DNA of 64,000 nt. It comes from an uncultured Eubacteriales bacterium. Lineage in GTDB: Bacteria; Bacillota; Clostridia; Peptostreptococcales; Anaerovoracaceae. The stretch is taken from contig CADAEH010000002.1 in the NCBI GenBank assembly GCA_902786855.1, forward strand, positions 124,001 through 188,000. The letters are read 5' to 3'. A program made the position numbers and the translations under genes. Every line of letters starts with the position of its first letter. Within the stretch, counting starts at the first letter, position 1. The notes below the pieces were generated by a model. The model did no database searches and had not been told where the DNA came from. It saw only the letters and a program-made list of their open reading frames with translations. Positions 1 to 64,000 of the stretch are shown here, one piece after another.

Positions 1-342
1 GAGTGCCTGCAGCTCGCAGTTAGTGCTGCGTACGCAGCCGAGGCAGTCCTGATCGTGATCTGAAAGGATCAGCTGCAGAGTTTTACGTCTGTAGTCTTTG
101 ATCTTCTCGGTACTGGTATAAGCTACCATACCGTCTGTGCATGGGTATACGCAGGCAGCGACGAGAGCTCTTGCTCCAACTACCTCACAAACGCACATTC
201 TGCAGGCACCGATCTCGTTGATGTCTCTCAGATAGCACAGTGTAGGTACATCGATGCCGGCCTTATGGGCTGCATCCAGTAAGGTGGAACCTTCTGGTAC
301 AGTAACCGTAATATTATCAACTGTTACTTTGATATCTGCCAT
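1..342 (-). CDS. hydA: [FeFe] hydrogenase catalytic subunit, N-terminal part (runs off window)
   Basis: This is the first 114 codons of an NAD(P)-linked [FeFe] hydrogenase large subunit; the H-cluster domain lies outside the window. The visible part has an N-terminal plant-type [2Fe-2S] domain with Cys in CYLRDINEIGACRMCVC, then the start of the His-Cys3 [4Fe-4S] motif (HDQDCLGCVRSTNC). That layout is shared by HydA/HndD hydrogenases and NuoG. The ATG at 342 follows a GGAGGTGAG ribosome site and lies 15 bases after the NuoF-like gene, so it is the third gene of the operon. It is expected to make H2 with electrons from the upstream flavin subunit, probably together with ferredoxin. NuoG is the alternative identity, but the NuoE/NuoF-like neighbours with no other Nuo genes favour hydrogenase. 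Confidence 0.85.
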   Translation of the reverse strand, partial: MADIKVTVDNITVTVPEGSTLLDAAHKAGIDVPTLCYLRDINEIGACRMCVCEVVGARALVAACVYPCTDGMVAYTSTEKIKDYRRKTLQLILSDHDQDCLGCVRSTNCELQAL

Positions 343-357
343 AGTTCTCACCTCCAC

Positions 358-2235
358 TTACTTTCTGCTTATAGCACCGAATGCGCAGTTCTCCATGCAG
401 GCACCGCACTTGATGCACTTAGCTGTATCAATAACGTGAGGCTGCTTGACAGCGCCGGAAATAGCGCCTGCCGGACAGTTGCGTGCGCACTTTGTGCAGC
501 CTTTGCACTTCTCAGGATCGATCTCATAGTTGAGCAGAGCCTTGCAGACGCCTGCAGGACATCTCTTCTCAAGGATATGAGCTTCATACTCATCTCTGAA
601 GTGCTCAATTGTTGAAAGGATCGGGTTAGGAGCAGTCTGACCAAGTCCGCACAGAGCGTTGGCCTGAATGTAGTGTGCAAGTTCATCCAGCTTATCGAGG
701 TCTTCGATCTCTCCTCTTCCTTCGCTGATCTTCTCAAGGATCTCAAGCATACGTCTTGTACCGATACGGCAAGGTGTACACTTTCCGCAGGATTCGCTTA
801 CTGTGAATCCGAGGTAGAACTTAGCGATATCTACCATGCAGTTGTCCTCATCGAGTACGATCATTCCGCCGGATCCCATCATGGAGCCGATAGCTTTGAG
901 TGATTCATAGTCGATAGGTACATCATATGATTTAGCAGGGATACATCCGCCGGAAGGTCCGCCTGTCTGTGCAGCCTTGAACTTCTTTCCGTTAGGTACG
1001 CCGCCGCCGATCTCTTCTACTACCTGTCTGAGTGTAGCTCCCATAGGAACTTCTACAAGACCTGTGTTGTTGACCTTACCGCCGAGAGCGAATACCTTAG
1101 TACCCTTGGATGTTTCAGTACCATACTGGTTGAACCAGCTTGCTCCGTTGAGGATGATCTGTGGAATGTTTGCGTAAGTCTCAACGTTGTTGAGAACTGT
1201 AGGTGCTGCGAACAGTCCCTTTACAGCCGGGAATGGAGGACGTGGACGAGGCTCGCCTCTGTTGCCCTCGATGGATGTCATAAGAGCTGTTTCTTCGCCG
1301 CATACGAATGCGCCTGCACCGAGTCTGAGGTCGACATCAAAGTCGAATCCAGAACCGAAAATGTTCTTACCAAGAACACCGTATTCTCTTGCCTGATTAA
1401 GGGCGATCTTAAGTCTGTCTACAGCGATAGGATACTCTGCTCTGACGTAGATATATCCCTGGCTGGCGCCGATCGCGTAACCAGCGATAGCCATAGCTTC
1501 GAGAATTGAATGTGGGTCTCCCTCAAGGATAGAACGGTCCATGAATGCGCCCGGGTCACCTTCGTCGGCATTGCAGGCTACATACTTCTGGACTTCGCCT
1601 CTCTTGCTGGATGCGAACATCCACTTTCTTCCTGTAGGGAATCCGCCGCCGCCTCTTCCTCTGAGTCCGGAATCGATGACTTCCTGGATGACTTCATCAG
1701 GTGTCATCTCGTTGAGTGCCTTAGCGAGAGCCTGATAACCGTCTCTGGCGATGTACTCATCGATGTCCTCAGGGTCGATCTTACCGCAGTTGCGGAGAGC
1801 CATTCTGAGCTGGTTGTTATAGAATGCGGACTCAACATACGGGATTGTAGTACCGTCTGAGAGTTCCTCTACCATGAGGTATTCTTCAACCGGCTTGCCT
1901 CTGAGGATGTGCTCCTCAAAGATCCTGTCTACCATATCAGGCTTTACTTCCTGATAGAAGACATTACCAGGGTGTACGACCATGATAGGTCCCTTAGCAC
2001 ACAGGCCCTGGCAGCCTGTCTGAATGATTTCGATCTCGTCCTTCTTACCGGCAGCATCGATGAGCTTGTTCAGCTCTTCCATGATCTCCCAGCTGTGGTT
2101 GGATGTACATCCGGTACCTCCGCATACGAGGACGTAGGTCTTAGTAGCAGCTTCAGCAGTATCAGGATTGAATCTGATATCGATCTGTCCATGCTTAGCC
2201 GCTTTGATGTCTTTTAAATCTTGCAGTGTTTTCAT
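358..2235 (-). CDS. hydB: NuoF-like flavin subunit of NAD(P)-linked [FeFe] hydrogenase (HydB/HndC)
   Basis: This 625-residue subunit takes electrons from NAD(P)H through FMN. The order of domains is: a thioredoxin-like [2Fe-2S] domain at about 30-125 (VCGGTGCTSN and TGCQGLCAKG); the NuoF core with the glycine-rich FMN/NADH loop GLRGRGGGGFPTG near 190; a [4Fe-4S] site ESCGKCTPCRIGTRRM near 485 with its distant Cys in CGLGQT; and two C-terminal [4Fe-4S] ferredoxin motifs (CKGCTKCARNC and CIKCGACMENC). This is the domain set of HydB of bifurcating HydABC enzymes and of HndC, not of respiratory NuoF, which lacks both end domains. It lies 20 bases after hydC and 15 before hydA. Whether the enzyme bifurcates electrons cannot be read from sequence alone. 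Confidence 0.9.
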   Translation of the reverse strand: MKTLQDLKDIKAAKHGQIDIRFNPDTAEAATKTYVLVCGGTGCTSNHSWEIMEELNKLIDAAGKKDEIEIIQTGCQGLCAKGPIMVVHPGNVFYQEVKPDMVDRIFEEHILRGKPVEEYLMVEELSDGTTIPYVESAFYNNQLRMALRNCGKIDPEDIDEYIARDGYQALAKALNEMTPDEVIQEVIDSGLRGRGGGGFPTGRKWMFASSKRGEVQKYVACNADEGDPGAFMDRSILEGDPHSILEAMAIAGYAIGASQGYIYVRAEYPIAVDRLKIALNQAREYGVLGKNIFGSGFDFDVDLRLGAGAFVCGEETALMTSIEGNRGEPRPRPPFPAVKGLFAAPTVLNNVETYANIPQIILNGASWFNQYGTETSKGTKVFALGGKVNNTGLVEVPMGATLRQVVEEIGGGVPNGKKFKAAQTGGPSGGCIPAKSYDVPIDYESLKAIGSMMGSGGMIVLDEDNCMVDIAKFYLGFTVSESCGKCTPCRIGTRRMLEILEKISEGRGEIEDLDKLDELAHYIQANALCGLGQTAPNPILSTIEHFRDEYEAHILEKRCPAGVCKALLNYEIDPEKCKGCTKCARNCPAGAISGAVKQPHVIDTAKCIKCGACMENCAFGAISRK

Positions 2236-2255
2236 GACTTACCCTCCATTATGCG

Positions 2256-2744
2256 TTACTCGTACTTGGCGAGAATACCGGCTACTCTGTCCGGTGTCAT
2301 CTTGCCGTATACATCTCCGTCAACGATCATAACAGGTGCGAGTCCACATGCTCCGACGCAGCGGCATACTTCCAGTGAGAATTTACCGTCTGGTGTGCAT
2401 CCGCCGTCTTCGATTCCAAGAACTTTCTCGATCTCTTCGAGTACAGCTCCTGCGCCCTTTACATAGCATGCAGTTCCGAGACACATCGCAACGACATACT
2501 TGCCCTTAGGCGACATTGAAAACTGTGCATAGAAAGTAGCTACACCATAGATCTTCTCGATAGGAATTCCTGTTTCGTCTGAAATGATCTTCTGTACCTG
2601 ATAAGGGAGATATCCGTAGATCTCCTGGGCTTCCTGCATAATTGGCATCAGGGCACCCTTCATTCCCTTGTACTTAGCGATCACTTCAAGCAGCTTGGCT
2701 TCCTGTTCCTTAGTTCCTTTGAAAGGAACGCTCGATACTTTCAT
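2256..2744 (-). CDS. hydC: NuoE-like [2Fe-2S] subunit of the hydrogenase (HydC/HndA)
   Basis: A 162-residue thioredoxin-like [2Fe-2S] subunit of the 24-kDa NuoE family. The four cluster cysteines are seen in MCLGTACYVKGA and CRCVGACGLAP. A longer frame starts at 2774, but the ATG at 2744 is chosen because AAGGAGG precedes it by nine bases while the upstream ATG has no ribosome site. It is the first gene of the hydrogenase operon and would pass electrons between the flavin subunit and the rest of the complex. Confidence 0.9.
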   Translation of the reverse strand: MKVSSVPFKGTKEQEAKLLEVIAKYKGMKGALMPIMQEAQEIYGYLPYQVQKIISDETGIPIEKIYGVATFYAQFSMSPKGKYVVAMCLGTACYVKGAGAVLEEIEKVLGIEDGGCTPDGKFSLEVCRCVGACGLAPVMIVDGDVYGKMTPDRVAGILAKYE

Positions 2745-2793
2745 CTGCTCGATCCTCCTTAAATGATTAACCATTATCTACATAGTACGGTTA

Positions 2794-2805
2794 TGATAAT
2801 TATCA
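2794..2805. promoter_or_regulatory. 12-bp perfect palindrome in the hydrogenase leader
   Basis: TGATAATTATCA is a perfect palindrome about 50 bases downstream of the predicted hydC start of transcription and about 50 bases before the ORF. It looks like a Fur-type half-site pair but lacks the spacing of a 7-1-7 Fur box. A role as an operator is only a possibility. Confidence 0.2.
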
Positions 2806-2861
2806 CACATATAAATCCGGTGAACAATCATCGTTATTGGATTAACCCATACTTAGCTACT

Positions 2862-2890
2862 ATTATAAACAAAAAATTAACAAGCTTCAA
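2862..2890 (-). promoter_or_regulatory. Promoter of the hydrogenase operon
   Basis: On the minus strand TTGAAG (2885-2890), a 17-base spacer and TATAAT (2862-2867) form a near-consensus housekeeping promoter pointing at hydC, giving a leader of about 110 bases. The spacer contains TTGTTAA, a half-site resembling that of the redox regulator Rex, but the matching second half is missing. The 389-base gap 2745-3133 otherwise holds AT-rich sequence and the divergent promoter of the S66 peptidase gene. Confidence 0.65.
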
Positions 2891-3103
2891 CCATTTACAT
2901 CAAACTGTCAAAAACTGTTTTGTAAAAAAACACAGGCATACAAAAATCGTTGAATTTTACTCTTTTTTCATAGTTCCGTCTTCATACCTCATTGGTATAA
3001 AATTTGTTTTCTGTTTATTCGGTAACTGCATGATAACGATTTTACCGGCTGGATTTTGTTAATTCGAAAACGAAATATTCTTTAAAAATTACATGCCTTT
3101 CTG

Positions 3104-3112
3104 TGCTATACT
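3104..3112 (+). promoter_or_regulatory. Extended -10 promoter of the S66 peptidase gene
   Basis: TGC followed by TATACT (3107-3112) is an extended -10 element, 22 bases before the ORF start. No good -35 element is seen at 16-18 bases. The resulting 5' leader would be very short, with the GGAGG ribosome site at about 3119. Confidence 0.45.
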
Positions 3113-3133
3113 TGCATCCGGAGGTAAGAAAAC

Positions 3134-4153
3134 ATGATATATCCTGGATTCCCTTCTGAGGGAGATGTAATCGGAATATGCGCACCAAGTGCAGGCGTAG
3201 GAAGCAAACTGGAGTCGTTCGATATGTCACTTGACATTCTGAATGATGTTGGTTTTATGACATATGAAACCGAAAGTGTAAGGAATGAAGACTGCCCTTC
3301 CGCTCCGGCCGAAATTCGCGGAGAAGAATTCAACAGTCTTTTTGCTGATGACGACATAGCTGCTGTAATGTCTGCGGCAGGCGGTGACTTCAACATTGAG
3401 ATGCTGCCATATATAGATCAGGATACCGTTATCTCTCATCCAAAATGGTTTGCAGGTTATTCTGATCCGACCGCCATCGAGATGCTGCTTACAACAAAGC
3501 TGGATATCGCTTCGATATACGGTGTAAATGCCGGCGCATGGGACTGGCGTCCTCTTCATCAGTTCCAGTTCAATGCGCTTGATATCCTCATGGGAGAGAT
3601 CATACCGCAAGAATCTTATGATGAGTGGTGTTCATGCGGATACGACGAGGAAACAGAGTCTTTTCCTATGGATGCTCCTGTTGAATGGATCCTCCTGCAT
3701 CCGGAAGATGGGAGTCTTGAGGAAATTGAGTGCCTGGATGTCACCGGCAGGCTGATAGGCGGCTGCATAGATGTTATCAATGAGATGATCGGAACTCCTT
3801 TTGAGGATCTCAAAGGTTTCTGTGAGAGATACCGTCATGATGGTTTTATATGGTTCTTTGATAACTTTGCACTGCAGCCTATGGAGCTGTTTTATGCTCT
3901 CCTGCGGATGAAGTTTATGGGGTTGTTTGACGATGCGAGAGCTATCGTATTCGGCCGCGTATGTTTTTATGGTGAAGCAACCGATATTGATTATCTCGAG
4001 TTGATCGAACAAGTGCTGGGCGACACTGACATATCTATCATATGGAATGCAGATATAGGCCATACCAAGCCTTCAATGACACTGATCAACGGCAGCATGG
4101 GTCATCTTGTTATGGAAGACGGCAGGGCTCTGCTTGAAATGGAGCTCTCCTGA
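3134..4153 (+). CDS. S66 family LD-carboxypeptidase / MccF-like protein
   Basis: A 339-residue protein of the LD-carboxypeptidase (LdcA/MccF) family, which are Ser-Glu-His peptidases that trim murein tetrapeptides or inactivate microcin C-type compounds. The start matches the family (GDVIGICAPSAG), the nucleophile is Ser110 in FAGYSDPTAI, and the His lies in the GHTKP segment near 312. At the place where relatives usually have a catalytic Glu after a hydrophobic strand, this protein reads WFFDNFALQP, with Asp. There is no signal peptide, so it should act in the cytoplasm. It is a single-gene unit with its own promoter and terminator. Cell-wall recycling or self-immunity cannot be told apart from sequence. 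Confidence 0.85.
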   Translation: MIYPGFPSEGDVIGICAPSAGVGSKLESFDMSLDILNDVGFMTYETESVRNEDCPSAPAEIRGEEFNSLFADDDIAAVMSAAGGDFNIEMLPYIDQDTVISHPKWFAGYSDPTAIEMLLTTKLDIASIYGVNAGAWDWRPLHQFQFNALDILMGEIIPQESYDEWCSCGYDEETESFPMDAPVEWILLHPEDGSLEEIECLDVTGRLIGGCIDVINEMIGTPFEDLKGFCERYRHDGFIWFFDNFALQPMELFYALLRMKFMGLFDDARAIVFGRVCFYGEATDIDYLELIEQVLGDTDISIIWNADIGHTKPSMTLINGSMGHLVMEDGRALLEMELS

Positions 4154-4172
4154 TAATGACTGTAAATTTATA

Positions 4173-4202
4173 TGCCGCACCCTATGTGGTGCGGCAATTT
4201 TT
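4173..4202 (+). terminator. Intrinsic terminator of the S66 peptidase gene
   Basis: A perfect 9-bp stem (TGCCGCACC with GGTGCGGCA), a 6-base loop and a T-run follow the stop codon by about 20 bases. Confidence 0.85.
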
Positions 4203-4237
4203 AATTGATCAATGATAGGTTTTTTCGCTTTGCATTC

Positions 4238-5149
4238 TTACACGAAGCTTGATATCAATATCATCAGTGGAAGTGTGATGATGGATATAAGTGTTGTTAT
4301 CGCAACTACCTGGCACGCATATGGATAATCTGCATCATAAAGATTCGCATATACAGCAACATTCGCACCCGCCGGTGTGCTGAGAGCGATAAATACGGTG
4401 AGGAAAATACTGTGTTCGACCGGTATGAACCTGAATGCCAGAAGTGTAACAGCTGGTATGAGAAGAAGCCTGACTGCGCTCACCCAGTACAGATGTGCTG
4501 AAGTAAACATTTTCTTCATATCCGACTGTGCCAGATAAGATCCAAGCACCAGCATCGCCAGAGGTGCGTTAAGTGCAGATATCCCATTGAGTGTAGAGGA
4601 AATGATATCAGGCAGATGCGCCCCTGCTCCTGTTATGAACAGGAACAGACCTATTATGATACTGACGAAGATCGGATTGATTATCAGGTGCTTCAATCCG
4701 ATCATTGAGCGCTCTCCGGTAATGACTTTTACCCCATAAGACCACTGCAGCATATTCATCATAGCAACGATCGCGACGATGAAAAACACAGCCTCATTTC
4801 CAAGTGCTGCCTGCACCAGCGGGATCCCGACGAATCCAGCATTGGAAAACGCGCAGCCAAAATTATCTACCGGATGTTTTCTGAAGATCACAGCAGCTAT
4901 TATCATGGCGATGCCTATACCAAGCGCACTTATCAATGCGCTCTCAGCAAGCTGTATCAGCTTTAGCCGTGAAAACTCCACGCAAAAGCTGTCCACGATA
5001 ACAGCAGGTATTACAAGCCATACCAGTATAGCTGCTATATCTTTGCTCCCCCTTATAGTCAGCTTATCTGTCCTGAACAGAATGTATCCTGCAAACATGT
5101 ACAGGAACATTACAACAGTCTGTCTCAATACTATTAATGCTGCTTCCAA
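4238..5149 (-). CDS. AEC family transporter (auxin efflux carrier type)
   Basis: A 303-residue integral membrane protein with about ten hydrophobic segments in the two-half pattern of the AEC (PIN-like) family, for example FLYMFAGYILFRTDKL at the start and the Asn/Pro-containing NAGFVGIPLVQAALG segment. Bacterial relatives export or exchange dicarboxylates such as malate; the substrate here is unknown. The frame has no ATG upstream, so the start is TTG at 5149 with a weak AGGA site, or else an internal ATG. It stands alone between terminators. Confidence 0.85.
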   Translation of the reverse strand: MEAALIVLRQTVVMFLYMFAGYILFRTDKLTIRGSKDIAAILVWLVIPAVIVDSFCVEFSRLKLIQLAESALISALGIGIAMIIAAVIFRKHPVDNFGCAFSNAGFVGIPLVQAALGNEAVFFIVAIVAMMNMLQWSYGVKVITGERSMIGLKHLIINPIFVSIIIGLFLFITGAGAHLPDIISSTLNGISALNAPLAMLVLGSYLAQSDMKKMFTSAHLYWVSAVRLLLIPAVTLLAFRFIPVEHSIFLTVFIALSTPAGANVAVYANLYDADYPYACQVVAITTLISIITLPLMILISSFV

Positions 5150-5218
5150 TTCAGTAAATCCTGTCCCTTCCCCTTTTATTCGAATCAGATGCTTCCGCTA
5201 AAATATTCTATTCGCATG

Positions 5219-5243
5219 AAAAGCCCCGGCATAAAGCCGGGGC
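5219..5243 (-). terminator. Terminator of the membrane pyrophosphatase gene
   Basis: A perfect 8-bp GC stem (GCCCCGGC/GCCGGGGC) with a 5-base loop and a TTTT run on the minus strand lies 20 bases after the stop. Confidence 0.75.
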
Positions 5244-5263
5244 CATGGATAACGATCTTTCTA

Positions 5264-7384
5264 CTATCCGAGCAGATTCACGCTTGCGATAAGTCCGGCA
5301 AATACGATCGATACCATTGATACCAGCTTGATCAGGATGTTGATCGATGGACCGGATGTATCCTTGAACGGGTCGCCGATGGTATCTCCGACAACTGCAG
5401 CCTTATGGTTGTCGCTGCCCTTGCCGCCGAAATGACCGGCTTCGATATACTTCTTAGCATTGTCCCATGCACCGCCGGAATTAGCCATAAAGATAGCCAT
5501 GATGAATCCGGCTACAGTTGCGCCGCAGAGCATTCCGACTACTCCAAGGCCGCCGAGCACAAGACCAGTTATGATCGGAGCTGCTATGCCTACGCATGCA
5601 GGCAGGATCATTTCCTTGAGTGAAGCCTTCGAGCAGAGGTCTACGCATCTTGCATAGTCTGCGTCTGCTTTGCCTTCCATCAGCCCAGGTATCTCCTTGA
5701 ACTGACGTCTTACTTCAAGAACTACGCTCTGTGCAGCTCTGTTAACAGCGCCCATTGTCAGAGCAGAGAAGATGAACGGCAGACAAGCTCCGATGAAGAG
5801 TCCTACGAGCACCTTAGGGTCGAGCAGGTTGAGTGTCAGGTCCTGTCCGTCAGGTGTGTAAACGAGAAGCTTCTCTCTGAAGTTAGCGATAAGAGCAAGA
5901 GCAGTCATTCCGGCTGAACCGATAGCAAATCCCTTACCTGTAGCAGCTGTTGTGTTACCGAGTGAATCGAGAGCGTCTGTTCTCTCACGTACTTCAGGCG
6001 GAAGTCCTGCCATCTCAGCAATACCGCCGGCATTATCAGCAACCGGGCCATATGCGTCAGTAGCAAGTGTGATACCAAGTGTTGAAAGCATACCTACTGC
6101 TGCAAGTGAGATTCCATAAAGTCCGATACCGGATGGCGTAGCATCTACCGGGCAAAGACCGGAGCAGTAGTATGCGATCAGGATAGCAGCACCTACGATC
6201 AGAATAGGAAGTCCTGTAGAGAGCATTCCCGTTCCAAGACCGCTGATGATCAGGGTAGCTGTTCCTGTCTGTGAAGATTCTGCTATCTTCTGGGTCGGTG
6301 TATAAGTATCTGATGTGAAGTACTCTGTGCACAGACCGATCAGTACGCCTGCTGCAAGACCAGCTATGATCGCAAGATATAGACCATAGAACTGGATGCC
6401 GAACAGCCAGACAACAAGCACGAATGAGAAAACTGCTGTCGCGATCGCTGAGAAATTAGTACCACGGCGAAGAGCAGCGAGCAGGTTCTTCTGGCTTGCA
6501 CCTTCCTTGGTCTGTACAAAGAAAGATCCGACGACGGAGAACACTACTCCGACAGCAGCCATAAGAAGCGGAAGTGCTACGGACTTGACTCCGAGACCGG
6601 AATTAAGGAATGCGATAGCACCAAGAGCGCATGTGGATACCATCGATCCTACATATGACTCATACAGGTCTGCTCCCATTCCGGCAACGTCACCTACGTT
6701 GTCTCCTACGTTATCTGCAATTACAGCAGGGTTACGAGGGTCATCCTCAGGGATTCCTGCTTCTACCTTACCTACAAGGTCAGCTCCGACGTCAGCAGCC
6801 TTCGTAAAGATACCACCGCCTACACGGGCGAACAGAGCCATCGAAGAAGCTCCCATTCCGAAAGTTACCATAGCTGCTGTGATATTCTCGAGTGATTCAT
6901 GGAAAACGAGATCGAGCAATGCATACCACAGTGAGATATCAAGAAGTCCGAGTCCTACTACTGTGAATCCCATAACTGAACCAGCCGAGAAAGCGACACG
7001 CAGTCCGCTGTTAAGGCTTTTCTGAGCTGCGCATGCAGTACGGTCATTAGCTCTTGTAGCAATGCTCATTCCGATATATCCGGAAAGGCCTGAGAAAAAG
7101 CCTCCTGTAATGAACGCGAATGGTACATACCATGTAAGCTTGTGCGCTGCAGCCATCCCGCAAAGCACACAGAACATTACAGCAAAGAATATAAGTACTG
7201 TGCGGTACTGTCTCTTGAGGAATGCGCTCGCTCCTGTACGTACGAATCTTGAGATCTGCTTCATTCTGTCAGTTCCCTCGTCAGCGCTCAGGACTTTTTT
7301 GGCCTGAGAATAAGCGAAGAACAGAGCAATAAGAGAAGCAAATAAACTGATCCAATACAGATGTGTCAACAGATAATCTTGCAT
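5264..7384 (-). CDS. hppA: Membrane-bound ion-pumping pyrophosphatase
   Basis: A 706-residue membrane pyrophosphatase that couples PPi hydrolysis to H+ or Na+ export. The PPi-site motifs are intact: [40 protein letters not shown], and the C-terminal DNAKKYIE and [14 protein letters not shown]. Around residue 480 it reads [16 protein letters not shown]; Ala at the position where K+-independent enzymes have Lys marks the K+-dependent class, which includes Na+ pumps. The start at 7384 is preferred over 7462 because AAGGAGG lies eight bases before it. PPi-linked metabolism fits with pyruvate phosphate dikinase, which releases PPi in one direction, encoded 2 kb away. Confidence 0.95.
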
Positions 7385-7537
7385 TTGAATTGCCTCCTTA
7401 GATAGATGATCAAAGTTTCCATATCCACTTTCCCAAGGAATGAAAACTGTAATTGCCCCCATAAATCAGATTATAAGCAGAGCTTATAAAGTACTCAATG
7501 GGGATTTTTGTATAACTTTGTATTTTTGTTCCAGTAC

Positions 7538-7607
7538 AGTATAGCAGATTGCTTGATTTTTACAATATTTTTCGCTTTAAATTATGTTTTTTTGATTAAA
7601 ATGTCAA
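7538..7607 (-). promoter_or_regulatory. Two tandem promoters before hppA
   Basis: On the minus strand the outer promoter is TTGACA (7602-7607), 17 bases, TAATTT (7579-7584); the inner one is TTGTAA (7560-7565), 16 bases, TATACT (7538-7543). Both point at hppA and would give leaders of about 150-190 bases. The gap 7385-7844 is otherwise AT-rich and holds only these and the terminator at 7757. Confidence 0.5.
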
Positions 7608-7756
7608 AAATAGTTTGTTTATATCACCAATGGGCTCCTTCTTAATTGTTTTTCATTAAAGTGTTAATAAAACTGATTTAGTTTTTAATACGCCCCGTTT
7701 TAAAGTCACTCTGCTTTTGAGAAATCACCAGTTTCTGTGACGAATCACCAAATTAT

Positions 7757-7785
7757 AAATGAGCTGCCATGAAGACAGCTCATTT
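7757..7785 (-). terminator. Terminator of the secreted-protein gene
   Basis: A perfect 10-bp stem (AAATGAGCTG/CAGCTCATTT) with a 9-base loop lies 60 bases after the stop of the minus-strand gene; the T-run is provided by the AT-rich stem end. Confidence 0.6.
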
Positions 7786-7844
7786 ATTAGTCATTAGGAT
7801 ATTATATATCAGCCTTTATTGCTTTATGTAAGGTTTTGACAGGA

Positions 7845-8963
7845 CTATTTCCACTGTAATGTGTAATAACCACTGGCGCCGCCCTGGCTCTCAATCTTTA
7901 CATAATATGTACCCTTTCTTGCTTTCTTGGTACCTATTCTGCCCGAAGTAACAGTGTATGTGCCTATTTTGCCTGCAGGAAGAGTCGTATACTGTTTTCC
8001 CTTCTTCGGGAAGTAAACGGTGATCTTCAGGTTGTTGCTGTAGCTGCCGCTGCCTCCGGTTCCAATAGCACTCGCATTTACGACAAGTGTCATTTTGGAA
8101 TTCTTTTTCTGCTTGATTTTGTACCAGTGGACTTTCTTATTATTGGTGGATACGAGTCCATGGTTGATCTTTTTCTTTTTGAGCTTAGCTGCCTTCTTTT
8201 TGCTGGTCTTGGAGCTTGTCTCCTTGATGCTGTGGAATGTCACTTTGACATTACGTACGGCGTTGCTGCTCTTAACACTTATGTTGTAGGTTCCTCCGGC
8301 GGTAACTCCGATTCTGGTAGCATATCCTTCAGATGAGTACAGGTATTCCCATGCTGTAAAACCAGGAGCAAAAACCTGTGCTGTAGAGTACGGAGTAGTC
8401 ATTCCTCCATATGCTACTACGTCAAGATAACCATCGCTTGGGGCTCTGAATGTTACTGTACTAGGTACACTCGAACCTGCAGAACCAAGTATATAGGTAG
8501 CGCCGTTGCCTGCTGTTGTTTTATTTGGCGGTGCACACCATACGCCGAAAGATGTAGTATATGCTGTTTTCTCATAGCTTGGTGTCATCTCCAGAGTCGC
8601 AGTCGTACCAGATCCTACATAGTAACTACGCAGTTTAAAATCCCCTTTGGTCAAATAGTCACTGGCATAGTTTCCGTTGACCTTTACACCATATACAGCA
8701 GCATCAGCACTCAGAACAAATACAGTTCCTCCATTTGAAGGTAATTTTATCGTGAATTTATACGCTTTGCTGGTCTTTGCAGGTACATACAGTGAATAGC
8801 CCGGTTCAAAGCTGCTCACATTATTGATATCAGCAGCACTGACTGTTCCTCCATTGCTGACCGAAGTCGCCGCATTTGCCGTACCTGTAAAAGTAATGCA
8901 CATGCTTAATGCTACCGTAAGGCAGAGCATGAGCGACAATATTTTTTTAGTAACCTTTTTCAT
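7845..8963 (-). CDS. Secreted protein of unknown function, PPC-like C-terminal domain
   Basis: A 372-residue exported protein. It begins with a positively charged N-terminus, a hydrophobic stretch and an AxA-type signal-peptidase site (TANA-A near residue 32), so it should leave the cell. The rest is rich in Ser, Thr, Gly and Tyr and predicted beta. A basic segment (TSKKKAAKLKKKKINHG near 250-265) separates two beta regions. The C-terminal segment ending in YYVKIESQGGASGYYTLQWK resembles the close of bacterial pre-peptidase C-terminal (PPC) domains. No enzymatic motif or sortase signal was seen. It has its own promoter and terminator, so it is a monocistronic unit. Confidence 0.7.
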   Translation of the reverse strand: MKKVTKKILSLMLCLTVALSMCITFTGTANAATSVSNGGTVSAADINNVSSFEPGYSLYVPAKTSKAYKFTIKLPSNGGTVFVLSADAAVYGVKVNGNYASDYLTKGDFKLRSYYVGSGTTATLEMTPSYEKTAYTTSFGVWCAPPNKTTAGNGATYILGSAGSSVPSTVTFRAPSDGYLDVVAYGGMTTPYSTAQVFAPGFTAWEYLYSSEGYATRIGVTAGGTYNISVKSSNAVRNVKVTFHSIKETSSKTSKKKAAKLKKKKINHGLVSTNNKKVHWYKIKQKKNSKMTLVVNASAIGTGGSGSYSNNLKITVYFPKKGKQYTTLPAGKIGTYTVTSGRIGTKKARKGTYYVKIESQGGASGYYTLQWK

Positions 8964-9003
8964 AACTCCTCCATATCTGTAGTTAGATGTACTTGATGTA
9001 TTT

Positions 9004-9032
9004 ATTATACTGTATCTTTACCTAATCGTAAA
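9004..9032 (-). promoter_or_regulatory. Promoter of the secreted-protein gene
   Basis: TTTACG (9027-9032), 17 bases and TATAAT (9004-9009) on the minus strand, about 40 bases before the start codon. A GGAGGAG ribosome site precedes the ATG. Confidence 0.55.
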
Positions 9033-9088
9033 TGTTATAGCACATTTTTATATTAATAACAGTTTTCCCACAATAACTGATTGTGTAC

Positions 9089-9122
9089 AAAAAGACTGCC
9101 GCACCTTTTGAAGTGCAGCAGT
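9089..9122 (-). terminator. Terminator of ppdK
   Basis: A 10-bp stem with one G-T pair (ACTGCTGCAC/GTGCGGCAGT on the minus strand) followed by CTTTTTG, about 50 bases after the ppdK stop. Confidence 0.75.
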
Positions 9123-9173
9123 TTCTTTTGCTTATATTGCCCTTTCATTTGCTAATGGATAAGGGTTATGGAT

Positions 9174-11807
9174 TTATGCGTTTGCACGCTTTTCTTCGAT
9201 AGCGGCCTGTGCAGCTGCAAGTCTTGCGATCGGTACCCTGAACGGTGAGCACGATACATAAGTAAGTCCTACATCATGGCAGAAATGTATGGTAGCTGGG
9301 TCTCCGCCATGTTCTCCGCATATGCCAAGCTTTATGTTAGGTCTTGTCTTGCGACCGCCCTCAACAGCAACCTTTACCAGTTTACCGATGCCCTTCTGAT
9401 CAAGTGACTGGAAAGGATCGCTCTCAAGGACTCCTCTTTCAACATACTTTTTGATCAGATCGCCGGTATCGTCCCTTGAAAATCCAAGTCCCATCTGAGT
9501 CAGGTCGTTAGTTCCGAATGAGAAGAATTCTGCTTCTTCCGCGATCTCATCAGCAGTGATTGCAGCTCTTGGTATCTCGATCATTGTTCCTATGAGATAC
9601 TTCATCTCTTCACCGGATTCTTTTATCAGTTTGTCAGCTACTTTGACTATGATCTTCTTGACGTATCTGAGCTCATCGACAAATCCTACAAGCGGAACCA
9701 TGATTTCCGGAATGATATCGAGTCCCTCTTCTTTACGTACCTCGATAGCTGCGGAAATAATAGCCTCTGCCTGCATTTCAGCGATCTCAGGATATGTGAT
9801 GGCAAGCCTGCAGCCTCTGTGTCCGAGCATAGGGTTCATCTCGTGCAGTTCAAGAGTCTTGTTAACGATCTTTTCATAAGGGATACCGAACTGCTCGCTG
9901 ACTTCTTTGATATCTTCATCTGTCTTAGGCAGGAACTCGTGCAGAGGAGGGTCAAGGAGTCTGATGGTAACAGGTCTTTCACCCATTGTCTTATAAATGC
10001 CTTTGAAGTCCTCTTTCTGATATGGCAGAAGACCGGCAAGAGCTTCTCTTCTCTCTGCTTCTGTATCAGCGAGTATCATTCTTCTGATCTTAGGGATCCT
10101 TTCATCCTCGAAGAACATGTGCTCTGTACGGCAAAGTCCGATGCCCTCAGCACCAAAAGCAATTGCCTGCTGAGCATCTCTCGGGTTATCTGCATTGGTT
10201 CTTACCTTGAGAGTCCTTGCCTCATCAGCCCACTCCATGATCTGCCCGAAATCTCCAGAAAGCTCAGGCGCAAGTGTTCTGATGGACTCAGTATAAACGC
10301 TTCCGTCAGTACCGTTGAGAGAAATGCTGTCTCCTTCGTGATAGACCTTTCCTCCTACAGTGAGAGTCTTTCCAGCCTCATCAACAATGATATCTTTGCA
10401 GCCGGCTACGCAGCACTTACCCATTCCTCTCGCAACTACTGCAGCGTGTGATGTCATGCCTCCACGCGCTGTCAGGATACCTTCAGCAGCAACCATGCCG
10501 GCAAGGTCTTCAGGACTTGTTTCTTCTCTTACGAGTATGACTTTTTTACCCTTTTCTGCATATACTGCAGCATCATCAGCAGAGAATACTATCTGACCGG
10601 TTGCGGCGCCAGGTGATGCCGGCAGACCCTTTGTTACCGGAACAGCCTTTGCCAGTTCTTCTGAATCGAATACCGGATGCAGCAGCTGGCCGATCTGATC
10701 AGGTTCAACTCTCATAACAGCGGTCTCCTTGTCAATGAGTCCTTCTTTTACGAGGTCTACAGCGATCTTTACAGCCGCAGCAGCTGTTCTCTTGCCGTTA
10801 CGTGTCTGCAGCATGAAGAGCTTACGATCCTCGACAGTAAACTCCATGTCCTGCATATCTCTATAGTGATTCTCAAGAGTTACAGCAATCTTCTCGAACT
10901 GTGAATAAACTTCAGGGAAGGCATCTGCCATCTCGGAAATCGGCTGAGGTGTTCTGATACCTGCTACTACGTCTTCGCCCTGTGCATTTACAAGGAACTC
11001 TCCGAAGAGCTTGTCCTCTCCGTTGGCAGGGTTACGTGTAAAAGCAACGCCCGTTCCGGAGTTGTTTCCGCTGTTTCCGAACACCATGGACTGCACGTTT
11101 ACAGCTGTTCCGAGTGAATCTGAAATATCATTGAGCTTTCTGTAGAGGATAGCTCTGTCATTATTCCATGATCTGAATACAGCCTTGATGGCCTCAAGCA
11201 GCTGGTCTTTCGGCTCCTGCGGGAACTCTCTTCCCAACTCTCTTACGACTACTTCTTTATATCCCTTGATGACTTCTTTCAGATCATCTGTTGTGAGATC
11301 TACATCGAACTCCACACCTGCCTTTTTCTTCTGACCTTCAAATACTGCGTCAAAGTTTGATTTTTTGATCTCCATTACGACGTCACCGAACATCTGTATA
11401 AATCTTCTGTAACTGTCATAAGCGAATCTCTCATTATCAGTCTTTTTCGCAAGACCTTCAACAGCAATATCATTCAGGCCGAGATTCAGGATAGTGTCCA
11501 TCATACCAGGCATGGAAACAGGTGCGCCCGATCTTACGGATACGAGCAGCGGATTCTCATTATCTCCGAACTTTTTGCCCATTACTTCTTCCAGTTCAGC
11601 AATGTGCTCCCATACTTCATCGATGACTGCCTGGTCAAGTACATTGCCGTCTTCACTGTACTTTCTGCACACATCAGTTGTGATGGTAAATCCGAAAGGA
11701 ACAGGAAGTCCGATATTGGTCATCTCTGCGAGGTTAGCTCCTTTGCCTCCGAGGAGAGCTCTCATGTCCTTTGAGCCCTCGTTGAATGAGTAAACATATT
11801 TTGCCAT
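9174..11807 (-). CDS. ppdK: Pyruvate, phosphate dikinase
   Basis: The enzyme converts pyruvate, ATP and Pi to PEP, AMP and PPi, or runs in the glycolytic direction using PPi. At 877 residues it has the usual length. The N-terminal nucleotide-binding domain starts with YSFNEGSKDMRALLGGKGAN, the swivelling phosphohistidine is in GGMTSHAAVVARGMGK near residue 455, and the C-terminal PEP/pyruvate barrel has CGEHGGDPATIHFCH with the catalytic Cys. AAGGAG precedes the ATG. It lies 60 bases after glyQS and probably ends that operon. With hppA nearby it suggests PPi-based energy economy. Confidence 0.97.
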   Translation of the reverse strand: MAKYVYSFNEGSKDMRALLGGKGANLAEMTNIGLPVPFGFTITTDVCRKYSEDGNVLDQAVIDEVWEHIAELEEVMGKKFGDNENPLLVSVRSGAPVSMPGMMDTILNLGLNDIAVEGLAKKTDNERFAYDSYRRFIQMFGDVVMEIKKSNFDAVFEGQKKKAGVEFDVDLTTDDLKEVIKGYKEVVVRELGREFPQEPKDQLLEAIKAVFRSWNNDRAILYRKLNDISDSLGTAVNVQSMVFGNSGNNSGTGVAFTRNPANGEDKLFGEFLVNAQGEDVVAGIRTPQPISEMADAFPEVYSQFEKIAVTLENHYRDMQDMEFTVEDRKLFMLQTRNGKRTAAAAVKIAVDLVKEGLIDKETAVMRVEPDQIGQLLHPVFDSEELAKAVPVTKGLPASPGAATGQIVFSADDAAVYAEKGKKVILVREETSPEDLAGMVAAEGILTARGGMTSHAAVVARGMGKCCVAGCKDIIVDEAGKTLTVGGKVYHEGDSISLNGTDGSVYTESIRTLAPELSGDFGQIMEWADEARTLKVRTNADNPRDAQQAIAFGAEGIGLCRTEHMFFEDERIPKIRRMILADTEAERREALAGLLPYQKEDFKGIYKTMGERPVTIRLLDPPLHEFLPKTDEDIKEVSEQFGIPYEKIVNKTLELHEMNPMLGHRGCRLAITYPEIAEMQAEAIISAAIEVRKEEGLDIIPEIMVPLVGFVDELRYVKKIIVKVADKLIKESGEEMKYLIGTMIEIPRAAITADEIAEEAEFFSFGTNDLTQMGLGFSRDDTGDLIKKYVERGVLESDPFQSLDQKGIGKLVKVAVEGGRKTRPNIKLGICGEHGGDPATIHFCHDVGLTYVSCSPFRVPIARLAAAQAAIEEKRANA

Positions 11808-11867
11808 AAATCAATACTCCTTTTTTAATCAGATTGCCGCAGCCAGAGGCTGTGGCTTTCATAGTGA

Positions 11868-13304
11868 TCAGAATCTCAGTCTCTCTTCGATATATGATCT
11901 GACTTCACTTATAGGAATTCTTACCTGTTCCATTGTATCTCTGTCGCGGATGGTAACACATCCGTCCTCTGCAGTGTCAAAGTCAACACAGATACAGAAC
12001 GGTGTTCCGATCTCGTCTTCTCTCCTGTATCTCTTGCCTATAGAACCGGAAGCATCATACTCAACCATGAAGTATTTGCTGAGTTCTTCATAGACAGGAA
12101 CTGCAACATCTTCAAGCTTTTTGGACAGTGGCAGCACAGCAGCTTTATAAGGAGCAAGTGCCGGATGGAGTCTCAATACTGTCCTTATGTCTTCTTTACC
12201 CTTGCTGTCGACCAATTTCTCTTCATCGTACGCATCTACCAGGAAAGCCAGCACAAGCCTTTCCACGCCTACTGACGGCTCAATACAGTATGGTACATAT
12301 CTCTCATTAGTCTCAGGATCAAGATAGCTCATGTCTTCGCCTGAATGCGTCTGATGCGCCATCAGGTCATAGTCTGTTCTTGAAGCAACACCCCAGAGCT
12401 CGCCCCAGCCGAATGGGAAAAGATACTCAATGTCTGTAGTAGCGTTACTGTAGTGTGAAAGCTCTTCCTGAGTATGGTCTCTAAGCCTTGTGTATTCCTT
12501 TGATAGTCCGAGTGACCAGAGGAAATTAGCACAGTAATCTTTCCAGTATGCGAACCAGTCGAGTTCTGTCCCCGGCTTGCAGAAGAATTCCAGTTCCATC
12601 TGCTCAAACTCTCTGACTCTGAAGATAAAGTTGCCCGGCGTGATCTCATTACGGAAAGACTTGCCTACCTGTGCGATGCCGAACGGTATCTTTTTTCTGG
12701 CAGTCCTCTGAACGCTCTTGAAGTTGACAAAGATACCCTGTGCAGTTTCAGGTCTCATATATATCTCTGCTTTGGAGTCTTCTGTAACCCCCTGGAAAGT
12801 TTTGAACATGAGATTAAACTGTCTGATCCCGGTAAAATCCGACTTTCCGCATTCCGGACAGCATATGCTCTTTTCTTTGATGAAATCCTCCATCTCAGCA
12901 TTGGACCAGCCATCTACGATCACTTCTTCATCAGGATTATGTTCTTTCAGATAGTCCTCGATCAGCTTGTCTGCTCTGTATCTTGTTTTGCATGATCTGC
13001 AGTCGATCAAAGGATCGCTGAAACCGCCGACATGTCCTGAAGCGACCCAGACCTGTGGGTTCATCAGGATAGCTGCATCCAATCCGACATTAAGCTTGGA
13101 CTCACGGACGAATTTACCCCGCCATGCATCTTTTATGTTATTCTTGAACTCTACTCCGAGCGGACCGAAATCCCATGTATTGGCAAGGCCGCCATAAATC
13201 TCCGACCCCGGGAAAATGAATCCTCTGTTCTTACACAGAGCGATTATCTTCTCCATGGACACAGCTCTATCAACATCAGGCATTCCTGTTTTATCTACTG
13301 CCAT
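11868..13304 (-). CDS. glyQS: Glycyl-tRNA synthetase, single-chain alpha2 type
   Basis: A class II glycyl-tRNA synthetase of 478 residues, the eukaryote/archaea-like dimeric kind instead of the two-subunit GlyQ+GlyS enzyme. Motif 2 is seen in [21 protein letters not shown] and motif 3 near [10 protein letters not shown]; the insert near 100-170 has a zinc-type CRSC...CCPEC pattern. The C-terminal anticodon-binding domain includes [16 protein letters not shown]. It starts five bases after the DUF4342-like gene, with a GAGGAG site, so the two are co-translated. Confidence 0.95.
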
Positions 13305-13309
13305 AAATA

Positions 13310-14185
13310 TTAGATCTCCTCATCTTTGAATTCTTCTTCAGCTGCAGCCTCTGCATCTGCTTTAAACTCTTCGTCAGCTATGCCGGCTCTGTCTGAAGCT
13401 TCCTTAGCAATATCCTTAGCTGTTTCAGTTGCCTTCTTTGCTACCTTTTCAACAGCATCTTTTACATCGTCGAGTTTGCCGCTCTTCTCAAGCTTGTCCC
13501 ATAAAGACATAAGCTTGGCAGTGCCGCTGATGAACGCTTCTTTGATATCATCGACAGTACCGCTCTCTCCGAGCTTGTCCCAAGCTTCTTCTACCTTGGC
13601 AGAGCCTTTATCACCGAACTCCTGGAGCTTGTCAGAAGTCTTGTATGCGAATTCTTCTATCTTTTCTCCAAGCTTGTCAAAATCATCTTCTTTAACATCA
13701 ACGCCGGCCTTACCCAATACGCTCTGAGCCTTGTCTGCTCCCTTCTTAGCAGCATCCTTGGCTTTGTCATAAACACCTACTACCTTACCGTTGATATCTA
13801 TCACTTCCCCGTTCTCATCAACGAATTCAATGTCGCACTGAGCTCCGAGAGCAGCAACGATACCGAGTATAGCTCCCCATGGAACGAGAACTGCGCCAAT
13901 AACTCCTGCTGTCAGAGGGAAGTTGACGATGGTCTTATCACCTTTCCTGATAAGGATCCTTGTAACACTGCCCTTGTCAACGATCTCCTTAATTTTAGCG
14001 AAGACCGGGCTGTCCTTGAGACTTCCGCCGTCTATTGCGTCAAAGTCTTTGTTCATCTTTTCTTCGATATCGATGATAGCATCAACGACGCTCCCATCGG
14101 CCTTCTCAAGAGCTTCTTTTGCCTCTGCATATGTAGAGCCTGTTCTGTCCTTTACAAGTTCTATCTTCTCAAGATTGATATCCAT
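13310..14185 (-). CDS. DUF4342-type protein with UBA/TS-N-like N-terminus
   Basis: A 291-residue protein of unknown function. Residues 1-45 resemble the UBA/EF-Ts N-terminal helical fold ([20 protein letters not shown]). Residues 65-125 match DUF4342: a beta strand ([19 protein letters not shown]), then a Gly/Ala/Val-rich hydrophobic hairpin ([22 protein letters not shown]). The rest, about 130-291, is charged, amphipathic and partly repetitive, with two copies of a WDKL-ESG-DD pattern, and probably coiled coil. It is placed between recO and glyQS and shares their operon, three bases after recO. The hydrophobic hairpin suggests membrane association. Confidence 0.65.
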
Positions 14186-14188
14186 TTT

Positions 14189-14971
14189 CTATACCTCCAG
14201 TTCTGTTGGTTTACTGAGAACATCCGCATCGAGATATCTGTCGGTGTACTCGGCGAGTATCTTTCTGACAGTAGCCGTTACATCATCTCTGAGAACTGCC
14301 TTCTCAAAGGTGCTGATCGGCTTTGATCTAAAGTATCTAAACACATCGATTATATCGAAGAAAGGCTGATAAATCAATGCGGCGCCCTCCGTTTTCTCTT
14401 TATTCGCACATTCATCACACAATACTCCGCCTGATGTCACAGAAAATGATCTGAAGTCGTTCTTTGCCTCTTTTGAACCCTCAGGCGTTCTTACAGGTTT
14501 ACCGCAGTTGACGCAGTAATCAAGCTCAGGACTGACCCCAAGGATCGGAAGAGATCTGACGATAAAAGCGAAAAGCAATGTTTCAGCGCTCTTAGCTGCC
14601 CTGGAAATTGAGTCAAGGAATTCAAGCGCCAGATCATAGAGAGCAGGCATCGGCTCTCCGTCAGAAGTTACCTTATCGAGATATTCGATAAATGCTGATG
14701 CAGTCATGAACCTGTCTATATCTTCTCCAATAGAATAATAGCTCCTGCGTGCAGAAGCTGTGTTGATGCTGTATGAGTCTCTGCCTTTGAACACCTCATA
14801 TTCAGCAAAAGTAAACGGTCTGAGCGCAAGAGCTGATCTGCTGCGGCTCTTCTCATTGATAGAAGTTCCTGCAGAGATTTTTCCATACTGCCTTGTAAAT
14901 ATTACTATCATACGCCGGTTGCCGGCTATCCTGTGCTGCCTGAGCACGATTCCTTCAGTAGTGATTATCAT
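14189..14971 (-). CDS. recO: DNA repair protein RecO
   Basis: RecO helps load RecA onto SSB-coated single-stranded DNA (RecFOR pathway). The 260-residue protein has the N-terminal OB fold (TEGIVLRQHRIAGNRRMIVIFT), the helical middle and a zinc-type CVNCGKP...CDECANK pair. Its start lies eight bases after the era stop with no strong ribosome site, so translation is probably coupled. The gene order era-recO-glycyl-tRNA synthetase is a known Firmicutes arrangement. Confidence 0.93.
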   Translation of the reverse strand: MIITTEGIVLRQHRIAGNRRMIVIFTRQYGKISAGTSINEKSRSRSALALRPFTFAEYEVFKGRDSYSINTASARRSYYSIGEDIDRFMTASAFIEYLDKVTSDGEPMPALYDLALEFLDSISRAAKSAETLLFAFIVRSLPILGVSPELDYCVNCGKPVRTPEGSKEAKNDFRSFSVTSGGVLCDECANKEKTEGAALIYQPFFDIIDVFRYFRSKPISTFEKAVLRDDVTATVRKILAEYTDRYLDADVLSKPTELEV

Positions 14972-14979
14972 CTATTCTT

Positions 14980-15879
14980 CTATTCGTCTTTATATCCCCA
15001 GCTGCGTATGGTCCGCTCTGAGTCACGCCAGTTCTCTCTTACTTTGACCCAGAGGCTCAGATAAACCTTGCAGCCGAGGAGGTCCTCTATCTCACGCCTT
15101 GCAGCTTTACCTACCCCTTTGAGCTTACTGCCGCCCTTTCCTATTATTATTGACTTGTGTGACTTCTTTTCACAATATATTACGGCGCTGATCTCAGTGA
15201 TCTTTTCCCCCTCTGTGAATGACTCTATCTCTACGAATACCCCGTGAGGTACTTCATCATCGAGATAATTCATAAGCTTTTCTCTGATTATCTCGCTGAC
15301 GATGAATCTCTCAGGATGATCTGTAGCGATATCATCCGGATAGTACATAGGACCTTCTTTCATATATCCTGCCAGGCGGTCTTTCAGCATTTCAACATTA
15401 TCACCTTTGAGTGCACTGACTCCGTAGATATCATCGAAAAGGCCTGACTCCGTGTATCTGTTGTAAAGAGCCAGATACTCTTCAGGCCCCATCAGATCCA
15501 TCTTGTTTATTGCAAGCAGTTTAGGCGCATCTACCTTTCTGAGAAGCTCAAGCACATTTTCGTCCCCGCGGCCAAAACCCTTGGTCCCGTCAGTCATAAG
15601 CAGAACCACGTCTACACCTGAAAGTGTGTTCACTGCAGTTTCATTTATGGCTTCGCCGAGCTTGTTATGAGGTTTATGTATTCCCGGCGTATCGAGAAAA
15701 ACCATCTGAAGTCCACTGCCATCCTCATATGACAGATCAGTATAAATGCCCGTTATTCTGTTAAGGGTGGTCTGAGGCTTACTTGATGTGATAGCGATCT
15801 TTTCGCCCAGCATACTATTCATGAGAGTCGACTTGCCTACATTCGGTCTGCCGACAATGCCAATAAATCCTGATTTCAT
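14980..15879 (-). CDS. era: Ribosome assembly GTPase Era
   Basis: Era binds the 3' end of 16S rRNA and is needed for 30S maturation. The 299-residue protein has the G1 motif GRPNVGKST, G3 DTPGIH, G4 NKMD, and a C-terminal type II KH domain with GKGGSKLKGVGKAAR. The ATG overlaps the ybeY stop as ATGA, and an AGGAG site lies inside ybeY, which indicates coupled translation of two 16S rRNA maturation factors. Confidence 0.97.
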   Translation of the reverse strand: MKSGFIGIVGRPNVGKSTLMNSMLGEKIAITSSKPQTTLNRITGIYTDLSYEDGSGLQMVFLDTPGIHKPHNKLGEAINETAVNTLSGVDVVLLMTDGTKGFGRGDENVLELLRKVDAPKLLAINKMDLMGPEEYLALYNRYTESGLFDDIYGVSALKGDNVEMLKDRLAGYMKEGPMYYPDDIATDHPERFIVSEIIREKLMNYLDDEVPHGVFVEIESFTEGEKITEISAVIYCEKKSHKSIIIGKGGSKLKGVGKAARREIEDLLGCKVYLSLWVKVRENWRDSERTIRSWGYKDE

Positions 15880-16376
15880 CTGGTAACTCCTATTGCCTGC
15901 AGAATCTCTTCTTCGCGGGCTCTCATTTCCTGTTTTTCTTCATCATCCATATGATCGTACCCCATCAGGTGGAGGATACTATGGGTGAACAGATAAACGA
16001 ATTCTCTTGTAACACCGGTGCCGAATTCCTCAGCCTGACTAAGCACCTTGTCATAGCATATGACAACATCGCCTATGAGCACCTGGCTCTCACTGTCTGT
16101 CAGATCTTCCGCAAGATCTTGCATATCATCATACTGCGGAAAACTGAGAACATCAGTGATACTATCCACGCCTCGATGGTCTCTGTTAAGTTCTCTGATC
16201 TCATCTCCGCTGACAACCGTAACACCTATTTCGGCATCAGAATCCTCTGGACTCAGTCCTGCCTCTTCAAGTTCTTTACCGAATTCAAGGCTGACAGCTT
16301 TAAAGGCTGCCTGCTCCATAAGGCTTCGGATCTCATTTGTCAGTCTGTTATCATCATCGCTGTAATATATTTTCAT
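15876..16376 (-). CDS. ybeY: Endoribonuclease / rRNA maturation factor YbeY
   Basis: A 166-residue member of the UPF0054 family, with the metal-binding motif HSILHLMGYDH near residue 135. YbeY acts in 16S rRNA 3' end processing and ribosome quality control. It sits between phoH and era, the usual order. In many Firmicutes the genes dgkA and cdd lie between ybeY and era; they are absent here. Confidence 0.95.
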   Translation of the reverse strand: MKIYYSDDDNRLTNEIRSLMEQAAFKAVSLEFGKELEEAGLSPEDSDAEIGVTVVSGDEIRELNRDHRGVDSITDVLSFPQYDDMQDLAEDLTDSESQVLIGDVVICYDKVLSQAEEFGTGVTREFVYLFTHSILHLMGYDHMDDEEKQEMRAREEEILQAIGVTR

Positions 16377-16407
16377 AAGCTTTTTTAATCGGGTTGAAAT
16401 ACCGGGA

Positions 16408-17397
16408 TCATCTGACCTGATTTCCGGTTTTCTGGGAAGAAGACTTAGCTTTGTGAGTTTTGTCGTATGATTCGTACGCTTTTATTATCCTCTTGACCAG
16501 TTCGTGTCTTACTACATCTACCTCTGTGAAGTAACTGAATTCTATGCCCTCTACTCCTGTCAGCACTTTTCGGGCTTCTTTGAGTCCGGACACGGTCCCG
16601 CTCGGGAGGTCTATCTGTGTGATATCTCCTGTTACGACTACCTTGGAATTGAATCCCATACGCGTCAGGAACATCTTCATCTGTTCTCGTGTCGTATTCT
16701 GCGCCTCATCGAGGATGATAAATGCATTATCGAGGGTCCTTCCTCTCATATATGCCAGCGGGACTACCTCGATGACTCCTTTTTCTCTGAGCTTTGCTGC
16801 AGCATCCATGCCAAGGACATCATAAAGCGCATCATAAAGCGGTCTCAGATACGGATCGACCTTTTCCTGCATGTCTCCCGGGAGAAAGCCAAGTCTCTCG
16901 CCGGCTTCAACTGCAGGTCTCGTCAGAATGATCCTCTCTATCTCTCTGTTTTTGTATGCACTGATAGCCATCGCACAGGCAAGGTATGTTTTGCCGGTTC
17001 CTGCCGGTCCGATTCCAAACACCATGTCAGTGTTTCTTATATTGTCTACATACTGCTTTTGAGCCTGGGTTTTGGGCCTCAGGGGCTTACCCATATGTGT
17101 ATAGCATATGATATCTCTCGATGTCTTTTCTGCATCGAACTGCCTGCCGTTTGCCTCCATATCAATGATGTAATTGAGACGTTGTGAATCCAGACCCGGT
17201 TCAACATTAAGCGCTTCGATAAGCCTTCCGATGATACGCATAGCAAGTTCGGCATCCTTTCCTTTGATAAGAAGGGATCCGTCTCTGACAGTCATCTCGG
17301 TTTCTGTAATCTTTTCGACTTTTTTAACATTCGAATCATAATTGCCGAAAAGGTCCTGAATATTGATGTTATCAGGTATATCAAGTCTTAGTTCCAT
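16408..17397 (-). CDS. phoH: PhoH family ATPase
   Basis: A 329-residue P-loop ATPase with Walker A GPAGTGKTYLA near 135, Walker B FIILDEAQN and the downstream SGTVSGLKEA segment. PhoH-like proteins are RNA-associated helicase-like ATPases and are found next to ybeY. An RNA-binding-like region (LLIKGKDAELAMRIIGRLIEAL) precedes the ATPase core. No yqfC/yqfD genes lie upstream. Confidence 0.93.
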   Translation of the reverse strand: MELRLDIPDNINIQDLFGNYDSNVKKVEKITETEMTVRDGSLLIKGKDAELAMRIIGRLIEALNVEPGLDSQRLNYIIDMEANGRQFDAEKTSRDIICYTHMGKPLRPKTQAQKQYVDNIRNTDMVFGIGPAGTGKTYLACAMAISAYKNREIERIILTRPAVEAGERLGFLPGDMQEKVDPYLRPLYDALYDVLGMDAAAKLREKGVIEVVPLAYMRGRTLDNAFIILDEAQNTTREQMKMFLTRMGFNSKVVVTGDITQIDLPSGTVSGLKEARKVLTGVEGIEFSYFTEVDVVRHELVKRIIKAYESYDKTHKAKSSSQKTGNQVR

Positions 17398-17416
17398 ATA
17401 GTTCCCCGCCTGCGGC

Positions 17417-17875
17417 CTATTTTTTTCCGCTCAGGAACTCTTTTACAGCCTTGTTGACTGCTGATCCATCAGCGGTGTCCTTCAGTTCTGCCATGACAGC
17501 TTTCATCAGAGTTCCCATGTTCTTCATACCTTCTTCGATGCCGAGTGAAGCTGCGATTTCTTTTACTTTTTCTGCGATCTGCTCAGCAGACATCTCTTCA
17601 GGCAGATATCCCTGAAGAATCTCGATCTCCTTCTTATATGTCTCGGTCATATCATCTCTTCCGGCTTTTGCAAAGTCTGCAAGTGCGTCAGTCCTCATCT
17701 TTACCTGCTTTTTGATGATCTTAACGATATCAGCATCGTCCTCGAGTTCTACTCTCTGGTCTACTTCGAACTGCTTGATCGCTGCTCTGACCATGTTTAC
17801 AGTGTTCTTTCTGATAGTGTCCTTGTTCTTCATGGCTTCTTTATAATCAGCCACGAGCTGTTCCTTGAGTCCCAT
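17417..17875 (-). CDS. yqeY: GatB/YqeY domain protein
   Basis: A 152-residue all-helical protein of the YqeY family, related to the tail domain of GatB and so possibly tRNA-binding. Typical segments are MRAIKQFEV-like (NMVRAAIKQFEVDQRVE) and the C-terminal DGSAVNKAVKEFLSGK. It directly follows rpsU, as in most Firmicutes, with a GAAAGGAG ribosome site. The function is not established. Confidence 0.92.
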   Translation of the reverse strand: MGLKEQLVADYKEAMKNKDTIRKNTVNMVRAAIKQFEVDQRVELEDDADIVKIIKKQVKMRTDALADFAKAGRDDMTETYKKEIEILQGYLPEEMSAEQIAEKVKEIAASLGIEEGMKNMGTLMKAVMAELKDTADGSAVNKAVKEFLSGKK

Positions 17876-17888
17876 TCTGTTCTCCTTT

Positions 17889-17925
17889 CATAAAAGCAAA
17901 ATGCGAACCCGTAATGAGTTCGCAT
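17889..17925 (-). terminator. Terminator-like hairpin after rpsU
   Basis: ATGCGAAC/GTTCGCAT forms a perfect 8-bp stem followed on the minus strand by TTTTGCTTTT. It lies between rpsU and yqeY, so it may attenuate transcription and make rpsU mRNA more abundant than the distal genes. Confidence 0.6.
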
Positions 17926-17939
17926 CTGATATCGGCTTA

Positions 17940-18119
17940 TTAATACTTGCGTGCTTTCTTACGGGCAGCCTCAGACTTTTTCTTGCGTCTTACACTTGGC
18001 TTCTCGTAATGCTCTCTCTTGCGAAGCTCTGCCATGACGCCGTCGCGAGCGCAAGATCTCTTAAATCTCTTAAGAGCACTTTCTAAGCTCTCGTTTTCCT
18101 TAACGATAACCTTTGCCAT
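17940..18119 (-). CDS. rpsU: 30S ribosomal protein S21
   Basis: A 59-residue, very basic protein read directly from the sequence, starting [20 protein letters not shown] and ending RKRARKY. It matches bS21, which helps initiation on the 30S subunit. An AGGAGGTGAG site lies 8-9 bases before the ATG. It heads the long operon towards ppdK. Confidence 0.95.
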
Positions 18120-18179
18120 CTTCTTGTCTCACCTCCTGACGTCTGTAAATTGGTATGCATCCTATGACGCAACAGTAGG

Positions 18180-18208
18180 ATTTTACTACCGTGAAAACAA
18201 AAAGTCAA
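18180..18208 (-). promoter_or_regulatory. Promoter of rpsU
   Basis: TTGACT (18203-18208), 17 bases and TAAAAT (18180-18185) on the minus strand, about 60 bases before rpsU. The 316-base gap 18120-18435 holds this promoter, the divergent cwlD promoter, and a purine-rich stretch near 18220-18260 in which nothing else was recognised. Confidence 0.6.
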
Positions 18209-18354
18209 CCATCAAACTGCGGGAGATAAGGGGTAATGCGGGAGATGCGAAGACCCGCGACCGGAATAGGCGTTCAGCACACGACAGCACTGTTCTGCAG
18301 TAAGTATTGTACCACAATATTTATGTATTATTGTATAAAAGTGGCACAATATGT

Positions 18355-18383
18355 TTGATTAATTGTTATATTTGCCTTATTAT
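18355..18383 (+). promoter_or_regulatory. Promoter of the amidase gene
   Basis: TTGATT (18355-18360), 17 bases and TATTAT (18378-18383), about 50 bases before the start codon, which is preceded by TTGGAG. Confidence 0.5.
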
Positions 18384-18435
18384 TATATAGATATTATCAG
18401 AGGTAAGCATAACTTTCACATTTTGGAGAAATCAT

Positions 18436-19344
18436 ATGCAGTTAACCGATGCTGAGATCAGAGAGATACTGCTCAGACAGAAACAGCGAAAAAAACTTCA
18501 GCAGAAAAGAAAACGGCGAAGAGCGCTTTTCTTTCTGTTGCTTATGCTGATAATACTTGCCATAGTCATCCTGAAACCTGCTGTTCTGATTTCTGAAAAG
18601 AATGAGAAGCAGGCAAGAAAAACGGAACGCGAAGCATCATATACAGGTCCTCCCCGCGGAACTGTATTCATCGATCCCGGCCACGGCGGAATGGACTCCG
18701 GAACCGGAGATGAATTCGGCAGGTATGAAAAAGAAGATAACTTAAAGCTTGCACTGCAGTTAAAAAACGATCTGGAAGCCATGGGCTTTACTGTAGGGAT
18801 GTCAAGAACCGAGGATAAGCAAGTTGACAGAACACTTCGTGGCCAGATGGCCAATGACGCCGGAGCCCAGCTTTTCATCTCCCTGCACAGAAATCAGGCT
18901 GACACAGACGGTATGGGTGTGGAAGCATTCATTCCCAAACGGAATGACAATAACTCAAGACTCCTGGCAAACAACATCCTGAATGCACTTGCAAAGCAAG
19001 GCTTTGAAAAACGGTCTATTAAGTCCGGAACCCTGAATGATCCCAACAGTGACTATGAAGAGCTGGCAGTTGTAACCATGCCGGCAACGTTAGTGGAAGT
19101 GGGTTTTGTCAGCAGCGATATGGACAATGCTCTCTTTGATGACAATCTCAGCAACAACGCCAAAGCCATTGCAAATGCGATAGATCAGACATTTATGACG
19201 CTTTATGAACCTGAAAAAGCGGCGCAGGCAGCAGAGGAGCAGGCATACAGAGATAAACTTGTCAAAGACATCCTTTATCAGACTATGAAAGCGATATCCG
19301 GACTCATACCTGCTCACTCAAAGGAAACCGAATTCCCCGGTTAG
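18436..19344 (+). CDS. N-acetylmuramoyl-L-alanine amidase, CwlD-like (Amidase_3)
   Basis: A 302-residue zinc amidase that cuts the MurNAc-L-Ala bond in peptidoglycan. A very basic N-terminus (KQRKKLQQKRKRRR) precedes one membrane anchor at about 31-50, so the catalytic domain faces outside. The zinc ligands are seen in IDPGHGGMDSG (His), a Glu in YEKEDN, and ISLHRN (His); the catalytic Glu is in ATLVEVGFVS. A C-terminal tail follows. Where most relatives read SIHAN this one has SLHRN, which keeps the His. CwlD makes muramic-lactam in spore formers, but related amidases occur in non-sporulating Clostridia too. Confidence 0.88.
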   Translation: MQLTDAEIREILLRQKQRKKLQQKRKRRRALFFLLLMLIILAIVILKPAVLISEKNEKQARKTEREASYTGPPRGTVFIDPGHGGMDSGTGDEFGRYEKEDNLKLALQLKNDLEAMGFTVGMSRTEDKQVDRTLRGQMANDAGAQLFISLHRNQADTDGMGVEAFIPKRNDNNSRLLANNILNALAKQGFEKRSIKSGTLNDPNSDYEELAVVTMPATLVEVGFVSSDMDNALFDDNLSNNAKAIANAIDQTFMTLYEPEKAAQAAEEQAYRDKLVKDILYQTMKAISGLIPAHSKETEFPG

Positions 19345-19365
19345 TACAACAGAATTTTATTCAGT

Positions 19366-19398
19366 AAAAAACAGGCGCTCCCGGAGCTCCTGTTTTTT
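19366..19398. terminator. Bidirectional terminator between the amidase and PyrK-like genes
   Basis: ACAGG and CCTGT outer stem plus GCTCC/GGAGC inner stem, flanked by an A-run on the left and a T-run on the right, so it can serve both convergent genes. Confidence 0.8.
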
Positions 19399-19423
19399 AT
19401 GTATCTACTTATCAATGTGTCAA

Positions 19424-20146
19424 TTATTTAAGAAGATTCCATTTTATGGTATTTTTGTCATAGACCGGACCGTCGTTTATAGAACTCGTATTGCCTGCAT
19501 CAGTCGGGACTATGAGTGCGCCCTCAGGCTCTGATGTGTCGAGCATAAGATTGCTTAGGCTGAACTGCCCCTGACAGCATCTGAGAGCTAACTTTTTCAT
19601 CATAGAAAGCGACCCGCTCGCACACACATATGCAGCATCATGAACAACATCTGCAGGTGACCCTTCTCTCCCATTGCTTCCGTCAAGAGTCAGGACTTCT
19701 ATCTCATTACAGATATTACGGAAGGAATCGACCATATAGATATCATCTTTAGAAGAAAAGCCCAGCACAGCTCTGAACCCCTTGCCTCTTGTAAGTAATG
19801 AGCGCGCAAGTTCAAGCATCTCAGCGACTCCTGTATCATCAGCAACAAGATACGCTCCCTCCGGTACATCATCTACGTCAAATCCATTTCCAAGACCGGT
19901 AATGGTATCCATCTCTGTTCCGAATGCCGCGTTCAGGAGTTTTTCTCCTCCCTGCCTGTCCGGTCTGAATACGACTGAAAAACGTTTGCTGTCATAATCA
20001 CATACAGGAAATGGTCTGACTATGCCTTCATGCTCTATCATTGCAAACTGTCCCGGATTTCTGAACCTGCAGTCATCTGTTAGAAAAGTTATTTTATAAA
20101 CATCGCGGGCAAGCCGCTCGATATGAGCTACTCTACTCTTGTTCAT
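19424..20146 (-). CDS. PyrK-like flavoprotein lacking the [2Fe-2S] cysteines
   Basis: A 240-residue protein that aligns by eye along its length with the electron-transfer subunit of dihydroorotate dehydrogenase B (PyrK): an N-terminal ferredoxin-reductase-like FAD domain (NPGQFAMIE, GLGNGFDV), a nucleotide-binding domain, and a tail ending NDGPVYDKNTIKW, like the DGPVF end of PyrK. The four cysteines that bind the PyrK [2Fe-2S] cluster are missing: residues 200-224 contain no Cys. The NAD-loop is also altered (VADDTGVAEMLELA instead of GGGxGxAPL). There is no pyrD next to it; instead its start overlaps the RDD gene by 14 bases. It is probably a repurposed paralogue with unknown partner. Confidence 0.65.
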   Translation of the reverse strand: MNKSRVAHIERLARDVYKITFLTDDCRFRNPGQFAMIEHEGIVRPFPVCDYDSKRFSVVFRPDRQGGEKLLNAAFGTEMDTITGLGNGFDVDDVPEGAYLVADDTGVAEMLELARSLLTRGKGFRAVLGFSSKDDIYMVDSFRNICNEIEVLTLDGSNGREGSPADVVHDAAYVCASGSLSMMKKLALRCCQGQFSLSNLMLDTSEPEGALIVPTDAGNTSSINDGPVYDKNTIKWNLLK

Positions 20147-21095
20147 CGACTCCCTTAAATGCCTCCTGAGCAGTATTACCAGAAGGCTCCTCCTCTTTTA
20201 ATATTTCAGGCTTCACTTCTTCCGGGGCAGCAGAAAGTGTTCCAGCTGCATCAGGCTTCACTTCTTCCGGAGTTTCAGCCATTACTTCTTCTGCAGTCTC
20301 AGCAGAAATAAGATCGTGATCGTTCAACTTGCTGACAGTATCCTGTGCTGTTACAGTAACTATTTCCGCGACTTCAACTACACTGTCTTTGATCTCAGCA
20401 GCTGTTCCCGGTGCTGCAAATTCAGCAGCGGGTTCTGCCGGCTCGATCACTGTTGATACCGGCTCCTTGTCAGCAAGCGCTGCGGCAGATGTCCCGGCAG
20501 CTTCCGAAACCGGAGGATCATATACAGGTGCAGACTTAGGTGCGGGTCTCTCCTGACGATACGCTGTCTGTTTTCTGTTCATGATCTCTGTTTCTTTCAG
20601 ATCAACGACATAAGTATCTAAAATCTTGTCATGCCAGCCCCTGTTTTTTTCATCAATAGCCACCCAGATATATCCAAGGAAAAAGATAGAGCTGGATGCC
20701 CTCTTCACAAACCATTCTCTGAAAAGCATCTTCCAGAAGTCGACAGGCTCACCATCAGTACTCGAAACAACCTGGAGTCCGAGGGCTGCTTTACCTATGG
20801 TTTTTGATTGTCTGTAAAACACCATCTGTGCGATCAGATATGCTATCCAGAGGAGACCCGCGATCGTCATTGTCGCAGAAGCACCGCTGTTATGTCCATA
20901 TCCAAAATCGTAGCCGGGATAGCCGTAGCCATATCCAAAGCCGAAATCCCCGAAATTCATGGCTTGTTTAACTAACATAGCTACAGATGCAGCCAGATAC
21001 ATGATCGTTGCAATAACCGGTACAACGGCATCTATACAGTATGCGCCGAGTCTTTTGCCTCTCGAGGCAAGTTTCATGACTTTTTTCTCTCTCAT
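20133..21095 (-). CDS. RDD family membrane protein with long acidic tail
   Basis: A 320-residue protein. Residues 1-150 form the RDD domain with three membrane segments; the signature Arg and Asp are in RGKRLGAYCIDAVV, and the loop after the first helices is Gly/Tyr-rich (FGFGYGYGYPGYDFGYG). The C-terminal half (about 165-320) is low complexity, rich in Ala, Glu, Pro and Val, with a repeated EEVKP unit, and likely disordered in the cytoplasm. RDD proteins are of uncertain function; some are Na+/H+ antiporters. It overlaps the PyrK-like gene, so the two are co-expressed and may work together. Confidence 0.75.
   Translation of the reverse strand: MREKKVMKLASRGKRLGAYCIDAVVPVIATIMYLAASVAMLVKQAMNFGDFGFGYGYGYPGYDFGYGHNSGASATMTIAGLLWIAYLIAQMVFYRQSKTIGKAALGLQVVSSTDGEPVDFWKMLFREWFVKRASSSIFFLGYIWVAIDEKNRGWHDKILDTYVVDLKETEIMNRKQTAYRQERPAPKSAPVYDPPVSEAAGTSAAALADKEPVSTVIEPAEPAAEFAAPGTAAEIKDSVVEVAEIVTVTAQDTVSKLNDHDLISAETAEEVMAETPEEVKPDAAGTLSAAPEEVKPEILKEEEPSGNTAQEAFKGVDEQE
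20206..20270. repeat. 20-bp direct repeat in the RDD tail coding region
   Basis: The same 20 bases occur at 20206-20225 and 20251-20270, 45 bases apart and in frame, encoding the duplicated EEVKP(D/E) tail motif. It could change in copy number by slippage. Confidence 0.85.
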
Positions 21096-21212
21096 TTTTT
21101 ATGTATCAGTATCACCTGAAACATCAGATGAAACAACCTTTCTGTCAAAACTAACAATATAATAGCACAAAATTGACCAATTTTTTGTATTATTATTGAA
21201 CAATCCACTGCA

Positions 21213-21243
21213 GAAGAAAGCCCGCTCTATTATACAGGCGGGC
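21213..21243 (-). terminator. Terminator of the isc/nif operon
   Basis: GCCCGC/GCGGGC stem with a 12-base loop followed on the minus strand by TTTCTTCT, about 57 bases after nifU. Confidence 0.65.
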
Positions 21244-21299
21244 ATAACATTTAAGTATTCGTATTAACTATAATACACCACTAAGCTATTGATCGCGCC

Positions 21300-21719
21300 C
21301 TAGTCTTCGTGAGGTTCGAATCCCACAAGGCTCTCCGGCATCTCTCTGCCACTCTTTGTGTAGTAATCTACCAGAGCTGCTTTAATAGCATCCTCCGCAA
21401 GCACAGAACAGTGGATCTTTCTTGCAGGAAGTCCGTCAAGTGCCTCTACAACAGCCTTGTTAGTGAGTTCGAGTGCTTCTTCAAGAGACTTTCCCTTGAT
21501 GAGTTCTGTAGCCATTGAACTTGTTGCTATAGCACTTCCACAGCCAAATGTCTTGAACTTGACATCTGCTATTTTATCGTCCTCTACTTTAATATACATC
21601 TTCATGATGTCTCCGCAGAGAGGATTGCCTACTTCACCAATTCCATCAGCATTCTCAATTACTCCAACATTGCGTGGGTGCTCAAAGTGATCCATTACCT
21701 TATCAGTATACAGCGACAT
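21300..21719 (-). CDS. nifU: Fe-S cluster scaffold IscU/NifU
   Basis: A 139-residue scaffold on which new Fe-S clusters are built. The three conserved cysteines are present in NPLCGD, TFGCGSA and KIHCSVLAEDA, along with the Asp of CGD. It lacks the extra domains of long NifU and lacks the LPPVK chaperone-binding motif of proteobacterial IscU, which is usual in Firmicutes. It is the last gene of the iscR-nifS-nifU operon. Confidence 0.95.
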   Translation of the reverse strand: MSLYTDKVMDHFEHPRNVGVIENADGIGEVGNPLCGDIMKMYIKVEDDKIADVKFKTFGCGSAIATSSMATELIKGKSLEEALELTNKAVVEALDGLPARKIHCSVLAEDAIKAALVDYYTKSGREMPESLVGFEPHED

Positions 21720-21779
21720 TTCTGTTCTCCTTTCAGCTTGTGTTTATATTTTATACAGTCTGTCTGTCTTGATTTCTTT

Positions 21780-22982
21780 CTATGCATGTTCAGGAATGCA
21801 GTGTTCCCTCTTTCCTGTCATCAGATCTTCCCAATATGGCGACATGGATCTGTAGAGTTCAACTACCTGATGTACCTTTTCGATGATATAGTCAATCTGC
21901 TCTTCAGTATTATCTATGTCCAGGCTGAATCTCAATGAACCGTGAGCTGCCTCTACCGGAACTCCCATTCCGGTAAGAACGTGCGATGGATCCAGAGATT
22001 CGCTGGTGCATGCAGATCCGGATGAACACTCTATGCCGAGCATATCCAGGTGCAGCAGGAGACTTTCGCCTTCTACACCTTCAAATGACCAGTTTACATT
22101 GCCCGGAAGTCTCTTCACAGGATCTCCGTTCAGCTGTGAATACGGGATATCTTTAAGTCCGGCTATCAGCCTGTCTCTCAGAGCTCTGACTTTTGACATA
22201 TTTGCTTCCATATTGTCGCAGCCTTCTTTAAGCGCTACAGCCATAGCAGCTATTCCCGGAACATTTACAGTGCCTGCTCTCTTTCCTCTCTCCTGAGCGC
22301 CACCTTCGATGACATTCACAAGGCGTATGCCGTTCCTTGCATAAAGTATGCCTACACCCTTAGGGCCATGGAATTTGTGTCCGGACATCGACAGCATGTC
22401 AATATTCATTGCCTGTACATCTATCGGAAGATGAGCTGCGGCCTGTACGGCATCTGTATGGAAAAGGACACCTTTTGCCTTGCACAGAGCGCCTATCTCA
22501 GATATAGGCTGCACTGCTCCCATCTCGTTATTTGCGAACATTACAGACACAAGTGCCGTGTCATCTCTGATCGCGTCTTCAACATCCTTTACATCCACAA
22601 TACCATTTGTCTGAGGCTTCAGATATGTTACTTCAAAACCTTCTTTCTCGAGTTTTGCCATCGTATGGAGTATAGCATGATGCTCGATATTAAGCGTGAT
22701 AAGATGCTTTTTGCCCTTTTTAGCAAGTCCTCTTGCTGCACTGAGCAGTGCCTGGTTGTCTGCCTCTGACCCGCCAGACGTAAAATATATCTCGTTAGGA
22801 TTCTTTGCATTGATACAGCTTGCAACGATGGCCCTTGCTTCATCAAGCACCTCCTGTGTGCGCTGACCGTCAGTGTGAAGGCTGTTCGGATTACCATTAT
22901 AATTGTCCAGGCACTCGATCAGCTTGTCTCTGGCAGTCTTGCTCAGATATGTTGTAGCCGCATTGTCCGCATAAACTCTCAT
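21780..22982 (-). CDS. nifS: Cysteine desulfurase IscS/NifS
   Basis: A 400-residue PLP enzyme that takes sulfur from cysteine and passes it to NifU. The PLP Lys is in SMSGHKFHGPKGVG near 205, the ATP-like N-terminus reads VYADNAATTYLSK, and the active Cys is in ECSSGSACTSESLDPSHVL near 325. It is the group I type. It lies between the Rrf2 regulator and nifU. Confidence 0.96.
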   Translation of the reverse strand: MRVYADNAATTYLSKTARDKLIECLDNYNGNPNSLHTDGQRTQEVLDEARAIVASCINAKNPNEIYFTSGGSEADNQALLSAARGLAKKGKKHLITLNIEHHAILHTMAKLEKEGFEVTYLKPQTNGIVDVKDVEDAIRDDTALVSVMFANNEMGAVQPISEIGALCKAKGVLFHTDAVQAAAHLPIDVQAMNIDMLSMSGHKFHGPKGVGILYARNGIRLVNVIEGGAQERGKRAGTVNVPGIAAMAVALKEGCDNMEANMSKVRALRDRLIAGLKDIPYSQLNGDPVKRLPGNVNWSFEGVEGESLLLHLDMLGIECSSGSACTSESLDPSHVLTGMGVPVEAAHGSLRFSLDIDNTEEQIDYIIEKVHQVVELYRSMSPYWEDLMTGKREHCIPEHA

Positions 22983-23002
22983 CTCTTTTTATCCTCCACT
23001 TA

Positions 23003-23458
23003 CTATTTATCGGTATCACATGGATTACAGTAATCTCCGAGCATCTTCTTTCTGTTTCCGGTGATTATGTCTTCAAGTGTGATAGTTCTAAGATAATTAT
23101 CAATTACATTATCAAGACCTGCCCAGAGCGGAAGCGTACTGCATGTTGCAGCCTTTTCGCACTGTACTCCATCCTGCATTATACAGTTGACAGGAGCAAG
23201 TGTACCCTCTGTCAGAAGAAGTATCTCTGCTATGTTGTATTCAGCCGGATCTCTTGCCAACTTATAACCGCCATTTTTTCCTCTCAGACTCTGGAGCAAT
23301 CCGCCCTTATTTAAAATGGATATGATGCTCTCGAGATATTTCATTGACAGATTTTCCTTTTCTGCTATATCTGCCAGCGAAACATATCCGCCGTCTGAAA
23401 GCCTTGCCAGATCTACCATTACCGTAAGAGCATATCTGCCCTTGGTTGAAACCATCAT
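23003..23458 (-). CDS. iscR: Rrf2 family regulator, IscR-like
   Basis: A 151-residue regulator with a winged-helix DNA-binding domain (TKGRYALTVMVDLA, then NLSMKYLESIISILNKGGLLQSLRGKNGGY) and three cysteines in CIMQDGVQCEKAATC, the place of the [2Fe-2S] ligands in IscR. A further CNPC pair is near the C-terminus. The start at 23458 is preferred to 23518 because AGGAGG precedes it by seven bases. As the first gene before nifS and nifU it very likely senses Fe-S status and controls its own operon through the operator at 23529. Confidence 0.92.
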   Translation of the reverse strand: MMVSTKGRYALTVMVDLARLSDGGYVSLADIAEKENLSMKYLESIISILNKGGLLQSLRGKNGGYKLARDPAEYNIAEILLLTEGTLAPVNCIMQDGVQCEKAATCSTLPLWAGLDNVIDNYLRTITLEDIITGNRKKMLGDYCNPCDTDK

Positions 23459-23527
23459 ATTGATGCCTCCTATTCTGTACGCCTGTTCAGATATATACCC
23501 TTTATATATACTTTTCAAGCCTTGTAA

Positions 23528-23556
23528 ATCCTACCACCGGAGTAGGAATATGTCAA
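23528..23556 (-). promoter_or_regulatory. iscR promoter with overlapping inverted-repeat operator
   Basis: TTGACA (23551-23556), exactly 17 bases and TAGGAT (23528-23533) form a strong promoter on the minus strand. The perfect inverted repeat TCCTAC-N7-GTAGGA (23529-23547) covers the -10 element and most of the spacer. This is where an autorepressor would bind, and the downstream gene encodes an Rrf2 regulator. Confidence 0.75.
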
Positions 23557-23633
23557 CACTATTCTTTTGATAGAATCAATCGTAAAGCTCTTTATAAAAA
23601 ACACATGGCCATTTTAAGTGACCAAGTAATTTC

Positions 23634-23663
23634 TTTACATTAATATAATGATTTACATATAAT
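23634..23663 (+). promoter_or_regulatory. Promoter of the Na/Pi symporter gene
   Basis: TTTACA (23634-23639), 18 bases and TATAAT (23658-23663), about 80 bases before the start codon. Confidence 0.45.
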
Positions 23664-23743
23664 ATATTTGGTGAAAATTTGATGAAATGAAATCTTCGAT
23701 CACCATCTGATTCGTATATTCACTATTTAGGAGATACTAATAT

Positions 23744-25645
23744 ATGTCTATATTTTACAATGTGATCGCCTTTCTCGGCGGACTGTCTATGTTCCTTTAT
23801 GGAATGAGAGTCATGGGTGATGGGCTCAAGAGTTCATCCGGAGGAGCGATGCGAGACGCTCTCGCCAAAGTTACCAACAAGCCTGCGATGGGTTTCCTCC
23901 TGGGTATGCTCGTTGCCTGCATCATTCAGAGTTCGACAGCAACTATAGTTATCACTGTCGGTCTCGTAGGCGCAGGCTTCCTCACATTCCACCAGTCGAT
24001 CGGGATAGTTCTGGGAGCCAACGTGGGTACAGCGATAACAGCTCAGATCATCAGGCTCATGGACGTCAGCTCAGGAATGGACAGTCCTCTGTATTTCTTC
24101 AAGGCTGATAACCTTGCACCACTTGCTCTTGTCATAGGCATCGTCCTTATTATGTTCGTCGGGACCACCAAGTCCAAGAACGCCGGATCGATCGCATGCG
24201 GATTCGGTATTCTGTTCATGGGACTTATCTACATGAGCAATGTCGTGTCTCAGTTCGGCGAGTCACTGAGCGGACTTCTGACTGCCTTCTCCAACAACTA
24301 TCCTCTTGGCTTCCTCGCCGGTGTTCTGGTTACTTGCGTTGTCCAGAGCTCATCGGCTGTAATAGGTATCATACAGTCGATCGCTAGTTCTATCGGTGTT
24401 ACTTTCAGTTCAGTATTCGCAGTCATCATTGGTGTAAACATCGGAGACTGCCTTACCACATATCTTGTGAGCCGTATAGGAGCTAAGCCTAACCAGCGCA
24501 GGACCGCCATGGTACATGTGATCTACAATATATTTGCCGCAACCCTCTGCATTCTCCTGGTTTTCATAGGCAGGGCCACTGGAATACTCAACGATACTTT
24601 CTGGAATACAACACTCAACTCCGGCGGTGTGGCCAACATCCATGGATTTTTCAGACTCGTCCCTGCAGTCTGCCTGCTCCCGCTCACGCCACTCTTTGAG
24701 CGTATCGCGATCAAGATCGTTAAAGACGAACCGATCGATGCTGAAGATAAAAGTGCGATCGCCGCTCTTGATGCTCTCGATGAACGTCTTTATAATTCGC
24801 CTGCCATCGCTCTTGCCCAAGTCGAAAGAGTCGTACTTGAGATGAGCAGTATCGCTACTCATAATTATGATGCCTGTGTTAGACAGATCTATGAATATGA
24901 GCCTAAGAGAAGCCAGCGCATCCAGGAGAGAGAAACGCTGCTTGACAGTATGACAGACGCTGCCAACAAGTACATAGTATCGCTTTCTCCTTATGTCATG
25001 AACGACAGGGACACACATCAGCAGAATGCCCTTCTAAAAGCCCTGATATGTTACGAAAGAATCGGTGACCTCGCTGTCAATATTTCGGAGGAAGCTGATC
25101 TTATCCATGCCAATGGCAAGCAATTCTCAGCAAATGCTATGGCAGAGCTCAGGATAGCATTCGACGCTGTATATGAGATCCTGGATATTACTACACGATC
25201 ATATATCGATAAAAATCCTGTGCTTGCAGCCAAGGTAGAACCTCTGGAAGAAGTCATCGATGACCTTGTCGAAGATATGAATGCACGGCACGTGTACAGG
25301 ATGGTCAACCGGCTGTGCGATGCTGTAAACGGCATTTACTATCAGTCCATTCTGACCAATATTGAACATCTTTCTGACAAGTGCAGTGATCTGGCAATTT
25401 ATGTACTTGAAGGTTCCAATGAAGATATTTTTGGTCAGGAACACTCATTTGTACATGCTCTGCATCACTCCAATGATGAGGAATACATACGGACATATCA
25501 GAAAGAATATGCCAAATACGTCAAAGCTCTCAGTGCTGTCTCTGTCACAGATGTGATAGAGGCTCCGGTATATAAAGAAGAGAAAGAAGCAAAAGAAGAA
25601 AAGCCTAAGAAAGACAGGTCATTCAGAAAAAAGACGCAGAAATAG
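23744..25645 (+). CDS. Na/Pi-cotransporter family protein with PhoU-like tail
   Basis: A 633-residue membrane protein of the NptA/YjbB type. Two QSS-type repeats that mark the Na+/phosphate symporter fold are seen: CIIQSSTATIVITVGLVGAG near 65 and CVVQSSSAVIGIIQSIASS near 205. About eight membrane helices end near residue 330; residues 340-560 form a helical PhoU-like cytoplasmic domain, followed by a Lys/Glu-rich tail. It probably moves phosphate with Na+, in or out. GGAG precedes the ATG and it is monocistronic. Confidence 0.9.
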   Translation: MSIFYNVIAFLGGLSMFLYGMRVMGDGLKSSSGGAMRDALAKVTNKPAMGFLLGMLVACIIQSSTATIVITVGLVGAGFLTFHQSIGIVLGANVGTAITAQIIRLMDVSSGMDSPLYFFKADNLAPLALVIGIVLIMFVGTTKSKNAGSIACGFGILFMGLIYMSNVVSQFGESLSGLLTAFSNNYPLGFLAGVLVTCVVQSSSAVIGIIQSIASSIGVTFSSVFAVIIGVNIGDCLTTYLVSRIGAKPNQRRTAMVHVIYNIFAATLCILLVFIGRATGILNDTFWNTTLNSGGVANIHGFFRLVPAVCLLPLTPLFERIAIKIVKDEPIDAEDKSAIAALDALDERLYNSPAIALAQVERVVLEMSSIATHNYDACVRQIYEYEPKRSQRIQERETLLDSMTDAANKYIVSLSPYVMNDRDTHQQNALLKALICYERIGDLAVNISEEADLIHANGKQFSANAMAELRIAFDAVYEILDITTRSYIDKNPVLAAKVEPLEEVIDDLVEDMNARHVYRMVNRLCDAVNGIYYQSILTNIEHLSDKCSDLAIYVLEGSNEDIFGQEHSFVHALHHSNDEEYIRTYQKEYAKYVKALSAVSVTDVIEAPVYKEEKEAKEEKPKKDRSFRKKTQK

Positions 25646-25653
25646 GAAACGCA

Positions 25654-25693
25654 AAAACGATCCGCAAGCGAGTAATACTGCGGATCGTTTTTT
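25654..25693. terminator. Bidirectional terminator after the Na/Pi symporter gene
   Basis: A perfect 13-bp stem (AAAACGATCCGCA/TGCGGATCGTTTT) with T-runs on both strands separates this gene from the convergent potD-like gene. Confidence 0.85.
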
Positions 25694-25734
25694 AGTTGTT
25701 ATGAAGTCAATGTTTTATTTATCGAGGCACGCCC

Positions 25735-26802
25735 CTACTTGGACTTCACTTCTTTCCAGTATTTGCTGTAGAGATCCGTTACTGAATTGTCAAGCATGTG
25801 GAGCGACTCACATCTGCTCAGTGTCTCTTCAGATGGGAAAATCGCCACTTCCGCCAGAGCTTCTTCATCTTCAATGATGTCCAGTGCTGCCTCGTTTGGG
25901 GTTGTGTAATACAGATAGTCAAAATTCTTTGCAGCTACTTCTGCTTTACACAGATAGTTGATCCACGCCTCAGCGTGCTCTTTATTAATAGCCTCCTTAG
26001 GGATCACCCATGAGTCTATAAAAAACTCTGACCCCTCCTTAGGTACTACAAACTCAACATCTTCGTTGAGATCTTTTGTATAAGCATATTCTCCGTTCCA
26101 GACCACGCCTACAGCAGCTGATCCATCCGCAAGCAGATCTCTGGCAGAGTCATTCGCATATTTATATACAAGAGGCTTTTGCGCTTTGAGTTCATCTGCT
26201 GCGGCTTTTATTTCTTTCTCATCAGTAGAGTTGATTGAATACCCCAATTTTCTGAGAGCTATCATAAAAGCATCTCTGACACTGTCAGGCATAACCATCT
26301 GATCGGCGAATTTCTCATCCCACAGGTCTTCCCATGAATCGATCTCAGTATCTCCTACCATCTTGGTATTATACAGTATTCCTGCAACACCTGCCTGATA
26401 TGGTACGGAATGAATATGACCGGGATCGAACACCTCTGTTTTTTCAAGATAGATGTCTCCTATATTGCCTATCTCAGGGATGTTGTCATAGTTCAGGTCA
26501 GCAAGCATATCATTGCTGATCATCTTCTCTATCATATAGTCAGAAGTACAGATACAGTCATATGTGGTGGCATTATTCTCCAGTACTGTATACATCTCTT
26601 CTGCCGTATCATATGTGTCGATGATAACACGGATACCAGTCTCAGCCTCGAAATCTTCAGCTACCATAGGATCGAAGTAATCACCGTAACTGTAAACGTA
26701 GACCTCGCCGTTGACGCCGCTCCGGCATCCGGGAAGTATCACAGAAGCTGTCAGAATACAGGCCAGAAGCATTGCAAGTACGGCCTTCTTTTTATGGGTC
26801 AT
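25735..26802 (-). CDS. PotD-like spermidine/putrescine-binding lipoprotein
   Basis: A 355-residue extracellular solute-binding protein of the PotD/PotF group. It starts with a lipoprotein signal ending in a lipobox (ILPGC near residue 24), then EVYVYSYGDYFDPMVAEDFEAETG, the usual start of polyamine-binding proteins. The start at 26802 has AAGGAGGG seven bases upstream; the longer frame runs into the tRNA-Cys gene and is rejected. No PotA, PotB or PotC genes are nearby, so it must work with a transporter encoded elsewhere. Confidence 0.88.
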   Translation of the reverse strand: MTHKKKAVLAMLLACILTASVILPGCRSGVNGEVYVYSYGDYFDPMVAEDFEAETGIRVIIDTYDTAEEMYTVLENNATTYDCICTSDYMIEKMISNDMLADLNYDNIPEIGNIGDIYLEKTEVFDPGHIHSVPYQAGVAGILYNTKMVGDTEIDSWEDLWDEKFADQMVMPDSVRDAFMIALRKLGYSINSTDEKEIKAAADELKAQKPLVYKYANDSARDLLADGSAAVGVVWNGEYAYTKDLNEDVEFVVPKEGSEFFIDSWVIPKEAINKEHAEAWINYLCKAEVAAKNFDYLYYTTPNEAALDIIEDEEALAEVAIFPSEETLSRCESLHMLDNSVTDLYSKYWKEVKSK

Positions 26803-26860
26803 ATTCCCGCCCTCCTTATATATTAAGATAATTGATGCAATTGTATCACAACACAGATAA

Positions 26861-26886
26861 AATAAAAACTCCGCAGTAGCGGAGTT
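26861..26886 (-). terminator. Terminator of the tRNA operon
   Basis: AACTCCGC/GCGGAGTT, a perfect 8-bp stem with a 4-base loop, followed on the minus strand by TTTTTATTTT, directly after tRNA-Cys. Confidence 0.85.
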
Positions 26887-26889
26887 ATT

Positions 26890-26963
26890 TGGAGGCGACA
26901 CCCGGATTTGAACCGGGGATCAGAGTTTTGCAGACTCGTGCCTTACCACTTGGCTATGTCGCC
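26890..26963 (-). tRNA. tRNA-Cys(GCA)
   Basis: A complete cloverleaf can be folded; the anticodon loop is CTGCAAA. The discriminator is U, as usual for tRNA-Cys, and CCA is encoded. It is the last of six tRNAs. Confidence 0.93.
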
Positions 26964-26980
26964 ATATGTCCTATAGACAT

Positions 26981-27009
26981 GATAAAGGGATTCATAGAAC
27001 CCCTTTATC
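26981..27009 (-). other. Inverted repeat between tRNA-Cys and tRNA-Gln
   Basis: GATAAAGGG (26981-26989) and CCCTTTATC (27001-27009) form a perfect 9-bp stem with no T-run after it. It lies in the only long spacer of the tRNA operon and may be a processing stem. Confidence 0.4.
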
Positions 27010-27013
27010 ATTT

Positions 27014-27088
27014 TGGCTAGGGTAGCAGGATTCGAACCTGCGAATGACGGAATCAGAATCCGTTGCCTTACCGCTTGGCTATACCCCA
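27014..27088 (-). tRNA. tRNA-Gln(CTG)
   Basis: The anticodon stem ACGGA/TCCGT encloses TTCTGAT, so the anticodon is CUG, reading CAG. The acceptor stem starts with U1-A72 as is common in tRNA-Gln, and CCA is encoded. Confidence 0.92.
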
Positions 27089-27136
27089 TCAGCATTGTTA
27101 TTGTAACACACTACGGTGTGGGTATCAAAGGGAATT

Positions 27137-27213
27137 TGGGGTGGATGGTGGGATTCGAACCCACGAATACTGGAGCCACAACCCAGGGTCTTAACCACTT
27201 GACGACACCCACC
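27137..27213 (-). tRNA. tRNA-His(GTG)
   Basis: The anticodon loop is TTGTGGC. The extra G at -1 opposite C73, the identity mark of tRNA-His, is encoded, as is CCA. Confidence 0.93.
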
Positions 27214-27223
27214 GTATAAAAAG

Positions 27224-27300
27224 TGGCGACCGGGAACGGGCTCGAACCGTCGACCTCCAGCGTGACAGGCTGGCATTCTAACCAGCTGAACTACCCGGCC
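27224..27300 (-). tRNA. tRNA-Asp(GTC)
   Basis: The anticodon stem CCAGC/GCTGG encloses CTGTCAC. G73 and CCA are encoded. Confidence 0.94.
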
Positions 27301-27305
27301 GCATA

Positions 27306-27381
27306 TGGTGGGACCAATAGGGCTCGAACCTATGACCCCCTGCTTGTAAGGCAGGTGCTCTCCCAGCTGAGCTATGATCCC
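27306..27381 (-). tRNA. tRNA-Val(TAC)
   Basis: The anticodon stem CCTGC/GCAGG encloses CTTACAA. A73 and CCA are encoded. A second valine tRNA with a GAC anticodon is at 43991. Confidence 0.94.
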
Positions 27382-27386
27382 ATATG

Positions 27387-27463
27387 TGGTAGCGGCGACT
27401 GGACTTGAACCAGTGACCTTCCGGGTATGAACCGGACGCTCTAGCCAGCTAAGCTACGCCGCC
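27387..27463 (-). tRNA. tRNA-Met(CAT), elongator type
   Basis: The anticodon stem TCCGG/CCGGA encloses TTCATAC. The first acceptor pair is G1-U72 rather than the C1xA72 mismatch of initiator tRNA, and the GGG/CCC anticodon stem of initiators is absent. CCA is encoded. It is the first gene of the tRNA operon. Confidence 0.9.
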
Positions 27464-27495
27464 ACAGTCGCGCTAATCATCAATCGCGCTTGATT

Positions 27496-27524
27496 ATTGT
27501 AACAAACCCCCATTAAGTTGTCAA
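27496..27524 (-). promoter_or_regulatory. Promoter of the six-tRNA operon
   Basis: TTGACA (27519-27524), 17 bases and TACAAT (27496-27501) on the minus strand, about 30 bases before tRNA-Met. It is nearly consensus, as expected for stable RNA. Confidence 0.8.
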
Positions 27525-27588
27525 CAATTTATTTAGAATATGTTATACTAAATCCGTTATTTAATTTGAGTATTGAAAAGGAGGCATG

Positions 27589-28341
27589 ATGGGACACCCG
27601 GATCCGATAGCTTTTGAGATAGCAGGAGTCGAAATTAGATGGTACGGTATTCTCATAGCATCTGCTATGCTGCTTGCTGTACTCATTTCCTGCAGACGTG
27701 CACCTCAGCACGGTCTTACTGATGATGATGTTCTCGATGTCAGCCTGTGGATGCTTCCTATAGGTGTTATCGGCGCAAGAGTCTATTACGTTATTTTCAA
27801 TCTGAACATGTACCCTACTCTGCGCGAGGCGATCAATATCCGCAATGGCGGTCTGGCAATACATGGAGGTCTGATTTTCGGCATCCTTACCGTATACTTT
27901 GTCTGCAGGCACAAGAAAATCAGTACTCTCAATATGCTGGATCTTATTATCCCGTCAGTTGCTCTTGCACAGTCTATAGGCAGATGGGGCAACTATTTCA
28001 ATGGTGAAGCCCACGGAGGTCCTACCGACCTTCCCTGGGGGATCCTTGTAGATGGTGTAAAAGTTCACCCTACATTTCTGTACGAATCCATATGGTGCCT
28101 CCTGTTGTTCTTCTTTCTCAGCTGGTGGGACAGAAACAAGCGTCAAGCTTACGGTCAGACTCTGGCACTCTACGGCATTCTATATTCAATTGAACGCTTC
28201 TTTGTTGAAGCACTCAGGACAGACAGCCTCATGATCGGTCCGTTCAAGCAGGCACAAGTGGTAAGCGTCTGCGCAATAATCGCTTCCGTTGTACTATTTA
28301 TGTACAGCAAGAAGTATCTGCCTGTAAAGCAACACAGCTGA
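27589..28341 (+). CDS. lgt: Prolipoprotein diacylglyceryl transferase
   Basis: Lgt moves diacylglycerol from phosphatidylglycerol to the lipobox cysteine of prolipoproteins, in the cytoplasmic membrane. The 250-residue protein has about seven membrane helices, the family signature GRWGNYFNGEAHGG near 140, and the N-terminal H-G-like and GARVYYV segments. Two ATGs lie in tandem; the second (27589) is chosen because it is four bases from GGAGG while the first is only one base away. A TATACT -10 element is at 27544-27549. Substrates in this window include the PotD-like lipoprotein. Confidence 0.95.
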   Translation: MGHPDPIAFEIAGVEIRWYGILIASAMLLAVLISCRRAPQHGLTDDDVLDVSLWMLPIGVIGARVYYVIFNLNMYPTLREAINIRNGGLAIHGGLIFGILTVYFVCRHKKISTLNMLDLIIPSVALAQSIGRWGNYFNGEAHGGPTDLPWGILVDGVKVHPTFLYESIWCLLLFFFLSWWDRNKRQAYGQTLALYGILYSIERFFVEALRTDSLMIGPFKQAQVVSVCAIIASVVLFMYSKKYLPVKQHS

Positions 28342-28410
28342 TACCTCAGGAAAGAGCCATTCTTGCCCGGAAGTCTGGGATCGATGCACTATTATTCCGG
28401 AGAAGACAGC

Positions 28411-28441
28411 AAAAGAGACTGCGGGGGTAGCAGTCTCTTTT
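28411..28441. terminator. Terminator after lgt, usable on both strands
   Basis: A perfect 12-bp stem AAAAGAGACTGC/GCAGTCTCTTTT with a 7-base loop. It ends lgt on the plus strand and also closes the minus-strand candidate small RNA. Confidence 0.8.
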
Positions 28442-28490
28442 AAAAAGGGTATTGGGACTAGAGATTAGGAATCACTTCACGTGATCCCAC
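28411..28490 (-). ncRNA. Candidate small RNA of about 80 nt
   Basis: On the minus strand a consensus promoter (28497-28525) predicts a transcript start near 28490. Within two bases begins a hairpin, GGGATCAC (28488-28481) pairing with GTGATTCC (28475-28468) around a 5-base loop, and the strong terminator at 28411-28441 follows. No ORF lies between. The 339-base gap 28342-28680 thus holds the lgt terminator and this unit; the remainder is AT-rich, with an ATTGGC/GCCAAT inverted repeat near 28603-28624. The RNA is inferred, not matched to a known family. Confidence 0.4.
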
Positions 28491-28496
28491 AATGGA

Positions 28497-28525
28497 ATTA
28501 TATAGTCACGCGGTCATTTTTTCAA
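28497..28525 (-). promoter_or_regulatory. Promoter of the candidate small RNA
   Basis: TTGAAA (28520-28525), exactly 17 bases and TATAAT (28497-28502) on the minus strand, with no protein gene downstream before a terminator. Confidence 0.55.
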
Positions 28526-28680
28526 CTCAAAAGAGCAAATACCTTCCAAAAATACAAGATTTCCGGATTCAATACATTTCCGGGTAATTCTGCAACCGCC
28601 ATTGGCCAAGAAACTTGCCAATAAGAACCCTTTTATACTCCGGCCACAAGATATGTATACATAATGCAAGTTTTATTATT

Positions 28681-29772
28681 TTATACATTAAAGAGGAAAT
28701 GCACGACATCCCCATCCTTCATTACATATTCTTTTCCTTCTGATCTCAGCCATCCGCGTTCTTTTGCAGTGCTAAGCTTCCCATCGCATTCCATCAGTTT
28801 GTCATAAGCGATGGTTTCCGCTCTGATAAAGCCTTTTTCGAAGTCAGAGTGGATCTTGCCTGCAGCCTGAGGAGCGAGCGTTCCGCGCCTGATGGTCCAT
28901 GCTCTGGTCTCATCCTCTCCCGTTGTCAGGAATGATATGAGATCGAGCAGCGAATACGAGGACTTGATGAGCTTATCCAGACCCGATTCTTCAATTCCCA
29001 TGTCTTCAAGGAACATCTCTCGCTCTTCGTCTTCAAGTTCCGCAAGTTCTGCCTCAATTTTTGCGCATATCACCACAACTTCTGAGCCTTCAGAGGCAGC
29101 GAAATCTTTTACTGCCTTGACATAATCATTATCATCGCCGGCTATATCGTCCTCAGAAACATTTGCCGCATATATAACAGGCTTGAATGTAAGCAGGTCG
29201 AGTGAATGGATAAATGAGGCCTGCTCCTCTTCAAGTTCCATGCTGCGGGCAACATTGCCGGCTGCAAGATAGTCGTACACTTCTTTAAGAAGATCGAGCT
29301 CACCGCGTGCAGACTTATCCGCCTTGGCTTGTTTTTCAGTTTTAGCTATCCTTCTCTCAAGAACTTCCATATCAGCTATGATGAGTTCCATATTGATGGT
29401 CTCTATATCTCCCACCGGATCAACCTTGCCGTCGACATGTACGACATTAGGATCGTCAAAACATCTGACGACATGAACTATGGCCTCAACTTCACGAATA
29501 TGCCCCAGGAACTTGTTGCCAAGTCCCTCCCCTTTTGATGCGCCTTTGACCAGACCTGCGATATCGCTGAACTCAATGGTCGTATATATAGTACGCTTTG
29601 AATTGTATATGCCGGAAAGTGTGGTCACACGCTCATCCGGAACAGTCACCACACCCACATTGGGCTCAATGGTGCAAAACGGATAGTTCGCCGCTTCTGC
29701 GCCAGCCCTGGTAATGGCGTTGAAAAGAGTACTCTTGCCTACATTAGGCAGTCCTACGATTCCAAGCTTCAT
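28681..29772 (-). CDS. ychF: YchF/OLA1 family ATPase
   Basis: A 363-residue Obg-like ATPase with G1 [10 protein letters not shown]3 [17 protein letters not shown], a coiled-coil insert (about 130-200) and the C-terminal TGS domain (FFLFNV-like end VVHFLFNV). The G4 motif NxxE-type (NVSEDD) fits ATP rather than GTP preference. It binds ribosomes and is linked to translation quality and stress. An AGGAG site precedes the ATG; a TATAAT lies at 29812-29817. Confidence 0.95.
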
Positions 29773-29875
29773 ATTCTGTCAGTCTCCTTGTATAATGATT
29801 TTTATTATCCGATTATATCACATTTCACATTACGTTGTTATTGTGCAGTGACAGCAAAAATGATAGCTTGTATAC

Positions 29876-30868
29876 ATGAAGACATTTACGAGAGATTATC
29901 GTATTACAGGCGATTATTCAGACAAGTTCATCTCATATTTTGATGGCATGAAGCCATGCATCCTTGATATAGAAGCTACAGGACTCGATCCTTCCACATG
30001 CAAGGTCTGTCTCGTCGCTCTTTTGGTGCAGAAGGAAAACGGGATCCGCATCACGCAGTTTCTCGCTGAAAATCACTATGAAGAAAACCGCGTTCTGGAC
30101 GCTGTCATGCGGTTCCTTAAAGATGAAGGCATACGTCTTCTGATTACCTTCAACGGGCAGGCATATGACATACCTTTCATCAACAGACGTCTTGAAATGA
30201 ATTTTTCAGATGCACATATCGATCTTTTCAATTTTGACCTTTACAGATTTCTGAGAAAAGGTACCGACCTCAAAAGCCGGGCCGGATCCATGAGCCAAAA
30301 GTCGATCGAGAATTACTATGGGATATATTCTGACAGAAAAGATACTATCACCGGCAGAGAAAGCGTCTCTCTTTTTAATGAATATTCACTGACCGGAAAT
30401 CCGATTATAGAAAAGGTCATTCTTACACATAACCGTGAAGATGTGCTGCAGCTCCATCGTCTTATGTTTCTGTCACTGGACGAGCCTGAAGATTTTGATG
30501 CCGCTATCGCTTTGCACGGATTTCCTTCATCTGACGGGAGGCTGGTGATCAGACCATATATCAGCAGGCAGGCAAGGCTGCTGAAGATATGCGGTGAGCA
30601 GCTTTACGATCCGGTCTCGGCAGCATTCTTCCCTGACGAGAATGATCCGCTTTATGTGCAGTTTAATGCCTTATCGTCTTCATATGAGATAACTGCTCCA
30701 CTCGGTAAACAAGGTGATATATTTTATATTGATACTGAACCTCTTGGATTAGACCTCAGAGATGACCCTGAATATGTGAACGGTTTTCTCATAATGAACC
30801 CCCGTACAGTTAACAGCATCTCCCGATTGATAACTGACAGGATAATCGGAGAAAAGCTTTCATTCTGA
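29876..30868 (+). CDS. YprB-like 3'-5' exonuclease domain protein
   Basis: A 330-residue protein with a DnaQ/RNase H-like exonuclease fold (ribonuclease H-like YprB group). Exo I is DIEATGLDP near 32, Exo II is ITFNGQAYDIPFINRRLE near 100, and the later acidic motif is LTHNREDVLQLHRL near 185. The C-terminal third has no recognised domain. In relatives the gene often pairs with a helicase-like yprA; none is here. The ribosome site is weak. Confidence 0.75.
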   Translation: MKTFTRDYRITGDYSDKFISYFDGMKPCILDIEATGLDPSTCKVCLVALLVQKENGIRITQFLAENHYEENRVLDAVMRFLKDEGIRLLITFNGQAYDIPFINRRLEMNFSDAHIDLFNFDLYRFLRKGTDLKSRAGSMSQKSIENYYGIYSDRKDTITGRESVSLFNEYSLTGNPIIEKVILTHNREDVLQLHRLMFLSLDEPEDFDAAIALHGFPSSDGRLVIRPYISRQARLLKICGEQLYDPVSAAFFPDENDPLYVQFNALSSSYEITAPLGKQGDIFYIDTEPLGLDLRDDPEYVNGFLIMNPRTVNSISRLITDRIIGEKLSF

Positions 30869-30871
30869 ATT

Positions 30872-30900
30872 TTGATATCGATACACAATTGTGTTATTAT
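30872..30900 (+). promoter_or_regulatory. Promoter of the RsbW/RsbV-like pair
   Basis: TTGATA (30872-30877), 17 bases and TATTAT (30895-30900), just after the exonuclease gene stop and about 40 bases before the RsbW-like gene. Confidence 0.55.
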
Positions 30901-30942
30901 ATTTTCTGTGTAAAAGTCAGCGGGCACGTTCCGGAGTAAGTT

Positions 30943-31350
30943 ATGAAAACACTCACTGTTAAAGCAAAAGTACACAACTTAAGCAGGGTACTCGCCTTCA
31001 TAAACAAGGAACTGGATTCTGCAGGGTGCAGCAAAAAAAGCACCTTCCAGATAGATGTTGCCGTTGAAGAACTTTTTGTCAATATCGCAAGTTATGCCTA
31101 TGCTCCAGGTTCCGGAGACGTTACTATCAGCATCAGTATCAGTGAAGACCCTGCAGTTGCTGAGATAACTTTTCTTGACGCCGGTGTCCCTTACGATCCG
31201 GTCTCAAAGTCAGATCCAGACGTAACACTTGATGCAGAAAAGCGTACGATAGGCGGGCTTGGCATTTTCATGGTCAAACAATCAATGGATGAATTGCTCT
31301 ATGATCGCAGAGATGATCTTAATATAACAACAATACGTAAAAAGATCTGA
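30943..31350 (+). CDS. RsbW-like anti-sigma factor / serine kinase
   Basis: A 135-residue GHKL ATPase of the RsbW/SpoIIAB group. The N box is AVEELFVNIASYAY (about 47-60), the G1 box FLDAGVPYDP and the G2 box GGLGIFMVKQSMDEL. Such proteins hold a sigma factor or phosphorylate a STAS-domain antagonist. The next gene encodes just such an antagonist. No sigma factor or PP2C phosphatase lies nearby, so the target is unknown. Confidence 0.88.
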   Translation: MKTLTVKAKVHNLSRVLAFINKELDSAGCSKKSTFQIDVAVEELFVNIASYAYAPGSGDVTISISISEDPAVAEITFLDAGVPYDPVSKSDPDVTLDAEKRTIGGLGIFMVKQSMDELLYDRRDDLNITTIRKKI

Positions 31351-31378
31351 TCATATATAAGAAAGAGAGGAAACGAAC

Positions 31379-31678
31379 ATGCTCAATATCAACAAAACTC
31401 GTGATGGAGGCAAGCTCTGTGTTGCCCTCGAGGGTAGACTGGATACCACGACAGCTCCTGAACTTGAAGCATCGCTCAAAGAAGAACTGGATACAGTCAA
31501 TGAACTGATTATAGACCTTGCAAAGCTTGAGTACATCTCATCTGCAGGGCTTCGTGTGCTGCTTGCTGCTCAGAAGGCAATGATGAAGCAGGGTTCAATG
31601 GTCGTTACCAATCCTAACGATGTGATCAGTGAGATATTCGAAGTAACAGGCTTCAGTACCATTCTCACGATAGAGTAA
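31379..31678 (+). CDS. STAS-domain anti-sigma factor antagonist (RsbV/SpoIIAA-like)
   Basis: A 99-residue STAS protein with the phosphorylated-serine motif YISSAGLRVLLAAQK near 52-66. Unphosphorylated forms bind the kinase and free its partner. It follows the RsbW-like gene by 28 bases with a GAGAGGAAA ribosome site, and a strong terminator ends the two-gene unit. Confidence 0.9.
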   Translation: MLNINKTRDGGKLCVALEGRLDTTTAPELEASLKEELDTVNELIIDLAKLEYISSAGLRVLLAAQKAMMKQGSMVVTNPNDVISEIFEVTGFSTILTIE

Positions 31679-31700
31679 AATCACATACAATAGACAGTCA

Positions 31701-31730
31701 AAAAAAGAGTTGCGCAGGCAACTCTTTTTT
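31701..31730. terminator. Bidirectional terminator between STAS and YitT genes
   Basis: A perfect 13-bp stem AAAAAAGAGTTGC/GCAACTCTTTTTT with a 4-base loop; T-runs on both strands serve the convergent genes. Confidence 0.88.
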
Positions 31731-31788
31731 GAGTCAGATTATAGTGTTTCACTCTGCCGATGTATCTCAGGATGTACTGATGTTCACA

Positions 31789-32940
31789 TCAATCCAGGCT
31801 GCGGATGTCTGAAAAGCCTCTTCCGACTCCCCAGACAGAGTTTACTCCGATCACAGCAACGAAGGATTTAGGGTCGTTTTTCGCCAGATGCCTCTTGATG
31901 AGGAAGCTTTCACGCGGCGAGCAGAGAATCTTGAGCTGTTTTCTCTTGTCACCTGTGTACTCTCCGGTTATTTCTACACTTGACACTCCTCGGCCGAGCT
32001 CCTCCATTATGTATTTTGTCAGTGCATCAGGATCTCCCGGAATGATCTCAAGTTCAACGATCTTGGTAGATAGACCGAACATGACAGCTTCGCCCACTTT
32101 CATGGATACATAGATAGTAATAACCGCATACAATGCGATATTGAGGCCCATTATTATTGCACTGGCTATTACAATCAAAGTGTTGATAACAAATGTTATA
32201 TCATTGATCCCAAGATGAGGAAGTTTTTTATACTTGATCACCTTGGCAATAGAGTCAGTTCCTCCTGAAGAAAAACCTGCTTTGAATGTGAGGCCGTTGG
32301 AAACGCCAAGTACGACGCCTGTGAAGACGGCTGCAAGCAATTTATCTTCTGTGATGAACTGATAGCCTGACAGTTCGAGCAACATCATGATCGTAGGATA
32401 TGATATTGACATAAGCAGGATTTTTCTAAGTTCTTTAAATCCCAATGACACCCATACTATCAGTGCAACAAGCATTGCGAATCCATAATAAACAAGAGAA
32501 TAATCCCATCCGGTATAAGTCTGGACGATACGCGAAAGACCTGTAATGCCGCCAAAAGTGAGGCCGTTTGGGAGCATGATGCACACTGTACCAAAGGATC
32601 CGATCGTAGCTGCGGTTAGAGCCATTATTATTTCGCCCGCTCTTACCTGAAGCCTGCTCTTACCCCTCAGTTCGGGATCTTCTGCCGCAAGAACATTTGC
32701 TTTTTTACTCTCATGTTCCTGCTTTTCAAGTTCCCGATCAAGTGCACTCATCACATCATGAGCTTCATCCTTTGGGCGGTGGCTTGCACTTTTAAGCTTT
32801 TTAAAAGGCTTGGTCAAGTTTACAGAACTGCTTTTCTCTTTTGCTTCCCCACTGTCAATATCCTTTGATCCGGACGAGCCGACCGGATCATTTATTATTT
32901 TATTATCAGACTTTTCAGCTATACTTTTGCTATCTGTCAT
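31789..32940 (-). CDS. YitT family membrane protein (DUF161/DUF2179) with long N-terminus
   Basis: A 383-residue protein. Residues 1-100 are charged and probably cytoplasmic; residues about 105-290 have five to six membrane helices of the YitT/DUF161 type (NGLTFGGITGLSRIVQ, GLTFKAGFSSGGTDSIAKV), and 300-375 form the DUF2179 cytoplasmic domain. The start at 32940 (MTDSKSIAEK) is chosen: a GGAGGG site precedes it and it overlaps the methyltransferase stop as ATGA; the longer frame to 33051 lies inside the methyltransferase gene. The function of the family is unknown; transport is suspected. Confidence 0.85.
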   Translation of the reverse strand: MTDSKSIAEKSDNKIINDPVGSSGSKDIDSGEAKEKSSSVNLTKPFKKLKSASHRPKDEAHDVMSALDRELEKQEHESKKANVLAAEDPELRGKSRLQVRAGEIIMALTAATIGSFGTVCIMLPNGLTFGGITGLSRIVQTYTGWDYSLVYYGFAMLVALIVWVSLGFKELRKILLMSISYPTIMMLLELSGYQFITEDKLLAAVFTGVVLGVSNGLTFKAGFSSGGTDSIAKVIKYKKLPHLGINDITFVINTLIVIASAIIMGLNIALYAVITIYVSMKVGEAVMFGLSTKIVELEIIPGDPDALTKYIMEELGRGVSSVEITGEYTGDKRKQLKILCSPRESFLIKRHLAKNDPKSFVAVIGVNSVWGVGRGFSDIRSLD

Positions 32941-34247
32941 ATGATCCCTCCGTCGTATTCCCTGCCGAAAACATCGACAGCTTTGATCCTGACCCGACCC
33001 GGTGCGATCACAACGATATCTCCTGCCACTTCCTCTGTGAGATTTCGGCAAATGAACTGCCCATCGTAGTCATTATCGATCATAATATAGTCCAGGAGCT
33101 GCACAGGATCCTCTCTGAGAGCATTTTCCACGTGCAGCCTGTCATTCTTCTGTATATATCCTATATCAATGTCAGGGACAAATCCTGTCACTGCAAGTTT
33201 GAGGAGTCTGCCTCCGTTTTCAAGCGGCTGCGACTCTTTTACGGAAATACCTATCCTTTCTGCGATTCCGTCACCTTCAGTTTCTAAAAAGTTGAAGTCG
33301 GAACCAGAAGATGTAAGACGCTTTCTTGCGAGCGAAACTGCAAGTTTTTCGTTATCACAGCCGACCCACTTTCTTCCGGCCAGTTCAGCCGCTTCAAGAA
33401 AGCTGCCGCTTCCACAGAAGAAATCTCCGGTAAGGTCACCTTCCTGTGAGCCTGCTTCTATTATTCTACGCATCAGCTCGAGAGGTTTCTGCGTTGCATA
33501 CCCATTACGCTCGGATGATGTCCTGCCAACCATATCGACATTCCATACGTCTTTCATATTAACGAGCGTGTACCATCCCTGGTCATCACAATACTCTCTT
33601 ACACCTTTGAAATTGTAAGGTTTAAAACCTCTGTTATAAGACTTTTCTTCAGGTATGTCGATATAGTATTTCTGTTTTTTGCCATAAACAAGTATTGTGT
33701 CGTGTTTTCTGGAGAAATGCTTTTTACCTGAGCCGCCGGACTTGTAGCACCATATGATCTCATTGACGAAATTCTTCTCTCCCATAAGCTCATCCATGAT
33801 AAGCCTTATATAGTGTGAAGAATGCCAGTCGAGATGGATCCATAGTGTTCCGTCATCAGCAAGGAGATCTCTCATCAGAAGCAGTCTGACAGACATATTT
33901 TCAATATAGCACTCAAGACTTCTCTCAAACCTGTCATCAAAAGCGAGATGCCTGATACGATGCTTAGTCCCCTCACCATCCTTAATAACAACAGCTGCAT
34001 TGAATTTTGATTTTGTAAAAAAAGGTGGATCAATATAAATGGTTCTGAATTTACCCTGGTATCCTTCTTTCAAAAGACTCATCATGAATTCAAGATTATC
34101 AGCATGTACCAGAACAGAACCTTCCGGCATATTATATAATGACTGATCTGCACCATGATTATCTCCGGTTGTTATCTGCTCCATGATGCGATCATATTCC
34201 TGTCTTCCCCTGGAAAGTCCCGCTGTTATCTGTTCCAATACGGTCAT
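32937..34247 (-). CDS. Orphan DNA methyltransferase, beta-class N4/N6-amino type
   Basis: A 436-residue DNA methyltransferase. The catalytic motif IV is YIDPPFFTKSKFN near 95, and the AdoMet motif I DFFCGSGSFLEAAELAGRKW lies later, near 280, the order of beta-class enzymes such as type III Mod proteins. The segment between (about 130-260) would carry the target recognition. Residues 330-436 form an extra C-terminal domain with no motif recognised. No restriction gene is adjacent; its neighbours are a P-loop protein and YitT, with which it overlaps by four bases. The recognition sequence cannot be predicted. Confidence 0.85.
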   Translation of the reverse strand: MTVLEQITAGLSRGRQEYDRIMEQITTGDNHGADQSLYNMPEGSVLVHADNLEFMMSLLKEGYQGKFRTIYIDPPFFTKSKFNAAVVIKDGEGTKHRIRHLAFDDRFERSLECYIENMSVRLLLMRDLLADDGTLWIHLDWHSSHYIRLIMDELMGEKNFVNEIIWCYKSGGSGKKHFSRKHDTILVYGKKQKYYIDIPEEKSYNRGFKPYNFKGVREYCDDQGWYTLVNMKDVWNVDMVGRTSSERNGYATQKPLELMRRIIEAGSQEGDLTGDFFCGSGSFLEAAELAGRKWVGCDNEKLAVSLARKRLTSSGSDFNFLETEGDGIAERIGISVKESQPLENGGRLLKLAVTGFVPDIDIGYIQKNDRLHVENALREDPVQLLDYIMIDNDYDGQFICRNLTEEVAGDIVVIAPGRVRIKAVDVFGREYDGGII

Positions 34248-34277
34248 AACATCTCCCTTTTCTCAAAAAAACAGTAC

Positions 34278-34302
34278 GCCCCGGGCATTGATGACCCGGG
34301 GC
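34278..34302 (-). terminator. GC hairpin between the P-loop and methyltransferase genes
   Basis: GCCCCGGG/CCCGGGGC, 8 bp, 9-base loop; on the minus strand a run of seven T begins six bases later. It may terminate part of the transcripts before the methyltransferase gene. Confidence 0.45.
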
Positions 34303-34315
34303 AGAAAATCATATA

Positions 34316-34738
34316 TCAGTTGAGCACTTCGATATTATCGAAGTCCACTCCGATCATCTCTTCGAGCTCAGCACTGACGCTGAGGACGAAGTCGATACCC
34401 GACTCTTTAGAGATGACTTTGACCTTCTCAATGAAGCTCGGAAGGATATCGAGTGCGAAATCTCTGTGTCTCATTATGCCGTCAAGGAAAATCGTTTCTA
34501 TATCATTGTCAGAACTCATAATGCCAAACAGAAAGCCGATGTACTCATCCTCATTAGTGATATGTGGAAAATCCTCCATGCATACGACTCTGATCTTGTA
34601 GTCGAGGTCATATATAAGCCTTGAATTTTTATTGATAAAGACTATACTGCCCTTAGCAGTCTGAACTGTGTCATTAGCCAGTTCAATCATTCTCTTAGTC
34701 TTTCCGCTTCCTTTATGCCCAATGAGAAGCTTGACCAT
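34316..34738 (-). CDS. Small P-loop NTPase of unknown function
   Basis: A 140-residue protein with Walker A GHKGSGKTKRM at residues 7-17, a Walker-B-like strand (IETIFLDGI near 80) and a nucleotide-kinase-like size. It has no recognised substrate-binding lid. AAGGAGG precedes the ATG and a strong promoter lies upstream. It is followed, across a hairpin, by the methyltransferase and YitT genes, so the three may form one operon. Confidence 0.7.
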   Translation of the reverse strand: MVKLLIGHKGSGKTKRMIELANDTVQTAKGSIVFINKNSRLIYDLDYKIRVVCMEDFPHITNEDEYIGFLFGIMSSDNDIETIFLDGIMRHRDFALDILPSFIEKVKVISKESGIDFVLSVSAELEEMIGVDFDNIEVLN

Positions 34739-34789
34739 AAGCTGAAGTCCTCCTTATCCCTCTCAATATCTTGTATGATGATTGCAATT

Positions 34790-34818
34790 ATTATACATCA
34801 CCTATTATACCTATTCAA
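34790..34818 (-). promoter_or_regulatory. Promoter of the P-loop NTPase operon
   Basis: TTGAAT (34813-34818), 17 bases and TATAAT (34790-34795) on the minus strand, about 50 bases before the start codon. Confidence 0.6.
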
Positions 34819-34852
34819 CCAAAAGGCATGGTTTTTCAACAAAACAGCGCTT

Positions 34853-34890
34853 AAAAAATGCCCGTCCGCAAACCGGACAGGCATTTTTTT
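34853..34890. terminator. Terminator of glyA, bidirectional in form
   Basis: A long stem (AAAAAATGCC-CGTCCG with CGGAC-AGGCATTTTTT, one mismatch) and T-runs on both strands, 22 bases after the glyA stop. Confidence 0.85.
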
Positions 34891-34911
34891 AAATAGCTTG
34901 ATCAGTTCTGA

Positions 34912-36189
34912 TTACTTAGCTTCAGCTTCTTCTGCTGCCTTCTTTTCTCTGAGGAACTTAACAACATCGTCGATTCTGTGTGCAACATTGCGGAAATCAT
35001 CTTCAAGATATCCTCTGGTTGTCATAGGAGCTGTTCCGATACGAACTCCGGATGTCTGGAATGGTGATCTCTTCTCGTTAGGAACGCAGTTCTTGTTAAG
35101 TGTGATTCCTACCTCATCGCAAGCAGCCTGAAGTTCCTTGCCTGAGAATGGCTCGTCCAGAAGATCGAGCAGGAATACATGGTTGTCTGTTCCGCCTGTA
35201 ACGATCTTATATCCCATCTTGATGAATTCATCTGCAAGTGCTGCGCAGTTAAGTCTTACCTGACGTGCATAATCTTTGAATTCAGGCTTAAGAGCTTCCT
35301 CAGCACAGACAGCCTTACCTGCGATGATGTGGCAGAGCGGGCCGCCCTGTGCATATGGGAATACAGCTGAGTCAACCTTCTTAGCGAGATCAGTTCTTGC
35401 GAAGATCAGACCTCCTCTTGGTCCTCTGAGTGTCTTGTGGGTAGTTGTTGTTACGATGTCAGCATAGCCGAATGGTGATGGATGCTCTCCGGCAGCTACA
35501 AGACCTGCGATGTGAGCCATGTCTACCATGAAGTATGCTCCGACTTCCTTTGCGATCTCAGCGAATGCAGGGAAATCTATGATCCTTGCATAAGCGGATG
35601 CACCTGTAAGGATCAGCTTAGGCTTGAACTCGAGAGCTTTCTTCCTGACATCTTCCATGTCAATGCGTCCGTTGTCGTCTACATCATAGGAAATGACATT
35701 GTAGAGCTTACCACTGAAGTTAACACCGGAACCGTGTGTAAGGTGTCCGCCGTTGTCGAGGCTCAGACCGAGAATGGTATCACCTGGCTCCAGAACTGCC
35801 TTATATGCAGCAAAGTTAGCCTGTGAACCTGAATGAGGCTGAACGTTTACGTGATAATCAGTGTTGAATACCTTTCTCCACAGATCACAGCAGTACTCTT
35901 CCAGCTGGTCTACGATGATAGTTCCGCCGTAGTATCTGCCCTTGTTTCCGGAATATCTCTTGACTGGAGCCTGAGGATAACCCTCAGCATACTTCCATGA
36001 GAGGCAGCTTCCGCATGCAGCCATTACAGCTTCAGAGCAGTAGTTCTCAGATGCGATGAGTTCTACGTTGTTCTTCTGTCTCAGATATTCCTGATTAACG
36101 TAATCTGCAACTTTCTCGGAGCTCTTGCGAATCTCCTCAACGATCATCTGGTTATAGTTGCTGTTGTCGTTTCCGTTTCTGTCAAACAT
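34912..36189 (-). CDS. glyA: Serine hydroxymethyltransferase
   Basis: The enzyme interconverts serine and glycine, loading tetrahydrofolate with a one-carbon unit. The 425-residue protein has the PLP Lys in [14 protein letters not shown] near 240, and [14 protein letters not shown] and [16 protein letters not shown] near the N-terminus. folC lies directly upstream (32 bases), so the two folate genes form a unit. A good ribosome site (GAAAGGAT) precedes the ATG. Confidence 0.96.
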
Positions 36190-36221
36190 TTTCCTGTTAT
36201 CCTTTCGCTAACAAACTTGCA

Positions 36222-37421
36222 TTAATTATTAAAGAAATAACCTCTCATGGTACCGGCCAGATAGATAGAGCCGGTAATCAGAATACATTCAAAATCCGAA
36301 GCCATTGCTTCACTGAATGCCTCCTCAGCAGATTGATAATATGTGCATCCGCGCCCTGCGTCGGCGAACATCCCGGCAAGTGTCTCAGGATCTTCCGCTC
36401 GTTCATAGTCGATTGCAACAGCAGCGAAGCTCACACCTCTCATATTCCCTTTCCCTGTCAGTAATTGTACCATACGACGGGAATTCTTGTCTCTCATACA
36501 GCCAAAAATTAATAATGTTCTTTTTATGTTCTTTTCGCGTGCGAAACGTGAAAAGGTCGTAATAAGTGCCTCGATGGCATCAGGATTGTGAGAGCCGTCA
36601 ATTATCCAGTATGGTTTCTCGCTTATGACCTCAAATCTACCGGGATTTACAGCCTTGGCAAGACCGGTTGCAATAGCTTCTTCAGACACATCTATACCTG
36701 CCGCTTTTATTGCCTCAGCAGCCGTAGCGGCATTTCTCAGCTGATGCTCTCCCTTCATCGCCAGACTGTATTTTCTGTAATTGTCGAGGAGCATAGATAC
36801 ATCGGTAAAAGTGCATCCGTTTTCCTCAGCCGTTCTGCGAAGTATATTCTTGACAGACAGATCAGGGGTCTGGCTTACAACCGGTACTCCCGGCTTGATG
36901 ATACCAGCCTTTTCTCTTGTGATCCTGAAGATGGTATTCCCGAGCGACTGTGTGTGATCAAGACCTATCTGAGTGAATACGCTCACGACAGGATCCTTTA
37001 TCGTATTGGTCATGTCGAGGCGACCGCCGACTCCGCATTCAAGCACAACGTAGTCAGGCTTAGTCTCAGCAAAATAAAGATATGCTGCAGCAGTATAGAT
37101 CATAAATACTGAAGAATACTCAGCATCTATCTCATGTATGACATCACGCACTCTGTCCATCAACTCATCAAAATGATCCTGTGGAATCATTTTGTGAAAG
37201 CCTTTATCCCATACCTGCACCCTCTCCGCTTCAAGCTCAAGATGAGGTGAAGTGTACAGCCCGACAGAGTATCCGGCTTCCTCAAGGATCGAAGCCATCA
37301 TAATCGCAACAGAGCCTTTCCCATTGGTCCCCGCTATATGTATCGCCTTGAAGTCGCGCTCCGGATTACCCAGAACGGACAAGACATCTTTCATTATCCC
37401 GAATGCTACCGGATTAGGCAT
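36222..37421 (-). CDS. folC: Folylpolyglutamate synthase / dihydrofolate synthase, short N-terminus
   Basis: FolC adds glutamates to folates. The 399-residue protein has the P-loop IHIAGTNGKGSVA near 27-39, TSPHLELEAERVQV, ECGVGGRLDMTN, and the Mur-ligase-like C-terminal domain with IIDGSHNPDAIEALI. Most relatives carry about 20-25 more residues before the P-loop strand (the helix with the YxxALxYI motif); here an in-frame stop is only ten codons upstream of the chosen ATG, so this segment is truly absent from the frame. GGAG lies five bases before the ATG. Confidence 0.9.
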   Translation of the reverse strand: MPNPVAFGIMKDVLSVLGNPERDFKAIHIAGTNGKGSVAIMMASILEEAGYSVGLYTSPHLELEAERVQVWDKGFHKMIPQDHFDELMDRVRDVIHEIDAEYSSVFMIYTAAAYLYFAETKPDYVVLECGVGGRLDMTNTIKDPVVSVFTQIGLDHTQSLGNTIFRITREKAGIIKPGVPVVSQTPDLSVKNILRRTAEENGCTFTDVSMLLDNYRKYSLAMKGEHQLRNAATAAEAIKAAGIDVSEEAIATGLAKAVNPGRFEVISEKPYWIIDGSHNPDAIEALITTFSRFAREKNIKRTLLIFGCMRDKNSRRMVQLLTGKGNMRGVSFAAVAIDYERAEDPETLAGMFADAGRGCTYYQSAEEAFSEAMASDFECILITGSIYLAGTMRGYFFNN

Positions 37422-37466
37422 TGATCTCCATCCCTGTCCCTGCCGCAGTTAAACGGCTGATCTTTA

Positions 37467-40136
37467 TTATTTATCTGTTAATGCTGTAAGTCTTGCGGTG
37501 ACAGTATCAAGCATTTCCTGATACTTGATGCCCTTGGCTCTTTCTTCTTCGACAACTGCTGCCGGGGCCTTCGATACGAATCCCTGGTTGGAGAGTTTCT
37601 TTTCAACTCTCATGACCTCACCTTCAAGTCTCTTCTTCTCTCTGGTGAGACGCTCGATCTCTGCAGCCTTGTCAACAAGTTCATCGAGCTTAACAGCAAT
37701 CTCGGCACCGTCTATGACTGCTGTCATGACATCTGAAGGCATCTCATAGTCGCTGCCTTTGATATCGATATTTATTACGTTTGCAAGCTTTCTTACTCTC
37801 TCTTCAACTGTAGAGATCTCGTCAGCGAGTCTGTCTGTCTTGATTATCAGATTCAGCTTCTTTGCCGGTGCAGCATCTGCTTCTGCTCTGATATTACGCA
37901 CAGCTTTTGTAACAGCCATCGTAGCATTGATCCTCTTCACAGACTTCGCATAATCCATGGCAGGATCATATACCGGCCAGTCTGCTCGAATAAGCATAGC
38001 ATCTCTGCCGGTCTTTCCGTCATCGTGAGGCAGTGAACCCCAGATCTCTTCCGTGATGAACGGCATAAACGGATGCAGGAACTTCAGGAGATCCTTCAGT
38101 ACCTTGGTGAGTACGTATCTGGCGATCTTCTTGTCCTCTTCATCATCGCCGTAAAGCCTGCTCTTGACCATTTCGATGTACCAGTCACAGTAAACGTCCC
38201 AGATGAGTTCGTATACCTTCTGACCGGCAAGACCGAGTTCGAATTTGTCAAGCATTTCAGTGATGTACTTCGCGCCTTCATTTGCCATCTGGAGTATCCA
38301 CTTATCCTCGTGCCTAAGCTTTGACTCATCATACTCCATAGGCAGCCAGTTGCCATCTTCATCCTGAAGATTCATTATGGTGAATCTGGAAGCGTTCCAG
38401 AGCTTGTTGGCGAAATTACGTGCAGCTTCTATCCTCTTTGGAATATAACGGGTATCGTTGCCCGGTGAGATGCCCGTGCATAGCATAAATCTCAGAGCAT
38501 CAGCTCCATACTGGTCGATAGATTCGAGAGGATCAACACCGTTGCCAAGAGACTTACTCATCTTACGGCCCTGTTCATCACGTACCAGACCGTGAACGAA
38601 TACATAATCAAAAGGCGCATCTCCCATGCATTCATAGCCCGAAAATACCATCCTGACTACCCAGAAAAATATGATATCGTATCCGGTTACAAGCACGTTA
38701 TTAGGATAGAAATATTCGAGTTCAGGTGTCTTCTCCGGCCAGCCGAGTGTCGAGAACGGCCAGAGAGCTGAGCTGAACCATGTATCCAGAACATCTTCAT
38801 CCTGTGTGAAGTGTCTACATCCGCATTTAGGACAGACTTCCGGCATTTTCTCTGCGACAACGATCTCACCGCATTCATCGCAGTAATAAGCAGGTATCCT
38901 GTGCCCCCACCAGAGTTGACGGCTTATGCACCAGTCTCTGATCTCGTACAGCCATCTCAGATAGACCTTGCCGAAACGCTCAGGTACGAACTTCATGCGG
39001 CCGGATTCGACTGCTTTGATCGCAGGTTTCGCGAGCTCATCCATTTTTACGAACCACTGGTCGCTCATCATAGGCTCGACCGCGCTGTGGCATCTGTAGC
39101 ACTTGCCGACAGGGATCTCCAGATCCTCAGTCTTTACAAGGAAACCGGCATCCGAGAGATCTTTTACCCATGCTTTGCGGCACTCGTATCTGTCCATGCC
39201 CTCATACTTACCGGCATACTCATTCATCGTAGCGTCGTCATTCATGCAGGAGATGATCTCAAGATCGTGTCTCTGTCCTACTTCAAAGTCGTTAGGGTCG
39301 TGGGCAGGGGTGATCTTGACCGCACCGGTACCCTTTTCAGGATCCGGATACTCATCAGCTATTACAGGGATCTCTCTGCCGACTATAGGCAGGATGACAG
39401 TCTTTCCAACGATATCCTTATATCTTTCATCGCTCGGATGTACCGCGATCGCAATATCTCCGAACATTGTCTCAGGTCTTGATGTTGCGACAGTGATGCC
39501 CTCGCCGCCGTCTGCTGCAGGATATCTGAAGTACCAGTACTTGCCGTTTTCATCCTCATGCTCTACCTCTGCATCTGACAGTGAGGTTTTGCAGTCAGGA
39601 CACCAGTTGATCAGGCGATTGCCCTTATAGATCCAGCCCTTTTTATACAGATTCAGGAAAAATCTGACAACAGCCTTATTGCACTGTTCATCCATAGTGA
39701 AGCGCTCGCGATTCCAGTCACAGGAATCACCGAGCTTACGGCACTGCTTTGTGATACGTCCGCCGTACTCTTTTTTCCATGCCCAGGCATGCTCAAGAAA
39801 CTCTTCTCTGTCGAAATCCCGCTTGTCTCTCCCGGTCTTCTCGCGCAGTTCATTTGCAACCTTCACCTCGGTCGCGATACTGGCATGATCTGAACCCGGC
39901 AGCCACAGAGCGCTATAACCCTGCATCCTCTTCCAGCGTGTCAGAACATCCTGCAGTGTCTGGTCGAGTGCATGGCCCATATGAAGCTGCCCTGTGATAT
40001 TCGGAGGCGGCATTACGATAGTGAATGGTTCCTTGTCAGGATCGACATCCGCTTCGAACGCACCGCTCTTCTCCCACATCTCATAGATGCGGTCTTCGAA
40101 ATCTTTAGGATTGTAGGTCTTTGCTAAGTTTTTCAT
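37467..40136 (-). CDS. valS: Valyl-tRNA synthetase
   Basis: A class I synthetase of 889 residues with the HIGH-type motif PPPNITGQLHMGHALDQ near 40, KMSKSLGNGVDP near 525, the editing CP1 domain (TSRPETMFGDIAI), and the C-terminal coiled-coil arm from about 820 (AAEIERLTREKKRLEGEVMR). A zinc-type CDECGE...CPKCGC pair lies near 420. It precedes folC. A valine tRNA pair (TAC and GAC) is encoded elsewhere in this window. Confidence 0.97.
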   Translation of the reverse strand: MKNLAKTYNPKDFEDRIYEMWEKSGAFEADVDPDKEPFTIVMPPPNITGQLHMGHALDQTLQDVLTRWKRMQGYSALWLPGSDHASIATEVKVANELREKTGRDKRDFDREEFLEHAWAWKKEYGGRITKQCRKLGDSCDWNRERFTMDEQCNKAVVRFFLNLYKKGWIYKGNRLINWCPDCKTSLSDAEVEHEDENGKYWYFRYPAADGGEGITVATSRPETMFGDIAIAVHPSDERYKDIVGKTVILPIVGREIPVIADEYPDPEKGTGAVKITPAHDPNDFEVGQRHDLEIISCMNDDATMNEYAGKYEGMDRYECRKAWVKDLSDAGFLVKTEDLEIPVGKCYRCHSAVEPMMSDQWFVKMDELAKPAIKAVESGRMKFVPERFGKVYLRWLYEIRDWCISRQLWWGHRIPAYYCDECGEIVVAEKMPEVCPKCGCRHFTQDEDVLDTWFSSALWPFSTLGWPEKTPELEYFYPNNVLVTGYDIIFFWVVRMVFSGYECMGDAPFDYVFVHGLVRDEQGRKMSKSLGNGVDPLESIDQYGADALRFMLCTGISPGNDTRYIPKRIEAARNFANKLWNASRFTIMNLQDEDGNWLPMEYDESKLRHEDKWILQMANEGAKYITEMLDKFELGLAGQKVYELIWDVYCDWYIEMVKSRLYGDDEEDKKIARYVLTKVLKDLLKFLHPFMPFITEEIWGSLPHDDGKTGRDAMLIRADWPVYDPAMDYAKSVKRINATMAVTKAVRNIRAEADAAPAKKLNLIIKTDRLADEISTVEERVRKLANVINIDIKGSDYEMPSDVMTAVIDGAEIAVKLDELVDKAAEIERLTREKKRLEGEVMRVEKKLSNQGFVSKAPAAVVEEERAKGIKYQEMLDTVTARLTALTDK

Positions 40137-40178
40137 GTGAAAGTGTTCTCCGTTATCTATTGTAATTATATTAATTAT

Positions 40179-40880
40179 CTAGTAGTTACTGTACTCGCTC
40201 TCATTATTGAGTACATGGTGCCTTATCCTCGACATCCTCTCATCCACTTCATGAAGGTCTTGTGCACACTCTTTTAATGCATTGACGATTTCCTGAGAAA
40301 GATCACCTTTATTCTTGTATCTCAGCTCATGTTCAAGGCTTGCCCAGGCATCCATAGCAATGCTGCGGAACTGGATCTCGACAGGAACGATCTTTTTCCT
40401 TCTGACCAGATAAACAGGGACAGCGACAACCATATGAAGGCTCCTGTAACCGCTTTCTTTAGGATTATCACAATAGTCCTTCATCCTTATGAGTTGGACA
40501 TCTTCCTGACTCAGAAGCAGGCCGGACATCGTGTGCAGATCTTCTTCATAGTTGCAAACCACCCTGACACCTGCAATGTCAAGGATCTCCCGTTTAATGC
40601 GGTCTATATTGTTCAGAGGGTCTTCTATGCCATATCTTACAGCCTTCTCAAGGATGCTCTCAAAGGATTTAAGCCTTGACTGGATATGGTGGATAGGCAT
40701 ATATGAATACTTCTTATCAAAGTCGTCAGAAAGGATCTGAAGCTTGGTCTCCATCTCCTTTATTGCAGAGTTGTACAGCAAGCTGATATCATTGATAGCT
40801 TCCTGAAGTTCCTCGTCAGTTCCTTTATACCGAGGCATCTTCTCGCGTATCCTGTCAGCGCGATAGTATCTGAAAGGCAT
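40179..40880 (-). CDS. Small alarmone synthetase (RelQ/YjbM-like)
   Basis: A 233-residue single-domain (p)ppGpp synthetase. The RelA/SpoT synthetase motif is seen as IKREILDIAGVRVVCNYEED near 90 and KESGYRSLHMVV near 150; there is no HD hydrolase domain and no ACT/TGS regulatory part. The length and C-terminal helical tail fit RelQ. It has its own extended -10 promoter, so alarmone production could be controlled apart from the long RSH enzyme. Confidence 0.9.
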   Translation of the reverse strand: MPFRYYRADRIREKMPRYKGTDEELQEAINDISLLYNSAIKEMETKLQILSDDFDKKYSYMPIHHIQSRLKSFESILEKAVRYGIEDPLNNIDRIKREILDIAGVRVVCNYEEDLHTMSGLLLSQEDVQLIRMKDYCDNPKESGYRSLHMVVAVPVYLVRRKKIVPVEIQFRSIAMDAWASLEHELRYKNKGDLSQEIVNALKECAQDLHEVDERMSRIRHHVLNNESEYSNY

Positions 40881-40915
40881 ATAGTGTCTCTCCTTAAGTG
40901 AAATTTAACCTATTT

Positions 40916-40924
40916 ATTATAGCA
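40916..40924 (-). promoter_or_regulatory. Extended -10 promoter of the alarmone synthetase gene
   Basis: TGC-TATAAT on the minus strand (TATAAT at 40916-40921), about 36 bases before the start codon, with AAGGAGAG as ribosome site. Confidence 0.5.
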
Positions 40925-41031
40925 TAAACACCCTTTATAACGCACTATAAATGTGCCTTATGAGAATAGTCATTTCCGGGTTGAGATGGTCCAGCCCGGC
41001 ACACACGGCTCTCTTATCTGCGGTCTGAGTT

Positions 41032-41910
41032 CTATTCTCTTTCTGCCATTATTGCTTCAAGTTCTTCTATGCTGTATTTATAAGCAGAGTTGCAGAAATA
41101 GCACTTGACCTCTATCTCCTCACCATCATTGATGATATCTCGAAGATCCTGTGTGCTTATCGTGGCAAGTGCTGAAGCGACCTTCTCCTTTGAACATCCA
41201 CAGTAATATCTCACCGGAAGCTTTTCGGTTATCTTAAGATCAAGAGTGCCAAGAAGATGCTCGAGTATATCCTCAGGAGTCATGCCTTTGTCCATCATCG
41301 CCGTTACCGGCTGTGACTGAGATACTGCCTTTTCAATCGATGATATTGTCTCCTCATCAGCATCAGGCATTAACTGGATGATGAATCCGCCTGCATGTTT
41401 TACCGAACTATCTGTATCCACCATCACTCCAAGTCCGACAGCTGACGGAGTCTGCTCTGAAACAGTAAAATAGTATGCCAGATCATCACCGATCTCACCT
41501 GTCTGGATCTCAACACTCCCATTGTACGGTTCCTTAAGACCGAGATCCATGCTGACAGTCAGGAGTCCACGCCCGACTGCACTGCCGACATCAAGTTTAC
41601 CAGCATATTTGCGAGGTATGTCCACCGCTGGATTTGCCGGAAAGCCTTTTACATTACCATGACTGTCCACAGTAACTGTCATCTGACCTATCGGGCCGTC
41701 ACCTTTCATCATAAGAGTGAGCTTGTCCTTCTCACCTTTCATCATAGATCCCATCATGGCGCCCGCGCTCAGAAGTCTCCCGAGTGCAGCAGTCACAACA
41801 GGCAGAGTATGATGTATCTCTCTGGCTTCTGCTGTAAGCTGCGTGGACCTGATGGCAAAAGCCCTTACGGTTTCATTTGCAGCAGTTGCCCTGATTATAT
41901 AATCATTCAT
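41032..41910 (-). CDS. hslO: Redox-switch chaperone Hsp33
   Basis: Hsp33 is activated by oxidation and holds unfolded proteins. The 292-residue protein has GRLLSAGAMMGSMMKGE near 45 and the zinc-binding cysteines YYCGCSKEK near 240 and KCYFCNSAY near 272, the CxC/CxxC redox switch. It follows the aminopeptidase gene by 18 bases with a GGGAG site. Oxygen-stress defence suits an anaerobe. Confidence 0.95.
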   Translation of the reverse strand: MNDYIIRATAANETVRAFAIRSTQLTAEAREIHHTLPVVTAALGRLLSAGAMMGSMMKGEKDKLTLMMKGDGPIGQMTVTVDSHGNVKGFPANPAVDIPRKYAGKLDVGSAVGRGLLTVSMDLGLKEPYNGSVEIQTGEIGDDLAYYFTVSEQTPSAVGLGVMVDTDSSVKHAGGFIIQLMPDADEETISSIEKAVSQSQPVTAMMDKGMTPEDILEHLLGTLDLKITEKLPVRYYCGCSKEKVASALATISTQDLRDIINDGEEIEVKCYFCNSAYKYSIEELEAIMAERE

Positions 41911-41928
41911 TTTATTCTCCCTTGTATA

Positions 41929-43926
41929 TCAATATATCGGTTTGGTTGCACCGATCAGGTATTCAGCTGTTTTTTCGTCAACTAATGGCAAAAGTCTGTC
42001 CTTTACCCATCTGTGATAGTCATTGATCCAGGCGATCTCATCATCGCTTAGCATCGATGTATTGATTGCCTCTCTTTCATAAGGAACACATGTGATCGGT
42101 TCGCTGATCAGGGTACCTTCAGGCATATCTGTCAGATCGTCTGCATATTTGATGAGTATTTCATTCTCGATCCTGATACCATATTCTCCGGCTTTGTAAT
42201 ATCCAGGCTCATTGGAAATGATCATTCCGGCTCTGAGTCCATGAGGATCATCTTTGTCTGTTCTCCTGATGCCTGCAGGGCCCTCGTGTACAGACAGAAC
42301 ATGCCCTACGCCATGCGCTACTCCGTGGTTGAAATCCAGTCCTGCGTCCTGCAGCGCATCCCTTGAGACCTGATCCAGCTGTTTCATGGTCGTATCAGGT
42401 GTTATCACATATCTTGACAAGGCTATGTGCCCCTGCAGGACCCGTGTATAGTTGTCGATCATCTCCTGTGACAGCGGTCCGACTGCGATGGTTCTGGTAA
42501 TGTCCGTTGTCCCGTCTATATACTGGCCGCCTGAATCGACAAGGAAAAATCCTTCAGGACGCAGCTCAGCAGCGGTTTCCTCAAGTGGCGAATAATGTAT
42601 TATCGCACCATTAGGTCCGTAACCTGCAATCGTATGGAATGATATGTCAAAACAACCTTCCTTTTCTCTCCTGCATGCTTCAAGATAGTCAGAAGCACTG
42701 ACCTCGTTGAGAATACCCCCGGTCTGTGGATCTTTAAGGTACTTGACACCTGCTTCTTTTACAAAGTTGCCATGTCTTGGATCCATTGCAAACTCACTGC
42801 CATCTCTGAAAGCCTGTGCAGCCAGATCTTTTATCCAGCTGATAAACTCTGTAACAGCAGCTCCATCTTTTATATGAGCATTGCGGGTACATGCGATCTC
42901 AATGTCATTCTTTACTGTTTTCATCAGACTGACCGGTGTAGCTTCATCAATAATGTTATTATGATCAGGCAAATTTATATAAAGTGAGTAGTTTGCAGAT
43001 GATGTATCGAGCCATACTTTAGCGTTTAGAGGAAGTGCTGCTACATCTGAGAAAACATCATCATAATCGCAAATCTCAACAGATTCCAGGCCTCCCGGAA
43101 GTGATGATTTTCCGCCGGTTACATCTAACGTGTTTTGGATCAATTTATCTACTGCTCCCCTCATAACATATAGCCTGACTGTATCCTGGCTCATCAGTAC
43201 ATATGAGAAAAATACCGGCGTATATAAAATATCGTCGCCGCGAAGATTAAGCAGCCATGCTGTCTCCATCAGATCCGTTAAGAGCAGCCAGTCAGCGCCC
43301 TTTTTCTCCATTTCAGAGCGGACCATTTCGATCTTCTGCTCAGCCGTAAGCCCAGCCGAGCTTACAGGCAGTTCCCATATATCAGACGGTATGATCTCAG
43401 GCCGTGGTTCGGCCACACCAGAATTACCCATACTATCCCAGACCAGCCCGCCGAGATCTGCGTCGGCCGTCAGCCTTACTCTCCCATGTTCCTGATCCGC
43501 ATCTGTTCCAGGCAAACCGGAAAATTCTTTTTCAAATTCAAGACCGGTTTTAGCAGGCAGAGTACTTCCGTCAAAGCCTATCCGAAAGTCATCGGTTACA
43601 TGTGTCTTGCCATGTTTTGAGATCAGTTCTTTCATGAATTCAATCACAGTAGGGACCCCGGGTTCTTTCATCTTCATCAGCTGTATACCGCTGCCCTCCA
43701 GTTCAGTCTCTGCCTGCAGGAAAAATCTGCCGTCAGTCCAGATATATGCAGCGTCCTCAGTCACAACCAACTCTTCATTCTCAGAGTGAAGTCCGCTTAG
43801 AAACTCACTGACTTTATAGTGATCGTTCATATATTCCGAACCGTGAGGGTCACTCGATGGAACATAAAAAACATCTATTCCATTTTTATGCATTAGTTTC
43901 TGAAGTTCAATGATCTCTTTTTTCAT
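41929..43926 (-). CDS. Xaa-Pro aminopeptidase (aminopeptidase P, M24B), three-domain form
   Basis: A 665-residue metallopeptidase that removes N-terminal residues before proline. Two creatinase-like domains (about 1-330) precede the pita-bread domain. The metal ligands can be seen: Asp in VDSGGQYIDGTTDITRT, His in GVAHGVGHVLSVHEG, Glu in IISNEPGYYK and Glu in GIRIENEI. The C-terminal DDEIAWINDYHRWV segment is typical of the long eukaryote-like form. No signal peptide, so it is cytosolic. Confidence 0.93.
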   Translation of the reverse strand: MKKEIIELQKLMHKNGIDVFYVPSSDPHGSEYMNDHYKVSEFLSGLHSENEELVVTEDAAYIWTDGRFFLQAETELEGSGIQLMKMKEPGVPTVIEFMKELISKHGKTHVTDDFRIGFDGSTLPAKTGLEFEKEFSGLPGTDADQEHGRVRLTADADLGGLVWDSMGNSGVAEPRPEIIPSDIWELPVSSAGLTAEQKIEMVRSEMEKKGADWLLLTDLMETAWLLNLRGDDILYTPVFFSYVLMSQDTVRLYVMRGAVDKLIQNTLDVTGGKSSLPGGLESVEICDYDDVFSDVAALPLNAKVWLDTSSANYSLYINLPDHNNIIDEATPVSLMKTVKNDIEIACTRNAHIKDGAAVTEFISWIKDLAAQAFRDGSEFAMDPRHGNFVKEAGVKYLKDPQTGGILNEVSASDYLEACRREKEGCFDISFHTIAGYGPNGAIIHYSPLEETAAELRPEGFFLVDSGGQYIDGTTDITRTIAVGPLSQEMIDNYTRVLQGHIALSRYVITPDTTMKQLDQVSRDALQDAGLDFNHGVAHGVGHVLSVHEGPAGIRRTDKDDPHGLRAGMIISNEPGYYKAGEYGIRIENEILIKYADDLTDMPEGTLISEPITCVPYEREAINTSMLSDDEIAWINDYHRWVKDRLLPLVDEKTAEYLIGATKPIY

Positions 43927-43957
43927 ATCGCAATAATCCTTCTTACTATGGGTTTTA

Positions 43958-43984
43958 AAACAAAAAGCCCGCCTATCGGCGGGC
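43958..43984 (-). terminator. Terminator of tRNA-Val(GAC)
   Basis: GCCCGCC/GGCGGGC, 7 bp with a 4-base loop, followed on the minus strand by TTTTTGTTTT, seven bases after the tRNA. Confidence 0.85.
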
Positions 43985-43990
43985 CGTCCT

Positions 43991-44066
43991 TGGTGGCCTA
44001 TATTGGACTTGAACCAATGACCTACAGGTTGTCACCCTGTCGCTCTCCCAACTGAGCTAATAGACC
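43991..44066 (-). tRNA. tRNA-Val(GAC)
   Basis: The anticodon stem ACAGG/CCTGT encloses GTGACAA, so the anticodon is GAC. A73 and CCA are encoded. It stands alone with its own promoter and terminator. Confidence 0.92.
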
Positions 44067-44078
44067 GCTACGAGCGAT

Positions 44079-44107
44079 ATTGTAACACATTGAGTTCCCA
44101 AGTTCAA
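44079..44107 (-). promoter_or_regulatory. Promoter of tRNA-Val(GAC)
   Basis: TTGAAC (44102-44107), 17 bases and TACAAT (44079-44084) on the minus strand, 12 bases before the tRNA gene. It resembles the promoter of the six-tRNA operon. Confidence 0.7.
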
Positions 44108-44147
44108 CACCTAAAGTTTTTTTGATTTTACCGGATGTACCGTTACT

Positions 44148-44912
44148 CTATTTCTCTTTTGATGCTGCATAGTACGGCAGAGCTACGAGCACTATTGCAC
44201 CTATCATATTACCGAGGGTTACTGTGAGGAGATTGTAACAATATCCTCCTATAGTGATTGCTTCATTGCCTCCATTGTTTATCAGGGCCAGAGTCAGCAG
44301 AGTCATATTGGCTACACTGTGCTCGAATCCTGTTGTGAAGAAAGCCAGGATACACCAGAATATCATGATCAGTTTGCCTGATTCCGATTTGCAGCGGAAA
44401 CCGCACCACACGGCAAGGCACACCAGCATGTTACACAGAATGCCTCTTGCCAGCAGCTGCACAAAGCCTGCCGTCATCTTTCCGGCAGCGGCTCCCGTCA
44501 TCGCTGCAAGAGTAGCATCACTGTATAATCCGGTCGCATAGAACAAGATCGCCAGCAGAGCACTGCCAATCAGATTTCCTATCCAGCATATTACCCACAA
44601 TTTTATAACTTCACTTACAGCAACAGTCTTATTCAGCAGTCCTGCAGTCATTACAAAATTGTTTCCTGTGAACAGCTCTGCTCCGGCTATTACTACCAGT
44701 GACAGGGCAACAGCGAAGCAGCTGCCCATGACAAGCTTGGTATAAGGTGCGCCCTGAAGAGCTCCGCTGAGTGTGAAGACAAGCAGGACACCAAAACCGA
44801 CAAACATACCCGCCAGCATAGACAGCATAAAGTATCCGCCCGGTTTGCTTTTGAGCATATTCGATTTTGCAGCCGCACTGTTAGCCGCAGCCAGAAATTC
44901 TTCTTTAAACAT
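44148..44912 (-). CDS. Formate/nitrite transporter family channel (FocA/NirC type)
   Basis: A 254-residue membrane protein with six helices and family motifs: GMFVGFGVLLVF near 37, GAELFTGNNFVMT near 83 and CNMLVCLAVWCGF near 163 with the GFEHSVANM segment near 198, which contains the pore His. These pentameric channels pass formate, nitrite or hydrosulfide. The start at 44912 has GAAAGG seven bases upstream; the ATG at 44927 has no site. It follows the RNase H fusion gene by 25 bases. Formate is plausible for a fermentative anaerobe but is inference. Confidence 0.9.
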   Translation of the reverse strand: MFKEEFLAAANSAAAKSNMLKSKPGGYFMLSMLAGMFVGFGVLLVFTLSGALQGAPYTKLVMGSCFAVALSLVVIAGAELFTGNNFVMTAGLLNKTVAVSEVIKLWVICWIGNLIGSALLAILFYATGLYSDATLAAMTGAAAGKMTAGFVQLLARGILCNMLVCLAVWCGFRCKSESGKLIMIFWCILAFFTTGFEHSVANMTLLTLALINNGGNEAITIGGYCYNLLTVTLGNMIGAIVLVALPYYAASKEK

Positions 44913-44937
44913 CAACAGACCTTTCATTTATGAACAG

Positions 44938-46329
44938 TTATGCTTTTAAGGCGTCTTTTGCAAGTTTGTCGGCAAGCTCATTGTACTTATTGCCGGCATG
45001 TGCTTTTACCTTGACAAAAGTTATATCCATCCTTGTACGGGCTTTTGCAACATACTGGCTGTATTTCTGTGTCAATGGGTTTTTCGCCTTCCAGAGCCCG
45101 TCAGCCCACTTTCCTATACCCTCATAATCATGATATATCGTAACAGCATCTATACCATGTGTGAGGCAGAAATCTATAGCTGTCTTGGATCCCATGATCT
45201 CGCCGGCAACATTTCGTTGTTTTGCAGCTTCCGGATCGTCGTAGGCTTCACTGAGTTCGCAAGTCTTCACATTTCCCTCGGAATCAGTCCTGACCATTAC
45301 TACTCCGCAGGAGAACCTTCCGTCTGAAGCATCATAGCTGCCGTCAACATAAGCACGCACACCTTCCGGAAAGTGCTCTTCAGTTTCCGTCTCTGCGATC
45401 CCGAGATAAGCCATGGCATCTGATGCATCAGCGAAGCTTTTATATTCAGCGCCCGGAAAGCCGTCGACCTGAGCTTTGCAATCTTCCCAGGTCATAAAGA
45501 TGCCTGTGGTTTTGCCTTTTTTAACTGCGTAAATCTTTTTGCCTTTTGCCAAATCATCTGTTCCTTTCGAATTGCCATCTTCAGATATATCACCAGCGCC
45601 CCGCACCGTTTCACTTTTAATATTGTTGGTTCCGGCAGCGCCCCATGCGACCCTGCCGGATGTCTTTTCTTCCTCAAATTTCTTCAGAAAAGAGCGCCTA
45701 TGTATAGGAGTATACCCCATAGTCCGCAGTCCTTCATAGTGTTTTGCGGTACCGTATCCCTTGTTAGATGCAAAATCATATCCCGGATAAGTCTCATCCA
45801 TTTCAGTCATGAAGTTGTCCCTTGCTACTTTAGCAACTATTGAGGCAGCCGCAATGCTCAGGCTCTTCTCATCACCTTTGATTATAGACTCACAAGGTAT
45901 GCCTGCATCAAGCTTTACAGCATCGATCATGAGCATGTCGATCACAGCTTCATCCTTTTCAGTCAGGACCTCGTTGCAATCATCGATCGCTCTTTTCATA
46001 GCTTCTTTCGTTGCTTCAAGGATGTTTATCTCGTCTATCTCGGCCGCATCGGCAATGCCGATGCCGTAGGCGACCGCTCGCTCTTTAATGATTTCCGATA
46101 ATTCCTCACGCCTTTTTGCTGATAGCTTTTTGGAATCATTTACACCGGGTATATCCCAGTCTTCAGGCAGAACAACGCATGCAGCATACACAGGTCCGGC
46201 GAGCGGTCCGCGGCCGACCTCGTCAATTCCTGCAATATGCTTATAGCCCTTTGCACGCAGCTCATCCTCATGAGCTTTCATTTCTGCGAGCTTATTAATA
46301 TCTCTTTCAAGTCTCTCAGCCTTAGTCAT
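44938..46329 (-). CDS. RNase HII-RNase HI fusion protein
   Basis: One 463-residue frame joins two unrelated RNase H types. Residues 1-222 are RNase HII, with the DEDD set at D36-E37 (HIAGIDEVGRG), D136 (MLMIDAVKL) and D153 (IKGDEKSLS), and the ASNKGYGTAKHYEGL region. A flexible linker (223-262) follows. Residues 264-310 match the hybrid-binding N-domain of RNase H1 (KKIYAVKKGKTTGIFMTWED). Residues 322-463 are RNase HI with D329 (YVDGSYD), E377, D401 and D454. All eight catalytic acids are present, so both halves should be active, one on single ribonucleotides in DNA, the other on R-loops. The gene follows rbgA, the usual rnhB position. Confidence 0.92.
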   Translation of the reverse strand: MTKAERLERDINKLAEMKAHEDELRAKGYKHIAGIDEVGRGPLAGPVYAACVVLPEDWDIPGVNDSKKLSAKRREELSEIIKERAVAYGIGIADAAEIDEINILEATKEAMKRAIDDCNEVLTEKDEAVIDMLMIDAVKLDAGIPCESIIKGDEKSLSIAAASIVAKVARDNFMTEMDETYPGYDFASNKGYGTAKHYEGLRTMGYTPIHRRSFLKKFEEEKTSGRVAWGAAGTNNIKSETVRGAGDISEDGNSKGTDDLAKGKKIYAVKKGKTTGIFMTWEDCKAQVDGFPGAEYKSFADASDAMAYLGIAETETEEHFPEGVRAYVDGSYDASDGRFSCGVVMVRTDSEGNVKTCELSEAYDDPEAAKQRNVAGEIMGSKTAIDFCLTHGIDAVTIYHDYEGIGKWADGLWKAKNPLTQKYSQYVAKARTRMDITFVKVKAHAGNKYNELADKLAKDALKA

Positions 46330-46383
46330 TACTTTATATATGCATTCTGCTACTTACATGGTTCTGAGCATCTTGCCTGCTTT

Positions 46384-47226
46384 TCAAGCCTTTTCAAGTG
46401 TGATGCGACCGATCTTTCCACCCCGGAATTCATCCAGGACTGTGCGCCCGGTGCGCTCATAGTCAATGCGCTTTCCGGACATTATGAAGCCTCTCTTAAG
46501 AGCAATGTTATCCATGTTCTCTATTGCCTGATCCGACACTTCATCAAGCTTATACCTTTCCTGCAGCAGTTCCGGATATCGTTCACCGAGAACTCTGATC
46601 AACTCATATCCGAGATCCTGCACGCCGAGTATATCATCCTTGATACTACCGCAAAATGCCAGATTGAGTCCTACATCCGGGTCCTCAAACTTCGGCCATA
46701 GTATACCCGGGGTATCAAGAAGCTGCATTCCATTGGAAAGTGTCAGCCACTGCTTTCCCTTGGTTACTCCAGGCTTGTCTCCGGTAAGTGCGGACTTCCT
46801 GCCTGTCAGCCTGTTTATTAAAGAGGATTTTCCGACATTAGGAACGCCGACTATCATGATGCGGAGTGGACGCTTCACCGACCTTTCAGCATTTCTCTTA
46901 TCCTGCTCTGACTCAAGTGCCTTAAGCAGTCTGTTTATATTCTCACCAGACTGAAGATTGAGTGCCAGTACCTGAACCACTCCCTTATCTGCTGATATCT
47001 TATCTTTCCACTTTACAGTCTCTTTCTCGTCAGCAAGGTCAGCTTTACCCAGTACTACGATGCGTCTCTTACCGCTGATCAGTTCGTCAATAACAGGATT
47101 CCGGCTGGACACAGGAATACGGCTGTCGACGATCTCCACGACCACATCCACAGCTTTGAGATTTTCCTTTATCAACTCGCGGGTCTTCTTCATATGACCC
47201 GGGTACCAGTTTATATTATCTATCAT
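46384..47226 (-). CDS. rbgA: Ribosome biogenesis GTPase RbgA (YlqF)
   Basis: A 280-residue circularly permuted GTPase needed late in 50S assembly. The motif order is G4 (LGKADL near 60), G1 (GVPNVGKSSLINRL near 125) and G3 (DTPGILWPK near 170), with the N-terminal INWYPGHMKK signature. The start at 47226 (ATG) overlaps the stop of the upstream nuclease-like gene as ATGA; a TTG-initiated longer form is less likely. rbgA next to an RNase HII gene is the standard order, but rplS is separated from it here. Confidence 0.95.
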   Translation of the reverse strand: MIDNINWYPGHMKKTRELIKENLKAVDVVVEIVDSRIPVSSRNPVIDELISGKRRIVVLGKADLADEKETVKWKDKISADKGVVQVLALNLQSGENINRLLKALESEQDKRNAERSVKRPLRIMIVGVPNVGKSSLINRLTGRKSALTGDKPGVTKGKQWLTLSNGMQLLDTPGILWPKFEDPDVGLNLAFCGSIKDDILGVQDLGYELIRVLGERYPELLQERYKLDEVSDQAIENMDNIALKRGFIMSGKRIDYERTGRTVLDEFRGGKIGRITLEKA

Positions 47227-48086
47227 AACAGCCAACCCTCTATCATTGAGTCTATCAGTTTTGCATTAAACCCTCCGCCGGAATAATTATATGTCATTAT
47301 CAAATTATCCCATGGAGTTATTCCGTATTCAATGTATTCAATCACTTTTTCGATATTAGCACTGACATACTTCGGATCATTGACCTTCCCGAAATGCTCC
47401 CAGTAAATGATCTTTCTGTCTCGTGGTCTGATGATCGTAAAATCAGGAACACGTCCTATCAGCGGACTGTTAAGCGACGCTTCAAATCTGTGCGGGATAT
47501 TATAATGATCCAGTCTGGAAGTAATGTATATCTCACCATCCGAGCGCATTTCGACACCCTTAAGTGAGATTGATCTGAGATCTTCTTTATAGAAATTGTT
47601 ATCAGGAACGAATTCCTCCTCCCACTTTTTACCATCGAACTGCTTATAAAACAAGCCCTCTGTCAGCTGCGGATACTTTTCAATATAATCCTTCATAACC
47701 GACGCTTCATCAGAAGGAACATACCCCTCAATTACTATTTCCAGGTTCGAAAGATTTTGATCAAGAGCCTCAAGTGCCTGCTGAACATACCGTTTCCGAA
47801 CCAGAGCAAGGATTTTATCATTATCATTACTTATACCGATGCGATGCTCCTTCTTCCTATTGCCGCCCTTAGGAAACCGTTCACTATAGTAATACCTGCC
47901 ATCCTGTACATATATATACAATATGCCTTCAGGCAGGTTTTCAAGTTCATGTATGAGATCGTTCCTGCGCTCAGTCATGATTTTAAGCAAATTAGTCAGT
48001 TGCCATTTATAAGTCATACAGCGTACCCCACTCCTGTCAGTATTCTTCTGATGTCTGCTATTAGTCACTTCTATTGTTGCATTCAC
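47223..48086 (-). CDS. Unknown protein with PD-(D/E)XK nuclease-like C-terminal domain
   Basis: A 287-residue protein not recognised as any named family. Residues 35-110 are helical with a beta hairpin (GILYIYVQDGRYYYSERF). The C-terminal half has the pattern of a restriction-endonuclease fold: a helix with Glu185 (MRSDGEIYITSRLDHY), RFEASL, then VPDFTIIRPRDRKIIYWEHFG with Asp215 and Glu230, and a Lys-containing helix. The last motif reads E-H instead of E-x-K, so activity is uncertain. The start could also be an ATG near 48017 (MTYKWQLTN). It overlaps rbgA by four bases and interrupts the usual rplS-rbgA order. Confidence 0.55.
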   Translation of the reverse strand: MNATIEVTNSRHQKNTDRSGVRCMTYKWQLTNLLKIMTERRNDLIHELENLPEGILYIYVQDGRYYYSERFPKGGNRKKEHRIGISNDNDKILALVRKRYVQQALEALDQNLSNLEIVIEGYVPSDEASVMKDYIEKYPQLTEGLFYKQFDGKKWEEEFVPDNNFYKEDLRSISLKGVEMRSDGEIYITSRLDHYNIPHRFEASLNSPLIGRVPDFTIIRPRDRKIIYWEHFGKVNDPKYVSANIEKVIEYIEYGITPWDNLIMTYNYSGGGFNAKLIDSMIEGWLL

Positions 48087-48213
48087 TTCTCATGCCACAT
48101 CTGATCTGAATCGGTTCACATATTTACTGATGGGCAGTGCACCCGTGAATGCTAATAGACCTTCTTACTGATGTACAGTTCCGCCTTGATTGTTAAAAGC
48201 TCAGAGTGATCTT

Positions 48214-48272
48214 AAAAAAGGACTTTTGAAGATTTCCCTACATGAATACTCGAAATTTTAGTTTTCATGTAG
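48214..48272 (+). repeat. Left terminal inverted repeat of the MITE-like element
   Basis: It starts AAAAAAGGACTTTTGAAG and ends TTTTCATGTAG; its partner is at 48473-48530. Confidence 0.6.
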
Positions 48273-48472
48273 TATGAATAGCCATTTCAGGCAAAACTAT
48301 GTCTTATTTTTGTTTCGAGTAGATTGCTGCCTATGTCACATGAAAAAGCTCTGTGCTATGAACGCCAGTGTTTTCAAGGCTTCGGTGCAAATCATTATTT
48401 TTTATCTAAACATGAAGCATTTCCACAGTATCCTTGAACTGATAAAAGCCGATTCTTTTTCAGCAATTATAC

Positions 48473-48530
48473 TACATGAAAATCATATATTTCATGTTTT
48501 GTGTAGGGAATTTGCAAAAAGTCCTCTTTG
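48473..48530 (-). repeat. Right terminal inverted repeat of the MITE-like element
   Basis: Read on the minus strand it starts AAAGAGGACTTTTTGC and ends TTTTCATGTAG, matching the left arm. Confidence 0.6.
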
Positions 48531-48648
48531 ACATGTATCTCGGGACTTCGGCTCCCATCTCAGAGCAAAGTGTAACGCCTGGGATCCCACGGTGTTCAGG
48601 TTGACCAAAAGCGTCTCGGGATCTGAATGCACAGGATTCTCCGGGCAA

Positions 48649-48686
48649 GAAAAAAAGCATACCTTCTGCGATTGCTTCAGGTATGC
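48649..48686 (-). terminator. Terminator of rplS
   Basis: GCATACC/GGTATGC stem with a 16-base loop followed on the minus strand by TTTTTTTCTTG, ten bases after the rplS stop. Confidence 0.85.
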
Positions 48687-48696
48687 AATGTGATTA

Positions 48697-49038
48697 CTAT
48701 TCAGCGCTTCTGATTCTGGCTGCCTTACCGGTTCTCTGACGCATGTAGTTGAGCTTAGCTCTTCTGACTCTGCCTCTCTTGACTACCTCGATCTTCTCGA
48801 TCCTTGGTGAGTGAAGCGGGAAAGTCTTCTCTACGCCGATACCGTTTGACAATTTTCTTACTGTGAATGTCTCGTTGACTCCACCGTGCTGTCTCTTCAG
48901 TACATAACCCTCGAATACCTGGATTCTTTCTCTCTGGCCCTCGATGATCTTGACGTGTACACGAAGTGTGTCACCAACGTTGAATGCAGGGATATCGTCC
49001 CTTTTGTAATCCATTGTGATCTGGTCTAAAATGTTCAC
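48697..49038 (-). CDS. rplS: 50S ribosomal protein L19
   Basis: A 113-residue ribosomal protein at the 30S-50S interface. Typical segments are [26 protein letters not shown] and [22 protein letters not shown]. The start codon is GTG at 49038, with GGAAGGAGAG upstream. It is followed by a terminator, so unlike in many Firmicutes it is not co-transcribed with rbgA. Confidence 0.97.
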
Positions 49039-49050
49039 GTTATTCTCTCC

Positions 49051-49075
49051 TTCCTCTCATGACGTTCTTGAGGAA
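49051..49075 (-). promoter_or_regulatory. Hairpin beside the rplS ribosome site (possible L19 leader)
   Basis: On the minus strand TTCCTC pairs with GAGGAA just before the GGAGAG ribosome site. The roughly 150-base leader has further inverted repeats (CAGAC/GTCTG; GGCC arms). Firmicutes rplS genes can carry an autoregulatory L19 leader; membership of that family is not shown here. Confidence 0.35.
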
Positions 49076-49193
49076 ATACAGACTGTTATGATCATTTGTC
49101 TGCCCCAGAGGACCGCCCGTAATAACATAATGCTGCAAGGCCGTGCTCGCCACGTGCTGTTGACACTTCACCGGCCAGCCGCACAGCTTGATG

Positions 49194-49223
49194 ATAATAA
49201 CACACCAAGCCAGCTGATTTCAA
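49194..49223 (-). promoter_or_regulatory. Promoter of rplS
   Basis: TTGAAA (49218-49223), 18 bases and TATTAT (49194-49199) on the minus strand, giving a leader of about 150 bases. Confidence 0.5.
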
Positions 49224-49307
49224 GCACTTTCAGCCATTTTTTCAGATTTTTCTAATGAAATTTATACCTTTATGAATTGTGCAGCTACCTTCTCGGATAT
49301 TATGCAG

Positions 49308-50186
49308 CTATGCTCTTGGATGCGTACGATTGAATACATCTTTAACGTGGATATCTGTTACAGACAGATATGCAATTCCGACTGACATATCCTCAAATCC
49401 CATAAGTTCCTGCAGCGTTTTGAGATCGCCTCCGTTCTGCAGGATGTGTACTGCAAAACTGTCTCTCAGGATCTGCGGTGTCATGCGGTTTCCTGCTCCG
49501 ATCATATCGCCATAATCCTTAAGGATCTTCCAGATTCCTTGTCTTGTGAGAACATCTCCTCTGAGGTTGACGAAAACAAAGTCATCATCCCTATGCTCTC
49601 TGCCCTTCAGTTCATCGTACGTATTACTGAAATATTCTGTCATAGCAGCTCTTGCGTATTTTCCCAGCGGAACAATTCGACTCTCGTCATTTGCATCTTT
49701 GAGTGTGACAAAACTCATCCTGAGGTTTACATCACAGAACTGCAGTCTGACAACTTCGGTGACTCTTGCACCTGTCCCGTACATGAACTCAAGCAGTGCT
49801 CTGTCTCTGATGCCCTTGTAACTGTTGTCAGGAAGTTCCAGCAGCTTCTCGATATCTTCTACCGCAAGGTAATCTATCTGTCGCTTGTCTCCTCTCGCTC
49901 CGCGTATACGTGAAAAAGGATTTCCGCTTCTTGAACCTTTCTGGACTTCGTATTCGTAATAACTCCTTATGGCAGAGATCTTTCGGTTGATCGTAGCTTT
50001 GGACTTGTTCTCTCTGTTCAGCTCAAGAACATATGAAACCGCATCACTGTCGGTGCAGCTTGCGAGCCCGCTTCCGCCCCTTGAAGTCAGGAATTTTTCG
50101 AACGCTTTTAAATCTCTTTCATATGCGACCAGTGTGTTGTCCGCTTTGCGTTTTTCTTTTCTCATGTATTCAATATAATCATGCAT
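49308..50186 (-). CDS. XerD-like tyrosine recombinase with substituted catalytic histidines
   Basis: A 292-residue protein with the XerC/D layout: SAM-like core-binding domain (about 1-85) and catalytic domain (105-292). By alignment to XerD, R141 (GTGARVTEV), R241 (LRDSF) and the nucleophile Y273 are kept and properly spaced. However, the His of the HxLR motif is Gln238 (TPQILRDSF) and the His of the LGH motif is Phe264 (LMGFED). The tail KDVFNRTHPRA is typical of Clostridia XerD-like proteins. It follows a nudix gene, as xerD/ripX does in Bacillus. Either this is a chromosome-dimer recombinase tolerant of these changes or it is impaired in catalysis. Confidence 0.82.
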   Translation of the reverse strand: MHDYIEYMRKEKRKADNTLVAYERDLKAFEKFLTSRGGSGLASCTDSDAVSYVLELNRENKSKATINRKISAIRSYYEYEVQKGSRSGNPFSRIRGARGDKRQIDYLAVEDIEKLLELPDNSYKGIRDRALLEFMYGTGARVTEVVRLQFCDVNLRMSFVTLKDANDESRIVPLGKYARAAMTEYFSNTYDELKGREHRDDDFVFVNLRGDVLTRQGIWKILKDYGDMIGAGNRMTPQILRDSFAVHILQNGGDLKTLQELMGFEDMSVGIAYLSVTDIHVKDVFNRTHPRA

Positions 50187-50187
50187 A

Positions 50188-50721
50188 TCAAATCTCCCCT
50201 GCCTGTCTGGCGAATAATATACCGATTATCGTTTTACTGTCTTGTATCTCACCCTTCATGATGAGATCTATGCATGTCTCAGTATCGATCCACTCAAGGT
50301 CGATGCTTTCGTCACTGTCAAGGTGCTGTTCACCCTTGACAAGGTCTTTACAAATAAATATATGCAGATGCTCATTCGAATATCCGCACGTCGGGTAATA
50401 AGAGACAAGATGCTTGACATCCTGCGGAATGTATCCGGTCTCTTCGGATAACTCCCTTGAAGCGGTCACGATCGGCTCTTCACCCGGATCTGCTTTTCCT
50501 GCAGGCAATTCCAGGATCTCACGTTCAAGAGCCTTTCTGAACTGCCTTTCCATCAGGATCTTACCGTCCTCCGAGACCGCAACCATTATTGCTCCGCCGG
50601 TGTGCTCGACTATGTCCCTCACAGACTGACCGCCTGCACTGTCAACAATGTGCTTTCTGACTCTGAAAACAGGTCCTTCATATACAATGCTGCTGCTTAT
50701 CGTCTTCTCTTCAAATGCCAC
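50188..50721 (-). CDS. Nudix hydrolase, ADP-ribose pyrophosphatase type
   Basis: A 177-residue nudix enzyme that probably cleaves ADP-ribose to AMP and ribose phosphate. The nudix box is GKADPGEEPIVTASRELSEETGY, within GX5EX7REUXEEXGU. The true start is taken as GTG at 50721 with AGGTGA five bases before it; the longer frame to 50943 lies inside the upstream gene and gives a nonsense N-terminus. It precedes the XerD-like gene by one base, so they are co-translated. Confidence 0.9.
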   Translation of the reverse strand: MAFEEKTISSSIVYEGPVFRVRKHIVDSAGGQSVRDIVEHTGGAIMVAVSEDGKILMERQFRKALEREILELPAGKADPGEEPIVTASRELSEETGYIPQDVKHLVSYYPTCGYSNEHLHIFICKDLVKGEQHLDSDESIDLEWIDTETCIDLIMKGEIQDSKTIIGILFARQAGEI

Positions 50722-50749
50722 TTTATTCACCTGTTCGTAAATGATTGTG

Positions 50750-51178
50750 TTAAATAAGGTCGAGCTCTCGCGCAAGCTCATAAAGGAAAACCAGTTTCCA
50801 TCGTTTCCACGTGTTAGGATGTGCCAGGTCATCAAAAGGCGTCCGATCGACAATATTGTCCATAATACCTTTACGGTATACTTCCGGCACGCGTTCCAAT
50901 GCTGAATTGATGCACCTGATATCCGAGGCAGCCTGCCTGACAACGCGTTCTGATATGATCATATATGTGTCGTCATCAGGCACGCGTATCCGGCTGTGTT
51001 CAGGCTTGTCTGTGCGATCCGGCAATTCCGGTAAGCTGTCTGTTATGATGGATGCAGCATCCGCAAGCTGCCTGAGCCTCGTAACATCTCTGACCGTCCA
51101 CAGGCACCTGTAATAAACTTCCCTTGGCAGTTTGATGTCCTGAGCAGTCTTGTCAATGTATTCCATCTTGCTTTCCAT
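50750..51178 (-). CDS. Unknown 142-residue protein, phage-regulator-like end
   Basis: Not recognised with confidence. It is all-helical by composition. The C-terminal part, EVYRKGIMDNIVDRTPFDDL then NTWKRWKLVFLYELARELDL, recalls the sigma-like C-terminal helix-turn-helix of ArpU/RinA-type phage regulators, in which a helix-turn-helix is followed by a KRW-like segment. It lies between a PHP phosphoesterase and a nudix gene in the same orientation and starts 12 bases after the former. No enzyme motif is seen. Confidence 0.5.
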   Translation of the reverse strand: MESKMEYIDKTAQDIKLPREVYYRCLWTVRDVTRLRQLADAASIITDSLPELPDRTDKPEHSRIRVPDDDTYMIISERVVRQAASDIRCINSALERVPEVYRKGIMDNIVDRTPFDDLAHPNTWKRWKLVFLYELARELDLI

Positions 51179-51190
51179 TTGAGACTTCTC

Positions 51191-52069
51191 CTACATTACG
51201 TGATAACTTGAAAAGTCTCTGGGATTTTTGTCTGTATGAAAATCCGAACCACCGGTACTAAGCAACCTGTACTTTTCAGCATATTCTTCAAGCAATTCTG
51301 TCTGAAACTCGTTAGCTGAAGGATGCCTGCATTCAATACCGTCGATACCGAATCCTCTCATACGGCTTAAAAGCTCATACATCCTGGGAAGAAATTCTTC
51401 GAAATTCTCACCAAGGCGTCTCTGTTCCATCGGATGAGCAAGGACAGCAAGTCCTCCTGATGTGTGAATCAGATCGATGACCTGATCAGATCGGAGTGTT
51501 TCTTTATAAATCTTACTGATCGAAGGTTCTCTGAATATAGTTCTGAAAGCTTCCTGAGGGTCCGAGGTATAGCCTTTGTTGAACAGGATCTTAGCAAAAG
51601 TCGGCTTGCCCACATAACGTCCCTCGTTGATCTCCCCGATGTCGTCGAGAGTTACCTTATATCCGAGAGCATTTATCGCTGCCATCAGCTTATCGTTCCT
51701 CCGTGCTCTGACCATAAGTATTTCAGTCAGAGCATTCCTCAGTTCCGGGCTGCTGTAATCAAGACCGTATCCGAGGATATGAACATCTTTTCCTGTCTCA
51801 TCGATCGAATCGAATTCGATGCCAGGTATAAAAGTAATGTCCTCTATCCCGGCAGCATAATCCATACCTATGATCGAGCCCTCGATACCGTCATGATCAG
51901 TTATGGAAATGATTTTGTAACCCTGATCATGCCATCTGTCTACTATTTCTTCAGGTGAGAACTCACCGTCAGAATAGTAAGTATGTATGTGAAGGTCTGA
52001 TTTTACATCAGATGTAAGCAGATCAGCGATATTCTGTTGATGATGGTAGTTTTTTTTAAACAAACTCAT
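51191..52069 (-). CDS. PHP domain phosphoesterase (TrpH/RNase AM-like)
   Basis: A 292-residue metal-dependent phosphoesterase. PHP motifs are clear: SDLHIHTYYSDGEFSPEE near 24, ITDHDGIEG near 57, PGIEFDS near 81, and a C-terminal TGGSDFHTD. Characterised relatives remove phosphate from 3',5'-bisphosphonucleosides and trim 5' RNA ends. The substrate here is inferred from family only. It follows hpt by six bases. Confidence 0.88.
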   Translation of the reverse strand: MSLFKKNYHHQQNIADLLTSDVKSDLHIHTYYSDGEFSPEEIVDRWHDQGYKIISITDHDGIEGSIIGMDYAAGIEDITFIPGIEFDSIDETGKDVHILGYGLDYSSPELRNALTEILMVRARRNDKLMAAINALGYKVTLDDIGEINEGRYVGKPTFAKILFNKGYTSDPQEAFRTIFREPSISKIYKETLRSDQVIDLIHTSGGLAVLAHPMEQRRLGENFEEFLPRMYELLSRMRGFGIDGIECRHPSANEFQTELLEEYAEKYRLLSTGGSDFHTDKNPRDFSSYHVM

Positions 52070-52075
52070 TATTTC

Positions 52076-52624
52076 CTACAGAGACTCAACGTCAGATGGT
52101 TCAAGATATGAAATATAAGGAAGCCCCCTGAATCTCTGGTCATAATCAAGTCCGTACCCTATAACGAAAAGATCATCTATCTCAAAGCCAACATATTCTG
52201 CATGAAGGTCTGCAACTCTTCTCGGCTCTTTGTTGAGCATGGCACATACCTTTACCGACTTAGGACCTCTCTCTTCAAGCTTTGCCTTCAGATATTTGAG
52301 AGTGTTACCAGTATCGATAATATCCTCGATAATGAGAACATGTTTGTTGTACATATTGATCTGCGGATCGAAAGTAATCTTGACGATGCCGGAACTGGTC
52401 ATAGATGAACCGTAACTGCTGGCAGTGATAAAGTCTATCTTGGTATCAGCAGTTGTGTATTTAAGGATATCGGTAAACCATGGTATAGATCCCTTGAGCG
52501 TACCGAGAAGGATCAGTTCTTCTCCTTCATAGTCCCTATCGATTTCGGCTGCAATTTCCTTGGCTCTTTTGGTGATGTCTTCCTGTGTGTAGAGCATCTT
52601 TCCTATAATTTTTCTTTCTGACAT
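52076..52624 (-). CDS. hpt: Hypoxanthine phosphoribosyltransferase
   Basis: A 182-residue purine-salvage enzyme making IMP (and GMP) from PRPP. The PRPP loop is VLIIEDIIDTGNTLKYL near 105, with LLGTLKGSIPWFTDIL near 50 and the C-terminal FVIGYGLDYDQRFRGLPYI. The start at 52624 has AAAAGGAG upstream; the frame extension to 52690 overlaps engB and is rejected. Confidence 0.95.
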   Translation of the reverse strand: MSERKIIGKMLYTQEDITKRAKEIAAEIDRDYEGEELILLGTLKGSIPWFTDILKYTTADTKIDFITASSYGSSMTSSGIVKITFDPQINMYNKHVLIIEDIIDTGNTLKYLKAKLEERGPKSVKVCAMLNKEPRRVADLHAEYVGFEIDDLFVIGYGLDYDQRFRGLPYISYLEPSDVESL

Positions 52625-52637
52625 ATTCTGCTCCTTT

Positions 52638-53258
52638 TTACTCATTTTCATCAATGACCTTTTCAAGTATCTGCAGTAGTTCCCTGTCACCTGTTCTTTT
52701 GAGAGCAGAGACAGGTATTACAGAATCCCCTTTTTTCATCCCCAGCGTCTCCCGGATCATCCTGATATTTCTGGACCGTTCATTTCCACTGACCTTGTCT
52801 GCCTTGGTAGCGACTACTATGCCATCAAGACCGTAGTATTTCAGATAATCATACATCTGTACATCCTGAGCACTTGGCTTATGCCTGATATCGACAAGCT
52901 GGACGACTTTCAGGAGATTCTCTCTGTTTTCCAGATAAGACTCCATCATTGCTCCCCACTTTTCGCTCTCAGATCTGCTTATTTTAGCAAAACCATATCC
53001 GGGCAGATCTACGATCCTGAAGTCTACAGGCGTCTCTCCGTCCTCTGCCTTGCCCCTGCAGCGATAAAAGTTGATCGTCCTCGTCTTCCCTGGGCTGCCG
53101 GATACTCTTGCCAGACTCTTTCTGCCGGTAATGAGATTAAGCAGCGATGACTTGCCGACATTGGACCTGCCGGCAAAAGCGATCTCAGGAACACCGACAG
53201 AAGGATACTGTGAAGGTTTTACCGCTACTGTTTCCAATTCTGAATTATAGATCTTCAT
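52638..53258 (-). CDS. engB: Ribosome biogenesis GTPase EngB (YsxC)
   Basis: A 206-residue GTPase acting in 50S assembly. Motifs: G1 FAGRSNVGKSSLLN near 28, G3 DLPGYGFAK near 80, G4 ATKADK near 148. ATG at 53258 with AGGTGA upstream is preferred over GTG at 53267. It follows lon with almost no gap, the usual lon-engB pair in Firmicutes. Confidence 0.95.
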   Translation of the reverse strand: MKIYNSELETVAVKPSQYPSVGVPEIAFAGRSNVGKSSLLNLITGRKSLARVSGSPGKTRTINFYRCRGKAEDGETPVDFRIVDLPGYGFAKISRSESEKWGAMMESYLENRENLLKVVQLVDIRHKPSAQDVQMYDYLKYYGLDGIVVATKADKVSGNERSRNIRMIRETLGMKKGDSVIPVSALKRTGDRELLQILEKVIDENE

Positions 53259-53263
53259 GATGA

Positions 53264-55588
53264 TCACCTGATCACAACTTCGATCACTTCCTCGAAGTTC
53301 TCTACAGGAATGAATTCTATGCTCTTTCTTACTGAGCCCGGGATATCTTCAAGATCGGGTACGTTCTCCTTAGGAATGATGATCCTGCGGATCCCCTGTC
53401 TGTATGCAGCCAGAGACTTTTCCTTGAGACCGCCTATTCTCAGCACTTTACCGCGCAGAGTTATCTCACCTGTCATCGCTACGGTCTTATCTGCCTTGCG
53501 GTCAGTAAGAAGCGAGAACAGAGCGCTGCACATTGTAACTCCGGCAGAAGGTCCGTCCTTAGGGACTGCTCCCTCAGGTATGTGGATCTGTATATCATAG
53601 TCCTTGAATATATCCTTGCTGATCTTATATCTCGCAGAGATCGACTTGATGTATCCGAGAGCAGTCTGTGCGGATTCTCTCATAACATCTCCCATCTGAC
53701 CGGTCAGAACGAGTCTTCCTGTCCCCGGCATCTTCACCGTCTCTATCGTAAGAGTAACTCCACCGACAGATGTCCAGGCAAGTCCTGTTGTGACTCCTAC
53801 CTCTGGTTCAAGCGAGCCTATGTCGTCGATAAAGACTCTCTTGCCAATGTATTTATGAAGATTCTTGGATGTGACTATGTTCTTCTTGTTCTTGCCGCTG
53901 ACGATGTTTCTTGCAGCCTTACGGCATGCGTTTCCTATCTCCCTTTCGAGATTACGTACACCTGCTTCTCTTGTGTAATACTCTATTATGTCCTTAACAG
54001 CCGACTCAGATATATTCATCTGAGTCTTCCTGATGCCGTTTTCTTTCATTTTTTTAGGCACCAGATAGTCCATTGCGATTCTGAGTTTCTCTTCAGCTGT
54101 GTAACTTGACAGTTCAATGACCTCCATCCTGTCAAGGAGTGGTCTTGGAATGGTCGCTGTCGTATTTGCTGTAGTGATAAACATCACCTTGGACAGATCG
54201 AAAGGAACCTCAAGATAGTGGTCCGTAAACGTATTGTTCTGTTCCGGATCGAGTACTTCAAGCAACGCAGAAGCAGGATCACCTCTGAAATCGCTTCCTA
54301 TCTTGTCCACCTCATCGAAAAGGAACAGCGGATTGTTCTTTCCGCAGTCTACGATGTTATTTATGACTCTTCCCGGGATGGCTCCGATATAGGTACGCCT
54401 GTGTCCTCTTATCTCTGCCTCATCCCTGACACCGCCAAGTGACATTCTTACGAACTCCCTGCCTGTAGCTCTGGCTATTGAGCGTGCAATGGATGTCTTG
54501 CCTACTCCCGGAGGTCCTACGAGGCAGATGATAGGGCCTTTGTTATCCTTGGTCAGATGCTGAACAGCGAGGTTCTCAAGTATACGCTCTTTTACCTTTT
54601 CAAGCCCATAGTGATCCTCATTGAGTATTCGCTCTGCCCGTTTCAGATTATTGTTGACCTTAGAGGACTCATGCCAAGGCAAATCGAGGATAGTCTCTAT
54701 ATATGTCCTGCTTACATTGGCATCCGGGCTCATAGGATTCATCTTGGCGAACTTATCGATCTCTTTTCTGATCTTGGCATCGACCTTCTCCTCAAGCTTT
54801 AACCCGGTGAGCTTGTCTCTCCATGCACGGGCTTCATCGTCTATGTCTTCGTCTTCACCAAGTTCTTCCTTAATGACCTGAAGTTGCTCTCTGAGATAGT
54901 ATTCCCTCTGGCCACGGTTCATATTCTTGACGACTCTGTTGTTTATTCTCTTGGCTATCGACAGGATATTGTTTTCTCTGCCGATGATGTCTATAAGATG
55001 GCCTACTCTCAGCTTGACTGAATCTATATCCAGAAGTGTCTGCTTGACATCAAAAGGAACATCTATTTCATTGGCAATAATGCTGCACAAAAGTGACGGA
55101 TCGTCTATCCCGTCAATAAGCGAGCGCCCGCCTGAATCATTCTGGCCGCTGAGTTCCATATACTTACTGTAGATCTGTCTCAGCACTCTTATATTGGCCT
55201 GCAGGTTGATGTCCTCGGGGTCATCGTCATAGTCTTCAGCAAAAGAATAGCTGCAGCGCAGCATTTCGCCATCATCGTATATTTCGCTGATCCTGACTCT
55301 GTTTTCAGCCACAACAAGAATGCGGACATAATCGTCATTTCTCTTGACGACCTGTCTCACTTTGATAAGGCAACCTGTCATATAGCAGTCTTCCTGCTGC
55401 GGCTCGTTTACTGTAATATCTCTCTGTGCACTGACAACAAGATACTTATCACCGTTCATCGCACTGTCAACGGCTGCAAGAGACTTGTCTCTGCCCACAT
55501 CAAAACCAACTATTGTGCCCGGGAAGAAAGCCTGACCTCTGAGAGGGATATAAGGTATACCTCTGCCGGCTGTATATTCTTCTGACAT
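53264..55588 (-). CDS. lon: ATP-dependent protease La
   Basis: A 774-residue LonA protease. An N-terminal substrate domain (1-200), a coiled-coil region, the AAA+ module (Walker A GPPGVGKTSIARS, Walker B LFLFDEVDKI) and the C-terminal protease domain with Ser in KDGPSAGVTMCSA near 678 and Lys in GGLKEKSLAAYR near 721. It degrades misfolded and regulatory proteins. It sits in the tig-clpP-clpX-lon-engB quality-control cluster. GAAAGGGAAG precedes the ATG. Confidence 0.97.
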   Translation of the reverse strand: MSEEYTAGRGIPYIPLRGQAFFPGTIVGFDVGRDKSLAAVDSAMNGDKYLVVSAQRDITVNEPQQEDCYMTGCLIKVRQVVKRNDDYVRILVVAENRVRISEIYDDGEMLRCSYSFAEDYDDDPEDINLQANIRVLRQIYSKYMELSGQNDSGGRSLIDGIDDPSLLCSIIANEIDVPFDVKQTLLDIDSVKLRVGHLIDIIGRENNILSIAKRINNRVVKNMNRGQREYYLREQLQVIKEELGEDEDIDDEARAWRDKLTGLKLEEKVDAKIRKEIDKFAKMNPMSPDANVSRTYIETILDLPWHESSKVNNNLKRAERILNEDHYGLEKVKERILENLAVQHLTKDNKGPIICLVGPPGVGKTSIARSIARATGREFVRMSLGGVRDEAEIRGHRRTYIGAIPGRVINNIVDCGKNNPLFLFDEVDKIGSDFRGDPASALLEVLDPEQNNTFTDHYLEVPFDLSKVMFITTANTTATIPRPLLDRMEVIELSSYTAEEKLRIAMDYLVPKKMKENGIRKTQMNISESAVKDIIEYYTREAGVRNLEREIGNACRKAARNIVSGKNKKNIVTSKNLHKYIGKRVFIDDIGSLEPEVGVTTGLAWTSVGGVTLTIETVKMPGTGRLVLTGQMGDVMRESAQTALGYIKSISARYKISKDIFKDYDIQIHIPEGAVPKDGPSAGVTMCSALFSLLTDRKADKTVAMTGEITLRGKVLRIGGLKEKSLAAYRQGIRRIIIPKENVPDLEDIPGSVRKSIEFIPVENFEEVIEVVIR

Positions 55589-55609
55589 ATATTGCTTCCC
55601 TTTCTGCTT

Positions 55610-56938
55610 TTATGCTTCTTTTTCTTTTTTCTCTGTTGACCTGTCGGTCTTTTTGACGCGGCTCACCTCATGCTCCGCATCGCCTGAACCGATCGCTTTT
55701 TTGTCACCCTTGCGAAGGATCACCGGATCGCCACCGTTTCGGACCATATCACCTGTAATGATCACCTTGACCACGTCTTCCTGTGACGGTATCTCATACA
55801 TAAGATCAGTCATAAGACCTTCAAAAATACCTCTGAGTCCTCTTGCGCCAGTGTTAAGCGCGAGTGCTTTCTCAGCTATAGCCTGCACTGCATCTTCATC
55901 TACTTCGAGTTCGACATCGTCCATTGCGAAGAGCGTCTGATACTGCCTGATAAGAGAATTCTTAGGTTCCTTTATGATCCTCACCATGGCCTTTTCCGAA
56001 AGCTCACTGAGTGAAACTGTGACAGGAAGCCTGCCGATCAGTTCAGGGATAAGACCAAATTTCAGAAGATCTTCAGGCTGTACTTTGAGCAGTATATCTT
56101 CGTTAGCAACATCAAGAGTCTGGTCTTCCTGATTGAATCCAATCACTTTACTGCCCAGTCTGACTTTGATTATCTTGTCAAGTCCCGTGAATGCTCCGCC
56201 ACAGATGAACAGCACGTTCTTGGTGTCAAAGTGTATGAATTCCTGGTTAGGGTGTTTGCGTCCGCCCTGCGGAGGTACGTTTGCCACAGTGCCCTCTATT
56301 ATCTTGAGCAGCGCCTGCTGTACACCTTCTCCGCTGACGTCTCTTGTAATTGATGTATTCTCTGATTTGCGCGCTATCTTGTCTATCTCGTCGACATAGA
56401 TGATGCCCTTCTGGGCTCTCTCAAGATTTCCGTCTGCAGCCTGATACAGTCTCAGTAAGATATTTTCTACGTCTTCACCTACGTAACCGGCTTCTGTCAG
56501 AGATGTAGCGTCCACGATGGCAAAAGGCACGTCAAGTATCCTCGCAAGCGTCTGCGCGAGAAGTGTCTTACCGCTTCCTGTAGGGCCGAGCATAAGAATA
56601 TTACTCTTGGAAAGCTCGATTGCTTCCGGATCTCTTACTACATGTGTCTCCAGGTGTCGGATTCTCTTATAATGATTGTAAACTGCTACTGCCAGGCTCC
56701 TTTTGGCTGGATCCTGCTCGATAACATAGTCATCGAGCTCAGCTTTGATCTCCGCCGGCTTCGGAAGCCTGTCGGAACGTTTTCTTCTTCCGTAGGTCTG
56801 GCTTTCCTCTTCTATCATTGATTTTGCCAGATCAACACACTCATTACATATATATACATCGGGTCCGACGACAATTTTGCGTACCTGCGAGTTGGTCTTT
56901 CCGCAAAAAGAGCATCTGATCTCGTTTCTGTCTGCCAT
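55610..56938 (-). CDS. clpX: ClpX unfoldase subunit of ClpXP
   Basis: A 442-residue AAA+ protein with the N-terminal zinc finger [11 protein letters not shown]...CNEC, Walker [14 protein letters not shown] near 113, Walker [13 protein letters not shown], and the sensor-2 [10 protein letters not shown]. The tail after 405 is charged ([15 protein letters not shown]). It feeds tagged proteins into ClpP, encoded 16 bases upstream in the operon. Confidence 0.97.
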
Positions 56939-56954
56939 TTTGACTCCTTTGATA

Positions 56955-57536
56955 TCAGTGTTTGTCTATGACTTTATCTATGAGACCGTATTCTGCCGCT
57001 TCTGCAGCGGACATGTAATTGTCTCTGTCCGTATCTTTTTCTATAACGCTGAGCTTCTGCCCGGTTGCTTCCGAAAGAATCGTATTTAACTTGCTTTTGA
57101 TGCCCAGTATATGATCAGCATTGATTTTGATATCCGATGCCTGTCCCTGGAATCCTCCCAGAGGCTGGTGGATCATGATCTCTGAATTAGGAAGAGCATA
57201 TCTCTTGCCCTTGGTTCCCGCTGCAAGCAGGACGGCTGCCATACTTGCTGCCATTCCGACACATATAGTGCATATATCAGGCTTGATAAAGTTCATGGTG
57301 TCGAATATTGCAAGACCGGCTGTTACCATTCCTCCCGGTGAGTTGATATATATATTGATATCCTTTTCCGGATCCTGTGCCTCTAAGAAGAGCAACTGTG
57401 CTACAACCACACTTGCTGTGTGTTCTGTGATTTCGTCATCAATAAAAATGATTCTGTCCTTAAGCAAACGGGAGTAAATATCGTATGTGCGTTCCCCTTG
57501 TCCTGTCTGTTCGACTACATATGGTACAAATTGCAT
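56955..57536 (-). CDS. clpP: ClpP protease subunit
   Basis: A 193-residue serine peptidase that forms the double-heptamer chamber. The catalytic Ser is in [14 protein letters not shown] near 97, His in [14 protein letters not shown] near 122, and Asp near 171. AAAAGGAGAC precedes the ATG, and right before it lies the long inverted repeat structure at 57559-57646. Confidence 0.97.
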
Positions 57537-57558
57537 ATCGTTGTCTCCTTTTTATTAA

Positions 57559-57646
57559 TGAGCACTTACCTGTTTTTGCGATGGGTAAAAATGCCGCCCG
57601 TGCGGTATGTTTAGTGCCCCTCGCAGTGCAAACAAGTAAGTGCTCA
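57559..57646 (-). promoter_or_regulatory. Nested stem structure in the tig-clpP spacer (candidate RNA element)
   Basis: TGAGCACTTAC and GTAAGTGCTCA (57559-57569, 57636-57646) pair perfectly over 11 bp and enclose, in register, TGTTT/AAACA (57571-57575, 57630-57634), GCGA/TCGC (57578-57581, 57621-57624) and an apical ATGCCGC/GCGGTAT hairpin (57591-57597, 57602-57608). The whole 146-base spacer thus folds as one rod in RNA. There is no T-run after it, so it is not a simple terminator; it ends 22 bases before the clpP start. It could be a processing site or a translational regulator of clpP. Confidence 0.5.
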
Positions 57647-57682
57647 TATATAACAGAATACTGTTAGTTAATACGGGGGTGT

Positions 57683-59011
57683 TTACTCCTCTGTTTTCTC
57701 CGTTTCTTTTTCTTCTTCCTTCTTCTCTACCTGGACGGCATGCCCAAACAGGAAGTCGATTGCCTTCTTGGTCTGAGCATCATCTCTGAAGTATCCTTCA
57801 GTGTTGTCGCCTGCCATGGTCCTGACCTGATCGACTGTCATTCCGTACTGCTCGCCGAACTCCTTCATCAGTGCTTCGATTTCTTCGGCTGTAGCATCAA
57901 GGCCTTCCTGTCTGATGAGATTCTTAAGGAGAACTCTTGTCTTGACTCTCTTTTCAGCCTCTGGCTTAGCATCCTCTCTTACCTGATCGATAGTAGTGCC
58001 TGTCCACTCCATATACTGCTGAAGTCCAAGGCCCTGACTTGCAAGACTCTGGTTCATATCATAGATCATGTTGTCGAGCTCGTTTCTGATCATAACTTCA
58101 GGAACCTCGATCTCATTAGCATTGTAGAGTGCCTCAAGAGCTCTGTCCTTCATCATGGATTCATCTCTTTCATCAGCATTCTTCTGGAGTTTTTCTCTGA
58201 GATCTGCTTTGTATTCCTCAAGGGTCTCGAACTCACTTACATCACTTGCAAGCTCATCGTCGATCTCAGGCAGAACTTCCTTCTTGACTTCATGGATCTT
58301 GCACTTAAAGAGTGCAGGTCTGCCTGCAAGCTCCTCTGCATGATAGTCACCAGGGAATACAACATTTACTTCTACTTCATCTCCGGCTTCCTTGCCCTCA
58401 AGCTGCTCTTCAAATCCAGGAATGAACTGCCCGCTTCCGAGTTTGAGTTCAAAGTTCTCTGCAGTACCGCCTGCAAAAGTTTCTCCGTCTATGCTTCCCT
58501 CAAAGTCGATGATAACTGTATCACCGTTCTCGGTCTTGCGGCCTTCGACTGCTTCCATTCTTGCCTGGCTCTTCTGAACTCTCTCAAGCTCTTCCTGAAC
58601 TTCCTTATCACCGATCACAGTTGCAAACTTTTCGATCTCGAGTCCCTTATAGTCCTTTACTTCTACTTCAGGAAATACCTGAACTGTACCTGTGATCACG
58701 ACAGGCTCGTCTTTTTTGATCTCAGGGGAATCAATTGAAGGCTGAGCGATGACCTCGATATCCATCTCTTTAACAGCATCATAATAACCATTCTCGAGGA
58801 GACCGTTGAGTGCCTCATCCCAGAAAATATCATGTCCATAGAAATTCTCTATGATCTTTCTCGGAGCTTTACCCTTGCGGAACCCATCGATGGAGAACTT
58901 GCCCCTGTTGGCAAGATATGCCTTGTTTATAGCGTCTTTCCACTCATCGACAGTAAACTCGATGCTGAACTTAACGACTCCGTTTTCCTTTGAAATCTGT
59001 GTTGCCTTCAT
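57683..59011 (-). CDS. tig: Trigger factor
   Basis: The ribosome-bound chaperone and peptidyl-prolyl isomerase. In the 442-residue protein the ribosome-docking signature is GFRKGKAPRKIIENFYG near 44-60, the PPIase domain spans about 150-240 (NGDTVIIDFEGSIDGETF), and the C-terminal helical arms follow to a Glu/Lys-rich end. A good GGAGG site precedes the ATG. It heads the tig-clpP-clpX order. Confidence 0.97.
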   Translation of the reverse strand: MKATQISKENGVVKFSIEFTVDEWKDAINKAYLANRGKFSIDGFRKGKAPRKIIENFYGHDIFWDEALNGLLENGYYDAVKEMDIEVIAQPSIDSPEIKKDEPVVITGTVQVFPEVEVKDYKGLEIEKFATVIGDKEVQEELERVQKSQARMEAVEGRKTENGDTVIIDFEGSIDGETFAGGTAENFELKLGSGQFIPGFEEQLEGKEAGDEVEVNVVFPGDYHAEELAGRPALFKCKIHEVKKEVLPEIDDELASDVSEFETLEEYKADLREKLQKNADERDESMMKDRALEALYNANEIEVPEVMIRNELDNMIYDMNQSLASQGLGLQQYMEWTGTTIDQVREDAKPEAEKRVKTRVLLKNLIRQEGLDATAEEIEALMKEFGEQYGMTVDQVRTMAGDNTEGYFRDDAQTKKAIDFLFGHAVQVEKKEEEKETEKTEE

Positions 59012-59059
59012 TTGAAATAATCCTCCGTTTATAAAAAATTATTAGTTAGTTATCATATA

Positions 59060-59671
59060 TTACTCATATGCTCTCTGGAGCTTGGATCTGTTTTCGATCT
59101 CAAGATCGTATTTGTTCTGAATGAGATTAGAGAGAGCTATGAAATCATCTTCATTGCCGTAATACCATTCCACTTCCAGCTCTGATATCGGAACGTCATA
59201 TCCTTCAGCATGATGGATACTGCCCTCATCAAGTGAGATGCAGCTGATGGAGCGTCCGGTATCGACTTTGAACTGCTTCCTTATATAATCCATTCCTATG
59301 GTCCGGTGCAGTTTTTTGTCACCTGCCGCCTCATACAAGACATCATATGCTTCGCTTGATAAGAAGATGTCGATATCAGGCTGATCAGCGAACCTCTCAT
59401 CATTGACGACAAGGTTGAACTCTTCTCGTCTGTGAAGTCCGTCTTCAACTGTTACGTCCCACTTTATAGTTGCCGTGATCCTGTCATCTTCCTGGCGTAT
59501 CCTGTACGCTATGCCATGCTTTCTGAAATCCATATCAGGCGTATCAAAATAATTTGCCTGCATATGGATCGTCTCCACGGCCTCAATGCCCATCTTATTG
59601 ATCTCAGCATTTTCGACTATCCTGTCGAATACTGACGGGTCTTTCACTGTGTATTTGAATTCTGTTTCCAT
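59060..59671 (-). CDS. CYTH domain protein
   Basis: A 203-residue protein of the CYTH (CyaB-thiamine triphosphatase) tunnel fold. The ExExK signature is METEFKYTV at the very start, and the tunnel Lys/Arg/Glu residues are in HGIAYRIRQEDDRITATIKW and RREEFN. Bacterial members hydrolyse triphosphate or tripolyphosphate; the substrate is not shown. It lies between murI and tig in the same direction. Confidence 0.88.
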   Translation of the reverse strand: METEFKYTVKDPSVFDRIVENAEINKMGIEAVETIHMQANYFDTPDMDFRKHGIAYRIRQEDDRITATIKWDVTVEDGLHRREEFNLVVNDERFADQPDIDIFLSSEAYDVLYEAAGDKKLHRTIGMDYIRKQFKVDTGRSISCISLDEGSIHHAEGYDVPISELEVEWYYGNEDDFIALSNLIQNKYDLEIENRSKLQRAYE

Positions 59672-59744
59672 AAGCGCTCCCGGCTGTGTGTCTTAATTCA
59701 GTGCCTGAGAAAGGCACAGCCTAATGATTGTACTAGAAAACGGA

Positions 59745-60545
59745 TCAATCTTCAAGCTTAACAAATTTTACTCTGAAATCTGTTCCCGCAAACAGATAAT
59801 CAGTCATTGCTATAAAATTCTCCGACAGGTCGCTCGCGTAGTATCTGTCAGTCAGATCAGAGCCGCAGGCCAGCATGTCGTTCCTTTCAAGTATATCCTT
59901 TGCATCCTTGATGACTTCGGCTGATGAGTTATAAAGCCTGATATCCGGATAGAGCTTGTTGAGGTGTTCTGCTATCAGCGGATAGTGTGTGCAGCCGAGT
60001 ATAAGATTTTCAAACTTGTTTTCTTTGACAAAATCGTCCATATAGTGTTTGACCGTCAGCTCCATGATCTTTGTATCGGTGAAACCCTCTTCAACCAAGG
60101 GTACTACAGCCGGACAAGCAAGGCTGTAAACCTCAATACCAGGTTCCATTGCCTTAAGGCTCTTTCCGTATACATCACTGTTTATGGTAGCCTTGGTGGC
60201 GATCACGCCTACTCGTTTGCAGCCGTCGTTCACGACTTTTCTTACAGTCGGCCTTATAACACCGAGGATCGGGAGCTCCGGATATCTTTCTCTCAGAGAA
60301 TCCAATGCCCAGGATGTGACAGTATTACACGCGATGATGATCATCTTGGGATTCTTGCTTACGAGGTAATCTACGATCTGTGTAGCGAATCTCCTGATCG
60401 TATCAGGTGATTTTGAGCCGTACGGTGTTCTAGCCGTATCTCCGTAATATATAACCTTTTCTTCCGGGAGCAGTTTGTGCAGCTCGTAAACGGATGTCAG
60501 TCCGCCCAGTCCGGAATCGAAGAAACCAATAGGTCTGTTGTCCAT
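59745..60545 (-). CDS. murI: Glutamate racemase
   Basis: It makes D-glutamate for peptidoglycan. The 266-residue protein has the N-terminal GFFDSGLGGLTSV with the conserved Asp and Ser, and both catalytic cysteines in IIACNTVTSWAL near 74 and LGCTHYPLIAEHL near 184. It directly follows the beta-CASP hydrolase gene (17 bases). Confidence 0.96.
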   Translation of the reverse strand: MDNRPIGFFDSGLGGLTSVYELHKLLPEEKVIYYGDTARTPYGSKSPDTIRRFATQIVDYLVSKNPKMIIIACNTVTSWALDSLRERYPELPILGVIRPTVRKVVNDGCKRVGVIATKATINSDVYGKSLKAMEPGIEVYSLACPAVVPLVEEGFTDTKIMELTVKHYMDDFVKENKFENLILGCTHYPLIAEHLNKLYPDIRLYNSSAEVIKDAKDILERNDMLACGSDLTDRYYASDLSENFIAMTDYLFAGTDFRVKFVKLED

Positions 60546-60562
60546 AAATTACCCTCTTAATA

Positions 60563-62206
60563 CTATGATCTATATTTCTCTATCAGGTCGGTCAGCTCTT
60601 TTGTGAGCGCCTCAAGATCCTTGTTTGATCCGCCCCTGCTCTTTTCTATCAGGCTCATAAGATCATCGCCTGTTCTGCACAGATCTTCATATACAGCATT
60701 TGCCTTACCTGTGGATTCAGTGATTTTAGTATTCCCATGGCCATAGTCTGCAGATCCCGAAGCAGTTTTTTTGATAACAGGTCTGACCTCAGCCTTATGA
60801 ATGAGATCATTATTGATAAGATCCCACACCTCCCCGCTGTACGGAGCTGTTGCCGGCTTTCCGGTAGCTTTTGCTGCTTCCATTGCCAGATGCTCGGTTA
60901 CGAGGTCTTCGCCGTGATTAATGAATATCCTTACTGAAGGATCGGCTTGCATTATCCATTCCATGAGTTCCTTCTCATCTGCATGGCTGCTGAATGCATC
61001 TATCGTGGCGATTTCAGCACGCACCTGTATATCTTCACCAAAAAGTCTGACTGAATCATCACCGTCAAGAAGCTTCGCTCCGACCGTGCCCGCACACTGA
61101 TATCCTACGAATAGTATTGTGCACTCAGGTCTCCAGAGATTGTGCTTGAGATGGTGTCTTATCCTGCCCGCCTCACACATTCCGGAAGCGGAAATGATGA
61201 CCTTAGGTGTTCTGTCGTCATTTATCATTTTTGATTCATCGCTTGAAACAGACACTTTCAGATCAGGGAAAGTGACTGGGTTTACACCGTTTTTTATCAG
61301 TTCTGTTGCCTCATCATTGTAATAGTCATACATATCAGTGCTATAGATATTAGTTGCTTCTACAGCAAGCGGACTATCTACTACCACAGGGAAACCATCG
61401 TGGTTCTTTATCAGATGTTCTTCCTTTATTATCCTGATATAGTAGAGCAGCTCCTGTGTTCTGCCAACAGCGAATGCAGGTATTACAACATTACCGCCCC
61501 TGTCAAGTGTCCTCTGTATGACCCCTGTAAGAGCGCCTATATAATCAGGATGCTCCGGATGCGTTCTGTCCCCATATGTAGACTCACATACTATGTAGTC
61601 AGCATGAGGAGCCCTTTGCGGATCACGGATGATAGGTTTTGACGGATTTCCGATATCTCCTGAAAACAGGATAGTCCGTTCCTCACCATTCTCATTAAGT
61701 GTGAACAGAACATAAGAGGATCCCAGGAGATGACCTGCATCTGTGAATCTTATAGTTACTCCATCGAACAGTCTGATGTCAGTTTCATATCCGGTTGTAC
61801 TGAAGAGCCTGAGTGTGTTCATAGCATCTTCTGCTGTATACAACGGCTCGACTTCTTCACTTCCCGATCTCTTGCCTTTTCTGTTTTTCCACTGTGCTTC
61901 AAACTCCTGGATATGGGCTGAATCAAGGAGCATTATATTGCACAGCTGTCGTGTCGCTTCTGTTGAATAGATCGGACCTTTATATCCGTTAGCGACAAGG
62001 AAAGGCAGCTTTCCTGTATGGTCAATATGGGCATGAGTCACGACTATTGCATCTATATCGCCCGGAGCAACGGGAATCTCTATATTCTCGAAAATATCTT
62101 CACCCTGCTCCATACCACAGTCTATCAGGATCCTTTTACCTCTAACTTCAAGTAAAGTGCAGGAACCTGTTACCTCGTGTGTGGCACCGATAAACGTTAC
62201 TTTCAT
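60563..62206 (-). CDS. Beta-CASP metallo-beta-lactamase RNA hydrolase
   Basis: A 547-residue MBL-fold protein of the CPSF/RNase-like beta-CASP group. The zinc motif is VVTHAHIDHTGKLPF near 60, later ligands are in FTDAGHLLGSSYV and FSGDIGNPSKPI, and the beta-CASP motifs include ISASGMCEAGRIRHHLKH near 340 and the final FINHGE His near 420. A C-terminal tail of about 100 residues is extra. Relatives are RNA endo/exonucleases. An extended -10 promoter lies upstream. Confidence 0.92.
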   Translation of the reverse strand: MKVTFIGATHEVTGSCTLLEVRGKRILIDCGMEQGEDIFENIEIPVAPGDIDAIVVTHAHIDHTGKLPFLVANGYKGPIYSTEATRQLCNIMLLDSAHIQEFEAQWKNRKGKRSGSEEVEPLYTAEDAMNTLRLFSTTGYETDIRLFDGVTIRFTDAGHLLGSSYVLFTLNENGEERTILFSGDIGNPSKPIIRDPQRAPHADYIVCESTYGDRTHPEHPDYIGALTGVIQRTLDRGGNVVIPAFAVGRTQELLYYIRIIKEEHLIKNHDGFPVVVDSPLAVEATNIYSTDMYDYYNDEATELIKNGVNPVTFPDLKVSVSSDESKMINDDRTPKVIISASGMCEAGRIRHHLKHNLWRPECTILFVGYQCAGTVGAKLLDGDDSVRLFGEDIQVRAEIATIDAFSSHADEKELMEWIMQADPSVRIFINHGEDLVTEHLAMEAAKATGKPATAPYSGEVWDLINNDLIHKAEVRPVIKKTASGSADYGHGNTKITESTGKANAVYEDLCRTGDDLMSLIEKSRGGSNKDLEALTKELTDLIEKYRS

Positions 62207-62265
62207 ATTCCGACCTCCGTCGATAGAAATTGAGTAACAAATAGTTAACCATAAATCGACACGTT

Positions 62266-62274
62266 ATTATAGCA
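62266..62274 (-). promoter_or_regulatory. Extended -10 promoter of the beta-CASP gene
   Basis: TGC-TATAAT on the minus strand (TATAAT at 62266-62271), 60 bases before the start codon; no clear -35. Confidence 0.45.
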
Positions 62275-62349
62275 CGAAATGATGCGTATTACTTATAATT
62301 CACTGTAAAATTCACAGCAAAACCACAAACTGAAAATTTTTAAAAATTA

Positions 62350-62376
62350 TTAGCACTCAGTATTGACGAGTGCTAA
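62350..62376 (+). promoter_or_regulatory. CIRCE operator of the Hsp20 gene
   Basis: TTAGCACTC-N9-GAGTGCTAA is a perfect match to the CIRCE consensus bound by the heat-shock repressor HrcA. It covers the -35 box of the promoter at 62363-62391. Confidence 0.95.
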
Positions 62377-62391
62377 CAAATGTGCTATAAC
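62363..62391 (+). promoter_or_regulatory. Promoter of the Hsp20 gene
   Basis: TTGACG (62363-62368), 17 bases and TATAAC (62386-62391). The -35 lies inside CIRCE, so HrcA binding should block RNA polymerase. Confidence 0.8.
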
Positions 62392-62461
62392 ATAGTTGTC
62401 CGCAAGACAATCGGACATCAACAAAGTTTAAAATATCATTTACATATAAGGAGGCAATACT

Positions 62462-62911
62462 ATGTTCTATCCAACACTTTTTAAAGATGATTTGTTTGAT
62501 GATTTCTTCAACTTCCCTTCATTCAGAGATATGGACCGCATCGACCGTAAGCTCTACGGAAAGCATGCAAACGGACTTATGAAGACTGATGTCCATGAGA
62601 ACGAAGGAAACTATGAACTTGATATCGATCTCCCTGGATTCAAGAAAGATGAGATCACACTGACACTTGACAATGGATATCTGGTAGTCGGAGCTGTTAA
62701 AGCTGTCAATGAAGATGAGAAAGACTCTAGAGGTAAGCTCCTGCGTCAGGAGAGATTCTCCGGTGCTATGCAGCGCAGCTTCTATGTAGGCGAAGCTATT
62801 CAGGAAACTGATGTCAAAGCTAAATTTGAAGACGGCGTTCTCAGACTCACCTTCCCTAAGGAAAAAGAGCCTGAGATCCCTGAAAAGAAGACCATCATGA
62901 TCGAAGGTTGA
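62462..62911 (+). CDS. Hsp20/alpha-crystallin small heat-shock protein
   Basis: A 149-residue holdase chaperone. The N-terminal arm (1-40) is followed by the alpha-crystallin domain (about 42-135, MKTDVHENEGNYELDIDLPG, ITLTLDNGYLVV, DGVLRLTFPK) and a short tail with IPEKKTIMIEG. GGAGGC precedes the ATG. Control by CIRCE/HrcA is strongly supported by the operator upstream. Confidence 0.95.
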   Translation: MFYPTLFKDDLFDDFFNFPSFRDMDRIDRKLYGKHANGLMKTDVHENEGNYELDIDLPGFKKDEITLTLDNGYLVVGAVKAVNEDEKDSRGKLLRQERFSGAMQRSFYVGEAIQETDVKAKFEDGVLRLTFPKEKEPEIPEKKTIMIEG

Positions 62912-62956
62912 TCGTTTTAATCATCGATCCTTATTATAACCAACATCTTTCCTTTC

Positions 62957-62993
62957 AAAAATATCCTCCGGATGAGATCCGGAGGATATTTTC
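62957..62993. terminator. Bidirectional terminator after the Hsp20 gene
   Basis: A perfect 13-bp stem ATATCCTCCGGAT/ATCCGGAGGATAT with a 3-base loop and T-runs on both strands; it also ends the convergent ABC ATPase gene. Confidence 0.88.
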
Positions 62994-63017
62994 TATTACC
63001 TTTGAGGAGGTAAAAAT

Positions 63018-63110
63018 ATGAAGAAACTATTTCAGATACTGACTGATCTTACTGACAGATCGCAAGTTCAGTGTCTTTGTCGAATATGTGCAGCTTTTCT
63101 GTATCGATAG
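63018..63110 (+). CDS. Possible 30-residue small ORF with strong ribosome site
   Basis: An ATG preceded by TTTGAGGAGGTAAAAAT opens a frame of 30 codons (MKKLFQILTDLTDRSQVQCL at its start) ending in TAG at 63110. The last two thirds lie antisense to the end of the ABC ATPase gene. No promoter was seen and the Hsp20 terminator lies just upstream, so it may be a gene remnant. Confidence 0.25.
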   Translation: MKKLFQILTDLTDRSQVQCLCRICAAFLYR

Positions 63111-64000
63111 CCAGTTTTATAAATTCATCAGCTTTCCTGGCATATCTTGAAGGAACTCTGACTACGAGTTTCTGATCAGCATAGTTCAGATACAGGTATG
63201 ACTCAGATCCCATCATCTCATCGAGATCGATGTATGCATGGATCGTATTGCCATCTCCCATGAACTGCGGCTCAGCATGGAAATCCTCCGGTCTGACTCC
63301 GCAGATAACATCTTTGCCTACGTATGGAGCAAGTTCAGTTCTGTTGGCCCGGATCTTAGCTTCACCGAAGCAGAGAGCATAACCATCACCAGCCTTTTCA
63401 ACTCTGGCATTGATGAAGTTCATCTGAGGTGATCCGATGAAACCTGCTACAAACAGGTTGCAAGGATAATCATACAGAGTCTGAGGTGTATCAAACTGCT
63501 GGATCATTCCATCCTTCATGACGCAGATACGGTCGCCCATTGTCATGGCCTCTGTCTGGTCATGTGTTACATATACGAAGGTTGTTCCCAATTGTTTGTG
63601 GAGTTTGCTTATCTGAGACCTCATCTCGGTTCTCAGTTTAGCGTCAAGGTTGGACAGCGGCTCATCCAGAAGAAATACTTCCGGATTACGTACCATAGCT
63701 CTTCCCAGGGCCACTCTCTGTCTCTGGCCGCCAGACAAAGCCTTTGGCTTTCTGTCAAGATATGGCTCAAGGCCAAGGATCTCTGCTGCAGCGTGGACCT
63801 TTTTGTCGATCTCATCCTTAGGAGTCTTTGCCAGTTCAAGTGCGAACGCCATGTTTTTATATACGCTCATGTGAGGATAAAGCGCGTAGCTCTGGAATAC
63901 CATGGCGATATTTCTGTTCTTAGGAGGTACAGCATTCATCAGTGTATCTCCAATGTACATTTCGCCTTTTGTTATCGACTCGAGTCCTGCGATCATACGA
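63049..64000 (-). CDS. ABC transporter ATPase, MsmX/UgpC type, 3' part (runs off window)
   Basis: The C-terminal 316 residues of a carbohydrate-type ABC ATPase; the Walker A region is beyond the right edge. Seen are the Q-loop MVFQSYALYPHMSVYKN, the signature LSGGQRQRVALGRA, Walker B VFLLDEPLSNLDAKLR, the H-loop TFVYVTHDQTEAMTM, and the C-terminal OB/TOBE regulatory domain from about residue 220 of this part (GVRPEDFHAE). MsmX-like ATPases often serve several sugar importers from one locus; no permease gene is visible here. Confidence 0.92.
   Translation of the reverse strand, partial: RMIAGLESITKGEMYIGDTLMNAVPPKNRNIAMVFQSYALYPHMSVYKNMAFALELAKTPKDEIDKKVHAAAEILGLEPYLDRKPKALSGGQRQRVALGRAMVRNPEVFLLDEPLSNLDAKLRTEMRSQISKLHKQLGTTFVYVTHDQTEAMTMGDRICVMKDGMIQQFDTPQTLYDYPCNLFVAGFIGSPQMNFINARVEKAGDGYALCFGEAKIRANRTELAPYVGKDVICGVRPEDFHAEPQFMGDGNTIHAYIDLDEMMGSESYLYLNYADQKLVVRVPSRYARKADEFIKLAIDTEKLHIFDKDTELAICQ

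Follow-up and report, generated by a model that had tools for sequence, protein, structure and literature searches.

In the window, a stretch of 64,000 nucleotides from an uncultured Eubacteriales gut bacterium akin to Mogibacterium, the genes for two different ribonucleases H are joined in a single reading frame that also appears to hold a second translation start. We place a probability of roughly three in four on the reading that this is one natural gene fusion with two products, a bifunctional RNase HII-RNase HI from a weak rnhB start, and a free RNase HI carrying its hybrid-binding domain (HBD) from a stronger internal start. Textbooks treat RNase HI and RNase HII as distinct enzymes, each with substrates of its own. 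We also think it likely, if a shade less firmly, that a clade of gut Clostridia would draw all its RNase H activity from this one dual-output gene, as fusion and as free RNase HI.

Two complete RNases H in one reading frame

The fused gene rnhB-rnhA lies at 44938..46329 on the minus strand and encodes 463 aa in the order RNase HII, linker, HBD and RNase HI. The original prediction of one uninterrupted 463-residue frame was correct, the frame being open throughout, and to it we add the strand, which had been left unstated. In a Pfam domain search all three domains were found in the one protein, as predicted, and all of them scored over their curated cut-offs. RNase_HII (PF01351) matched at residues 33-215 (45685..46233, minus strand) with E 2.9e-39 and 135.5 bits against a cut-off of 25.8; the Cauli_VI/RNase H1 N-terminal domain (PF01693), which is the HBD, at residues 265-308 (45406..45537, minus strand) with E 4.3e-19 and 68.9 against 21 bits; and RNase_H (PF00075) at residues 324-461 (44947..45360, minus strand) with E 9.7e-11 and 42.5 against 25.8 bits. 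The N-terminal half was also recognised by the NCBIfam ribonuclease HII model (288.7 bits, cut-off 243), and the window protein scored as no RNase HIII (RnhC), its 30.1 bits with TIGR00716 lying below the cut-off of 161.2. Solved structures related to the N-terminal part are the RNases HII 5y9p and 2etj, while those related to the HBD are the RNase H1 chains 6vrd and 3bsu and the RNase HI chain 1qhk; the RNase H-related protein 2kq2 was found as a further structural relative.

A DEDD active site together with a GRG motif defines RNase HII (RnhB), and a DEDD active site with a catalytic-loop histidine defines the HBD-type RNase HI (RNase H1). Every acidic residue that had been named beforehand was found at its position, namely D36, E37, D136 and D153 in RNase HII and D329, E377, D401 and D454 in RNase HI, where the histidine is H444. 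Our discovery set comprised 39 distinct fusions, one of which (L047) starts at a contig edge and leaves 38 rows for the most N-terminal residues. D36, E37, D136 and the motif G39 R40 G41 were invariant in 38/38 of these, and D153, D329, E377, D401, D454 and H444 in 39/39. By domain and motif criteria the N-terminal half is thus an RNase HII, predicted to cleave at single ribonucleotides, and by domain order and residues the C-terminal half is an HBD-type RNase HI, predicted to cleave hybrids. As described in PMC1950709, the RNase HI of B. subtilis, which has no HBD, is inactive, and the HBD-bearing enzymes of B. halodurans and Shewanella are active.

Over 37 relatives, mean identity to the window protein was 76% in RNase HII, 74% in the HBD and 68% in RNase HI, and it was 34% in the variable linker between RNase HII and HBD (residues 217-263, 45541..45681, minus strand; 47 residues). 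Median dN/dS, taken over pairs with dS under 1.2 only, was 0.044 for RNase HII (14 of 703 pairs), 0.116 for the HBD (140 of 703) and 0.063 for RNase HI (20 of 703). All three domains are under purifying selection.

Distribution of the fusion

Fifty distinct fusion genes were gathered in all. Among named genome records a scan turned up 37 loci. The full-length fusion is present in 28 of them, its best segment being 52-75% identical, and these come exclusively from Mogibacterium, Candidatus Crickella or other Clostridia or Clostridiales assemblies; eight of the other nine match the HBD-RNase HI part only, and one RNase HI only. In a survey of the window's genus, 44 of 48 genomes gave a match, with the fusion in one frame in 43 and a contig-edge fragment in G1038, and no match was obtained in four of the 48, among them G1048, which is 93% complete. 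A second, partial fusion copy was noticed at G1027:C62:2056-3021, in a genome that is 84% complete with 6% contamination. The family survey covered 247 genomes and found the HBD in 22, fused in 16 and unfused in six. The fused ones belong to the window's genus (nine), g61 (four) and g33, g66 and g91 (one each), the g91 fusion being cut by a contig end. The original prediction had proposed listing genomes with the same architecture, and these two surveys provide that list, with 43/48 genomes in the genus and 16 in the family.

A frameshift or assembly error that joins two genes had been named as what would undo the prediction. Such an artefact is ruled out, its probability being practically nil, by the relatives that carry the same fusion: 50 distinct genes from many assemblies, including the one-contig genome G160.

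Outside the family, no HBD-RNase HII fusion was found among the HBD-bearing genomes, which number 84/391 in a class sample and 47/398 in a phylum sample; the two samples overlap, and were judged first by open-frame length, and cases may be hidden in frames truncated at contig ends. Frames of more than 400 aa were present in G505, G364, G942, G719, G937:C10 and G937:C17. As fusion candidates G505 and G942 were rejected for carrying HBD-RNase HI with RnlA-type domains instead, G364 for carrying it with a deaminase, and G937:C10 for a double HBD, and G719 (L108) gave no RNase HII match in a blastp comparison only. The G937:C17 frame, seen in the phylum survey, is 1515 aa long with two weak HBD matches, and falls outside the five frames that were retrieved. 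In phages, 0/380 matching records cover 80% of the query in one place.

RNase H gene content of the fused genomes

In the window's own genome the fused gene is the only PF00075 match and the only PF01351 match, which on its own is weak evidence of absence because this genome is 87% complete; eight other genomes of its genus in the family survey are at least 94% complete. A Pol I-type 5'-3' exonuclease domain is encoded in the window's genome as well. An RNase_HII profile search of the 16 fused family-survey genomes returned one gene each; in G091 that gene is split, its two matches lying at two contig ends and covering positions 1-101 and 130-197 of the model. The RNase_H search returned one locus in 14 of the 16; in the other two, G169 and G124, the domain scores under the model threshold and was covered by a protein search. 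RNase HIII, which belongs to the PF01351 family, falls within the same search, and none was found in these 16 genomes. Altogether no second RNase HI or RNase HII/HIII gene was found in the 16, and the expectation that genomes with the fusion would have no separate rnhA or rnhC was borne out, with 0/16 holding a second RNase_H or RNase_HII gene. The pattern fits PMC1950709, where HBD-type RNase HI genes are described as tending to take the place of ordinary rnhA and to exclude rnhC.

These searches bear on the idea that one half of the fusion is catalytically dead and acts as a binding or targeting module. The RNase_H match in fused genomes is about 1e-9 to 1e-13, whereas most other family members have a canonical rnhA matching at about 1e-30, in a gene separate from that for RNase HII, and a weaker match is what a dead half might give. 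We nevertheless regard a dead half as very unlikely: neither the catalytic acids nor H444 vary, purifying selection acts on both halves, and the fused genomes surveyed yielded no further gene for either enzyme.

Probable origin from adjacent genes

In both genomes of the genus g77, rnhB and rnhA are adjacent and unfused. In one of them (L063) rnhB ends at an in-frame TGA that is followed by AAGGAG and the ATG of rnhA in the same frame; in the other (L064) a TAG is followed by AAGGAG and an ATG in another frame. The two genes are about 1.75 kb apart in g37, and on different contigs in G005 and G008. In the HBD-RNase HI tree the fused genes group with g77 (92/87) and then with g37 (88/83), and 76% of bootstraps recover a single origin of the fusion (branch 72/85). 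Resolution of the RNase HII tree is poor, with two changes required. The simplest path, and probably the one by which the fusion arose, is that the stop codon between adjacent operon genes was lost. Since g77 falls in or beside the fused clade, its gene pair may be a later frame break, not the ancestral state.

A start codon and Shine-Dalgarno sequence conserved inside the fused frame

In most of the standalone rnhA genes that we examined, the start lies 3 to 7 residues ahead of the YAV tyrosine, often as M-A-K-K-x-Y-A-V. At this very position the window has a start codon, TTG (codon 260; 45550..45552, minus strand), with the Shine-Dalgarno-like sequence AAAGGA (45562..45567, minus strand) 9 nt before it and a duplex energy of -5.6. 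Translation from here would give a free HBD-RNase HI of 204 aa (44938..45552, minus strand). The window's site is among the weaker ones, a value of -5.6 being reached at the first ATG in 64% of 45 long window frames, and in relatives the energy goes down to -11.7. For the comparison across relatives, the internal start was defined as the last start-like codon within six codons, two discovery rows having two. ATG, GTG or TTG is kept at the former rnhA start in 49 of the 50 distinct fusions (38/39 in discovery, 11/11 in a hold-out), the one fusion without it being L065 from genus g66. Among the 49, Shine-Dalgarno energy is -5.5 or lower in 48, the weak one being L066 (-5.0). Among representatives under 80% identity the start is present in 18/19.

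Both elements exceed what the coding sequence imposes. Valine at the site is always encoded by GTG (10/10 in the discovery set, against 0.21 elsewhere in these genes) and leucine always by TTG (5/5, against 0.035), counts that are not independent trials because the sequences are related. Duplex energy with the 16S tail averaged -8.6 kcal/mol at 38 discovery sites, against -3.4 for 625 further start-like codons in frame and -5.9 under synonymous resampling, where the lowest of 200 means was -6.8. An energy of -7 was reached at 30/38 sites and at 4.6% of control codons. Out of 11 start-codon-rich alignment columns, that of the internal start was the strongest (-8.8; next -5.6). Openness of the mRNA at the internal start was only slightly above random (0.50 against 0.44).

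Since the site had been chosen after viewing the alignment, a hold-out was drawn from further genomes of the genus. It comprised 34 fused loci, of which 23 repeat the discovery set and 11 are new, the latter being 61.5 to 92.9% identical to the nearest discovery gene. Their site codons were again GTG for valine (4/4) and TTG for leucine (2/2), against 0.23 and 0.07 elsewhere, and their energies ranged from -5.9 to -11.3, -5.5 being reached by 21% of 202 control codons. The conserved start and Shine-Dalgarno sequence inside the frame are, on this sequence evidence, in excess of coding constraint, and most likely a free HBD-RNase HI is made from the internal start besides the fusion.

It could be argued that only the full-length fusion is made, and that the internal start and its Shine-Dalgarno sequence are leftovers of the ancestral rnhA. 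The unfused g77 pair does have an ordinary rnhA start with its Shine-Dalgarno sequence at this place, and L065 is a fusion that does without a start there. Against this, synonymous differences between the fusions are near saturation (median ps 0.70-0.76), the residues and the length of the linker have turned over, and still the start is retained in 49/50, which makes it hardly a fresh relic. The codon itself has not stood still either: ATG, GTG and TTG have replaced one another at least 11 times on the tree (48 rows with a start), with GTG and TTG as the sole Val and Leu codons at the site. We therefore hold this alternative to be unlikely.

The rnhB start and the upstream neighbourhood

The internal start is stronger than that of rnhB, with mean Shine-Dalgarno energies of -8.8 and -2.9. 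The latter value is the mean over 38 fused genes, and compares with -6.0 over 22 unfused rnhB genes and 0 in the window. A strong internal Shine-Dalgarno sequence beside a weak one at rnhB hints that free RNase HI may be the main product. The original prediction of a bifunctional enzyme accordingly needs to be qualified: two complete, conserved RNases H are indeed fused, but the bifunctional chain is probably only half of the output, given the conserved internal start.

Immediately upstream, and on the same strand, the fusion adjoins an open frame at 46384..47235 (minus strand) for a GTPase gene, which we presume to be ylqF/rbgA-like from the Firmicutes gene order rplS-ylqF-rnhB. Within 46330-46399 of the window the rnhB start is without Shine-Dalgarno-like pairing, and pairing is weak in many fused relatives. 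In L005 there seems to be an overlap between the rnhB ATG and the end of the gene before it, an arrangement like that of translationally coupled genes. At L068:1197-2723, RNase HII shares a 509-aa frame with a GTPase (MMR_HSR1, probably YlqF/RbgA), the two being likely neighbours in this operon, and start codons with a Shine-Dalgarno-like stretch are found at the former rnhB start in L068. Scans of 43900-49300 gave nine promoter-like sites, against 9.8 expected in shuffles, and seven terminator-like sites, against 3.4.

Apparent selection on the joined chain

The strength of the internal start also lends itself to another reading, that the fusion is a harmless read-through accident and the working products are a long-tailed RNase HII and a free RNase HI. 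The unfused g77 pair, which lies beside or inside the fused clade, points the same way, its frame having perhaps been broken without harm. The linker allows this reading to be judged. The internal rnhA start makes frame breaks in the linker tolerable if separate enzymes suffice, and their absence would then indicate selection on the joined chain. In 37 relatives the region aligned with the window's linker has 5 to 37 residues. Measured from the conserved HRxxF to YAV, linker length takes 21 distinct values among the 50 genes and must have changed at least 26 times on a tree of 49 fused rows, where harmless breaks of frame should be common. Only fused genes had been chosen for that tree, which partly presupposes linkers in frame; the search behind the genus survey was free of that choice, and there 43/43 assessable genes are in frame despite their varying linker length. 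We consider a harmless accident improbable on these grounds. Both the joined chain and the inner start appear to be under selection, with g77 as a possible exception.

Relation to known systems

Among the literature matches listed, we found no description of an RNase HII-RNase HI fusion or of a nested start in one, and none of them names such an architecture, in agreement with the original prediction, which did not know it as a described class. We regard the fusion with its nested internal start as new, RNase HII fusions and internal starts as such being already known. MS_RHII-RSD of Mycobacterium smegmatis is an RNase HII fused to a (p)ppGpp synthetase (PMC5566576), and resembles the present protein in that a bacterial RNase HII shares one chain with a second enzyme. 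It differs in its partner, which is an alarmone synthetase and not an RNase H, and the accessible part of PMC5566576 mentions no internal start. The HBD-RNase HI unit is the same as that of the Bacillus halodurans-type RNase HI with an N-terminal dsRHbd/HBD, which unlike here is encoded by a separate gene (PMC1950709); in the accessible part of that source dsRHbd is reported joined to RNase HI or to a resolvase domain, and no case joined to RNase HII is given.

With respect to the internal start, the closest likeness is to cas8b/cas11b and cas10d/cas11, where a large protein and its C-terminal part are made from one gene by means of an internal in-frame start. PMC11899642 shows a potential Shine-Dalgarno sequence for Cas11b and states that an excess of the inner product is required. 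The proteins and their function are different, and the inner product here is a complete enzyme that is elsewhere encoded by a separate gene.

The HBD-RNase HI unit was also seen with other partners. In several Bacillota (L034, L037, L039, L106 and L107) it is found in one frame of 479-501 aa with RnlA (RNase LS) toxin-like domains. These proteins are like the present fusion in joining the HBD-RNase HI unit to another protein, and unlike it in that the unit is N-terminal and its partner a toxin-antitoxin RNase. The E. coli antitoxin RnlB is described as needing RNase HI to inhibit RnlA (PMC5308261), and the RnlA-type fusion thus joins functionally linked proteins. At L109:1418-2683 a 422-aa frame combines HBD-RNase HI with a MafB19/dCMP-type deaminase domain, and at L110:1187-2467 two hybrid-binding domain matches are followed by RNase H.

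Proposed mechanism and significance

Based on these observations we propose the following scheme. The stop codon between adjacent rnhB and HBD-rnhA genes would have been lost, leaving one frame. Ribosomes starting at the weak rnhB start would make the bifunctional RNase HII-HBD-RNase HI, and those starting at the stronger internal site would make free HBD-RNase HI, probably in excess. The free form may stand in for the lost canonical rnhA and do the bulk work of clearing R-loops and RNA primers. According to PMC4429107 and PMC4300193, RNase HI is believed to require four or more ribonucleotides, and both single ribonucleotides and RNA primers are removed by RNase HII. In the fusion, whose halves would be joined by a flexible tether, trimming of RNA stretches by RNase HI would be coupled to an RNase HII cut at the final ribonucleotide or at a single one. 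The probable gain from coupling is that a residual ribonucleotide could be handed from RNase HI to the RNase HII site of the same molecule.

If the scheme is right, the ratio of fusion to free RNase HI would be set by two nested starts, and the path from adjacent genes through stop-codon loss would have led to a fusion whose old start is still under selection. As the retained internal start suggests, joining two genes does not have to stop the independent supply of the second protein, and searching fusion linkers for conserved start codons with Shine-Dalgarno sequences could reveal more two-product genes. For the clade itself, dependence on a single gene would allow a direct test of whether coupling aids the removal of RNA primers, R-loops and embedded ribonucleotides.
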